Assembly (NCBI GenBank): GCA_022360955.1
Contig: JAKSBV010000154.1
Coordinates: 1-46,555, forward strand
DNA: 46,555 nt
Source: Bacillota bacterium
Lineage (GTDB): Bacteria; Bacillota; Clostridia; SK-Y3
Reading direction: 5' to 3'
In this document: in pieces, positions 1 through 46,555 of the stretch
How positions within the stretch are numbered: the stretch's first letter is position 1
How the letters are laid out: each line of letters begins with the position of its first letter
The notes under the pieces: model-generated
Told to the model about the DNA's origin: nothing
Databases searched by the model: none
Seen by the model: only the letters and a program-made list of their open reading frames with translations
Made by a program: the position numbers and the translations under genes

Positions 1-1
1 G

Positions 2-3000
2 AGACTATTATCCCCCTATATCATTAAGGAAATGGGCGGACAAAAGATAGGCATATTCGGTTTGGCAACACCCGAAACCACCTACAAAACCCATCCGGAC
101 AATGTAGCAGGGCTGGTATTCAGAGATCCGGTTCAAGAAGCACAGGAGATGGCAGCGGTTCTTGAGGGCCAAGGATGTGACGTGATCATTGCATTAGCCC
201 ACTTAGGCATAGACGCGTCCAGTCATGTGACAAGTGAAGATGTGGCCAATGGTGTAACCGGAATAGATATCATCATTGACGGTCACAGCCATACGGAACT
301 GCCGACAGGCAAGGTCGTTAACGGAACATTGATCGCCCAAGCGGGAGAGCATAGTAAGAATATCGGTATAGTAGATTTCGCGGTAGAAGAATCGGGCAAT
401 ATTGCAAGCAGCGCGCGTTTATTTACGAAGGAGGAAGCTGCCGACTTAGCAGAAGATCCGGATATTAAAGCAATTGTAGATGCCATAAAAGCAGAAAACG
501 ACAAGGTGTTATCGGAAGTCATCGGAAGTACGGAAGTGGTATTGGATGGAGCAAGAGAAAATGTCAGAACCGGCGAAACAAACCTCGGAAACTTGATCAC
601 CGACGCGATGCTTGATGTTACAGGTGCGGATCTGGCCTTTACAAACGGCGGCGGCATAAGGGATTCGATTGATGTGGGCGAGATCACGAAAGGTGAAGTC
701 ATAACCGTCTTACCCTTCGGCAATTATGTTGTTGTAAAGGATGTAAAAGGTTCCGACATTAAAGCGGCGGTAGAGCACGGCATATCCAATTACCCGGCTT
801 CAAAGGGTGCGTTCCCGCACATTGCAGGGATGACGGTGACATTTGATCCCGGCAAAGCAGCCGGCAGTCGAATTGTAGACATCAAGGCAAAAGGAGAGGC
901 ATTAGACGAAAACAAGACCTATCGGCTGGCAACCAATGATTTTATAGCAGCCGGCGGAGACGATTATACAATGCTTGCGGACGGTAATATCGTCGGAGAG
1001 TATGACGGATTGGATGAGGTTCTGATAAGCTATATTCAAAAGCAAGCCAATGCAACGATAACGGCAGATATAGCAAAGCCGGAGGGAAGGATACAAATTG
1101 TAAAGAACAGCGCCAGGATGGCAGTTATGGCGGATTTGCACTATCTCCATCCGGAACTCCTGATATCAAAAGGTTCGGCATTTGAGGACTATTTGGAAAA
1201 GGACAGAAAACTTATTGCCGAAAGTCATGCGATTTTAAGAGCCGCAGTAGATACGGTCAGGAAGAGCGATGCGGGAATTGTGCTGGTACCCGGTGATTTG
1301 ACAAAGGACGGTGAAAAATTGTCCCATCAAGGTGTAGCCGATTTCTTAAGTGAACTGGAGACAGCAGGAAAGAAAGTATATGTGATTAGCGGAAACCATG
1401 ATATCAACAATCCGAAGGCGTTTAGCTATGACGGCGATACGACAAGCAAGGTAGAGGACGTATCTCCCCAAGCGTTTAAAACGATTTACAATGACTTCGG
1501 TTATGGGGAAGCGATTTATGAACATGCCGATTCCCTAAGCTATGTCGCTGAGCCGGTAGACGGCTTGTGGATCATAGCCATGGATTCTTGCGACTATGAT
1601 GATAATTATAAGCTGAATCGTCCGGTAACCGGAGGCGGATTTGATGCCGATACGTTAAGATGGATCAGGGCGAGAATCCGTGAGGGGGTTTCTAAAGGCA
1701 AAACAGTCATCGGGATGACGCACCATGGTGTCGTGGAGCATTATGCGTACCAGGATGAGCTGTTCGGTGAATATGTGATTAAAAATTGGGATGCCATATC
1801 GAAAGACTTTGCAGACCTTGGCATGCAGGTCGTATTTACAGGACACTATCATGCCCAGGATATTGTAAAAAATACGTCAAGGTTAGGAAATGAAATCTAT
1901 GATATTGAGACAGGGTCTCTGGTCACCTATCCCTGCCCTTATAGAACGGTAGAAATCATTGGGAATAACAAGCTGGATATCAAGACGTACTTTATAGAAA
2001 GCATAGACTATGATACCAACGGACAAGATTTCCAAGACTATGCCAAAGATTATCTGATCCAGGGGTTGGATACGCTTGTAGAAACGGAATTGATCAAGGT
2101 AATGTCCGGAGGTGCGAACCTTACGCCGGAGCAAAAGGCAGCGTTGCTGGTACAGATTAATGCGGTGCTAGTACCGGGGACAGGGATAACGATCAAAACA
2201 CTGGTGATAGATGCATTAACAGCTCACTATCAAGGTGACGAGACCTTGGACCCTGCAGTAGCGCCGATTATTCAAGGTATGCTGCAATCAACGGACCCGA
2301 TGCAGCAATTACTCGGTGCAGCCCTTGATTCCATCTGGAATGATCCGCCGCCCCAGGACAATAATGTAATCATTACGTTAAAGGATTTGATTAGGGACAA
2401 TGATTCGGGCAATAACAGCGGCGGGGGCAGCAAGCGTCCGAGAGACGACAGATCCGATGAAAGAAAAGCAGGTGAAGTAAAAGATAAAATCAAAAATGTC
2501 AAGGATGTATTAAGTAAAGAGAATATGAATAAAGATGAGGCCAAAAGGGCCTTAAAGGAAGCGAATAAGCTTATCAAAGATACCGCAGAAGTATTAAAAG
2601 ACATGGAAGATCAAAAAAGAGTGAAAGAAGTCGTTCAAGAAACGAAAGAGTTGGTCAAAAAAATACAAACTGCGATGAATAGGATGGACGCAAAGGAAAC
2701 TGCCGCATCTGCGAAAGAAACGTTAAAATCCGTTAAGGATATTATAGAGGCTGCCGGTCAAGAAGCGACGATTAAGGCATTAAAGCAAGAAGCAAGAAAG
2801 GTTGCACAAAAAGCAGTAGAAAAAGCAGGTGAAGTGAAGACAGAGCCGACCGTTGAAAAGGGCCATGGAAAAGCAATGGTAGATACGGAAACGGCTAAAA
2901 AACAGATTAAGGAAGTTGTTAAAGCAGCCAACGCACTAAAGAAAGAACTGAAAGAATCCGTAGGACAGGATAATGTCAGACCTGTATTTGTACTTGATGC

Positions 3001-4024
3001 ATCAACGAAAGAAAAAGTTAAAAAATTAGAGATTCAATTGCCGGCCTTGATTATGCATGAAATGACAAAGAACGGCGTAGAAATCGCTAAAGTGAAATTA
3101 AATGATGTGGAAATGCGGCTGGGCAGTGATGCGTTCGGCGAAGTGCATGAAGAAGACAGTATAGCGTTATCGGCAGAACAGGTGGAAGCACCGGAGAACG
3201 TGCAAACGGAAGACGGTATTAAACCGGTAAAAGATGCACCGGTATATGCATTTAAGGCTGCGGTGAATGATCAAGAACTAAAAGCGTTTCAAAAGCCGGT
3301 AGAACTAAAAATCCGATTAACAACTAACGTGTCGGAAGAAGACATCGCGTTTATGTCCGCAGCGTGGCTGGACGAACGAACTAACAAATGGGTTGCCGTA
3401 GGCGGTGTATATAATGCGGAAGATCATACGCTAAGGGTGAGAAGACCGCATTTTAGCAAATATACGGTCGTAAAATCCAAAAAAGCATTCGCCGATGCAA
3501 AAGGACACTGGGCCGAAACTGAGCTGAACACATTGCTTTCGAAGGGTGTACTTGATGATACGACAGCATTCGCGCCGGATAAAGAAATGACAAGAGAGCA
3601 GTTTGCAGCATGGCTGACAAGGGCATACGGATTAAACCTTAGCGATGAAGTCGCATTTGAAGATGTGGACCGTACCAATCCGTATTATAAAGAGATTGCT
3701 GCAGCATATCATGCAGGCCTGGTAAAAGGAAGAAGTGAAACGGAATTTGCACCGAAGGCCACCATAACACGTCAAGAGATAGCAACAATGGTGGGCAGAG
3801 TTATGAGCCGGTTTAACGACATATCCGGTGTAGAGAATACAAAAGAGTATACTGCCGCATTCGATGATGCAGACAAGATAGCAGATTGGGCCAAAGCAGG
3901 AGTGGCAGTGACTCAGAGGGAAGGTATATTGAAAGGATATAAAGACAGCACGCTTCGCCCGGAACTAAATATGTCTAAAGCAGAAGGGGCCTCGGTCGTG
4001 TATCGTTTATATCACATGGAATAA
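2..4024 (+). CDS. S-layer-anchored 5'-nucleotidase / metallophosphoesterase (5' end outside window)
   Basis: The reading frame is open to the first base of the window, so the Met at 32 is internal and the N-terminal part is missing. Numbering from that Met, residues 1-150 finish a UshA-type metallophosphatase domain and about 150-355 form the 5'-nucleotidase C-terminal domain (NGGGIRDS, GGDDYTML). From about 362 a second, calcineurin-like phosphoesterase follows with DLH, GDLTKDGE, GNHDI, THHG and GHYH metal-ligand motifs. A Ser/Gly-rich linker (about 790) leads to a Lys/Glu/Ala-rich helical region (about 810-990) and a beta-rich segment. Three SLH repeats (from about 1150) would bind cell-wall polysaccharide. 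Inferred role: release of phosphate from nucleotides or other phosphoesters outside the cell. Two different phosphatase domains on one anchored chain is notable. The substrate of the second domain is unknown. A terminator follows directly. Confidence 0.93.
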   Translation, partial: RLLSPYIIKEMGGQKIGIFGLATPETTYKTHPDNVAGLVFRDPVQEAQEMAAVLEGQGCDVIIALAHLGIDASSHVTSEDVANGVTGIDIIIDGHSHTELPTGKVVNGTLIAQAGEHSKNIGIVDFAVEESGNIASSARLFTKEEAADLAEDPDIKAIVDAIKAENDKVLSEVIGSTEVVLDGARENVRTGETNLGNLITDAMLDVTGADLAFTNGGGIRDSIDVGEITKGEVITVLPFGNYVVVKDVKGSDIKAAVEHGISNYPASKGAFPHIAGMTVTFDPGKAAGSRIVDIKAKGEALDENKTYRLATNDFIAAGGDDYTMLADGNIVGEYDGLDEVLISYIQKQANATITADIAKPEGRIQIVKNSARMAVMADLHYLHPELLISKGSAFEDYLEKDRKLIAESHAILRAAVDTVRKSDAGIVLVPGDLTKDGEKLSHQGVADFLSELETAGKKVYVISGNHDINNPKAFSYDGDTTSKVEDVSPQAFKTIYNDFGYGEAIYEHADSLSYVAEPVDGLWIIAMDSCDYDDNYKLNRPVTGGGFDADTLRWIRARIREGVSKGKTVIGMTHHGVVEHYAYQDELFGEYVIKNWDAISKDFADLGMQVVFTGHYHAQDIVKNTSRLGNEIYDIETGSLVTYPCPYRTVEIIGNNKLDIKTYFIESIDYDTNGQDFQDYAKDYLIQGLDTLVETELIKVMSGGANLTPEQKAALLVQINAVLVPGTGITIKTLVIDALTAHYQGDETLDPAVAPIIQGMLQSTDPMQQLLGAALDSIWNDPPPQDNNVIITLKDLIRDNDSGNNSGGGSKRPRDDRSDERKAGEVKDKIKNVKDVLSKENMNKDEAKRALKEANKLIKDTAEVLKDMEDQKRVKEVVQETKELVKKIQTAMNRMDAKETAASAKETLKSVKDIIEAAGQEATIKALKQEARKVAQKAVEKAGEVKTEPTVEKGHGKAMVDTETAKKQIKEVVKAANALKKELKESVGQDNVRPVFVLDASTKEKVKKLEIQLPALIMHEMTKNGVEIAKVKLNDVEMRLGSDAFGEVHEEDSIALSAEQVEAPENVQTEDGIKPVKDAPVYAFKAAVNDQELKAFQKPVELKIRLTTNVSEEDIAFMSAAWLDERTNKWVAVGGVYNAEDHTLRVRRPHFSKYTVVKSKKAFADAKGHWAETELNTLLSKGVLDDTTAFAPDKEMTREQFAAWLTRAYGLNLSDEVAFEDVDRTNPYYKEIAAAYHAGLVKGRSETEFAPKATITRQEIATMVGRVMSRFNDISGVENTKEYTAAFDDADKIADWAKAGVAVTQREGILKGYKDSTLRPELNMSKAEGASVVYRLYHME

Positions 4025-4033
4025 AGCAATCCC

Positions 4034-4069
4034 AAAATAGAGGTTCATTCGCGTGAACCTCTATTTTTT
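4034..4069 (+). terminator. Intrinsic terminator of the SLH phosphatase gene
   Basis: A perfect 11-bp stem (ATAGAGGTTCA / TGAACCTCTAT) with a 6-nt loop is followed by a run of T, 13 bases after the stop codon. Confidence 0.9.
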
Positions 4070-4131
4070 ATGGGATAAGATATCAAACTTTTTTTACAAG
4101 AAATCGGAGTACGCTAAGGGAAGGAGCTGCT

Positions 4132-4260
4132 ATGAAAAAAATTATAAAATTTTTACCCTGCCGTATATTTGCAATGTTTATGTTTACACATTTGAAACAC
4201 CTTTATCGCTCATTTTATCAATGCAAAAAAGCAGGAAAAATGTCGGAGTGTGTCGAATAA
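4132..4260 (+). CDS. Possible small protein, 42 residues
   Basis: An ATG with a well-placed AAGGAG five bases upstream opens a 42-codon frame ending in TAA at 4258-4260. The product is basic with a hydrophobic middle and three cysteines (residues 10, 31, 40). I recognise no family. The interval 4070-4418 otherwise holds no gene I can support. The only support is the ribosome binding site, so this may be chance. Confidence 0.25.
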   Translation: MKKIIKFLPCRIFAMFMFTHLKHLYRSFYQCKKAGKMSECVE

Positions 4261-4418
4261 TGTAGGAAGATGTAACTCTATAACTTTAAAAAGAGTTTAT
4301 AAAGACAACCAACTACAGCCTAAACATACTATTTATACAAACAATGATGAGTCTACGTTTTTTGGTCAAGTATAGATTCAGTAATTGGGACAGTGTTGTG
4401 AAAAGAGAGGAGAAAAGT

Positions 4419-6518
4419 ATGAAGTTACGAATGAAAATGTTAGTTTTTGTTTTAGGTACGGTGTTTCTAATTTGTGCGTCGATAGTGGCAGTGATCTCTA
4501 TGGATATGTACAATATGTCTTCCGATGTGGCGAAGGAGTTGTTAAGGACCAAATCAAAAGCCTATGCCAATCTGGTAGACGGAACGATGGAGGAAGGGCT
4601 AAATGCGGCAAAACATATGGCTAAATCAATGGAAGGCATAAAAAAAAGCGGGATGACGGATCGAGGTACGGTCAACGAAATATTAAAAAATATTTTGGAA
4701 AACAACCCTAATTTTTTGGGTGTATGGGTTGGTTGGGAGCCAAATGCATTTGACGGGCAAGATCAAGCCTATGCCGACCGCTTAGGTCATGATGGGACAG
4801 GTCGATTTATTCCTTATTATTATCGTGATGGCAATGACATCGCTTTGGCGCCGTTAACATTTTATGATACGCCCGGTGATGGCGATTATTATTTACTGGC
4901 CAAACAATCGGGGGAAGTGACGGTGATGGAGCCTTTTGCATATGAAATACAGGGAGAAGAAGTGTTCATGACGACTTTTGCCGTTCCCATCAAACATGGG
5001 GGCAAGGTGGTGGGTGTAGCAGGTGTGGATGTCTCTTTAGAGATGCTGCAGGAAGTTGTCGGACAGCTGCATCTATATGATAATGGATTTGGGGCGGTTG
5101 TTTCAAGTGGTGGCTTGCTTGTTGCCCATCCTGACGCCGAGAGACTTGGTCAAATAGGTACGGAGTTTGAGAGCGGTGACGGTAAGGCGATTTTGGATAA
5201 AATCAGTAGCGGTGACACGACTATCGAAACAGATTACTCTACATATTTGGGACAAAACGTTTTTAAAAGTTATGCACCTATTTTTATCGGGAACCAAAAA
5301 AGCCCGTGGATGTTTAGAGCGGCCGTGTGTCCCGAAGAAGTATTTGCAAAGGTCAAGCATACACTTATGATGGCTGTACTTTTCAGTATATTGGGGGTTG
5401 TTGTGGTGGCGATTGTTGTCGTGTTGATGATCAACAGGATTGTAAGCCCCATTATTGCATCGGTATCCTATGCGGATTCATTCGCGCGAGGAGATTTTAC
5501 GGAGAAAATCAACAGCAGCTATTTGTCACGCAAGGATGAGATAGGCACATTAACGGTGGCGCTGGAAAAACTCCAGCAGGGTATTGCGGGAATCGTCAGA
5601 AATATTATGCAGTCTGCCGAACAGGTAGCTACATCTTCCCAAACGTTAACTGCCACTTCCCAGCAGTCGGCGACAGCGGCGGAAGAAGTCGGCAAAACCA
5701 TAGAAGAAATTGCAAAGGGTGCGGCGGAACAAGCGCAGCATACGGAACAAGGCTTTTTGAAAGCGAAAGATATGGAAACCATTATAAACGAAGAGCAGGT
5801 GTATTTGAAAAACTTAAACCGTTCGTCGGAAGCAGTGGTGACATTAGTTGATGAAGGGATTGAAGTTATTCGGATATTAACGGAAAAAACAGAGGAAAAC
5901 GGGCGCGCAATCAAAAAAATCTATGAAGAAATTACCAAAACCGATGAAAGCAGCAAAAAAATCGGACAAGCCAGCAGTGTCATTGCATCCATCGCCGAAC
6001 AAACTAATTTGCTGGCATTGAATGCTGCAATTGAAGCGGCCAGAGCGGGGAACGCAGGACATGGTTTTGCAGTTGTAGCGGAGGAGATCAGAAATCTGGC
6101 GGAACAATCCACCCGGTCCACAAAAGAAATAGATCATGTGCTTAAGGAATTACAGGCAAATTCTCAGAATGCTGTTCAAACCATGGAAGAAGCGTCTACC
6201 ATTTTGAAAGCACAAGAAGGAAGCGTCAAAACAACGGAACGGAAATATCAAGAGATCGCAAAAGCGATAGAAGAGTCCGCGAAGATGATTGAACAATTAA
6301 ATGTTTCCGAACAGGGAGTAGAAGCCAAGAAAGAAGAAATTATGAAAGTCATGGAGAGTCTATCGGCCATTGCGCAGCAAAATGCGGCAGGGGCGGAAGA
6401 AGGGGCGGCTTCTATAGAAGAGCAGACAGCCTCCGTAGAAGAAATCGCAAATGCCAGCAATGCGTTGGCCGATTTGGCCCAAGAGCTGCAGCAGTCAGTG
6501 GCGAAATTTAAGATATAG
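4419..6518 (+). CDS. Methyl-accepting chemotaxis protein with dCache sensor
   Basis: Membrane chemoreceptor that would sense an external ligand and control a CheA-CheW complex. The start at 4419 is chosen because AGAGGAG lies just upstream. Longer in-frame starts lack such a site. Residues about 8-28 are the first membrane helix, about 35-290 a dCache-type extracellular domain, about 317-340 the second helix, and about 341-395 a HAMP linker. The signalling domain follows, with the typical hairpin tip around residues 526-563 ([18 protein letters not shown]). The C-terminal Q/E/A-rich segments contain likely methylation sites. At 699 residues the length is normal. It stands alone, with no chemotaxis genes beside it. 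The ligand cannot be read from the sequence. Confidence 0.95.
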
Positions 6519-6656
6519 TACCAACCCCAACGATGCATTTTCCTCAACAAAAATTTCTGCCCCATTGTCAATGATAAGGCTAGACCAAAGATCAAAAGCA
6601 TAATATAATACTATCATGGACATAACTCGAATTTAATGCATAGGGGGTATGATGTA

Positions 6657-7550
6657 ATGAATAAAATCAGAATAGGCACATTGATCAATGGGGAACAGGC
6701 TGAGTCTGTCATACCGGAGATCGTGGATCATGGGTTTGAGAGTTTTTCAATCACATTTTGGAAAACCATAGGAAATACGGATGTTAAAGCCCTAGGTAAA
6801 AAATTAACCGATTATTTAGGGCCCAAAAATATTACCATCTCTTCCGTATCGGTATTCGGTAATCCCTTAAAGGATGATGCCGATGCTTATGAAACAATAA
6901 GATCGTGGGAAATCCTGATTGATCACGCCAAGGATTTTGGGACAGATTTGGTGACAGGATTTTCAGGAAGGATTGTGGATGAAGCGATTGACAAATCCAT
7001 CCCCAGATTTAAAGAAGTTTTTGGAGAACTGGCAAAAAGGGCGGAGGCAAAGGGTGTACGCATTGCCTTTGAAAACTGCAGCATGGACGGAACCTGGGAA
7101 AAAGGGGATTGGAATATTGCCCATAATCCCACAGCATGGGAAATGATGTTTGATGCATTGCCCAATGAAAACTTGGGGCTGCAATGGGAACCGTGCCATC
7201 AGATGGTAAGTCTCATAGACCCCATCCCGCAGCTTAAGCAATGGGCCAAAAAGATTTTTAATGTACATGGCAAAGATGCTACCATCGATTGGGATACTAT
7301 CAAAAAAGACGGTATCAACAGCCCAAAGCCCTTTGTTTGGCACAGGACTCCAGGATTTGGCGATAGCAATTGGACCGATATTATTTCCATTCTTCGCATG
7401 AATCACTATGAGGGAAGTATTGATATCGAAGGATATCATGATCCCGTCTACCGGGGAGAACTGGAACTAACCGGGCAGGTGCACGCGCTTCATTACTTAA
7501 AGCAATGCCGCGGGGGAAGTTTTCTAAAAAACCCGGCAGCGTGGGGATAG
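6657..7550 (+). CDS. Sugar phosphate isomerase/epimerase-like TIM-barrel protein
   Basis: A 297-residue protein of the xylose-isomerase-like TIM-barrel superfamily (the family of hydroxypyruvate isomerase, IolE/IolI and tagatose 3-epimerase types). Likely metal ligands are the Glu of FENCSMDG, the His of WEPCHQM, the His of FNVHGKD and the Glu of IDIEGYHD near the C-terminus. The start at 6657 follows AGGGGG with 9-base spacing, rather than the upstream in-frame ATG at 6636. It is monocistronic, with no neighbouring sugar transport or kinase gene, so the substrate stays open. Cytoplasmic, with no signal peptide. Confidence 0.85.
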   Translation: MNKIRIGTLINGEQAESVIPEIVDHGFESFSITFWKTIGNTDVKALGKKLTDYLGPKNITISSVSVFGNPLKDDADAYETIRSWEILIDHAKDFGTDLVTGFSGRIVDEAIDKSIPRFKEVFGELAKRAEAKGVRIAFENCSMDGTWEKGDWNIAHNPTAWEMMFDALPNENLGLQWEPCHQMVSLIDPIPQLKQWAKKIFNVHGKDATIDWDTIKKDGINSPKPFVWHRTPGFGDSNWTDIISILRMNHYEGSIDIEGYHDPVYRGELELTGQVHALHYLKQCRGGSFLKNPAAWG

Positions 7551-7655
7551 AGAGGGCAAAAGAGCTTCGTGATCCTGGCTTTATAGAATAGCAAACGGTA
7601 ATTGGCACCGCATAGCAGCGGTTGCTGTGAGACGATTATCTAAGCATATAGATAC

Positions 7656-7741
7656 CCAACTTTAAAATCGAATTTATATTTACACAAAAAACGCAGAATC
7701 ATCGTTGTTTATGTAAATAGCATTTTTAGGTTTAAAGTTGG
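7656..7741. repeat. Nested inverted repeat, about 86 bp
   Basis: Outer arms CCAACTTTAAA (7656-7666) and TTTAAAGTTGG (7731-7741) match perfectly. Inner arms TATTTACA (7677-7684) and TGTAAATA (7712-7719) also match. It lies in the 375-base gap between the isomerase and the membrane-protein gene and has no reading frame. It could be a small non-autonomous element or an RNA hairpin. A comparable nested palindrome lies at 43274-43369. Confidence 0.6.
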
Positions 7742-7749
7742 TTATCTTT

Positions 7750-7785
7750 AGTCACCCTGTGTGTGAGGCAGGGTGATTATTTTTG
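7750..7785 (+). terminator. Intrinsic terminator
   Basis: Stem TCACCCTG (7752-7759) / CAGGGTGA (7769-7776) with a 9-base loop, followed by TTATTTTT. It may end the isomerase transcript. Confidence 0.75.
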
Positions 7786-7838
7786 GTGTGCAGCTATTTA
7801 AGTTTGTAACTTATAAAAGAAAAGTACTTAGAGCTGTA

Positions 7839-7867
7839 TTGACTTTTCGATTAGGTAATTGTACAAT
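7839..7867 (+). promoter_or_regulatory. Sigma-A promoter of the small membrane protein gene
   Basis: TTGACT (7839-7844), 17-base spacer, TACAAT (7862-7867). The -10 box sits inside the palindrome AATTGTACAATT (7857-7868). Confidence 0.75.
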
Positions 7868-7926
7868 TAGAATAAATTTACAATACATTTGTATAATAAG
7901 GAAAAACTAAAAAGGTGGAGTCTTCT

Positions 7927-8319
7927 TTGAAAAAACTAATGTCCATTTTGTATTTTTTTTGGATTGCAATATCTGTTGTCGTTTTAATTACGGTTACATT
8001 TGCGCTTTATCCGGTATATGAGGATAGTGAATTTCCTTTATTTATAGATATTTCACTAACCGTTTTTTTGCCGTCTTTTTTCGCCTTAGCATGGTTAACC
8101 GTTCATTTTGTTAATATATTTATCAAAAAACAGATTTATAAAATTGTGATAGGCATTATTATAATAATCATCGCGTTTACATATTCAATAACTTTAATGG
8201 AGTTTAGCTTGTTTTTTAGAGTTGCAGCCTCAGTTGTTGGGGTTATCATTGCTTTTATTCACTATTTTATAACAGAAGTTATTTATAGAAAAAGCTTGCT
8301 GTTTAAAGAGAATGTTTAA
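7927..8319 (+). CDS. Small integral membrane protein, four predicted helices
   Basis: A 130-residue hydrophobic protein with four likely membrane segments (about residues 5-27, 39-60, 68-90 and 94-117) and basic ends. I do not recognise a family. TTG at 7927 is taken as the start because AAAGGTGG lies 8 bases upstream. The in-frame GTG at 7915 would overlap that site. It has its own promoter at 7839 and is not part of an operon. Confidence 0.7.
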   Translation: MKKLMSILYFFWIAISVVVLITVTFALYPVYEDSEFPLFIDISLTVFLPSFFALAWLTVHFVNIFIKKQIYKIVIGIIIIIIAFTYSITLMEFSLFFRVAASVVGVIIAFIHYFITEVIYRKSLLFKENV

Positions 8320-8470
8320 GCGTATTTCGTATGAGGGGACGGAATAAACTGTTTATAAAACTATTCCGAATAGAAAAGCAGTTCATTTTAAAGGTTTGCG
8401 CGTTATTTAGGCCGATTTATCAAGGGCTTTAAAACACCAAATAAAGCACTAGACAGTGATTCGTTAAATA

Positions 8471-9103
8471 TTATTTATGATGGGTTGTACACAATGAGAC
8501 AATATGCTTTTCATCAATTTGATGTTTCCGGAAAGAACAATGAACCGATTCATTTTTAGTGGTTAACCGTATATTTTCCTTTTCGATTGTAAATGAAAAA
8601 CAATTGAGAGGAATGGACAATCCCTTTCCCACAGCTTTGATATAGCTTTCCTTCAAGGTCCACAGCGTATAGAAATAGTGTAATCTGTTCTTTTCATCCT
8701 GCCCCATCAAGTCATTGTATTCGGCTTTTGTAAAGAATCTTTTGGCAATGTCAAAATTAATCGGCTGTATAACCTCTACGTCTATCCCGACAGGTGCATT
8801 GTCCGCTGCACATACCACCCAGTCGCCGGCATGTGACAGGTTAAAGTGAATACCTTTATGTTCTGCAAGAATGGGTTTCCCATATTCGTTCCGTCCGAAT
8901 TTCAGCTGACTGCTCTTTATATTGAATCTATTGCAGATGGCATATCTCGCCAGCAGGTCGCCAAGCAAACACCGCTGTGCGTCCTCAAAGAATGCAAATC
9001 GATTTATTCGCTCTCTTTTTTCCGGAGCAACTAAATTCAAAAGGTTGTCAAATGTATCTTGATCCATTTGACGCAGTATTTTAATGCCATAGATATCGAC
9101 CAT
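8471..9103 (-). CDS. Sfp-type 4'-phosphopantetheinyl transferase
   Basis: Would transfer the phosphopantetheine arm of CoA to a serine on carrier proteins. The 210-residue protein has the family motifs in order: FNLSHAGD (87-94), GIDVE (106-110, Mg2+-binding acidic residues) and WTLKESYIKAVGKGL (148-162). This is the longer Sfp type used for carrier proteins of secondary metabolism and sometimes fatty-acid synthesis, not AcpS. No peptide or polyketide synthetase is in the window, so its partner lies elsewhere. A sigma-A promoter lies at 9181-9209 on the minus strand. Confidence 0.93.
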   Translation of the reverse strand: MVDIYGIKILRQMDQDTFDNLLNLVAPEKRERINRFAFFEDAQRCLLGDLLARYAICNRFNIKSSQLKFGRNEYGKPILAEHKGIHFNLSHAGDWVVCAADNAPVGIDVEVIQPINFDIAKRFFTKAEYNDLMGQDEKNRLHYFYTLWTLKESYIKAVGKGLSIPLNCFSFTIEKENIRLTTKNESVHCSFRKHQIDEKHIVSLCTTHHK

Positions 9104-9180
9104 AAGTAGTAATCCTTATTCTTTCTAGCGTATGTTTTTGTCTGAGGACAAGCCAATGAGTGTTTGAATCATCCTATTCC

Positions 9181-9209
9181 ATTATATCCCTAAAATATAT
9201 GGAAGTCAA
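9181..9209 (-). promoter_or_regulatory. Sigma-A promoter of the phosphopantetheinyl transferase gene
   Basis: Read on the minus strand: TTGACT (9209-9204), 17-base spacer ending ATATTTTAGGGA, TATAAT (9186-9181). The spacer resembles those at 10920-10948 and 27420-27448. Confidence 0.8.
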
Positions 9210-9305
9210 AAAAGTGTCTTTTGATGTATGAAGAATATGATATAATAACTACGGTATGCCTTAGGGTTTTGGTTAATGTAAAAATTTTCAAGGAGGCATT
9301 AAGAA

Positions 9306-9638
9306 ATGTGTGTAAAGAAATATAACAAGCTTGTACGGGATAAAATTCCGGAGATCATTGAAAAAAGCGGCAGAAGTGTGGTTGTTGAAGTTTTGGGTGA
9401 TGAAGCCTATAAAAAATATCTAGATGAAAAGCTGAGCGAAGAATTACAAGAATACCTTGAATGTGACAATGTAGAAGAACTAGCTGATATGGCCGAAGTT
9501 ATTTTTGCTATATTAAAATATAAAGGCATTCATATAAATGATTTTGAAGATATACGCAAGAAAAAAGCTGTTGAGCGGGGAACTTTTGATAAGAGACTAC
9601 TGCTTAAGGAAGTTATTGGTGCTGCGGAAGGCTCGTAA
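9306..9638 (+). CDS. MazG-like nucleoside triphosphate pyrophosphohydrolase
   Basis: A 110-residue all-alpha NTP pyrophosphatase of the phosphoribosyl-ATP pyrophosphohydrolase-like group. The hallmark NKLVRDKIPEII lies at residues 7-18. An acidic helix pair (EKLSEELQEYLE, then EELADMAEVIFAIL) would bind Mg2+. The family removes non-canonical nucleotides ('house-cleaning'). The start is set by AAGGAGG eight bases upstream of ATG 9306. A TATAAT at 9241 may be its -10 box, but no clear -35 was found. The 126 bases after the stop hold no recognisable feature. Confidence 0.9.
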   Translation: MCVKKYNKLVRDKIPEIIEKSGRSVVVEVLGDEAYKKYLDEKLSEELQEYLECDNVEELADMAEVIFAILKYKGIHINDFEDIRKKKAVERGTFDKRLLLKEVIGAAEGS

Positions 9639-9764
9639 AAAAGTATGGACAGCGGGAAGGGAACGGTTTGTCCACAAACAGGTTGCCATTTATGATGTAT
9701 ATCATGTAATTATTACAACATATCTTTAATGTTTTCATAGACTCTATAACCGACAGCTTTTATA

Positions 9765-10844
9765 CTATGACACTATTTCTATAAAAGATTCCAAAGCCTT
9801 TTTTTCAATTTGTCTCATATGGGTAAGGTGTTTTATGATATGCTGAATGATCGTCATATTTTTTGAAAAATTTAATTTTAAAATCAGGTTTAGAATCATA
9901 TTCGATTTAGTCAAAATGTCTTTATACATTACTATTACTTTTTCAAGTTGCGAATGACGATCTTTATAGTGGTTTGCTTTTAAGTAGGCTAATCTTAAAA
10001 GCATAAGATTTTTGTGGTCTTTAAGCATTGTAAAAATGCGATAATCAATCGAATCTATATTGGTGTCATGAGTATCGTTTATATATTCGATCAGGCATGC
10101 ATAAGTATCAAGGCCGTAAATCATTTTATTGAAGGAATAGTGATGATAGAATTGAAAACGATTTGTGGAATAAAAGTAGTCACTCAAATAATCTTCTAAT
10201 AATTGTTTGTTAAAGCTATAATCATGATCATTCAATTTGATTAAATAGCACAAATCTCTGAAGGAGTGTAAATAAAACGAATCTTTGGAAGATTGTCGAA
10301 AAGCCCTATACTCTGCGCCTTTTGTTACACTATCAAAAGCCTTTAACATGTTTGAAAAACCAACAGTTTTGAAGCCATACTTGCCCTCATCAAAATGATC
10401 GGCAATATAAAATAGCTTTTTTGTTTTTTCATAGCCATAAAAGAAATTTTTATGGGCAAAGTGAGTGCCGTCGCCTAGCTCTGATTCAGGAATAAAATAT
10501 TGGTCTAAAAGCATATAAACATACCAACCACCATTTATGGAGTCGATAGTAAAATCGACAATAGACTGCCAATGGTTCATCATAAAGGTAAGATCGATTC
10601 TTTGATGTTTGATGTATTCACATTTATCCCAACTATGACAAGGGTTTGATAGCGGTATAAAATTCAACACCATGTCTCTGTTTTTTGAACCGTATCCGCT
10701 GCACCAAAGTTGAATGTAATGATTCATGATCCATGCGTAGCCATTTGGAGATTGTAAAATGACAGAGAAAAGATGACTGTTTGACGAATAAGTCGCCTCA
10801 ATAATAGGAGCCAAAGGGAGCATTTTTTTTTCATGAATTTGCAT
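9765..10844 (-). CDS. Uncharacterised 359-residue protein, possibly of the BtrH-like/NRPS-associated type
   Basis: I do not recognise this gene with certainty. The N-terminus (MLPLAPIIEA from residue 8), many aromatic residues and about 350-residue length resemble uncharacterised proteins often found beside nonribosomal peptide genes in Firmicutes. They are distantly like the butirosin protein BtrH. That is a recollection and was not tested. There is no signal peptide, and the C-terminal 110 residues are helical and basic. Start: GAGAGAGG lies 8 bases before ATG. It has its own sigma-A promoter at 10920-10948. The phosphopantetheinyl transferase 660 bases away is compatible with secondary metabolism. 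A decayed relative of its C-terminal part lies at 14777-15105. Confidence 0.65.
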   Translation of the reverse strand: MQIHEKKMLPLAPIIEATYSSNSHLFSVILQSPNGYAWIMNHYIQLWCSGYGSKNRDMVLNFIPLSNPCHSWDKCEYIKHQRIDLTFMMNHWQSIVDFTIDSINGGWYVYMLLDQYFIPESELGDGTHFAHKNFFYGYEKTKKLFYIADHFDEGKYGFKTVGFSNMLKAFDSVTKGAEYRAFRQSSKDSFYLHSFRDLCYLIKLNDHDYSFNKQLLEDYLSDYFYSTNRFQFYHHYSFNKMIYGLDTYACLIEYINDTHDTNIDSIDYRIFTMLKDHKNLMLLRLAYLKANHYKDRHSQLEKVIVMYKDILTKSNMILNLILKLNFSKNMTIIQHIIKHLTHMRQIEKKALESFIEIVS

Positions 10845-10919
10845 GTTCTATACCTCTCTCAATTTATGTCTTTATAGGAGAAATGGAAGCTACGCAGCTT
10901 TTGTGGTCTTCTAATCCTT

Positions 10920-10948
10920 ATTATATTACCAAAATATACCAAAGTCAA
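10920..10948 (-). promoter_or_regulatory. Sigma-A promoter of the 359-residue protein gene
   Basis: Minus strand: TTGACT (10948-10943), 17-base spacer containing ATATTTTGG, TATAAT (10925-10920), about 75 bases before the start codon. Confidence 0.8.
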
Positions 10949-11060
10949 CAAACTTTTGGATATATTTTTTAAAATGCAAATTTGATAGTCGTTCAACATG
11001 TTACAAATTTTGTGTAATGATTTTCAGCATAATGTTTGATAAAAAAAGAAAGAGAAGATA

Positions 11061-11090
11061 TTTACAGATAATGTGTTATTATGGTATACT
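11061..11090 (+). promoter_or_regulatory. Promoter of the tagA leader (copy A)
   Basis: TTTACA (11061-11066), 18-base spacer, TATACT (11085-11090). The whole promoter block is nearly identical to 13781-13810. An upstream block at 11018-11040 also matches 13694-13716 with one difference. Confidence 0.75.
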
Positions 11091-11096
11091 TTATAT

Positions 11097-11433
11097 TATC
11101 AAAATATTTCCAAAGACATAAAATAGATGGAAGTATATTTAAAATACAGTTTACATATGTGTAATTGTTTCAAATACTAAATCTTACCCTGGTTTGAATG
11201 GATACCGTTGTGGGTAGTCAAGCTGTTACCTTTCTTAAGTGATTTTTGAGCGTTGAATGATCTCTTATATTATAGGGGATTATTGTCTTTATATATCGGA
11301 TTGTGAAGGAGTATGCAGGGGACAAATTCCGATTTGCTAAAGTAGTCTGCCATAAAGGAATTTTCAAATTATATATAATCAAAATATGAAGAGGATAGTA
11401 GTGGAAGGAAAACAGTACTAAGGAGGATATGCA
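11097..11433 (+). promoter_or_regulatory. Long 5' leader of tagA, copy A of a duplicated leader
   Basis: About 340 bases with no credible gene lie between the promoter and tagA. Segment 11122-11315 matches 13919-14108 upstream of loaP over nearly its full length. Its core has TTACCC (11184-11189) that can pair with GGGTAG (11212-11217), enclosing GGT/ACC. The paralogous stretch outlasts any promoter need, so a function as RNA is likely. Given the LoaP gene nearby, it is a candidate antitermination target. That is inference. AAGGAGG precedes the tagA start. Confidence 0.65.
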
Positions 11434-12150
11434 ATGAAAATAGATATCTTAGGAGTACCCTTTGACAATGTGACCCCTGATGAAGCATTAGGAAAGCTTT
11501 TGGCATTCACAAATATAGATAAAAATCACTTGTTAATCACACCCAATCCTGAAATTGTAATGCGAGCACAAGCGGATAACGAACTTATGCAAATTTTACA
11601 CCAAGCCGATTTGGTAATACCGGATGGCGTTGGTATAGTGCTGGCATCAAGAATATTGAAAAGAAAAGTCAGGGAAAGAGTCACGGGCTATGATTTAATC
11701 CAGTCCTTATTCAATGTAATTAAGGATACTCCTAAAACCGTTTATATACTAGGAGCTAAACCTGGTGTTGCAGAAAAAGCGAAGAGGAATATGGAACAAA
11801 GATATAAAAACTTAAAAATCGTTGGCGTTCACGATGGATATTTTGATGAAATGCAAGAGGAAATCATAATAAAAGAAATTCAAGATTTAAAGCCAGATAT
11901 ACTTTTAGTGGGATTAGGGTGTCCGAGACAAGAAAAGTGGATCAGCAAAAATAGATCCAGATTGCCGGTGAAAATAAGTGCCGCTATTGGAGGAAGTATT
12001 GATATCATGGCCGGGACTCTAAAAAGGGCCCCTAAAGCTTTTCGAGTTCTCGGACTTGAGTGGTTTTATCGCCTTCTTCAAGAACCCCAACGTATTGCCA
12101 GGATGAAGCAACTTCCTTTATTTATAATGTGGGTCCTGAAAAATAGATGA
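11434..12150 (+). CDS. tagA: WecG/TagA/CpsF-family glycosyltransferase
   Basis: Family GT26 enzyme that would add N-acetylmannosamine, or a related sugar, to an undecaprenyl-linked GlcNAc at the inner membrane face. This is an early step in wall teichoic acid or surface polysaccharide synthesis. The 238 residues show ITPNPEIVM (35-43), PDGVGIV with the likely catalytic Asp (63-69), RVTGYDL (82-88), GLGCPRQEKWI (about 167-177) and the C-terminal basic stretch RAPKAFRVLGLEWFYRL. There is no signal peptide. Start: ATG 11434 after AAGGAGG. It is the first gene behind leader A, and what follows it is a gene remnant. Confidence 0.92.
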   Translation: MKIDILGVPFDNVTPDEALGKLLAFTNIDKNHLLITPNPEIVMRAQADNELMQILHQADLVIPDGVGIVLASRILKRKVRERVTGYDLIQSLFNVIKDTPKTVYILGAKPGVAEKAKRNMEQRYKNLKIVGVHDGYFDEMQEEIIIKEIQDLKPDILLVGLGCPRQEKWISKNRSRLPVKISAAIGGSIDIMAGTLKRAPKAFRVLGLEWFYRLLQEPQRIARMKQLPLFIMWVLKNR

Positions 12151-12154
12151 TTAG

Positions 12155-12382
12155 TTTAATCTGACAATAAATCGACTATATCAGAATAATACTGTTCCAG
12201 GGAAAATATATGTGGAACTAGCCGGTTGCGAGCAATTCAAATTACCTGATGGAGCAACTCTGGTAAAAAATGAGGATAATAAAGCTGTCATTTATGTAGA
12301 GGACGCTAATAATATTGGGAATGTCATCAATGACATCGCCAGAAACAACAACATACGGAACATATATACTGAAAAACCATAA
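12155..12382 (+). pseudogene. C-terminal remnant of an ABC transporter ATPase (DUF4162-like tail)
   Basis: A 75-codon open stretch bounded by TAG at 12152 and TAA at 12380 has no plausible start. Its translation (KIYVELAGCEQFKLPDGA..., then VEDANNIGNVINDIARNN and IRNIYTEKP) reads like the tail found after the nucleotide-binding domain of ABC-2 type ATPases. The nucleotide-binding domain itself is absent, so this is a deletion scar between tagA and the sialidase-like gene. Family assignment is from pattern only. Confidence 0.5.
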
Positions 12383-12513
12383 ATTGAAGATATAATTTTG
12401 AAAATATACAAAAGCTTTAACGCTTAAAGCCATATTTGCCTAACAGAAATTCATTTTAGTGCATAGACAGCTTTTTAAATATACTCATGTATTTTAGTGA
12501 AATGGGGTGTAAG

Positions 12514-13500
12514 ATGTTGAAGATCATAGAGAGTATTGCGAGTACATACATATCCAAAAGTGATATGATAGAATTTAATAATATGCTTGTTTGTGCTTAT
12601 ACAATGAGTTTTGACTGTGATAGAAATAGTGAAACAAGAATAATATACCAGATTTCTAAAGATGGAGGAGAGAGCTGGGAGAGACATGAATTAGTTCCGG
12701 TATGCAGGGGTGTTCCCTACTGGGATAATATTAAGCTATCAAAAAATCAACATTGTATATATATATTTGCAAATAGTGTGGAACGGGAAGACGTAGGGGT
12801 TGAAATACTGTATTTTAAGTCTAGTGATTTAATTCATTGGTCTAATCCAAAATCAATAAACATTGTAGGTGTTTTGTCGGGGGCTCCCCTTTTTTTAAAT
12901 AATAAAAATGTTCTTATACCTATACATTCTAAAAATAGAAAAACGGGTTATTATCAACAGAAAATTTATTATTCAGACAACTTTGAAGTTTGGCATCAGT
13001 GTAGTAAGTTGCCTTTTCTAGAGTATCATGATTTTTGTGATAGTCAATTGTATAGTGTTGACAATGAGTTAGGTCTTTTAATGAGAGAAAAGTCAGTAAA
13101 CAATTGGGATATGTTTTGTTCGAAATCAAATGATGATGGGATAACATGGAATAGACCTCTAAAGGTTCCGTTTAAAGGTTGCTCAAGGCCTAAAATTGAA
13201 ATTTATCAAAACAAACTAATCGTTTTCTTTTCATTTGATAAGCTTGAGAACATGAAGTTAAACAATAAAGTGGTTATCGCAATAAGTAACTTGAATGAAT
13301 TTCACAAGACACCCTACAGGTGCAATTTTTCTACCTACAGTTATACTGATTTGTATGGAGATCAAAATTGTGAGCTCTGCTTAGGAAACGCTGGCTGTAT
13401 TCACAGTGAAACAGGTAATATTATTACCACAACTTATTTCGTGAAAAACAACATAGGCAATATAGCAGTTAATATTTTAAAAGGCTCTGGGCTTATTTGA
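12514..13500 (+). CDS. Sialidase-like (BNR/Asp-box) beta-propeller protein
   Basis: About 328 residues with two clear Asp boxes, SKDGGESW near the N-terminus and SNDDGITW in the second half, plus degenerate ones. This matches the six-bladed propeller of exo-alpha-sialidases and related glycan-binding or glycan-cleaving proteins. There is no signal peptide or membrane segment, so it would act in the cytoplasm, which is unusual for a sialidase. The typical sialidase FRIP motif was not found, so activity is uncertain. The start is ambiguous: ATG 12514 has GGGGTG close upstream, while in-frame ATGs at 12487 and 12502 have poorer sites. Codons are AT-rich. A strong terminator follows. Confidence 0.7.
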   Translation: MLKIIESIASTYISKSDMIEFNNMLVCAYTMSFDCDRNSETRIIYQISKDGGESWERHELVPVCRGVPYWDNIKLSKNQHCIYIFANSVEREDVGVEILYFKSSDLIHWSNPKSINIVGVLSGAPLFLNNKNVLIPIHSKNRKTGYYQQKIYYSDNFEVWHQCSKLPFLEYHDFCDSQLYSVDNELGLLMREKSVNNWDMFCSKSNDDGITWNRPLKVPFKGCSRPKIEIYQNKLIVFFSFDKLENMKLNNKVVIAISNLNEFHKTPYRCNFSTYSYTDLYGDQNCELCLGNAGCIHSETGNIITTTYFVKNNIGNIAVNILKGSGLI

Positions 13501-13591
13501 TGTATTTAGAAAAGAGCATTTAAACATTTATTATCAAGGAAAATACATCCGGATTATATGCACGATAATATGTTAATAGGGCAGAATGAGT

Positions 13592-13643
13592 ATAGCACTT
13601 TTTTGAATATTCAAAGGAAATATTCAAAAAAGTGCTATTTCTG
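13592..13643 (+). terminator. Long perfect hairpin terminator
   Basis: Twenty-base arms 13592-13611 and 13619-13638 pair perfectly around a 7-base loop. The stem begins ATAGCAC and contains an internal T6/A6 run, followed by TTTCT. It separates the sialidase-like gene from the loaP promoter. Confidence 0.85.
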
Positions 13644-13780
13644 ATTAGGAGTTGCTAAACAACAATAAAACGCTTAATCGCAGTGATGGTCAGTGATTTT
13701 CAGCATAATCTTTGATGAAAACAGAAGAAATAGACCCATTATGTTACAAAATTCTACAAAATATTTAATAAAAAAAGATA

Positions 13781-13810
13781 TTGACAAATAATGTGGTATT
13801 ATGGTATAAT
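13781..13810 (+). promoter_or_regulatory. Promoter of the loaP leader (copy B)
   Basis: TTGACA (13781-13786), 18-base spacer, TATAAT (13805-13810): both boxes are full consensus. Nearly the same sequence precedes tagA (11061-11090). Confidence 0.85.
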
Positions 13811-13816
13811 CTGTAT

Positions 13817-14241
13817 TATCAAAATATTTCCAGTTTAAATACTAAAAATACAATAGATATCAAAAATGAGATCCTTAGTAAGTTAGTATAAATAATCAGT
13901 CAGAATATTTCCCCAAAAATAGATGAAAGTATATTTAAAATACAGTTTACATATGCATAATCGTTTCAAATTATTAAATCTTACCCTGGTTTAAATGTAT
14001 ATCTTTGTGGTTAGTCAAGCTATTACCTTTCTTAAGCAATTTTTTAGAGTTAAATGATGTTCTTATAAGGGATTATTGTCTTTGTATACCGGATTGTGAA
14101 ATAGTATGTGTAGAACAAATTCTGAAAGGTATTAATCGTCGCCGGGTCGCGTTGATATCTGATGATGACATAGATTAAGCTTTGTAGCACTCAATAAAGT
14201 GTGAAAGGGCGGAGCTATGTCCAGAGAGGGGAGATATTAAG
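13817..14241 (+). promoter_or_regulatory. Long 5' leader of loaP, copy B of a duplicated leader
   Basis: About 425 bases without a gene. Segment 13919-14108 is the paralogue of 11122-11315. Copy B carries an extra stretch of about 85 bases near its 5' end. The TTACCC...GGTTAG hairpin is kept with one mismatch, and the inner GGT/ACC pair becomes GGT/ATC (a G-U pair). Upstream of an antiterminator gene this suggests that LoaP could control its own transcript. Confidence 0.65.
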
Positions 14242-14769
14242 ATGAGTAATTGGTTTGTGTTTTTTGTGCAAACCGGTAAGGAGCAGGTTGTTTGCAACTA
14301 TTTTAATGAGAGGTTAAATGAAAAAGGATTAGCTGCATTTTTCCCCAAAGTCCAATTAGTTTACAAGACTTCAAAGCAGGTTCGCAAAGAGCTTAAACCT
14401 ATGTTCCCCGGTTATATTTTTGCGGAAACCGATCTAGACGCAAGAAGCATCGCAATTCAGACATCACAAATGGTAAGGACCTCTAAACACCTCTTCAAAT
14501 TGCTTGGCAACGAAAACTCCGATTATATGCCTTTACATGAAGAAGAAAAGGCGTTTTTATTGAAATTTTGTGATGAGGCGTACATTGTGAGAGAGTCCAA
14601 GGGATTAAAAAGAGGAGATAAAGTATTGGTGACTTCAGGTCCTTTGCAGGGGAAAGAAAGTATCATCAAGCGGATTGACAGGCATAGAAGACGGGCAGAG
14701 ATAGAATTGAGACTTATGGGAGATACAAGGCGTGTCAGCCTATCTTTGGAGATTGTGGAGAAGGTGTGA
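14242..14769 (+). CDS. loaP: LoaP-type transcription antiterminator (specialised NusG paralogue)
   Basis: A 175-residue NusG-family protein. The N-terminal NGN domain (about 1-105) begins WFVFFVQTGKEQ and contains the FPGYIFAE strand that meets RNA polymerase. The C-terminal KOW domain (about 120-175) has GDKVLVTSGPLQGKES. The length and the position at the head of a polysaccharide locus fit LoaP/UpxY/RfaH-type regulators rather than housekeeping NusG. Such proteins ride on RNA polymerase and suppress termination in long biosynthetic operons after recognising a leader element. A GGGGAG ribosome site precedes ATG 14242. Its targets are probably the duplicated leaders and the genes to 25 kb (inference). 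Confidence 0.92.
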   Translation: MSNWFVFFVQTGKEQVVCNYFNERLNEKGLAAFFPKVQLVYKTSKQVRKELKPMFPGYIFAETDLDARSIAIQTSQMVRTSKHLFKLLGNENSDYMPLHEEEKAFLLKFCDEAYIVRESKGLKRGDKVLVTSGPLQGKESIIKRIDRHRRRAEIELRLMGDTRRVSLSLEIVEKV

Positions 14770-14776
14770 GGGAATA

Positions 14777-15105
14777 TCAACTATACAGAATATCTTTTAT
14801 TCTTTCCAGCACACGTTTTTCATCTAAGAGTAAGGCAGTGAGCATTTCAATAATCCGATGGATGAGTTCGTTTTTATGCGTGATAAGGTATTTGAGGAAC
14901 AAATTTAAAATAGTAGCTGTTTGTGATTCAATCGCTTTATATTGTTTATATATTATCAGCCTCTTTTAATATGTATCCGCTCTTTATCATAAATTCAATT
15001 CTTAACAATATGACATGTTTATGCTGATGTAGCAGGTGGAAAATACTTCTATCCGTGTAGCCGTTTTTCAAGTAATTAATGATTTCTTCTTAACATTGCA
15101 TACTG
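14777..15105 (-). pseudogene. Decayed C-terminal relative of the 359-residue protein
   Basis: On the minus strand the translation reads EEIINYLKNGYTDRSIFHLL, then HKHVILLRIEFMIKSGY. After a stop and frame change it continues FLKYLITHKNELIHRIIEML and ERIKDILYS before the stop at 14779-14777. Order and spacing match the C-terminal part of the protein encoded at 9765-10844 (DYRIFTMLKDHKNLMLLRLAY ... IKHLTHMRQIEKKALESF). In-frame stops break it. Possible further fragments run to about 15250. It fills most of the 500-base gap between loaP and the GT2-TPR gene. Confidence 0.6.
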
Positions 15106-15273
15106 TATACTAAATTATTCCGCTTAGGATCTCGGAAAAAGTTTTTTCTGACTTTAGAGTTTAAATTTAAGGGTTTATCAAGTTTTTTTATTAAGTGATT
15201 ATTTGATGAAAATAGAATATTAAAGCCTTGTAAAATCGGGTTTTGATAAGAAATTGTAAAGGATGGTAAATAA

Positions 15274-16455
15274 ATGGGTATTAGTGTATGTATGTTGATT
15301 AAAAACGAAGAGGCTCAATTAGGTGATTGCTTAGAATGTGTTTATGATCTATCTGACGAAATAATTATTGTTGATAATGGATCAACTGATAACACTATAA
15401 GTATCGCAAATAGTTATAAATGTAGAGTCATAAGTTGTCCTGATTTGGTGTTGGATAAAGGGAGAAATGAATATATTAAAGCGGCTAAAGAGGATTGGAT
15501 TTTAGTTGTTGATGCTGATGAACGTCTAGATAAGAGAGGGCGTGAGTGTATAAAAGAAGCTGTTGCAAATGCACCTGATGATGTGTATTCTTTCTTACTT
15601 CCAAGATATGATTATTTAGGAAATGGCAGATGGAGTATGATTACAATGTTAAGATTATTCCGTAATATTGAAGGAATTTTTTATAATGATTTATCTGTTC
15701 ATGCATCACCTGGACCGTCTATTAGGGCACTTGGAGGAAGAACTTCATATGTGAATGCACCACTTCATCACTTGGATAATTTGATGTTGAAAGGACGTGC
15801 ATTATGTAAAAGGGAGCGCTATACAGAACTAATTAAGAAAGAAATAGTTGAACACAAAGGGAGCAAGTCTTTATATCTTTTACATTCACTTCTTGGAACT
15901 GAGTATTCATGTGTTGGAAGATACGATGATGCAATGAAGGAATACGAAAAGGCAAAAGAAATTGATTATGATTTTATACCACTTGCACAAATTTATATAG
16001 CACAAAATTATTTATTACAAAACGATTATGAGAATACAATTAAAAATGCAGAAATATTGATAGGGAATGGTGGTGTTTTAGAGGAAAGGGCATATACATT
16101 ATTAGCTGAGATAGAAGCTCGTAGAGGAGATTATGCTAAGGCTCGCATATTTTGTGAGAACGCTTTAAGAAGTAACGAAAACGCAACGCACCATTTGATA
16201 AATATTGCTTCATTATCCCTACAAAATGATCCTGAGCTAGCTATAAATTATATCGAAAAGGCTTTGACACAAAATAGTTATCTTCTAAACGATATTATAT
16301 ACAAGAAGGGTGACAGACCAAACCCCTTTGAGCAACAAATATCTTTTTTATCAACAACAAATAATATTTTTAAAATAATGAAAGATTCATATAGACAAAT
16401 GGGTAATAGACAAAAATACGATGAATGGGTAACCCTTGAGAAAAAAATTCTTTAA
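15274..16455 (+). CDS. Family 2 glycosyltransferase with TPR tail
   Basis: 393 residues. The N-terminal GT-A domain (about 1-170) has VCMLIKNEE, the DNGSTDNT nucleotide-sugar site and the catalytic-metal motif DADERLD. The C-terminal half carries tetratricopeptide-like helical pairs (about 200-330). This architecture occurs in protein-modifying glycosyltransferases such as SunS-like and flagellin-modifying enzymes, so the acceptor may be a protein. It is cytoplasmic. AAAGGA lies upstream of ATG 15274. It opens a visibly AT-rich block that runs to about 20.2 kb. Confidence 0.88.
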   Translation: MGISVCMLIKNEEAQLGDCLECVYDLSDEIIIVDNGSTDNTISIANSYKCRVISCPDLVLDKGRNEYIKAAKEDWILVVDADERLDKRGRECIKEAVANAPDDVYSFLLPRYDYLGNGRWSMITMLRLFRNIEGIFYNDLSVHASPGPSIRALGGRTSYVNAPLHHLDNLMLKGRALCKRERYTELIKKEIVEHKGSKSLYLLHSLLGTEYSCVGRYDDAMKEYEKAKEIDYDFIPLAQIYIAQNYLLQNDYENTIKNAEILIGNGGVLEERAYTLLAEIEARRGDYAKARIFCENALRSNENATHHLINIASLSLQNDPELAINYIEKALTQNSYLLNDIIYKKGDRPNPFEQQISFLSTTNNIFKIMKDSYRQMGNRQKYDEWVTLEKKIL

Positions 16456-16618
16456 CTGTTTATCTATTATTAATATATTAAAGTCATATTATCAAATGTG
16501 ATAATATCCAAAATGTGGGCATTGTTTGATAAATGCTTATTTTAAGCAAGCGTGAAGCAGGAAAAACAATAAAAAAACGCAAGTACTGATAAAATGGTAC
16601 TTGATTTAAGGAGGATAT

Positions 16619-16699
16619 ATGAAAACATTCAAATATGAGGTTATAGTAATCATTCCAGTATACAACCAAAAATTTGTTTTAAATGGAGGAATAATATGA
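16619..16699 (+). pseudogene. Truncated N-terminus of a GT2 glycosyltransferase, coupled to the epimerase gene
   Basis: A 26-codon frame starts after a perfect AAGGAGG and encodes MKTFKYEVIVIIPVYNQK, the first beta strand and VIIPVYN motif of GT2 enzymes. It then runs into a TGA that overlaps the ATG of the next gene (ATGA). The rest of the enzyme is deleted. The surviving start may act as a leader peptide that couples translation to the epimerase. Upstream (16456-16618) I see only small hairpins (16486-16507 and 16580-16603). Confidence 0.6.
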
Positions 16700-17715
16700 A
16701 GGTACTAGTAACAGGTGGTGCGGGGTATATAGGTAGTACTATATGTTCAGCATTGCTAGATTCAGGCCATGTACCTGTGATTTTAGATTCTCTTGTGAAT
16801 GGAAGAATTGAGTTTGCAGAAGGAAGAAATTTCTATAAAGGTGACATAGAAGACAAAGAATTGCTTAGTTCAATCTTCGAGGAACATTCAGATATTGAGT
16901 TTACTATTCATTGTGCTGCATTGATTGTCGTTCCAGATTCAGTAAAAAAACCAGATGACTACTATACTGAAAATGTAGGAAAGTCGTTAGAACTATTCAA
17001 AATGTTGAATGAACTTGGATGCAAAAATATCGTTTTTAGCTCTTCTGCATCTATTTATGATGATTCGCCGACTTTTATTGTTAATGAAGAGTCAAATTTG
17101 AATCCAAGAAGTCCCTATGCACGTACAAAATATATGATGGAAATGATACTTAAGGATTTTTGTGTTGCATATGATATGAAAGCAATAGCCCTTAGATACT
17201 TTAATCCAATTGGTTCTGATCCAGAAATGAGAACGGGTTCATATATTAAGTCGCCTTCTCATATCTTGGGTAAATTAATCCAAGTATCATCAGGCAAAGA
17301 AGATATTTTCAAAGTCACAGGAACTAATTGGGATACTAGAGATGGTACGGGTATTAGAGACTATATTCATGTTTGGGATTTGGCTAGAGCGCATGTGTAT
17401 GCTATAGAGAAATTTGAAATTATCTTTGATAGCAAAGATTGTAAAGATGTGACTTATGAGGTGATAAATCTAGGTAATGGGAGAGGTACTACTGTAAGAG
17501 AAATGGTTAATGCATTTGAAAATGTTATAGAGAAAGAAATTAATAAAACTGAAACAGAACCTAGACAAGGTGATGTTCCGGGAGCATATGCAAATGCAGA
17601 TAAAGCTTTTAAATTACTTGGCTGGAAAACTGAGTTGACGACAGAAGATGGTATAAGGGATGCTCTAGTGTGGTCAGATAAGTGGGATAAAACACTTAAA
17701 GAGCTATCTAGGTAG
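16696..17715 (+). CDS. galE: UDP-glucose 4-epimerase-like NAD-dependent sugar epimerase
   Basis: 339-residue extended short-chain dehydrogenase. TGGAGYIGS (6-14) binds NAD. The catalytic SSSAS...YARTK (Ser and Tyr-x3-Lys) and RYFNPIGSDP follow, then GIRDYIHVWDLARAH and the C-terminal RQGDVPGAYA motif, all as in GalE. It would interconvert UDP-glucose and UDP-galactose, or the N-acetyl forms, to feed glycan synthesis. GGAGG of the truncated upstream frame serves as its ribosome site. It belongs to the AT-rich block. Exact UDP-sugar preference is not readable. Confidence 0.9.
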   Translation: MKVLVTGGAGYIGSTICSALLDSGHVPVILDSLVNGRIEFAEGRNFYKGDIEDKELLSSIFEEHSDIEFTIHCAALIVVPDSVKKPDDYYTENVGKSLELFKMLNELGCKNIVFSSSASIYDDSPTFIVNEESNLNPRSPYARTKYMMEMILKDFCVAYDMKAIALRYFNPIGSDPEMRTGSYIKSPSHILGKLIQVSSGKEDIFKVTGTNWDTRDGTGIRDYIHVWDLARAHVYAIEKFEIIFDSKDCKDVTYEVINLGNGRGTTVREMVNAFENVIEKEINKTETEPRQGDVPGAYANADKAFKLLGWKTELTTEDGIRDALVWSDKWDKTLKELSR

Positions 17716-17767
17716 TTATCTTATAAAGTGACTTTGTTATAAACTAATTAGAAAGGGAAGAGGAAAA

Positions 17768-19063
17768 ATGAAAATAAATAACAATGCAAGCTTGGAACAA
17801 AATTATGATGTATGGTTGCCATCTGATGACCTGATGAAAAAGATAGTTGAACAAGAAGATTTAACAAGTGATGAGATTTTAGCAGGTGTTAAAGATGGTA
17901 CCATCAGTATTCTAGCAAGCAAGATTAGTGTAGAAAGAGGAGAATTTACACCATGCATAGTAGGTAATGGGACAAGGAAAAAGGTTTGTGCCGCCATAGG
18001 TATGGATGCCAATGATGTGTCACATTTTATGTCAGATGAATTAAAAGTAATTCTTAATTCAGAGCCAAATGCTTTGTGTGATGTAAGTATAGGTGAGGAA
18101 ATACCTGAGGCATTGAGGTCAATCAGAGACCATATCAACATTCCGTTGGGTTCATGTCCAACTTATGATGTGATTAATGCTAAAGTGAAGCGGGAATTAA
18201 CTAAAGAAAAAGTATTAGAAAAAATTGAAGAACATTTAAAATCAGGCGTAGATTTTATTCTTCTACATATGGGTTTAAGCTATAAAATGATGGATAAGGT
18301 ATTATCTTCAAATAGGGTGATGCCATCAACGTCTCGTGGAGGCGGTGCCATTATACGATATATGAAAATGACTGAGAAAGAAAACCCCTTCATATTATAT
18401 CTCGATGATATTGCAAAACTTTGTAAAGAGTATCAAGTAGTTTTAGACCTTGGTGATATATTTAGACCTGGTTGTGTTCAAGATGGTGATAATCTTATGG
18501 AAGTTGATTGCCTAAAGGCTATGGAAGTAAACCATTTGAATCAATTAAGACAACGCGCATTGTCTCTAGGTGTACAGGTTGTCTGTGAGGCAGGAGGTCA
18601 TGTATCTCTTAACAAAATTACTGATTTTGTGGTTTGGTTAAAAGAATCCTTAGGACAGGCACCACTATTCTTTAATGGACCACTTCCAACGGATAGAGCA
18701 GTGGGCTATGATAGTATTGCCAATGCAATTGGTGTTTCACATGCTGCAATTCATGGTGGTGATATGTTTTTATCTTTAAGTGATGCGGAGCATTATGCCA
18801 AGCCTACACCAACGCAGTCAGCACAAGGTGTTAGGGCGACTAAAGTGGCTTTATCGACTGTAGAATATGCAATAGGTTCTTTCTTTGAAGTTAGGCAGAA
18901 TCATGCTATGGGTAGGGCAAGACAAGATAGGCAATGGAATGAACAAGCTAATACTAGCCTTTTTCCAAGAATATCTGCAAAGTTATTTCATGAAAATGGT
19001 CTTGTTAAAGACCTACAACCTTGCTCTTTGTGTGGTCCTCTATGTCCATTACTCGTGAATTAG
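17768..19063 (+). CDS. Divergent ThiC-family radical SAM protein in the glycan locus
   Basis: 431 residues, collinear with the short form of phosphomethylpyrimidine synthase ThiC, which rearranges aminoimidazole ribotide. Family landmarks are GNGTRKKV, IPLGSCPTYDVI, SRGGGAI, LDLGDIFRPG, CEAGGHV, FFNGPLPTDRAVGYDSI, HGGDMF, DRQWNEQANTSLFP and the C-terminal cluster motif CSLCGPLC. The metal-ligand histidines in GGHV and AEHY are kept. EGPGH has become EAGGH and PGYDHI has become VGYDSI, which is unlike housekeeping ThiC. It stands between GalE and a nucleotidyltransferase, away from thiamine genes. It may make a modified product for the glycan, or it could be a BzaF-like relative. Function is inferred only. 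Confidence 0.85.
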   Translation: MKINNNASLEQNYDVWLPSDDLMKKIVEQEDLTSDEILAGVKDGTISILASKISVERGEFTPCIVGNGTRKKVCAAIGMDANDVSHFMSDELKVILNSEPNALCDVSIGEEIPEALRSIRDHINIPLGSCPTYDVINAKVKRELTKEKVLEKIEEHLKSGVDFILLHMGLSYKMMDKVLSSNRVMPSTSRGGGAIIRYMKMTEKENPFILYLDDIAKLCKEYQVVLDLGDIFRPGCVQDGDNLMEVDCLKAMEVNHLNQLRQRALSLGVQVVCEAGGHVSLNKITDFVVWLKESLGQAPLFFNGPLPTDRAVGYDSIANAIGVSHAAIHGGDMFLSLSDAEHYAKPTPTQSAQGVRATKVALSTVEYAIGSFFEVRQNHAMGRARQDRQWNEQANTSLFPRISAKLFHENGLVKDLQPCSLCGPLCPLLVN

Positions 19064-19076
19064 AGTGGGTAAAGGT

Positions 19077-20255
19077 ATGAAAGTCGATTATTGTAAGAAT
19101 TCGGTATATCTTTCAGAAGAAAATATCGAAGTCATTAATTATAATCTGAATCATCATTTTACTAGGGTAACGCGCCTATTTGAAGAAAAGAATATACATG
19201 CCAATGTTTATTTGACCGGCTCTCTCGCGCGTAGTGAGCCAGCTATTTCTATTATTCAAGATGAAGTTAATTTGTTTTCTGATATTGATTTCATTATTGC
19301 AATCGAAAGGGATAGCATACATAGAGATTGGGTTATGGGACTTGCTTCAAGGCTTAATGAAATGTATCCAGAATACAAAAACTCTGTTATAATAGTTTCA
19401 GCAGATAATATATCTAATTTTCGCTCTTGTATTGGAAATGATCTTTTACTTTCTTTGAAGGAACCGTTATATGAACGTTTAAAGATACAAGAGAGAAGTA
19501 GCTGGATTATTGAGAGAGAAGACCTTTTTGAATCAATCGTACATCAATTCAGTGGATATTATCTTAATACGTCCAACATCGAGAATGGTAAAGAAGACTT
19601 ACTTGGTAAAGATAAGAATTATAGTTATATAAAGATGTTACTTGAATGTCTTAGGATGCAATTGTATAGTGAAGGTGTTGTTTCAAAGGGTTATTACAAC
19701 GTACATGCGGAACGTCAAGATGAAGTGATTAGTAAAATAGTTGAACCTAGTGTAGTTGAAAAGTTAGTAAAGGCGAGAGAAATCTTTGGCAGTTATGAGT
19801 ATCCATCGATAAATATGTATGATTTTTTAAAACGTGTTCTGATAATGCCTTTAGGAATCAAAGAAGTTCACAATGTGCCTATTGAATCTCAGATTATAGA
19901 TAGGTTAAATCAAATAATTCACGTTTCTAGTAAATTATTACACTTGTATCAATGTGGATTAACATCATTGGTATTAGGTATAGAAGGAAAATATAAAACT
20001 CATAAGGTTTTTATTGATTTAAGTATAAAGAGTATGCTAAAAATCAACGATTTGAATTTGTCGAGTAACAATGATTTTGTACAATTGGTTGAAAGTCTAA
20101 AATTAAGTACCTTAAGCCAAACAATGGTAGAATGTCTACTAAAGAAGATAATTGCTTCATTACGATGTGATTATCTCAATGAACTCACCTTTAAAAATAC
20201 TGGGGAATATGGCTTTTCAGACATTCAAAACCATTTAAATGTAGGGTCTCTATAA
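19077..20255 (+). CDS. Nucleotidyltransferase-fold protein
   Basis: 392 residues. The N-terminal third has the minimal nucleotidyltransferase signature GSLARSEP followed by FSDIDFIIAIE (GS ... DxD), which binds NTP-Mg2+. The remainder is helical and not recognised. It lies 13 bases after the ThiC-like gene and is surely co-transcribed, so it may activate or attach the product of that enzyme. ATG 19077 is preferred over GTG 19065, but neither has an ideal ribosome site. No membrane segments. Antibiotic adenylyltransferases share the fold, but nothing else points there. Confidence 0.75.
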   Translation: MKVDYCKNSVYLSEENIEVINYNLNHHFTRVTRLFEEKNIHANVYLTGSLARSEPAISIIQDEVNLFSDIDFIIAIERDSIHRDWVMGLASRLNEMYPEYKNSVIIVSADNISNFRSCIGNDLLLSLKEPLYERLKIQERSSWIIEREDLFESIVHQFSGYYLNTSNIENGKEDLLGKDKNYSYIKMLLECLRMQLYSEGVVSKGYYNVHAERQDEVISKIVEPSVVEKLVKAREIFGSYEYPSINMYDFLKRVLIMPLGIKEVHNVPIESQIIDRLNQIIHVSSKLLHLYQCGLTSLVLGIEGKYKTHKVFIDLSIKSMLKINDLNLSSNNDFVQLVESLKLSTLSQTMVECLLKKIIASLRCDYLNELTFKNTGEYGFSDIQNHLNVGSL

Positions 20256-20337
20256 AATAGAGATAATAAATAAAGTAACCCTGCTGATGAATAAAATCAA
20301 AGTAATTCTATCAAGTGTAATAGGGGATGGAGTTAAA

Positions 20338-22077
20338 ATGAAAATAAATTCCATAATCAATATTTTAGCCAACAACAAAGCGCAGTGGCCGAAGCTGTGT
20401 CTGCAAGTTTTTTTTTCATTGATGAGAAGCATAACGCTACCTATTTTTTCACTCTTGCTGAAAAATGGAATTGACCTAAGCCTTCAGCATCAATTTGAGA
20501 AGGCAGTTTTTTATTTTATCCTCGCAATCCTACTACAACCTCTGACATCTTTGTTACTGATGTTGGAATGTTGGGTAACCGGAATCACAACGGAGTCCAT
20601 TATCTTGCCGATCCGAAAACGATTCTTTTCCAAGCTTGGCTCGGCTCAAGTCCCTTACATAGAGAAACAGATGCGAACGGGAGATATCGCCTCTCGCTTA
20701 AACAGTGATTTAGAAGGCTTGTCGGATGAATTCGGCGGAAATATGAGCTGGTTCATAAAAATTCTATTGCAGTCTGTTGCATCAGCGATAGGATGTCTCA
20801 TAGTATGCTGGCAGCTGTCGTTAATATATTTTTTCCTGATTCCCATAACGATATGGGGGATGCAGAAAATCAGCGTTTCTATCAAAAAGAGAAAAACCGC
20901 TGCGTCAGAAAGCAAAGGGGAAGCGATGAATCATGCGGTAGACATGTTTTCCAATCTCAGTGTCATTAAGTCTTTTCATGTCTACAAAGAGATGAATTCC
21001 CGATATGCTAAGGCTGTTGACAAAGTTTGCGAAGAGAATATTAAAAGTCAACAAATCACATCGATTATTAATGCACTGAAATTGTTTGTCAGCGTTGTGC
21101 AGACAGCAGTTCTGTTTATCTTCAGTCTTTCTTTTATTGGGCAAGGGCTTATCACAGTAGGAGGTGTTATCGCTTTTATCAGTATGAGCGAATTTGTTCG
21201 GGAAGGGTTTGGTCTTGTGGATTACTTTATCACGGCAATGCGTAGGACAGAAAGCTATGCCAAGCGACTCAATGATCTAGACCCAATACCATTGGAGATT
21301 AACGGAAGCTACAATGAGCAAATGAATGAAAACGAAATAGTATCTCTATCCAATATTTCCTTTAGCTATGAGGAAAACCGGGAGATTTTACATAATATCT
21401 GCTTGAAAATAGCACAGGGTCAAAAGGTTGCCTTGGTGGGAGAGTCAGGAAGCGGTAAAAGCACCATCATTAATCTGATCTGTCGGTTTTACACCCATCA
21501 AAACGGCGACCTAAATATTTTTGGGGCTTCCTCTGAGGAATGGAATCTGACAGCCCTGCGAAAAAAAATATCAATTGTGCCACAGGAGCCCTTCCTGTTT
21601 AACGGAACAATTACCGAAAATATTGCCTATGGAAGAGAAAGTGTTACCGAGGAAGAAATCATAAAGGCGGCAAAAGATGTTGGACTATGGACATTCATCT
21701 CCAGCTTGGAAAAGGGGATTGATACCGAAGTGGGAGAAGCTGGAGCGAAGCTCTCCGGAGGGCAGAGACAAAGGATATGTATCGCAAGAGCGATGATAAA
21801 GGATGCGCCTCTTATTTTGTTGGATGAGCCGACTTCTTTGCTAGACGTGCAAATGGAGGTCGCTGTTCAAACAGTGCTAGATCAGTGGCTGACTGATAAG
21901 TCGGCGATAATTGTAGCGCATCGTCTCTCCACCATACAAAATGTTGACTATATTTATTGCCTTGCGGATGGTAAAATAATAGAAGAGGGTAGACCGGAAA
22001 ATCTGCTGATGAATAAAGGCTATTACTATTCTATGTGCGTGAAGCAAGGTGTTCCTATTTATAAAAAGACCAGCTAA
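20338..22077 (+). CDS. ABC exporter, membrane and ATPase domains fused (1)
   Basis: 579 residues. The N-terminal half has about six membrane helices of the type I exporter fold. The nucleotide-binding domain (about 335-560) has Walker A GESGSGKST, Q-loop VPQEPF, signature LSGGQRQR, Walker B LILLDEP with the catalytic Glu, and H-loop AHRLST. It probably exports a lipid-linked glycan or peptide. Start ATG 20338 follows GGATGGAG; the longer start at 20287 has no ribosome site. It is richer in GC than the preceding block. With the second exporter it may form a heterodimer, although both ATPase sites look intact. Confidence 0.9.
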   Translation: MKINSIINILANNKAQWPKLCLQVFFSLMRSITLPIFSLLLKNGIDLSLQHQFEKAVFYFILAILLQPLTSLLLMLECWVTGITTESIILPIRKRFFSKLGSAQVPYIEKQMRTGDIASRLNSDLEGLSDEFGGNMSWFIKILLQSVASAIGCLIVCWQLSLIYFFLIPITIWGMQKISVSIKKRKTAASESKGEAMNHAVDMFSNLSVIKSFHVYKEMNSRYAKAVDKVCEENIKSQQITSIINALKLFVSVVQTAVLFIFSLSFIGQGLITVGGVIAFISMSEFVREGFGLVDYFITAMRRTESYAKRLNDLDPIPLEINGSYNEQMNENEIVSLSNISFSYEENREILHNICLKIAQGQKVALVGESGSGKSTIINLICRFYTHQNGDLNIFGASSEEWNLTALRKKISIVPQEPFLFNGTITENIAYGRESVTEEEIIKAAKDVGLWTFISSLEKGIDTEVGEAGAKLSGGQRQRICIARAMIKDAPLILLDEPTSLLDVQMEVAVQTVLDQWLTDKSAIIVAHRLSTIQNVDYIYCLADGKIIEEGRPENLLMNKGYYYSMCVKQGVPIYKKTS

Positions 22078-22083
22078 ATCATA

Positions 22084-22260
22084 GAGTCTTACCGGAATGG
22101 ATTAATACTCTTGCTTACGGGTAGTCGGCCCAATAAGGCCCGTCCCAGGAGGTGATCGTTCACCTTTCAAGTCCGGAAACTATTTATATATGATTTTTAG
22201 GTTCAGGCCAACTGTCCTGGCAAAGTGGCTAAGATGGGAAGCCAAATAATGATGTGTTTG
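22084..22260 (+). promoter_or_regulatory. Structured leader between the ABC exporter genes (copy C, weak relative of A and B)
   Basis: The 293-base gap has no gene. It starts TCTTACC-GGAATGGAT and ends its first hairpin with CGGGTAGTC, echoing TCTTACCC...GAATGGAT...GGGTAGTC of leader A. TTACC can pair with GGTAG. Further hairpins follow: GGCCcaataaGGCC, AGGTGAtcgtTCACCT and CAGGccaactgtCCTG. No intrinsic terminator is evident. Confidence 0.4.
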
Positions 22261-22370
22261 ATGTTTAGATAAGTATGAAATTTAAGTTGTTATGTTAATT
22301 ATTAATTTTAAAGATAGAACAGTGGTAAAACTACTGATTAATTACAAATATAATTATACAAGGATGAGTT

Positions 22371-24071
22371 ATGATGGTATACCAGGGAAAACCCGATTTC
22401 AGGGCAAGCGTAAGTCTTTTTTTTCGTTGCTTTTCTTATATTCGGCATAAAGGCGTCTTTGTGATTGGTTTTCTGATGGCGTCGACAGAGCATTTAATTG
22501 CTTTTGCAACACCGCTCCTCTATCAGATCATCATGGCTGTGATTTCTGATTCCTCTCAGGTAGGGCAAGAACAGACAAAGTTGCCATTGCTTTTAGCGGG
22601 AATTACGCTGTTGATTCCGGTTTGTACCTATGGTCGATACCTTCAGGTGAAATGTTCGGCTCAAGGCAGCGCAGAGCTGAACAAGGCGATGTTTGACCAT
22701 ATTCAAAGAATGCCGCTATCTATTGTAAGTCAAAATGGGATGGATGTTTACCTTACCCGTTTGAATATGGATGCTGATGCGGCGGTTAATGTCTTTCGCT
22801 CCTATGGATTGACTGCCTTTGCGAAGTTCATTGTAATCGGCGGCGGGAGTTTGCTTGTGCTATTGTTCTATAGCTGGCAAATGGCACTACTTGGATTATG
22901 TGTTGGGGGGTCTTGTGCTTTCTTGGCATTGCTATGGACGCCGAAGCTCCGTCAAATGGAATGGGAGGCAAAAGAAGCCAACTCTCTTTCCCTAGCCTCT
23001 TTGATTGAGATTCTACAGGGCTTTCGGATTGTCCGGATATTTAACTTGAAAGAAATCCTGCAAAAGAAATACAATATGATCTGTGAAGTAATTTATGATA
23101 AAAGGGTTAAATTCTGTACATTCCGCGGCATTATGTACGGAATATTAGTTGTATGCAGCTATATTGCACAGCCTCTGGCCATGCTGATCGGTATTTGGGT
23201 GTTATTGTTTAGAGGAATTGATATAACAGAAATCATCCTGATCTCTAGTTATGTGGCTCTTGTTGGAACCTCTACGCGACATTTCACCAATTTTGCATTG
23301 CATCTACCAAAATCATTGGTTGCAGCAGAGAGAGTTTTCGCTATTATGGATCAGAAAATAGAAACACAAATAGAGGATAGCTGCTTGGTTGATCTTTTTT
23401 GTCCAAACTCAATCAGAGTTTCGAATTTGTGTTTCAGTTATCTGCCGAATCAGCCGGTGTTAGAGGATATTAGCTTTTCCATTAAAAAAGGCGAACATGT
23501 TGCAATCGTTGGAGAATCAGGCTGTGGAAAGAGCACATTGATGAAATTAATTCAAAGGCTGATTGATCCAGACAGCGGTGATATTACAGCTTTTTCTGCT
23601 TCCTATAGGAATATGAGCCTTGAGACAACCAGAAGTCTTATTTCGTACATACCGCAGGAATGTAATCTCTTTTTTGGGACAATCGCCGACAATATCGCTT
23701 TCGGGAAAGAAAACGCGACGATGGCGGAAATTATTGAATCCGCTCGAAAGGCGAACATCCATCAATTTGTTGAGAGTCTCCCAGAGGGATATAACACTCT
23801 TGTCGGTGAGCGAGGGTATGCTCTTTCAGGCGGTCAGCGCCAACGCATTGTAATTGCCAGAGCCTTAATTAAGGATGCCCCTATACTGCTTATGGATGAG
23901 CCAACTTCTTCACTCGACATCGAAAATGAAGAGGTAATCTTTCAGGAGGTCCTTTCTACTGCAAGGGATAAAACGATTATTGCGATTACGCACCGGATGT
24001 CTATCGCAGAATATATGGATCGGATATTTTTGATAAAGGATAAAAGTTGGGGCGAAATAGACAAAACTTAA
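22371..24071 (+). CDS. ABC exporter, membrane and ATPase domains fused (2)
   Basis: 566 residues, same architecture as the previous gene: membrane domain of about six helices (residues 25-310), then an ATPase with Walker A GESGCGKST, Q-loop IPQECN, signature LSGGQRQR, Walker B ILLMDEP and H-loop THRMS. The AAGGA ribosome site lies 6 bases before ATG 22371. It follows the first exporter after a structured leader and precedes a glycosyltransferase by 16 bases. Likely partner of exporter 1 in moving the glycan or a modified peptide. Substrate unknown. Confidence 0.9.
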   Translation: MMVYQGKPDFRASVSLFFRCFSYIRHKGVFVIGFLMASTEHLIAFATPLLYQIIMAVISDSSQVGQEQTKLPLLLAGITLLIPVCTYGRYLQVKCSAQGSAELNKAMFDHIQRMPLSIVSQNGMDVYLTRLNMDADAAVNVFRSYGLTAFAKFIVIGGGSLLVLLFYSWQMALLGLCVGGSCAFLALLWTPKLRQMEWEAKEANSLSLASLIEILQGFRIVRIFNLKEILQKKYNMICEVIYDKRVKFCTFRGIMYGILVVCSYIAQPLAMLIGIWVLLFRGIDITEIILISSYVALVGTSTRHFTNFALHLPKSLVAAERVFAIMDQKIETQIEDSCLVDLFCPNSIRVSNLCFSYLPNQPVLEDISFSIKKGEHVAIVGESGCGKSTLMKLIQRLIDPDSGDITAFSASYRNMSLETTRSLISYIPQECNLFFGTIADNIAFGKENATMAEIIESARKANIHQFVESLPEGYNTLVGERGYALSGGQRQRIVIARALIKDAPILLMDEPTSSLDIENEEVIFQEVLSTARDKTIIAITHRMSIAEYMDRIFLIKDKSWGEIDKT

Positions 24072-24087
24072 AAGGAGGTCGTATTAC

Positions 24088-25056
24088 ATGGATGATTTAA
24101 TCAGCCTAATTGTTCCGATTTACAATGTAGAAGGCTATTTAAGAAAATGCATCGATAGTATACTGGTCCAAACCTACAATAATCTTGAGATCCTATTAGT
24201 TAACGATGGTTCTCCCGATAGCAGCGGGATAATATGCGACGAATACGCCAAAAAAGATCCCCGGATTAAGGTTATTCATAAAGAGAACGGAGGATTATCC
24301 GATGCCAGAAACAAGGGACTGGATATCGCTGTCGGCAATTATATTGGTTTCGTTGATGGGGATGATTACATTGAACCGGATATGTACCAAACATTATACC
24401 ACTTAATTAAAGAGTATAACACGGATTTGTCCATGATATCTTATAACAATGTGAAAAATGAGATAACTAGACCGAGAGTCAATACAAACACCATCCGTAT
24501 TTTTGAGAAGATGGAAGCGTTACAATCTATTATAATCGATAAAGAAATCCAGAGTTACGTATGGAATAAGCTATATAAAGCAGAAATTCTGCAAGATATT
24601 CGGTTTCCCATTGGAATTATGTATGAAGATGTCAGCACCATGCTTAAAATCTTCAAAAAGATGAACAACATTGTATATTTCGAAACGCCCAAATATAACT
24701 ATGTTTTTCGTGAGAATAGTATTGTGAATGATTACAGTCATCAAAAACAAGAGGACTGCCTTTCTGTGGTTATCGACAATTATTATGAAGTCGAGGAGTT
24801 CCCAGATTTAGACAAGTATAGGTGCTACAGCGTGATTCTCTGGATGGTTCGGTTATACGGCTTTATGATAAGGGCTAATGATCCGGATAATGCTTTCATT
24901 AAGAAGCATTATGACTTGTTTCAAAAAGCATATGAGAGACATAAAGAATATATAGTAGATAACTTAGATCCGGCGAAACGTATTATATTGTTTGCAATGT
25001 TGTGGGATTTAGATAAGAGCAGAGAAGTTGTAAAAGTGCTATATGGGCTCAATTAG
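24088..25056 (+). CDS. Family 2 glycosyltransferase, EpsJ-like
   Basis: 322 residues. The GT-A fold shows ISLIVPIYNVEGYLRKCIDS, LVNDGSPDSS, ENGGLSDARNKGL and the metal-binding VDGDDYI, the standard order for polysaccharide GT2 enzymes such as EpsJ. There is no membrane segment. AAAAGGAGG precedes the start. It is the last intact gene of the glycan locus, followed by a terminator and an insertion-sequence remnant. Confidence 0.9.
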   Translation: MDDLISLIVPIYNVEGYLRKCIDSILVQTYNNLEILLVNDGSPDSSGIICDEYAKKDPRIKVIHKENGGLSDARNKGLDIAVGNYIGFVDGDDYIEPDMYQTLYHLIKEYNTDLSMISYNNVKNEITRPRVNTNTIRIFEKMEALQSIIIDKEIQSYVWNKLYKAEILQDIRFPIGIMYEDVSTMLKIFKKMNNIVYFETPKYNYVFRENSIVNDYSHQKQEDCLSVVIDNYYEVEEFPDLDKYRCYSVILWMVRLYGFMIRANDPDNAFIKKHYDLFQKAYERHKEYIVDNLDPAKRIILFAMLWDLDKSREVVKVLYGLN

Positions 25057-25129
25057 AGAGTTAGTGATTTGACCTCTGACGCTATATTAAAAGAAGGGTT
25101 TCATTTTACGAAATAGATTTTGATAGTAA

Positions 25130-25166
25130 AAAGCCTTAGATTCGTTTCAGTGGAATCTAGGGCTTT
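25130..25166. terminator. Probable bidirectional terminator
   Basis: Fourteen-bp stem (25130-25143 with 25153-25166, one G-U pair) and 9-base loop. On the minus strand it is followed by TTTTT, while the plus side has only CTTTCTAG. It closes the glycan locus. Confidence 0.6.
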
Positions 25167-25210
25167 CTAGTGGTGTGCCCCCGGTATGGGCGTAATCTAA
25201 AAGGTGCAAG

Positions 25211-26000
25211 GTAAGCGTCAAAAAACTCAATGGATAGAAAAAAAGCACAAACTATAGTAAACTAAAGTTTATGGACTATTTGCAGGTTTTCTGAACATCC
25301 GGACTCTAGGGAAGATAATCTTCAAGGAGTTGTGGATGTTGATCAAATTGTACATCCGGTAGCGCACTAAAGATGAAATAAAGATATTTATATGGATTCA
25401 GGGATTGGCCTTGGTACTTTCAATGCTACTGTAGACAGTAGCACTTGCTGATGCTCCTTTTGGACTTCCGCTGAACAGCCAGTTCTTGCGACCAATGGTA
25501 AAAGGACGTATACTGTTTTCAGTAAGGCTGTCGGAAATAGAACAGTTACCATCCTTAAGGTGATTCATTAGTTCCTCCTTTTGGTTCAGAGTATAGTTCA
25601 AGGCTTTACCCAATTTTGATTTTGGAAGAATTTTACCACTAGTGGAATCCAAGCCCAAAAGGTATCCAAAACAGGTGTTTCCTGTTTAAGAAGCTCCAAT
25701 TTAAAAGGTTCTCAAGCGTTTTTTCAATCTCGAAAAGTTTGTTGCAAAATCCGATGCCTTGACTTGGAAGGATAGCTTCCGCACTATAGATATCTTTCAC
25801 AAGGGCATCAACAAAGTTTCTTCGAACATGCTTGTCCAACAAAGAAAGTGTATGATTTGTGGAATTTTCTTGTATCCGGAGTAAGCATCTGAGTGCAAAT
25901 ATTTTTCCTGCAACAGCTTCTGACGCATCAGTTCTACTAATGGAATCAACCAGTCATGGGATGCAGCTAAAATCTAATTGGCCAAAGAATTCACACAATA
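25211..26000 (-). mobile_element. Remnant of an IS66-family insertion sequence
   Basis: The sequence GTAAGCGTC at 25211 fits the GTAAGCG-type ends of IS66 elements and lies 65 bases beyond the transposase stop. The transposase is broken (next entry). The opposite end, the accessory tnpA/tnpB genes and a target duplication were not found. From 26000 to 26178 I see no recognisable feature. Confidence 0.75.
25276..26000 (-). pseudogene. IS66 transposase fragment, frameshifted and internally deleted
   Basis: Minus-strand translation gives ILAASHDWLIPLVELMRQ and EKYLHSD, then jumps directly to AYSGYKKI. In intact IS66 transposases these are separated by about 60 residues. After a frame change it continues DKHVRRNFVDALVKDIY and KLGKALNYTLNQKEEL ... 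ENSIRPFTIGRKNWLFSGS. After another it ends PYKYLYFIFSALP ... QLLEDYLP. A TGG-to-TAG change lies at 25974-25976. The N-terminal half is gone. It cannot be active. Confidence 0.85.
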
Positions 26001-26178
26001 TGATTTGAATTTTTCGCGTTGAATAAACCAAGGTATATTGTTATTACTCCCAGCTATTGTCCAAAAACCGACACCATAAAAAGTCACGTATTTGCCAACT
26101 ATCAAGACCATTTTTATCTATGACGAAACTACATCTTTTTTGATATGATCTCGTTTTTTCATAATAAATCTTGCGCCA

Positions 26179-27387
26179 CTATTCCCCCATTCCAGCCCTT
26201 TCAATGATCTCAAGACATGCTCTAACGTTATGATAGGGCGTTTTCCATGGCTCTACTACGGGTCTTTCTGTCTTCTCACCATTGGGCTCTACGGAGTAGT
26301 ACCACTCTCCGCCGGCTCGCTCATCAATCAAGTGTAACGAGGTGTATGCCCATAACCTTTCTACAAGGTTCAGATATTTTACTTCATTTGTTCGCTCATA
26401 CATATTATAGAAGCCAACCATTGCTTCCGCTTGACACCACCAGATACGCGTCTTATCTACTTGGCCGTTTTCTGCCTCGTTATACATACAACCTTCTTTA
26501 TCCATTGCCACGAATTGAATATTATCTGCGATTTCACTGACAAATGCCGTATACGCATCATCGTTTTCTAGCCCTAGGACATTTAAAGCTTTATCATAGA
26601 GCCAAGTCGCTTCTATATCATGCCCATAAGATTTTACAGCACTTTTCTCGGTCCAATCCTTTTCAAAAAATACACGCATATGATTGGTGCTTTTGTTCCA
26701 TATACGCGTTTGGAATATATCTACCAAAGCGCTTAATGCTTCTTTAACACAATTGTTTTGTGTTGCTGTATATAAGGTCGTATAGGCTTCTAATATGTGC
26801 AGCAATGTATTGGTTGTGATAGCAGCTACAGAATCAGACGGTGCACTCAGCATCTCGTTATCTTTAATCACCCAGTCTCTTGTATATTCCTCACCGTATG
26901 ATCGAAGCTCTGAATGATACCCCTTGGTTTCGATAAGGTTAAATAATGCTAATGCCTGCTCCAAAGCTTCTTGATCATGACTTGCAAGATAGTATTCCGA
27001 TAAAGCATAGATGGCAAATGCCTGAGCATAAACATGTTTTCGGTCGTCCGTTACCCGGCCTTTATGATCCAGCATCCAAAAGATACCGCCGTTTTCTTTG
27101 TCCATGCAATAATTCATCAGAAAGCCATAGGCATGCTTGGCATGTTTAAGGTATACCCCATCACCCAGCACCCTATAAGCTGACGAAAAGCTCCATAGCA
27201 ATCTTGCAGTAAAAATGCCGCCTTTCGCGGCCTTTTCCTCAATTTTCAAATCATAATTCACTTTTCCGTAATAACCGCCATACTCCTCATCTATCAACGC
27301 CATCCAGAAGGGCAATATGTGATTGCTCACTTCGTGCTTCAGATCTTTTACAAGCCTGTCATTTGCCATTATCTCTCTAGTATTCAT
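26179..27387 (-). CDS. Cellobiose 2-epimerase / N-acylglucosamine 2-epimerase family protein
   Basis: 402-residue (alpha/alpha)6-barrel protein of the AGE family. It would epimerise the reducing-end glucose of cellobiose, or of N-acetylglucosamine, at C2. Landmarks are the HILPFW start, DEEYGGYYG, KGGIFTARLLWSFS, KHVYAQAFAIYALSEYY, SYGHDIEATWLYDKAL (catalytic His region) and KTRIWWCQAEAMVGF near the end. The length fits cellobiose 2-epimerases. ATG 27387 follows GGGGAG at 8 bases. It is monocistronic with a consensus promoter at 27420-27448. It may serve mannan/cellulose use rather than the glycan locus. Confidence 0.88.
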   Translation of the reverse strand: MNTREIMANDRLVKDLKHEVSNHILPFWMALIDEEYGGYYGKVNYDLKIEEKAAKGGIFTARLLWSFSSAYRVLGDGVYLKHAKHAYGFLMNYCMDKENGGIFWMLDHKGRVTDDRKHVYAQAFAIYALSEYYLASHDQEALEQALALFNLIETKGYHSELRSYGEEYTRDWVIKDNEMLSAPSDSVAAITTNTLLHILEAYTTLYTATQNNCVKEALSALVDIFQTRIWNKSTNHMRVFFEKDWTEKSAVKSYGHDIEATWLYDKALNVLGLENDDAYTAFVSEIADNIQFVAMDKEGCMYNEAENGQVDKTRIWWCQAEAMVGFYNMYERTNEVKYLNLVERLWAYTSLHLIDERAGGEWYYSVEPNGEKTERPVVEPWKTPYHNVRACLEIIERAGMGE

Positions 27388-27419
27388 CACGCCGTCTCCC
27401 CTTTACAATAAGTACCATC

Positions 27420-27448
27420 ATTATATCCCTAAAACATGCTAAAGTCAA
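27420..27448 (-). promoter_or_regulatory. Sigma-A promoter of the epimerase gene
   Basis: Minus strand: TTGACT (27448-27443), 17-base spacer containing TTTTAGGGA, TATAAT (27425-27420). It shares spacer sequence with the promoters at 9181-9209 and 10920-10948. Confidence 0.85.
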
Positions 27449-28044
27449 CAAAATTTGCCTTTTTATATATCTAAAAATGGTATAAAATGCAGGCAAATTT
27501 GGAATCCTATGCAGTTATACCTGTTCTTTCCCCGGTTAGTTGAAATTCCCCAAACAATTTGTTATAATTTAGACAATGATTTAGCATATGTCCGACACGA
27601 AATGATATAAAAAATATCTAATAAAGAAAGCTATTTGCCCGCAGCCCAATAGAGCAGTAATGATTTCTATACTTTACTCCTGTCAACGGATACGCAAGAG
27701 GTTATTGATGATTTTATGTCCCAAGAAAGAAGAATTACAAAAAATGTCGGTGACCTGACAGAAGCTTCGGCGTGAATAGCATGAAAACGACGCATTGTAT
27801 TATTGGTTTAATCTCTTTGGATTTTGAAAGGAACTTAATCAAAACCTTCATTATGGACAGGGGGATGAAAGCAAAATAGATAAGATGAAACCTTTCATCG
27901 GATAAAAAAAGGCGTTTAATAATTGCTTGAAAAAGCTTGTAGTGCTATAATATTGCGGGTGTCGGGAAGGTTTTTCAAAAGACGTACTTAAGATTTTGTG
28001 TAGAAAAATTGTGTATGGCAATTTGCATCAAACAAAATATTTTC
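27449..28044. other. Intergenic stretch, possible gene relics only
   Basis: About 600 bases without a supported gene. A 40-codon open stretch (27653-27775, plus strand) between stops reads FYTLLLSTDTQEVIDDFMSQ and may be a relic. In another frame the next 60 bases read HENDALYYWFNLFGF before a stop. Neither has a start with a ribosome site, and I cannot name the ancestor. Confidence 0.4.
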
Positions 28045-28073
28045 TTGCAATAAAAGCGTAAATGGTGTATAAT
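28045..28073 (+). promoter_or_regulatory. Sigma-A promoter of the first MpsC-like gene
   Basis: TTGCAA (28045-28050), 17-base spacer, TATAAT (28068-28073), 23 bases before the start codon. Confidence 0.8.
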
Positions 28074-28096
28074 GTCATAGACGACGGAGGCGTTAA

Positions 28097-28471
28097 GTGA
28101 AAAAAATAAGAATGACAAAAGGGCAATTGGAATCTCGCATCAGTGATGCTGTTGCCAAGTTTGAAAAGGAATATATGGAAGATGATTATAAAGACATTAA
28201 AACAAAAATCTTTCAAGATCATATACTGATCATTATTGATGGATTTCTTAATGTACCGGAACGGAGGCTTGTCGATCTTGAGCATGGCGAAGTGCTGTTC
28301 AAGGAAATTCGCACGGCGCTGTTTGAAGTTTCACAACAGCAGCTTAGGGAATGCATTCAGGAGATCGTGGATGTTCGGATTGTAAGCAGCCATTGGGATG
28401 TCAGTACAAAAACCGGAGAAAAAATCATTGTATTGACGGTTGATTGTAATTTGGAAGAGTACTTGACTTAA
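28097..28471 (+). CDS. MpsC-like (DUF2294) protein, copy 1
   Basis: 124 residues of the DUF2294 family, now also called MpsC for the component of the Na+-translocating, membrane-potential-generating system described in Staphylococcus. Landmarks are MTKGQLESRISDAVAKFEKE, an alternating hydrophobic strand ILIIIDGFL, and the highly conserved VSTKTGEKIIVLTV near the C-terminus. It is soluble with no membrane segment. It starts with GTG after ACGGAGG. No MpsA/MpsB partners are seen. The next gene but one, a cation P-ATPase, suggests a link to ion balance (inference). Confidence 0.85.
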   Translation: MKKIRMTKGQLESRISDAVAKFEKEYMEDDYKDIKTKIFQDHILIIIDGFLNVPERRLVDLEHGEVLFKEIRTALFEVSQQQLRECIQEIVDVRIVSSHWDVSTKTGEKIIVLTVDCNLEEYLT

Positions 28472-28477
28472 CCGTAA

Positions 28478-28570
28478 GTTACATGGTATGGAAAGAACAT
28501 TGTGGAAGGGGTTTAGCCTTGGAGCGTCAGTTCTTGGAATGCCATTTAACTAGCGCAATGCGTTGACTTA
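28478..28570 (+). ncRNA. Candidate structured RNA element, copy 1
   Basis: Closing stem AGTTACATGG (28478-28487) / CCATTTAACT (28543-28552) with one mismatch. Inner stem AAGAAC (28494-28499) / GTTCTT (28531-28536). Inside are the segment ATTGTGGAAGG and the segment CCTTGGA..TCA. The inner parts and the 3' flank CTAGCGCAATGCGT recur at 33148-33345, whereas the closing stem differs. It begins seven bases after the MpsC-like stop codon. No RNA family I know matches. Confidence 0.5.
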
Positions 28571-28935
28571 ATAATGAACGATAATAGTTGCGCCTTTGAA
28601 AGGCGGACAATACTTGTCACGGTGCAGGGCAGTATTTTCGAACTGTCATACCGGTGGAGAGTGCTTATTCGGTAACGGGGTATAATTTAAGTCAAAAATG
28701 GTTATAAAAGAGATGAAATAGGAGAGGTTAATAAAGAGAGTAACGGTCTGTTCTCAGAGCAGGGATAAAGTTGTCAATCCGGTGTTAAAACCCGGCTTTA
28801 TTGCATTCAGTTCGCGAGATTCTGCATTTAAACTGTATGTCGGTTTGGGTGTAGAGTCTTTTTATATAGCAGCATTACATAGATAACAGAGATATTTAGG
28901 CGATTACCCTGCTTATAGTTGTTATAATTGAAGAT
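28571..28935 (+). other. Leader region of the P-type ATPase gene, hairpins only
   Basis: No gene. Hairpins seen: CGCCT/AGGCG (about 28590-28606), AATACT/AGTATT (about 28610-28637) and ATAAAG...CTTTAT enclosing CCGG/CCGG (about 28765-28800). The last has no T-run. A TATAAT at 28681 lacks a -35 partner. A yybP-ykoY (Mn2+) riboswitch pattern was looked for and not found. Confidence 0.4.
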
Positions 28936-28949
28936 AGGAGCGATGAACG

Positions 28950-31568
28950 ATGAACAGCATTTATAACATGTCTATAGGTGAAGTGATCGATAAGGTTCAG
29001 ACAAGCCTAGATGGTATGACGGAAGAAGAAGCTGCCAAAAGGAGAGGGCAGTACGGATATAATCAGCTTAAAGAAACGAAGAAAAAAAGTATCATTCAGG
29101 TATTTTTAAGCCAGTTTACGGATTTTCTTGTCATAATTCTTTTGGCTGCTGCCACAATTTCTTTATTTTTAAAGGATTTTAAAAGTGCCATAGTCATTCT
29201 TTCGGTGACGGTGCTAAATGCAATCCTCGGCACTATTCAGCATGTTAAAGCGGAGAAATCCCTGGAAAGCCTAAAGGCCCTTTCCTCACCTACGGCACGG
29301 GTTTTAAGGAACGGAAACCAGGCAGAAATACCCTCAAGAGAAGTAACGGTCGGAGATATCCTGTTTTTAGAGGCAGGAGACTATGTGAGTGCGGACGGAA
29401 GAATTATTGAAAATTCCAGCCTTCAGACCAATGAGAGTTCCTTGACCGGAGAATCGGTCAGTGTGGTCAAAACTTCCCAGCAAATCGAAGCGCATGATGT
29501 GGCCATTGGTGACAGAAAGAATATGGTGTTTGCCGGAAGCCTAATTACGTATGGACGTGCCATGGTGGTCGTAACGGGTATTGGTATGGAAACGGAACTG
29601 GGGAAAATTGCATTTCTTCTGGATGCGGCGCAAGAAAAGAAAACCCCGCTTCAAGTGACCCTTGACAAGTTCAGCAAAAAGCTTGCGGTTGTCATATTTG
29701 CCCTTTGCGTACTAATATTCGTGCTTAATGTCGTAAGAGGATACGGCAGGGTAGAGTCCTTCATGTTTGCAGTTGCACTGGCAGTTGCAGCCATACCGGA
29801 GGCGCTGAGCTCCATTGTAACCATTGTACTTGCAATCGGAACCCAGAAAATGGCTAAAGAGAATGCCATCGTAAGAAAGTTGCAGGCCGTTGAGGGCCTT
29901 GGCAGTGTTTCCGTTATATGCTCCGATAAGACAGGGACGCTGACTCAGAACAAAATGGTTGCAGAAAAGATATATGTGGATACCAAGGTGATCGACATAA
30001 AAGACTTAGACGTGCAGAACCCGCTTCAAAGAAGGATCATAGAAATGAGTGTATTGTGCAATGATGCGGTTACGACCGAAGCACATATTATCGGAGATCC
30101 CACGGAGCTGGCATTGGTTGATATGGCCGAACACCACAAACTGGATGAACTGAAACTGAGGGAGACATATCCCCGCCTTTCGGAAGTGCCTTTTGATTCC
30201 GACCGAAAGCTGATGAGTACTTTAAATGATTTTGACGGCGAATTGATTATGATTACCAAAGGGGCCGTCGATGTGATTGTTCAAAGGATAAAGGAGATTG
30301 CTACGACCAATGGGACAAGAGCCATTGAACGGAAAGACTTAGAAAATATCGAACAGAGAAATCGGGAATTATCACAGAGCGGTTTAAGGGTTTTGGCTTT
30401 TGGCTACAAAGCCTTTGCCGAGAAAAGAGATTTACATACGGAAGATGAGTCGGATTTGGTTTTTATAGGATTGGTTGCCATGGTTGATCCGCCGAGAGAA
30501 GAAGCCGAACAGGCAGTAGAAGATTGCATTAATGCGGGCATTAAGCCGGTCATGATTACGGGTGACCACAAGATAACCGCTGCGGCAATCGCAAAACAGA
30601 TAGGCATTGTCAAGGAGGACCGAGAGGTTGTTGAAGGCAGTGAGATCGAGAGACTTACGGACGAACAGCTCAAACAGAAGGTTCGAGACATATCGGTCTA
30701 TGCCCGGGTATCCCCGGAGCATAAGATAAGGATTGTAAAGGCATGGCAAAGCTTGGGGAATGTTGTGGCGATGACCGGTGACGGAGTCAATGACGCACCT
30801 GCATTGAAGCAGGCGGATATCGGTGTTGCAATGGGGAAGGTCGGTACCGAAGTTGCAAAGGATGCTTCGGCGATGATATTAACCGATGATAATTTTGCGA
30901 CGATCATCAAAGCAATTTCCAATGGCAGAAGCATCTATGCGAATATAAAAAATGCCGTTAGATTTCTGCTGTCAGGCAATACGGCCGGCATATTGGCAGT
31001 TTTGTACACGTCCCTTGCCCGTTTGCCGCTTCCCTTTACGGCAATACACCTTCTATTCATAAACCTTTTGACCGATTCCATGCCGGCGATCGCGCTGGGG
31101 TTAGAACCGCATAACAAAGATGTTATGCTGGAAAAGCCGAGAGATATCAATAGGCCTCTGCTGACAAAAACGTTTATGTCCCATATATTATTAGAAGGGA
31201 TTGTGATAGCGGCCGGTACCGTTGCCGCTTTCTATTACGGTATGGATAAGGGTGGCGCTGCGCTTGGCAGTACGATGGCCTTTGCGGTACTTACCCTTGC
31301 GAGATTGATACACGGATTTAACTGCCGTTCAAGTCTGCCGATCGTGAAGATCAATCTTACTTCGAACAAATATCAATGGCTGGCGTTGGCCTTAGGCAGT
31401 ATTTTGCTTGCTGCAGTCCTGACGGTAGAGCCATTAAAGAGTATTTTCGATGTTGAACATGCTGTCATCAATGAACTGGGTGTGATTGTACTCCTTGCGT
31501 TTTGTCCGTTACTCATCATTCAAATGACTAAGATGATTGCCTATGGGCTTAAAAGAACGAATGTATGA
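28950..31568 (+). CDS. P-type (IIA, Ca2+-type) cation-transporting ATPase
   Basis: 872 residues. Actuator motif LTGES (about 165), phosphorylated Asp in CSDKTGTLT (about 326), hinge GDGVNDAP (about 610) and about ten membrane helices. M4 has PEALSSIVT and M6 has NLLTDSMPAIALG with the Asn/Thr/Asp Ca2+ ligands. M5 (LLSGNTAG) lacks the Glu that forms the second Ca2+ site in SERCA, so one ion per cycle is likely, as in the Listeria LMCA1 type. Probable role: ATP-driven Ca2+ export with proton counter-transport. AGGAG lies 9 bases before ATG 28950. It is flanked on both sides by MpsC-like genes. Confidence 0.93.
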   Translation: MNSIYNMSIGEVIDKVQTSLDGMTEEEAAKRRGQYGYNQLKETKKKSIIQVFLSQFTDFLVIILLAAATISLFLKDFKSAIVILSVTVLNAILGTIQHVKAEKSLESLKALSSPTARVLRNGNQAEIPSREVTVGDILFLEAGDYVSADGRIIENSSLQTNESSLTGESVSVVKTSQQIEAHDVAIGDRKNMVFAGSLITYGRAMVVVTGIGMETELGKIAFLLDAAQEKKTPLQVTLDKFSKKLAVVIFALCVLIFVLNVVRGYGRVESFMFAVALAVAAIPEALSSIVTIVLAIGTQKMAKENAIVRKLQAVEGLGSVSVICSDKTGTLTQNKMVAEKIYVDTKVIDIKDLDVQNPLQRRIIEMSVLCNDAVTTEAHIIGDPTELALVDMAEHHKLDELKLRETYPRLSEVPFDSDRKLMSTLNDFDGELIMITKGAVDVIVQRIKEIATTNGTRAIERKDLENIEQRNRELSQSGLRVLAFGYKAFAEKRDLHTEDESDLVFIGLVAMVDPPREEAEQAVEDCINAGIKPVMITGDHKITAAAIAKQIGIVKEDREVVEGSEIERLTDEQLKQKVRDISVYARVSPEHKIRIVKAWQSLGNVVAMTGDGVNDAPALKQADIGVAMGKVGTEVAKDASAMILTDDNFATIIKAISNGRSIYANIKNAVRFLLSGNTAGILAVLYTSLARLPLPFTAIHLLFINLLTDSMPAIALGLEPHNKDVMLEKPRDINRPLLTKTFMSHILLEGIVIAAGTVAAFYYGMDKGGAALGSTMAFAVLTLARLIHGFNCRSSLPIVKINLTSNKYQWLALALGSILLAAVLTVEPLKSIFDVEHAVINELGVIVLLAFCPLLIIQMTKMIAYGLKRTNV

Positions 31569-31687
31569 TTAAAAGGTGTCATAGCTATTATAATAGATGC
31601 TTTTCGGCGTTTAAGATACCGGTGTATAACGAAATTTGGCAATTTGATATAAGATGTTGAAAAAAATAGTGGGAAAGGAGCATTGAT

Positions 31688-32053
31688 ATGACAAAAGGTC
31701 AAATTGAAGCAAAAATCAGTGAAGCAGTGAGCAGGTTTGAAATCGAATACATGGGACGCGGCCCTAAGCAAATCAGAACGATGATTATTCAAGACCTCAT
31801 TATCATTCGTCTTAAGGGCTTTTTAAGCCATTCCGAGCAGAAATTGTCAGAAAACAGGCAGGGGATTGAGCTATTGAAAAAAGTAAGGACCACTTTATTT
31901 GAAAGTGCCAGAGAGTACCTTCAAAACTTGATTAAAGAGGTTATTGAAGTGGATATCATAAGCACCCACTCGGATGTAAGTACAAAGACCGGAGAAAAAA
32001 TTATTGTAATTACGGTGAATGAAAATTTGGAAGAAAGGTTAAAAGCGGGTTAA
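31688..32053 (+). CDS. MpsC-like (DUF2294) protein, copy 2
   Basis: 121 residues, paralogous to the protein at 28097: MTKGQIEAKISEAVSRFEIEY, IIIRLKGFL and the identical VSTKTGEKIIVITV core. Soluble. AAAGGAG precedes ATG 31688. It follows the P-ATPase by 119 bases and probably shares its transcript. The two copies differ widely outside the core, so the duplication is old. Confidence 0.85.
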   Translation: MTKGQIEAKISEAVSRFEIEYMGRGPKQIRTMIIQDLIIIRLKGFLSHSEQKLSENRQGIELLKKVRTTLFESAREYLQNLIKEVIEVDIISTHSDVSTKTGEKIIVITVNENLEERLKAG

Positions 32054-32126
32054 ACGGACGAAAAGTTACAGATTATGGGTGTTATGAGGAAGTCTCAGAA
32101 GATTAAGAGTTAAAGGGGACAGCCAT

Positions 32127-32975
32127 ATGAATAGCGATTTTGTTTATAAGGGAACAAAAGCTTCACTGCTTACAAAGCATTGCAAAGAGAGGGTTATAAA
32201 ACCTGTATTTGAAAAAGCAACCGGGTGTGAGATCATTGTTGAGAGCCAATTTGATACGGATCTATTCGGTACATTTACACGGGAAATACCAAGACAAGGT
32301 ACGCAGATAGAAGCAGCCAGAATGAAAGCGCAGAAGGGTATGGAATTATTAGGTACTGCATTAGGGTTAGCGAGTGAGGGGAGTTTTGGCGCACATCCTG
32401 CGACCCCTTTTTTGCCATGGAACAGAGAGATCGTATTTCTGACGGACCGTATCAATAAGATTGAGATTTTTGGGGAGTATGCCGGTTGTGAAACGAATTT
32501 TTCCAGCATGGAAGTTAAAAGTTTGACGGAAGCCGAAGCGTTTGCACGAAAAGCGGGATTTCCGGAACACTTTCTCGTCATAAACACGAAGGATGAAGAA
32601 AAGAAATGGATCAAGGGTATTCAAACTTGGGAAAAGCTTAAGGAAATTGTGACCTGGAGCTTGAAAAAATCAAAATACGGATCTATTACCCTTGAAACGG
32701 ACATGAGGGCGAATGCAAATCCTACCAGGATGTTAAATATATTGAAAGCGACGGAAAACCTGATACAAAAAATCAATCAAAAATGTCCCCGCTGTGAAAC
32801 AATTGGTTTTGCGGTGGCAGACTTTAAGAGCGGCTTGCCTTGTGAAAGCTGTGGTCTGCCTACGGGTGAAATAATGGCGGAGATTTATAAATGCCAAAAA
32901 TGCAGTTATACAATGGAAGTGCTTGTCGGAAAGGATAAGGCCGATCCGGGACGCTGCCCATTTTGCAATCCGTAA
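32127..32975 (+). CDS. DUF6671-like protein with C-terminal zinc ribbons
   Basis: 282 residues. The N-terminal 200 residues resemble the uncharacterised DUF6671 family (GTKASLLTKHCKERVI, EIPRQGTQIEAARMKAQKG, EGSFGAHP, VFLTDRINKIEIFGE). The C-terminal 70 residues hold CPRC, CESCG, CQKC and CPFC pairs that would bind two zinc ions. No membrane segment. AAAGGGGA precedes the start. Function unknown. It lies 73 bases after the second MpsC-like gene, in the same direction. Confidence 0.75.
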   Translation: MNSDFVYKGTKASLLTKHCKERVIKPVFEKATGCEIIVESQFDTDLFGTFTREIPRQGTQIEAARMKAQKGMELLGTALGLASEGSFGAHPATPFLPWNREIVFLTDRINKIEIFGEYAGCETNFSSMEVKSLTEAEAFARKAGFPEHFLVINTKDEEKKWIKGIQTWEKLKEIVTWSLKKSKYGSITLETDMRANANPTRMLNILKATENLIQKINQKCPRCETIGFAVADFKSGLPCESCGLPTGEIMAEIYKCQKCSYTMEVLVGKDKADPGRCPFCNP

Positions 32976-33086
32976 TGCTCCGTTAATAGATGTTTGAGGT
33001 TTTGACGCAGGCAAACAAACAGCAGTGAATTTCCGGGATGAAAGTTTGTTAAAAAGAAAAAAAGTTACAAAACACAAAAAAATATA

Positions 33087-33126
33087 TTGATTTTTTCTGT
33101 TATTTATATTATGCTTAAATTTAAGC
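33087..33126 (+). promoter_or_regulatory. Probable promoter with overlapping palindromic operator
   Basis: TTGATT (33087-33092), 17-base spacer, TATGCT (33110-33115). The perfect 14-base palindrome GCTTAAATTTAAGC (33113-33126) overlaps the -10 box and the expected start of transcription, the position of a repressor operator. Confidence 0.5.
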
Positions 33127-33147
33127 AGGTATTTTTAAACTTAATCT

Positions 33148-33345
33148 GTTGTGCTAGATAAATAGTGTGGAAAGAACATTGTGGAAAGGCTTAACGTCTA
33201 TTAGCGCAGCAGAGGGAAGAAGCATCAATTCTTTGGCGAAAGCGGGTTTTTGATGCGGTTTGTTGCAAACTTACAGGTTCTTGACCTTGGAAATTCAGTT
33301 CTTGGCATGCTATTTATCTAGCACAACGCGTAATTTGAATAATTT
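33148..33345 (+). ncRNA. Candidate structured RNA element, copy 2 (riboswitch-like leader)
   Basis: A perfect 18-bp closing stem joins 33148-33165 and 33310-33327. Inside it AAGAAC (33172-33177) pairs with GTTCTT (33298-33303). A further hairpin GCATCAA (33222-33228) / TTGATGC (33250-33256) lies in an arm that copy 1 lacks. Segments ACATTGTGGAA and CCTTGGA..TTCAGTTCTTGG are shared with copy 1. It lies between a promoter and a terminator upstream of the ten-gene operon. Not any riboswitch class I recognise. Confidence 0.6.
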
Positions 33346-33392
33346 ATTCATTGGAAGACGGGACGAAGGGTTGTAAACCAATTGAAGCGTAA

Positions 33393-33440
33393 GCCAATAT
33401 TCAATACCTTGATGTAACGTGTTGAATATTGGCGTTTTTT
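33393..33440 (+). terminator. Intrinsic terminator in the leader of the oxidoreductase operon
   Basis: Fifteen-bp stem 33393-33407 / 33419-33433 with an 11-base loop, then GTTTTTTGTTTT. The left arm contains TATTCAA (33398-33404), which can instead pair with TTGAATA (33335-33341) just after the structured RNA. The hairpin could therefore be switched. Confidence 0.85.
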
Positions 33441-33548
33441 GTTTTAAACCAGTCGTAAGTAGTCCACTTTGTTCTTGGAGGTGAAATACATTCTATTATT
33501 CATGACAGCAAAAATTAATTTGTTTTGGGAGGAGGGAAGGAATGGCCC

Positions 33549-34043
33549 ATGTTAAGTGAGAAAGTTTGTTTTTCAGATAAGCTTACTACGAATGACAGGG
33601 AGTACTGCCAAAATGCATCAGAAATGCTCAAGAGTAAAAGTCTGTATATTCTTTTGGAAAGGTTTAGTAACACTGTTATCAAGGAGAATCCAGAGTATGG
33701 TGACTTTTTGAACAGGTACTTTAATGACGAAGGATATATTGATATATGGCGTATACCTCATCTGCTGTTGGATTTGACAAACGGGAAAGCCGATTGTCAT
33801 GCTGTTTTACTGGATGATGAAATCTTTAAAATCAAGTTCATGAGTTTTATTGGCAAGTTCTATAATTATTGCATCAAAAACGGTAACTTGCTTGTAATAG
33901 AGAATGACAAATTTACGGATTTCAAGAGCAATATGTTCCATATACGCAAAAACCAATGCTTATATAACCTTATCGCAGATACGTATAGTAAGATTTATGA
34001 AAAGCTTAACAGTTACGGAAATATTAAAAGGGGTGACGATTGA
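33549..34043 (+). CDS. Unrecognised 164-residue protein
   Basis: I do not recognise a family. It is a soluble protein with a helical N-terminus (ASEMLKSKSLYILLERFS), an acidic centre and a Lys/Asn-rich C-terminus; six cysteines show no clear motif. ATG 33549 is chosen because GAGGGAAGGA lies upstream; an in-frame TTG at 33525 would precede that site. Its TGA ends one base before the ATG of the DUF4914 gene, so the two are translationally coupled. First gene of the operon. Confidence 0.65.
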   Translation: MLSEKVCFSDKLTTNDREYCQNASEMLKSKSLYILLERFSNTVIKENPEYGDFLNRYFNDEGYIDIWRIPHLLLDLTNGKADCHAVLLDDEIFKIKFMSFIGKFYNYCIKNGNLLVIENDKFTDFKSNMFHIRKNQCLYNLIADTYSKIYEKLNSYGNIKRGDD

Positions 34044-34044
34044 T

Positions 34045-35928
34045 ATGATGGACGAAATTTTGCAAAGATTTATATTACCGGATGAATTGACCGATGTGTT
34101 GACGGTGAACGAAAATGTGACAATCGCAGAGTCCAGGGCAGAAATCCTGGAAATGGCTTTTGGCAATTGTGACGCCAAAGAGGTATTTGAGGTGGCTTAT
34201 GATGTACCGGGCTTCGGCCGTATTACGGAAGCGACTGTTGCACGTTGTAAGAACGGGGCTGCTATCAATTATACGGAGGCGTATATGCGCCGAAGAGATC
34301 CTGAGTGTATGGTTATTTCGGATCAGGGTGAGACCGATAAGCCGAAATACAAGGATCTTTATGGTGAGGATTTCCATGATCTCAGAAATGATACGTTTGA
34401 ATGGCTTAAAACGCAAGAACTGTTGTTATTGCCCTTTATGGCAGGGGGTATGGAACTGGGATATCCGGCCTTGCTTGTAGCACCCAAAAATGCGGCATTT
34501 TTTGTAGGCGGGTTGGGAGACCTGCAGGGTTGCATTCCGAAAAGTCAGGTTCCCGAAGGCTTCAAGCCTAGAGCGATCATTTATCTTGCGCCTCCTTTCC
34601 GACATACGCATTTTGACGGGAAGCAGATTGTTGTACACAACAGGCTTACCAATATGCATGAATTATTTTCTTATAATTTATATCCCGGTCCAAGTGCTAA
34701 AAAAGGTATTTATGGCGTACTTCTTAATATTGGAGAGCAGGAAGACTGGGTTACGGTTCACGGGTCAAGCGTTAAAGTTGTAACTCCTTATGACAATCAA
34801 ATTGTCATTATGCACGAAGGCGCCAGCGGCGGCGGCAAAAGTGAAATGATAGAGCATATACACAAGGAAATGGACGGAAGAGTGCTGTTTGGCAAGAATC
34901 GTTCCACAGGCGAAAAGCTATATATGGAATTAAAAGAAACCTGTGATCTGAAACCGGTAACCGATGATATGGCCCTCTGCCATCCCAGCATCCAAAACGG
35001 CAGCAAAAAGCTTGTAGCTACCGATGCCGAACAGGGATGGTTCCTCAGAATAAACCATATCACCAAATACGGGACGGATCCTCAGCATGAAAAGCTTTGC
35101 ATACATCCGAAGGAGCCGCTTATATTCTTGAATCTTCAAGGCGTACCTGAGTCCACCTGTTTGATCTGGGAGCATACAATGGACGAACCTGACAAACCCT
35201 GCCCCAATCCGCGGGTGATTATGCCAAGAAGACTTGTCCCCAATGTTGTTGATGAACCGGTTGAAATTGATGTGAGAAGTTTTGGTATTCGTACGCCTGC
35301 TTGCACCAAAGAGAAGCCTACTTACGGCATCATCGGATTTTTCCATGTACTGCCGCCTAGTCTTGCGTGGCTCTGGAGGCTGGTTGCCCCAAGAGGTCAT
35401 GATAATCCCAGCATAACGGATACGATAGGAATGACAAGTGAAGGCGTAGGCTCCTACTGGCCGTTTGCTACAGGAAAAAGAGTGACACAGGCCAATCTTT
35501 TGTTAAAGCAGATTCTTGATACCGCAAATACAAGGTTTATACTGACGCCAAACCAGAATGTGGGTACTTATAAGGTTGGATTTATGCCGCAGTGGATCAC
35601 CAGAGAATACCTTGCAAGACGTGGAAGTGCCAAATTTAACCCGGATCAGCTTGTAGCAGCAAAGAGTCCGCTCCTCGGATATGCGCTTGAGTCGTTGAAG
35701 GTTGACGGTACGTTCATTCCTAAGGGATTGCTGCAGGTTAACCATCAGCCGGAGGTAGGCGATGCAGGTTATGAAGCCGGTGCGAAAATACTAAGTGATT
35801 TCTTCAAGAGGGAATTGGCGAAATTTGTCGTATCCGATCTTGATCCGCTTGGTAAAAAAATCATTGAGTGTTGTGTTTGTGACGGCACACTTCAAGATTA
35901 TCTTGACCTAATACCGATGAAGCTTTAG
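34045..35928 (+). CDS. DUF4914-family P-loop protein
   Basis: 627 residues resembling the uncharacterised DUF4914 family. The middle carries a phosphate-binding loop, EGASGGGKSEM (about residues 254-264), followed by TDDMALCHPS, which recalls the kinase-type loops and paired acidic residues of PEP carboxykinase and HPr kinase. Later motifs are PRRLVPNVV, FFHVLPPSLAWLWRLV and GSYWPFATGKR, and the aromatic/PP segments again recall PEP carboxykinase. That kinship is my inference. ATG 34045 or 34048 follows GGGGTG. It is soluble and co-transcribed with the 2-oxoacid oxidoreductase genes, which suggests a role in C3/C4 acid metabolism. Confidence 0.75.
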   Translation: MMDEILQRFILPDELTDVLTVNENVTIAESRAEILEMAFGNCDAKEVFEVAYDVPGFGRITEATVARCKNGAAINYTEAYMRRRDPECMVISDQGETDKPKYKDLYGEDFHDLRNDTFEWLKTQELLLLPFMAGGMELGYPALLVAPKNAAFFVGGLGDLQGCIPKSQVPEGFKPRAIIYLAPPFRHTHFDGKQIVVHNRLTNMHELFSYNLYPGPSAKKGIYGVLLNIGEQEDWVTVHGSSVKVVTPYDNQIVIMHEGASGGGKSEMIEHIHKEMDGRVLFGKNRSTGEKLYMELKETCDLKPVTDDMALCHPSIQNGSKKLVATDAEQGWFLRINHITKYGTDPQHEKLCIHPKEPLIFLNLQGVPESTCLIWEHTMDEPDKPCPNPRVIMPRRLVPNVVDEPVEIDVRSFGIRTPACTKEKPTYGIIGFFHVLPPSLAWLWRLVAPRGHDNPSITDTIGMTSEGVGSYWPFATGKRVTQANLLLKQILDTANTRFILTPNQNVGTYKVGFMPQWITREYLARRGSAKFNPDQLVAAKSPLLGYALESLKVDGTFIPKGLLQVNHQPEVGDAGYEAGAKILSDFFKRELAKFVVSDLDPLGKKIIECCVCDGTLQDYLDLIPMKL

Positions 35929-35964
35929 TTTTAATAAAAATTATCATGGAAGGCGGGGGTCAGA

Positions 35965-36549
35965 TTGAGTACATTAAAGTATAAGGTTGCAGCGGGGCCG
36001 GAAGGATACCTTCCTCCGGCCGCTGCTTCATGCGGGATTGTTCTTCCGGAAAAAGGAGAAGCGCTGATAGAGGGTGCTATTGTACCTGAGGAAGAGGCAA
36101 TGTTGGAGATTGTCAAAAAACTGCAAAATGCCAGCAATCCTGTGTTCTTTCCGGGACCGTTACTGCTTTGGGATTGGAAAGAAGGCGTGCGTGAAAAGGC
36201 TAAAGAAGTGAAAGAGTTTGCGGATTTGATGGATGCCAGAATTATTCCTATGCCCGATTATCGTCCTAAATATCCCATGATTAACCCGGAAATAGAGATC
36301 AATCCCAATCATCCCAATCTCACAATTTGGCACAACCAGATTGATGTATGTGTCTTTATAGGCGTACACTGTCATTATGCAAATGTGGCCTTAAAAATTG
36401 TCAGAGGAGGAACCGATTGCTATACGATAGCCTTGTGTGCCGAAATGGGGCACGAAGATGCTATGATTTCTTTAAGGGATGTGGGACTGCAAAAGATTAA
36501 AGCGCTTAAAGAAATTGCCGTAAAGCTGAAAAAGGGGGGACAAGGATGA
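35965..36549 (+). CDS. CdhB-like (CO dehydrogenase/acetyl-CoA synthase epsilon-type) protein
   Basis: 194 residues. NPVFFPGPLLLWD, then IDVCVFIGVHCHYANVALKIVR resembles the Rossmann-like/DHS fold of the small subunit of archaeal CO dehydrogenase complexes. Clostridial genomes have it as a 'CO dehydrogenase beta subunit family' protein beside 2-oxoacid oxidoreductases. TTG 35965 is the start, after a G-rich ribosome site. Its end overlaps the next gene (ATGA). No CO dehydrogenase catalytic subunit is here, so it more likely serves the oxidoreductase. Confidence 0.7.
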   Translation: MSTLKYKVAAGPEGYLPPAAASCGIVLPEKGEALIEGAIVPEEEAMLEIVKKLQNASNPVFFPGPLLLWDWKEGVREKAKEVKEFADLMDARIIPMPDYRPKYPMINPEIEINPNHPNLTIWHNQIDVCVFIGVHCHYANVALKIVRGGTDCYTIALCAEMGHEDAMISLRDVGLQKIKALKEIAVKLKKGGQG

Positions 36550-37691
36550 TTAAGCAACAAGAGGTAACCCCGGATATTCTATTTTCAAGCGAGGAAAAAC
36601 AAGACATGTTCATTACCGGCAGTGAAGCCGTAAAGGAAGCTGTCAAAAGAGCTAATGTCGATATTGCGATTTCCTATCCGATCACACCCCAGTCCGAAAG
36701 CATGCACCTCGTTGGCGATCTTTATGCGCAAGGGTATATTGATGAATATCTAAGAGGCGAAAATGAGCTGGCCGTTATGTCGGAAGTAGCAGGTGCGTCA
36801 ATGGGCGGGGTAAGAGTTTTCACCGCAACGGGCGGACCGGGTACCCTGCGAGCATTTGAGATGTTTTCTACCTGGTCCGGGGCAAGGCTTCCTATAGTCT
36901 GTGCTTTTCTGACCAGAGGGCTTAATTCTCCCTTGACAATACAACCGGACAATCTTGAGATGGCCCATGTGTTGGATACGGGAATGCTTATGCTGCATGC
37001 CGAAAATGCTCAGGACCTCTATGATATGCTGTTAAGAGCGTTTATTGTGGCTGAAATGCCCGATGTGCATATACCGATAGGGGTATTTGCCGACGGTTTT
37101 TTTGTGACACACACCAGAGACAAGATACAAGTTGATTCCGAAGACATCAAGCTGCCCAAATACAATCCCTACAACTCACCGGTTCCTGCCATTGATATGG
37201 AGAATGTTCCGGTAAGGCTGATGAGAGATCCCTTTGTAATGAAAAGCAACTTTATAAGCTATGCCGCACATGCTTCCTGGCAGCAAGAAGTGCTGGCAGC
37301 GGTGGAGCGCTCAAGACGTTATTTGAATAAATATCTTGGGGGGCTTACGGAGGTTACCCACGAGGGTGCGGAGATTATGGTGCTGGCATCGGGAACAGCA
37401 GTCTCCCAAAGCCGCGAAGCAATTGAACAGGCAAGAAATGAAGGCATTGATGCGGGGCTCATCAAACTCAAATGCCTGCGGCCGTTCCCTGTCGAAGAGA
37501 TCAATAATGCATTAAAAACAGCAAAAGCAGTAGTCATTCCTGAATTTAACAGGGTGGGGTGGCTGTTCCGCGAAGTAAAGGCAGCATTACAAAAAGAAAT
37601 ACATGTTATAGGAGCTCCGAGGGTATTTGGAGGAATGACCATGCCTGTAGAGCTTATATTGGACGAGATTCGGAGGTGTCATAATGTCTAA
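36546..37691 (+). CDS. 2-oxoacid:ferredoxin oxidoreductase alpha subunit (1)
   Basis: 381 residues with the pyrimidine-binding half of the TPP fold and a transketolase C-terminal domain. Motifs: FITGSEAVKEAVKRANVDIA, YPITPQSESMHLVG, GENELAVMSEVAGASMGG, TATGGPGTLRAFEMF and the C-terminal RPFPVEEI ... GGMTMPVE. It works with the beta, gamma and delta subunits to decarboxylate a 2-oxoacid to an acyl-CoA while reducing ferredoxin. The sequence feels closer to the phenylglyoxylate/indolepyruvate-like branch than to clostridial one-chain PFOR. Substrate uncertain. It overlaps both neighbours. Confidence 0.9.
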   Translation: MIKQQEVTPDILFSSEEKQDMFITGSEAVKEAVKRANVDIAISYPITPQSESMHLVGDLYAQGYIDEYLRGENELAVMSEVAGASMGGVRVFTATGGPGTLRAFEMFSTWSGARLPIVCAFLTRGLNSPLTIQPDNLEMAHVLDTGMLMLHAENAQDLYDMLLRAFIVAEMPDVHIPIGVFADGFFVTHTRDKIQVDSEDIKLPKYNPYNSPVPAIDMENVPVRLMRDPFVMKSNFISYAAHASWQQEVLAAVERSRRYLNKYLGGLTEVTHEGAEIMVLASGTAVSQSREAIEQARNEGIDAGLIKLKCLRPFPVEEINNALKTAKAVVIPEFNRVGWLFREVKAALQKEIHVIGAPRVFGGMTMPVELILDEIRRCHNV

Positions 37692-38556
37692 GCGCATATT
37701 TAAAATGTGTCCTGAGTTTGAAGATATCATGCCTGACGAATACAAAGAATTGGTTGAGAAAGGTCCCTATGGCAAAGGATATGGTGTTTCTGACCTTGGA
37801 AATTTTAAGGAATTGATAGAAGAGCACCCTTTATGTGCCGGCTGTGGGCTGGCTCTCGCACTCAGGCTTGTGATAGCTTCCCTGCCGGTGCCGGAGGAAA
37901 CGATTGTTGTGGGATCCACAGGATGTAGTTCACTATTGTTTCCACAGGTCGCCCTTCATAATATACATTCTATTTTTGGAAATCAGAATGCGGTAGCAAC
38001 GGGACTCAAAAGGGCCATGCAGCTAAGATTTCCCGATAAGGAGAAGGATGTAGTGGTGATTGCAGGGGACGGTGCAACGGCCGATATCGGTCTTGACATG
38101 GTTATGCAGTCGTGGTTCAGAAGGGAGCGTCTGACGACCATTATGCTGGATAATGAGGCCTATGCCAATACGGGCGGACAGGAAAGCGGGATGTCCGTTG
38201 AGAAGAAGGTTTTAAACATGGCACCAACAGGGAAAAAATTTCCGAAGATATGTTTGCCGGAAGTTGCACGTGAAGCCGGATGTGACTATGTAGCAACGGT
38301 TTCGTCGGCTAATTCCAGGCGTATCGAAAAAGTTGTTCGGCAGGCCGTGTTGACGGCAAGAGAAGTCGGTCCTTCATATGTTCAAATATTCAGCCCATGT
38401 CCGACCAATTATAAATTTAAGTCCCATGAAAGTGTCGCTATGGCTAAAGCCCGTGAAAAGGATGGAACTTACAGTATGGTTGAGTATGTATCGGACAATG
38501 CCCGGAGCTTTCTTGAAGGGTTAAAGGAGGAGGCAAAACATGCGAAACGTAACTAA
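37684..38556 (+). CDS. 2-oxoacid:ferredoxin oxidoreductase beta subunit (1)
   Basis: 290-residue TPP-binding subunit. HPLCAGCGLALALR and GSTGCSS carry cysteines for a 4Fe-4S cluster near the cofactor. GDGATADIGLDMVMQSWFRR is the Mg2+-TPP motif, followed by [10 protein letters not shown] and the C-terminal SPCPTNYKF. GGAGG precedes ATG 37684, which overlaps the alpha subunit's end by 8 bases, and its own end overlaps the gamma gene by 17, so the genes are tightly coupled. Confidence 0.92.
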   Translation: MSKRIFKMCPEFEDIMPDEYKELVEKGPYGKGYGVSDLGNFKELIEEHPLCAGCGLALALRLVIASLPVPEETIVVGSTGCSSLLFPQVALHNIHSIFGNQNAVATGLKRAMQLRFPDKEKDVVVIAGDGATADIGLDMVMQSWFRRERLTTIMLDNEAYANTGGQESGMSVEKKVLNMAPTGKKFPKICLPEVAREAGCDYVATVSSANSRRIEKVVRQAVLTAREVGPSYVQIFSPCPTNYKFKSHESVAMAKAREKDGTYSMVEYVSDNARSFLEGLKEEAKHAKRN

Positions 38557-39208
38557 TATAAGAATGTCAGGACTTGGAGGTCAGGGAGTTGTAACGGCGG
38601 CGCATATCCTTGGGTCTGCTGCTACAACACAAGGTTTTGAGAGCACAGTAAATCCGTTTTTTGGGGCAGAGAAGCGTCTGGCGCCTGCAGAAAGCTATGT
38701 TAGAATCTCCAAAGAGCGTATTTATGAACGGGGCGAAATACTTTCACCGAATATCATCATGATTTTCCATCCACATGTTATTACATTGGGAAAATGTTAT
38801 ACCATGCCTTTTTTCGAGGGACTTCAAGAAAACGGTATCATTCTCATTAACTCGGATGAAGTCATTGAGCTTAAAAAGGCTGATAAGGAACAATTGATGC
38901 AGCTAAAAGCGGCCGTATATTATGTTTCTGCCACGGAAATAGCATCTGAAGTGGGGGGGACAGAGCTTTCCACCAATATGGCAATGCTTGGGGCCCTGCT
39001 CGGTATAACCTCTCTTGTGGATGACGAAAGTTTTGAGCAAGCTTTAACCGAGAGGTTTAGCGGAGGAAAATTCGTTGCTTCCGCAACCACTGCAGCCCTT
39101 GATGATGCGGTCAAAGGGAAGTATGCCCGGGTCACTCAGCTCATTGAAAAAAATATTGAAGTTGTAAAGGCTGCCTCCAAATCTGTACGGGAACACAAAT
39201 TAAGTTAA
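38540..39208 (+). CDS. 2-oxoacid:ferredoxin oxidoreductase gamma subunit
   Basis: 222 residues. The family start NIRMSGLGGQGVVTAAHILG (CoA-binding/gamma fold) is followed by FFGAEKRLAPAESYVRIS and a C-terminal region with TELSTNMAMLGALLGIT. It completes the substrate channel and CoA site of the four-subunit enzyme. Only one gamma and one delta gene exist for two alpha/beta pairs, so they are probably shared. GGAGGAGG precedes the start. Confidence 0.92.
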   Translation: MRNVTNIRMSGLGGQGVVTAAHILGSAATTQGFESTVNPFFGAEKRLAPAESYVRISKERIYERGEILSPNIIMIFHPHVITLGKCYTMPFFEGLQENGIILINSDEVIELKKADKEQLMQLKAAVYYVSATEIASEVGGTELSTNMAMLGALLGITSLVDDESFEQALTERFSGGKFVASATTAALDDAVKGKYARVTQLIEKNIEVVKAASKSVREHKLS

Positions 39209-39220
39209 GGAGAGGTTTTT

Positions 39221-39412
39221 ATGTATACTGCTGCAAAAATCGATCTTGAAAAGTGTATCGGCTGCAGGTTGTGTATAATTTGCTGCCCGGACCCTAATGT
39301 GCTTATGTTTAATGAAGATAAAGAGTTATTCGTGAATGAAAATCGCTGTAAGGGATGCGGATTGTGTGCAGGGGTTTGTCCCAAAAAAGCGATTACGGTT
39401 AAAGAGGCTTAA
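39221..39412 (+). CDS. 2-oxoacid:ferredoxin oxidoreductase delta subunit, 2[4Fe-4S] ferredoxin
   Basis: 63-residue bacterial-type ferredoxin with two cluster motifs, CIGCRLCIICCP (C-x2-C-x2-C-x3-C-P) and CKGCGLCAGVCP. It carries electrons out of the TPP enzyme. AAGGAG precedes ATG. It sits between the first A-B-G set and the second A-B pair. Confidence 0.93.
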   Translation: MYTAAKIDLEKCIGCRLCIICCPDPNVLMFNEDKELFVNENRCKGCGLCAGVCPKKAITVKEA

Positions 39413-39446
39413 TCACAAAGTCAAAAATATAAGGAGAAGTTTGTGA

Positions 39447-40610
39447 ATGAGACAAGATCAAAAGGTTGTGAATGCAGATTATCTGTTATTTGATGCACCT
39501 AGAAAAGAGAGCTTCATTACAGGAAGCGAGGCCGTGGCAGAAGCCATTAAGCGTGCGAACATCGATATGGCCGTCGCATATCCGATAACGCCGCAAAGCG
39601 AAAGTATGCACCTTGTTGGTGAACTATACGCAAAGGGATATGTGAAAGATTTCTATCGTGCGGAAAATGAGTTTGCTGTTATGGCAGCGATTCACGGCGC
39701 TTCACTGGCGGGAGGAAGGGTCTTTACGGCAACAAGCGGTCCTGGGACACTGCGCGCAATGGAAATGTTTCCGGTATGGGCTGGCGCACGCCAGCCTATA
39801 GTGTGCGCATTTATGTGCAGAGGTGTATCGCTGCCGCCGTCCATACAGCCGGAAAATATTGAAATGGCTATGCTGCTTGAGACGGGGATGATGATGCTTC
39901 ATGCCGAAAACGGACAGGATTTTTTTGATATGCTTCTGAAAGCATATATCGTTGCGGAAAAGCCCGACGTTCACTTACCTGTAGGTGTATTTGCCGACGG
40001 TTTTTTTGTAACCCATACAAGGGATAAGGTTATGTTGCCGTCGGAGGATTTGACGCTTGAGTCATATAGTCCTCATTGTGCCCCTGTCCCCGCTTTTAAC
40101 ATGGAGACCCCGCCGATTCGTATTACGCGGGACCCTTTGCTCAATAAAAGCAATTTTATCAGTTATGCGGCAAATGCAAGCTGGCATCAGGAAGTGCTGG
40201 CAGCATCGGAGCGGGCCAGGAAGTATCTGAATCGCTATCTTAACGGGCTGCTGGAGGTAGAAAAACCGGAAGCGAAGATAATGTTTGCTGCATCCGGAAC
40301 AGCCGTTTCACAATGCAGAGAGGCCATAAGACGACTTAGCGATATGGGCATTGAAGCAGGACTGATTAAAATTAAATCCGTTCGTCCTTTTCCTGAGAAA
40401 GAGCTGCGAGAAGCGACGAAAGAAGCGGAATGGATTTTTGTTCCGGAATTTAATGCGGGAGGCTGGCTGGCAAGAGAGATTAAAGCTGCCTTAGATCGCA
40501 ATAGCAGAGTAGTGGGAGAACCCAGGGTTTTCGGCGGAATGACGATGCCGCCTGAGATTATAATAGATGCAGTGCTGAAAAGGCTGCAAAGCAGTGACGT
40601 GAATATTTAA
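39447..40610 (+). CDS. 2-oxoacid:ferredoxin oxidoreductase alpha subunit (2)
   Basis: 387 residues, clear paralogue of the alpha subunit at 36546 along its whole length (FITGSEAVAEAIKRANIDMA, YPITPQSESMHLVG, TSGPGTLRAMEMF, FADGFFVTHTRDK, GGMTMPPE). The active-site neighbourhood differs in places: ENEFAVMAAIHGASL for ENELAVMSEVAGASM, and MCRGVSLPPSIQPEN for LTRGLNSPLTIQPDN. The two pairs may therefore prefer different 2-oxoacids. AAGGAGA precedes the start. Confidence 0.9.
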   Translation: MRQDQKVVNADYLLFDAPRKESFITGSEAVAEAIKRANIDMAVAYPITPQSESMHLVGELYAKGYVKDFYRAENEFAVMAAIHGASLAGGRVFTATSGPGTLRAMEMFPVWAGARQPIVCAFMCRGVSLPPSIQPENIEMAMLLETGMMMLHAENGQDFFDMLLKAYIVAEKPDVHLPVGVFADGFFVTHTRDKVMLPSEDLTLESYSPHCAPVPAFNMETPPIRITRDPLLNKSNFISYAANASWHQEVLAASERARKYLNRYLNGLLEVEKPEAKIMFAASGTAVSQCREAIRRLSDMGIEAGLIKIKSVRPFPEKELREATKEAEWIFVPEFNAGGWLAREIKAALDRNSRVVGEPRVFGGMTMPPEIIIDAVLKRLQSSDVNI

Positions 40611-40643
40611 TTTTCCTGACGTTGGGATGAATAGAGGTGAACG

Positions 40644-41519
40644 ATGAAAACCAGAGTAATAACGCCAGCAGATGTTTTTGAAAAATATTTACCGGAAGAA
40701 TACCGGGATTTAGTGGACCGCGGTCCTTATCTTGAAAATCATGGTGTTGCAGGTTTGGGAACGACAAAAGAGCTTGTCGAACAACATCCCCATTGCGCCG
40801 GGTGCGGAGTATCATTGGGTATCAGGTTGGCTGCTGCATCGCTCCCTTCGCCTGAAGACACTATTATTGTCGGCACACCGGGATGTTCTTTCTTTGCATT
40901 GGCTCAAACTGCAGTTAATTACTCCAATACGGCTTTTGGCAACCAGAATGCCGTAGCTTCCGGCATCAAAAGGATGCTGCAGGTTCGCCATCCGGATAAA
41001 AACAAGGATGTAATCGTTATGGTTGGCGATGGAGGCATAGCGGATATCGGGCTTGATTTGACGCTTCATTCCTGGTTCAGAAGAGAAAAAATAACAACCA
41101 TCATGCTTGACAACGAAGTATATGGAAACACCGGGGGACAGGAAAGCGGGATGAGCAAAATAGGACAAAAGCTGAATATGGCGCCCACAGGCAAAAAATT
41201 CCCCAAGGTTCCGGTGTATGACATGGCAAAGACTGCCGGGTGTGCTTACACGGCACGCGTGACCGTAGCCAGCCCATATAAGCTTGAAAAGGCCGTGCGG
41301 AAAGCCGTTCTTATCGCAAGAAATGTTGGTCCTACCTATGTGCAGATTTATACCCCATGTCCGACGAATATGAAGTTTCCATCCAATGGAACCATCAATG
41401 TTGCAAAAGAAGCAGAAAAAGAGTACTATTCCTTTGATGAATACTTTACGAAAGAAGCAGAGCAATACTTAGCCGAGCAAAATGCTTTAAAAAATTCCCA
41501 AGGGATAGATGAGAAATAG
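40644..41519 (+). CDS. 2-oxoacid:ferredoxin oxidoreductase beta subunit (2)
   Basis: 291 residues, paralogue of the beta subunit at 37684: [41 protein letters not shown] and [10 protein letters not shown]. The cofactor and cluster residues are kept; differences such as [13 protein letters not shown] for GSTGCSSLLFPQV line the cluster/substrate side. GAGGTGA precedes ATG 40644. It would pair with the second alpha subunit and use the single gamma and delta subunits. It ends 8 bases before the purK-purE fusion. Confidence 0.9.
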
Positions 41520-41527
41520 GTGATAAA

Positions 41528-43165
41528 ATGACGAAGCGGAACAGCAGGATGTTAACGCCTCCTGCAAAGATAGGCATTATAGGCGGAGGGCAGTTAGGAC
41601 GAATGCTCACCTTGGAAGCCAAGAGAATGGGATATCATGTTACCGTGCTGGATCCCAAGGAAGCTTCTCCTGCAGCGCAGGTGGCTGACGAGCATATATT
41701 GGCCGATTATTCCGACAGAGAGCAGATCAGAAGACTGGCCGAGACAACGGAAGTGATGACCTATGAATTCGAGCATATCAATGCCGATGCACTGTGTGAG
41801 CTTGAAGATGCCGATTACCGCATCATTCCCTCCGGACGTGTGCTTAGAAAGATACAAAACAAATATCTCCAAAAAACCATACTGAAAAATGCCGGGCTGC
41901 CGGTGCCGGATTTTTGGAAAGTCGATTCCGTTCAACAACTTGAACAAATCATTGAGGATCGGGGCCTGCCGCTTGTGCTGAAATCTTGTTTTGGCGGATA
42001 TGACGGCAAAGGCAATATAGTCATACGGGAAAGAGCGGAGGTTGAACAGGCGGTTAAGTCTCTGGAAGGTACGCAGTACTACGTGGAGGAATATGTTCAT
42101 TTTATAAAAGAGTTATCCATTATGGTATCGGTGGATGCCAAGGGAGAATTTATTCACTATCCTATAGCAGAAAATGTCCATGAGGATAGTATACTGCGTT
42201 TGACGAAAGTACCGGCAGATGTAGATGATGTTATTCAAGCACAGGTCGTAAAAATCGCTAAAGAGATGATGGATACGTTTGGGGATACGGGTGTGTTTTG
42301 TATGGAGCTGTTTCTGGACGGATCAAATAGATTATACATCAATGAGATAGCCCCCCGGCCCCACAATTCCGGTCATTATACCATAGAAGCCTGCGCAACA
42401 TCACAATACGAGCAGCTTATAAGAATTCTGACCGGTATGCCTTTAGGTTCGGCGGAACTCATACTGCCATGTGCCATGGCAAATATTCTGGGGGATTGTA
42501 ATCCGGCAGAGAGCAGCTATCATGTGGAGGGACTTGATAAGGCCCTTGCTTTTGAAAAGCTATATATACATCTGTACGGTAAGCATAAAATCTCAAGATT
42601 GCGAAAGCTTGGCCATGTGACTGTACTTTCCGAATGTGCGGGAAGTGCCGAAAGGATTGTAAATGAGGCCATGTCGCACATATCGGTGATAAGAGAGGAG
42701 GGGACGTTAATGGCGGAAAAAGAAAATGAACCTCCTGTAAAGGTAGGCATTATCATGGGCAGTGATTCTGACTTTCCGGTGATGCGTACTGTAGCATTAA
42801 CGCTGAAAGAACTGGAAATCGGTTATGAGACCCGGGTGGTATCGGCGCACAGAACGCCGGAGGTTATGTTTGAATATGCCAAAAGTGCCGAAGAACGAGG
42901 CATTGAAGTCATTGTTGCCGGTGCCGGAGGGGCAGCCCATCTGCCGGGAATGGTGGCCTCATTGACCCCACTGCCGGTGATCGGTGTGCCTGTCAAATCC
43001 AGAAGCCTTGACGGTTTGGACTCCCTTTTATCCATTGCCCAGATGCCGGCCGGCGTACCGGTGGCAACAGTGGGTATCAATGAGTCGGCCGATGCCGGTT
43101 TACTTGCAGCGAGAATGCTCGGTGTCGCAGATGAGGCCGTAAGTCAAAGGCTTGAGGATATGTGA
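41528..43165 (+). CDS. purK-purE: Fused N5-carboxyaminoimidazole ribonucleotide synthase-mutase (PurK-PurE)
   Basis: 545 residues. The N-terminal part (1-385) is PurK, an ATP-grasp enzyme that carboxylates aminoimidazole ribonucleotide: [50 protein letters not shown]. The C-terminal part (395-545) is class I Pur[36 protein letters not shown]. Together they convert AIR to CAIR in purine synthesis. Bacteria normally encode the two separately; yeast ADE2 has this fused order. The joint at residue about 395 contains ATG 42710 preceded by GAGGAGGGG, a possible internal start. Last gene of the operon, 8 bases after a beta subunit. Confidence 0.95.
42695..42712 (+). promoter_or_regulatory. Internal ribosome binding site and start inside the PurK-PurE fusion
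   Basis: GAGGAGGGG (42695-42703) lies 6 bases before an in-frame ATG (42710) exactly at the domain joint, where a free purE would begin ([19 protein letters not shown]). It is either the relic of two former genes or a site that yields extra free PurE. Confidence 0.55.
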
Positions 43166-43273
43166 TGATTCTACGTTTTTTGTGTAAATATAAATTCAAT
43201 TTTAAACTTGGGCATCTATACGGATCAGGCATGAAAAAATAGTATAAAATGAAGCTGTACCCCACGGGTATCA

Positions 43274-43369
43274 TAGTATTGCCAGTTTTATTCAGGGTTT
43301 AAGATATAGATAGCGTATATCGGCATTAGAAATATTCGCTATAAATTCTAAATAAAATTGGCAATACTA
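43274..43369. repeat. Nested inverted repeat, 96 bp
   Basis: Nineteen-base outer arms 43274-43292 and 43351-43369 (one mismatch; TAGTATTGCC...) enclose inner arms ATAGCG...CGCTAT (43310-43342). No reading frame. It lies in the 500-base gap between the purine fusion and the secreted phosphoesterase, which otherwise shows no gene, clear promoter or terminator. Confidence 0.6.
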
Positions 43370-43672
43370 AAGATATACTGCTTTAAATCTACCCCTTCAT
43401 CTGAACAAACAGCATTTTCTCTTATATACTTCAATTTTGGTCCTATCTTTTTTCAACGAATTCATTATATTATTCTGCACCTGAAGGGACTATTTTCTAA
43501 TGCATATATCTTACAAAAAAATACATATTTCTATCATGAATACGATAAGTTTACAAAAAACATAAAGTGAATAAAAAATAACGTTTATTTAATGTAAATT
43601 TAACAATAGTCTGTAATAATTGGTTTGAGCCTAAGTAGAGATGCTTTGAGCATAGCGAAAGGAATGTGATGT

Positions 43673-46258
43673 ATGATAAGAGGAGTATTTAAGAGCAGAA
43701 AATTTGTTGCAGCGGTTGCATTGACTGTTTTATTAGCCGTTACAGGAGGATCTCAGGCCGCAGTTGCTCAAAACGCGGTAAACTCTGGTGGAGCGTCAAT
43801 GCACGGTTTAGGGGCCTTATCGACCCAGGGTCCTAACAAAATGGCGAAGGATAATGAGGATAAGGTTTGGCGGTTTGGGGTATTCCCGGACATGCAGGGA
43901 CGGGATGATGACGACTATTCCAAAGAACTGCGATATGTGCAGCCCGACGGAACGGAAATCACCAATGAAGCCCTCACCAAATCCGGCGCGTACTATATTG
44001 GCATTGACATAAACAAGGACGGCATCTGGGATGGTTCAAAATATCAGATAGACGTCAGTGATGCGCTGAATCCTAAGTTTGTATTGGATGAGAAGGGATT
44101 TGGAATTCCTGTGGATCCCAAGAACCGAAAAGATGTTGTAGGGGACTGGAAGGTTCCGCCGTTTGCTTATGCGGATCCCGTTATCGACAAAATGATCGAA
44201 GACGAGGTGGATATGGTTCTCTTCATAGGAGACTTTACAGAGCACCGTGCGGAACACGAATATGTGGTGTGGCGGAAGCATATTGCACAGCGTTTTTTAG
44301 ATGCAGGTATTGATATTTACCCGATTCGCGGCAATCACGAGATCGTTAACGGGCGTAATTGGCTGGCCTGGTTCGCCGATGGTTATGAAACCCAAAAGAC
44401 CTCCGTCAACAATGTTGATAACGATATCGACGTATATGCCGAAGGGGATAGCTACGACCAAGGCTATAAGCTTTATCATCATTATGCGGGAAGCCTTTTG
44501 GACGAAAAGATCGCCTCAGGCAAAGTGAAGAGCTATTCCGACGATTATAAGGATCTGGTGTATTACTTTACACATAAAAATACGCTTTTTGTCGCTTTAG
44601 ATCCATATTTTGGGGATTTAGTGAGTACAAAATACCGTGGGACCTGGATGTTGATCTATAATTGGCTGCAGGAAGTTTTTGAGAAAGAAGCGAAACATGT
44701 AGATCATATTATTGTGTTCAATCACGAGGCGCTTATTACCAAACATAGGCCCCAAATGTACGAAGCAGAGGCCTATAATGCGTATCTGAAATCAATGGAC
44801 AAAGCGGCCCTGGAGGCTTTTCAGTCGGGAATCGAAGACAAAGAACGACCTGAGCGCTTTGATCTTACGGCTTATGATATGGGACAACTAGGCTTCGTAT
44901 TGCAGCAGCAGAAGTCCGAACCTCAATTGGCGGAAAAGCTTTTTGGCTTATTTGCCAAATATCAAGTACATTTTTTGTCCGGCCATGACCATCAGTATAT
45001 GCGGAGTTTGATTCATTCTAAACAAGGGGATAAGAGTTCTCCTGCTTTTACCCAAATCATTACGGGTAACGCTTCTTGGAAGTCCTATGAGAATAATTTC
45101 GGCACCAATGAGGATTTTGAAACACCTATCTTTCAAGATAATTTTGTAGATAAGGAAACGGGGCATTCCGGCAAGGTGTCCTTTGTGACGTTTGAAGTTA
45201 ACGGCCGGCAAGTGACCCACACCAATCACTATGCGGAGGTATCTTTCAAAGACGAATATGCTTCCGAGAATAAGTTGTCTTACGATTTTGAGAAAAATCA
45301 GTGGAATTTCTTTGTGGAAAAGGATGGAAAGACCGTTAATCAGCCGATTCCCTTGGAATGGAAAATGGGTGACAGGGCCAGCTACACCAATGATGCCCTA
45401 AAACGTGTTGTGGGACCTGGAGAAAATTATTTCACCACCACAACAGCGCCTAAAGAGAAGGGATATATGGGTACCGAGTTTACCATCATTGACGGTACTA
45501 ATTTGACTTATAACAGTTCACGGGCCTATTTGCACGACAATGCTATTGAGAATATGAATGAACTCTTAGCGCTAAGCTGGTTTGCCGACGATGATCCGAC
45601 GACCCTGTCTGATATCATATTGATAGATGGCAATCAAAATCAGGACGGCAGTTTTAAAAATCATGAAGGGGTATTGCAAACCATGACGGTAACCGATTCC
45701 AGTGTCGGTGTCATCAATCAATACGGATCGAAGAACGTACCGGCAGTTGCCGTACCGGGCAGCCGGGAAGTCAGTGCTTCGCCATCCATGATTTTTAACA
45801 ATAGATCCGGTCTTATGGCAAACAATCCCACAATGGTTACGCGTGACGGAGAATTGGTAAAAGGAACCGATTATGCTGCCGAACACGCCAAGGATTACGG
45901 ACCCTTAGATAATTTATACTCCGGTGATAATATCATAGGAGAGAACGGTTTGGATTTTGCCGATGCTATGGCTGTTATGATGACAGTGCCCAAGGGTGTG
46001 GATTTGGATGAAGTTACCCTTGGCCGGTACGACGAGAGCAGCGATAGCTGGGTTCCGGTGTTTAAGGATGAGTGTTTTGTCGATACGGGTTACTCCGATC
46101 ATTTCAGTGTGTTATATCGCCTGGACGAACAAGAACCGGAAGGGGGCTTCGGCACCGATGGTCACGAGCAGCAATATTGGGGTTATTATGAGAATACCCG
46201 CGTGATTTGGGGCTTTATTCACACCGACGGCATGTTTGCGATCATTCGAAAACCTTAG
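43673..46258 (+). CDS. Secreted metallophosphoesterase, 861 residues
   Basis: Residues 1-33 are a signal peptide (basic start, hydrophobic core VAAVALTVLLAVTGG, likely cut near QAAVAQ). The calcineurin-like domain has FPDMQGR, GDFTEHR, RGNHEI, FNHEAL and GHDHQY. The first motif is D-x-Q rather than the usual D-x-H, a variant known in other phosphoesterases. Between the first and second motifs lies an insert of about 120 residues with DINKDGIWDG, resembling a Ca2+-binding loop. The C-terminal 300 residues are beta-rich and unrecognised. No SLH domain or sortase motif, so it is probably released. AAAGGA lies 9 bases before ATG 43673. A terminator follows. Confidence 0.9.
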   Translation: MIRGVFKSRKFVAAVALTVLLAVTGGSQAAVAQNAVNSGGASMHGLGALSTQGPNKMAKDNEDKVWRFGVFPDMQGRDDDDYSKELRYVQPDGTEITNEALTKSGAYYIGIDINKDGIWDGSKYQIDVSDALNPKFVLDEKGFGIPVDPKNRKDVVGDWKVPPFAYADPVIDKMIEDEVDMVLFIGDFTEHRAEHEYVVWRKHIAQRFLDAGIDIYPIRGNHEIVNGRNWLAWFADGYETQKTSVNNVDNDIDVYAEGDSYDQGYKLYHHYAGSLLDEKIASGKVKSYSDDYKDLVYYFTHKNTLFVALDPYFGDLVSTKYRGTWMLIYNWLQEVFEKEAKHVDHIIVFNHEALITKHRPQMYEAEAYNAYLKSMDKAALEAFQSGIEDKERPERFDLTAYDMGQLGFVLQQQKSEPQLAEKLFGLFAKYQVHFLSGHDHQYMRSLIHSKQGDKSSPAFTQIITGNASWKSYENNFGTNEDFETPIFQDNFVDKETGHSGKVSFVTFEVNGRQVTHTNHYAEVSFKDEYASENKLSYDFEKNQWNFFVEKDGKTVNQPIPLEWKMGDRASYTNDALKRVVGPGENYFTTTTAPKEKGYMGTEFTIIDGTNLTYNSSRAYLHDNAIENMNELLALSWFADDDPTTLSDIILIDGNQNQDGSFKNHEGVLQTMTVTDSSVGVINQYGSKNVPAVAVPGSREVSASPSMIFNNRSGLMANNPTMVTRDGELVKGTDYAAEHAKDYGPLDNLYSGDNIIGENGLDFADAMAVMMTVPKGVDLDEVTLGRYDESSDSWVPVFKDECFVDTGYSDHFSVLYRLDEQEPEGGFGTDGHEQQYWGYYENTRVIWGFIHTDGMFAIIRKP

Positions 46259-46308
46259 AGGGACGTGTTAACAACGGTTTTTGCCGTTATATTTTGATTC
46301 AATATTTA

Positions 46309-46338
46309 ACCCACCGAAAAAAATTCGGTGGGTTTTTT
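46309..46338 (+). terminator. Intrinsic terminator of the secreted phosphoesterase gene
   Basis: Perfect 10-bp stem ACCCACCGAA (46309-46318) / TTCGGTGGGT (46324-46333) followed by five T. Confidence 0.93.
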
Positions 46339-46406
46339 AGATAGCCCCTGTCAATCAAGCGGTTTCTCTAGTTAGAGCCACACCCATAACAAGGTAGAAT
46401 GTACCC

Positions 46407-46555
46407 TTAAGGAATAATATCCACTGACAAATGTGGATGGTCTGCTTCAAGCATAGAAGTAATTGTAGCTTTCGTATCTATAATATCTTTTTTAGTATAG
46501 AGTGGTTGATCAGTTGAAATGTAAATGAGTATGATGTACTTACTTCCATTTTTAC
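46407..46555 (-). CDS. C-terminal end of an unidentified minus-strand gene (runs off the window)
   Basis: The minus strand is open from the window edge to TAA at 46409-46407, giving 48 residues that include YIILIYISTDQPLYTKKDII and end LEADHPHLSVDIIP. The composition looks protein-like, but the piece is too short to assign a family. The gene would converge on the phosphoesterase. The interval 46339-46406 shows nothing. Confidence 0.4.
   Translation of the reverse strand, partial: KNGSKYIILIYISTDQPLYTKKDIIDTKATITSMLEADHPHLSVDIIP

Follow-up and report, generated by a model that had tools for sequence, protein, structure and literature searches.

The leader of loaP in the window, that is, in the whole analysed stretch of 46,555 nt from a Bacillota bacterium (contig JAKSBV010000154.1), carries a structured RNA of 112 nt (14110-14221, plus strand), located between a duplicated promoter-leader block and loaP itself. 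We consider this RNA the likely LoaP-loading element of the locus, in place of the duplicated block, and we infer binding of LoaP and antitermination at this site from the sequence comparisons given below. The element is best read as a variant LoaP-loading hairpin which would be autoregulatory and would serve a small trans regulon, probably without tagA. In a preliminary description of this DNA a leader RNA before loaP that recurs in the genome had been proposed as the LoaP target; such an RNA is present, but the likely target is the adjacent 112 nt and not the duplicated block. In many bacteria the element stands ahead of loaP and of gene clusters for polysaccharides or antibiotic-type products, and knowing the landing site would help to predict which gene clusters are switched on by LoaP.

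Structure of the RNA element upstream of loaP

The element was found by comparing the regions upstream of LoaP genes in 391 genomes of the class. The covariance model was built from 19 sequences including the window copy, and 14110-14221 is its single credible match in the window (76.2 bits, E 2.7e-15). The RNA consists of a long hairpin P1 (14121-14166) with the core AAUCG-n-YG-loop-CR-CGUU, followed by a second domain, P3 (14184-14218). In the window the P1 core (14128-14159) reads GGUAUUAA U CG U CG CCGGGU CG CG UUGAUAUC, with bulges at U14136 and U14139 and an apical hexaloop at 14142-14147, details that were partly read from the sequence. P3 is formed, according to the covariance-model alignment, by GUAG/CUAU (14184-14187 with 14215-14218) and CACU/AGUG (14188-14191 with 14198-14201), and its 3' strand in the window is UGAAAGGGCGGAG (14202-14214). 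Across the elements P3 comprises two stems, and its 3' side contains a conserved UGAAnGGGCGAAG.

Covariation was found in a MAFFT alignment of the 19 elements, where 15 pairs contain 52 cells changed on both sides; none of 500 shuffles attained this cell count or the covariation score, and pairing is much poorer in slid structures, the tested structure being derived partly from the same sequences. The window row seems to be shifted at P3 in the MAFFT alignment and is placed properly by the covariance model. For 20 further elements RNAalifold recovered the P1 core and the P3 inner stem unaided, pair 32-41 occurs as UA in ten, CG in six and AU in four of them, and the P3 inner stem covaries in this held-out set as well, which was collected with the covariance model and is hence biased towards it. 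A scan of 0.76 Mb of named LoaP loci for the strict core motif gave 28 occurrences, compared with zero or one in each of 12 random sequences of equal length. No known Rfam family matched the element: the window contains no match at the gathering threshold and none overlapping the element at E≤5, and the elements of other loci gave none at E≤1. A UCAC-GUGA pseudoknot between the loop side of P1 and P3 was dropped after inspection by eye, since it is broken in several rows of the alignment (A3) and its bases pair within P1.

The gene downstream, loaP (14242-14769, plus strand), had been annotated earlier as a NusG paralogue of the LoaP type, and NCBIfam NF033641 confirms this with 179.5 bits at a cut-off of 125. 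The protein comprises an NGN domain (Pfam NusG) and a beta-barrel KOW domain (Pfam KOW); its AlphaFold model is of moderate confidence (pLDDT 71.7) with a beta C-terminal domain, and 8f5g is among the top structural matches. Y41 and K42 of the window LoaP align with E40 and R41 of 8f5g, the residues that contact UNCG, where the numbering of BvLoaP is assumed to be that of 8f5g. In the source genome one LoaP and only one other gene, a NusG-like one, were found.

Duplication of the promoter and leader

Three paired blocks upstream of loaP and of tagA (11434-12150, plus strand; WecG/TagA/CpsF glycosyltransferase, Pfam PF03808, 218.8 bits) had been reported before, and we find them in place with order and strand kept, far above chance. 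The upstream blocks 11018-11050 and 13694-13726 (both plus strand) show 91% identity and the promoter blocks 11050-11112 and 13770-13832 show 87%. The leader similarity, previously put at about 190 bases, covers about 215 bases (11120-11332 and 13916-14125, plus strand, 84% over 214 columns, E 6e-57). Both promoters are of sigma-70 type and contain a TG, with TTTACA-18-TATACT (10/12) on the tagA side at 11061-11090 and TTGACA-18-TATAAT (12/12) for loaP at 13781-13810. The stretch from the BNR-repeat gene to the loaP promoter also contains a perfect inverted repeat of 20 bp around a 7-nt loop (13592-13638), likely a terminator.

A search of the genome revealed that the promoter-leader exists in three copies and not two. 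The third is located on contig C487 (G000:C487:26377-26736, corresponding to L007 8378-8737) upstream of an ABC-2 transporter operon, which encodes an ABC transporter ATPase and two ABC-2 permeases. Homology between the tagA and loaP leaders ends at 11332/14125, within the first bases of the element, after which the two diverge; because the tagA copy stops there, the 14110-14221 RNA fell outside the repeat described earlier. The likeness of the C487 and loaP leaders continues past this point into ATGAG(T/C)AATT, the first loaP codons, beyond which LoaP is no longer encoded. The leader upstream of the ABC-2 operon leads into a decayed loaP start (L007 8850-8900, ATGAGCAATT...), which suggests that this target was once a loaP locus.

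No credible covariance-model match to the element was obtained in the tagA leader (11018-11434). Being cut off at the element start, this leader shares the promoter but probably not LoaP control, and judged from its sequence tagA is probably not a LoaP target through the 14110-14221 RNA. Of the proposal that tagA and loaP make up one LoaP regulon, the shared promoter and block hold, but tagA is without the proposed LoaP site.

It is conceivable, though rather doubtful, that the duplicated leader is a module in its own right, made up of a promoter and a weak attenuator under another factor, which co-regulates tagA, loaP and the C487 operon while LoaP acts on two of them. Promoter and leader are indeed preserved in three operons, and an AAUGAU...AUUAUU hairpin with a U-containing tail closes the block in tagA; however, this hairpin is stable in tagA only (-10.8 versus -4 to -5 kcal/mol), and the likeness of the copies may reflect recent duplication alone. 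Such a module would be compatible with the 14110-14221 RNA as LoaP-loading element.

Distribution of the element and of LoaP subfamilies

With model R1 the element was found at E<1e-8 in exactly 15 of the 391 genomes, and these are the genomes with a LoaP of the F/Y-K type. In the class sampled, co-occurrence amounts to 15/15 genomes with this type versus 0/376 others (Fisher 2e-27), with subfamily membership judged by eye from alignments and most model sequences coming from the same 15 genomes. The five genomes with weaker element matches have LoaP- or NusG-like genes too. In the family of Ruminiclostridium hungatei (G293) the element is present in 9 of 11 genomes, all nine with strong subfamily matches, and the two genomes without it have weaker LoaP types and NusG only. 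No element was found upstream of the R. hungatei C2 LoaP, a close relative, and many LoaPs outside the F/Y-K subfamily gave no model match.

In the named collection about 34 of 80 LoaP loci have the element immediately 5' of loaP at E≤0.02, including Paenibacillus, Anaerobacterium and Lachnospiraceae, and about eight of these loci appear to be model-building genomes. The P1 core is also present at four Coriobacterial loci (L139, L145, L151, L153). The element is thus situated 5' of loaP in Clostridia, Paenibacillus and, as P1, Coriobacteria. On the LoaP tree it is clustered, with 11 changes compared to about 30 in shuffles.

Copies that do not precede an intact loaP were found 5' of NRPS-containing operons (G137, G200, G241), an Asn-synthase/adenylation/ABC cluster (G293), UDP-glucose dehydrogenase and glycosyltransferase genes (G221) and DegT aminotransferase genes (G382, G303), in addition to the copy before the transporter operon on C487. 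In G303 and G382 the element begins at the loaP stop and precedes the operon. Divergent elements (AUUGAUCAUCGACUCGUGCGUGUCAA) at two named loci (L101, L102) begin with the stop codon of a loaP gene of another type and lie 5' of DegT aminotransferase genes. Decayed loaP sequence lies beside some copies (C487, G329 and two in G137), which suggests that loaP heads were duplicated and loaP later lost while the element stayed.

These positions bear on the alternative that the 14110-14221 RNA is a ligand-sensing riboswitch or attenuator which controls loaP and is not itself a LoaP target. The two-domain fold is riboswitch-like and most copies are found within 17-63 nt of loaP, but placement ahead of unrelated biosynthetic operons, and 3' of loaP in G303 and G382, argues for an operon-loading site instead of a loaP sensor. 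An expression platform is moreover not generally present, the presence of the element tracks one LoaP subfamily and UNCG versions of it match the published type of LoaP hairpin, all of which makes a riboswitch improbable.

Folding and conservation of the duplicated block

The TTACCC...GGGTAG hairpin that had been noted in the shared leader is fully paired in the tagA copy but not in the loaP and C487 copies, where the 3' side reads GGTTAG and GGTTAA, respectively, which breaks or shortens the stem. In the consensus fold of the three copies none of 49 pairs is changed on both sides, and the tagA and loaP leaders of the window show no gain in folding stability over shuffled sequence (z +0.5 and +1.8). 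The block was also looked for at other LoaP loci; a three-copy profile run against 2.56 Mb of these loci found nothing better than E 2, and a plasmid search for the block gave no match. The block is confined to the source genome and is best seen as a lineage-specific duplication of promoter and leader. As a structured RNA it was rejected, being without covariation and without homologues. A leader peptide (ATG near 11127) was considered but set aside, because by eye the differences between copies alter amino acids and there is no clear Shine-Dalgarno sequence.

That LoaP recognises the RNA of the block itself (about 11170-11240 and 13970-14045), with both tagA and loaP as targets, is the view of the preliminary description; the block is preserved at 82-93% in three operons and the genome has a single LoaP, which would suit this view, but the lack of homologues at other LoaP loci, the zero covariation, a hairpin intact only in tagA and a tagA leader devoid of a UNCG hairpin or LoaP core make this view most improbable.

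Comparison with known antitermination systems

In Bacillus velezensis the dfn and mln leaders carry a UNCG hairpin to which LoaP binds (PMC12691694; PDB 8f5g), and the protein antagonises NusA at a leader terminator; its residues E40, R41 and I143 are important, and deletion of the 10 nt before the dfn hairpin is reported to abolish activity (PMC12691694). The last effect would fit a longer P1 stem. As in that system, the window combines a LoaP-family protein with a hairpin in the leader of a biosynthetic operon, and as in dfn and mln the leader belongs to a loaP-linked operon, with the element between the promoter at 13781 and loaP at 14242. In contrast to the published case, the hairpin loop is CCGGGU and not UNCG (TNCG is absent from the whole loaP leader), P3 is present as a second conserved domain, and LoaP, being of the Y-K type, carries Y41-K42 instead of E-R. 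Unlike dfn and mln, the window leader contains no intrinsic terminator between element and loaP in a simple scan; within the loaP operon no clear terminator was found.

At the ER/EK-type loci that we examined the core AAUCGnYG...CRCGUU recurs, there with UNCG as the loop. In three Paenibacillus loci with EK-type LoaP (L157, L158, L185) the divergent leader contains CUUAAUCGACGU(UUCG or UCCG)GCGCGUUAAG; next come a strong terminator-like hairpin and, with gene types read from sequence, PKS-type genes. The ER-type locus L052 combines a UUUCGG loop with a P3-like stretch 5' of a thioesterase-like gene, its type read in the same way. The published hairpin therefore looks like the ER/EK version of the element, a comparison made at the level of core and loop and not with the dfn sequence. 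The UNCG leaders of the three Paenibacillus loci are on the minus strand, upstream of and divergent from loaP, and represent dfn-like systems outside Bacillus.

UpxY of Bacteroides and RfaH-ops of Enterobacteria are similar in that a specialised NusG paralogue serves a surface polysaccharide operon through a leader site. The window protein nevertheless scores far below both NCBIfam cut-offs (UpxY 56.0 against 100, RfaH 35.7 against 144.5), and RfaH recognises non-template DNA instead of an RNA hairpin. EAR (eps-associated RNA) of Bacillus is a structured RNA for processive antitermination in a polysaccharide operon. The element resembles EAR in being a structured RNA in such an operon and differs in that it matches no Rfam family.

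Proposed mechanism and the loaP operon

In the mechanism that we propose, RNA polymerase would start at 13781-13810 and transcribe the lineage-specific leader, then P1 and P3. LoaP would bind the bulged P1 stem and the apical loop of the nascent RNA, join the elongation complex and allow read-through of terminators further down the loaP-polysaccharide operon, and by this read-through LoaP would feed its own synthesis. The second element copy, on C487, would mark the ABC-2 transporter operon for control in trans, and the tagA leader would be a product of the same promoter-leader duplication, truncated at the element start. Autoregulation with a small regulon, as suggested before, is accordingly judged likely with the element before loaP and C487, but tagA is probably outside of it.

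More tentatively, though we regard it as quite possible, each LoaP subfamily may read its own version of one bulged hairpin plus P3, with the loops UNCG, GnGGGU, CCGGGU and, in Coriobacteria, CCAAG, and several such LoaP-RNA pairs could work in parallel within a genome, each as an antitermination channel of its own for particular natural-product or polysaccharide operons. A description of the generalised hairpin may already exist in the LoaP literature. The element could take LoaP from one well-studied kind of RNA target to a family with genome-readable targets. Its covariance model predicts regulons, among them NRPS and polysaccharide clusters of Ruminiclostridium and its relatives, and the LoaP/RNA variants offer a natural set for testing RNA recognition by NusG paralogues.

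The operon presumed to be under LoaP control (15274-25056, plus strand), with membership taken from strand and spacing, encodes according to Pfam and NCBIfam a glycosyltransferase, a GalE-type epimerase, a ThiC-like protein, an unknown protein, two ABC exporters and a further glycosyltransferase. The ThiC-like protein (17768-19063) resembles radical SAM proteins of the ThiC/BzaB kind (Pfam ThiC_Rad_SAM, 304.8 bits) but falls short of the ThiC equivalog cut-offs; it is unusual company for two ABC exporters in a putative polysaccharide operon, and together with the exporters it perhaps belongs to a natural-product pathway. About 5 kb upstream of loaP, on the minus strand (8471-9103), the window also encodes a 4'-phosphopantetheinyl transferase, an enzyme of the kind that carrier proteins of NRPS or PKS require.
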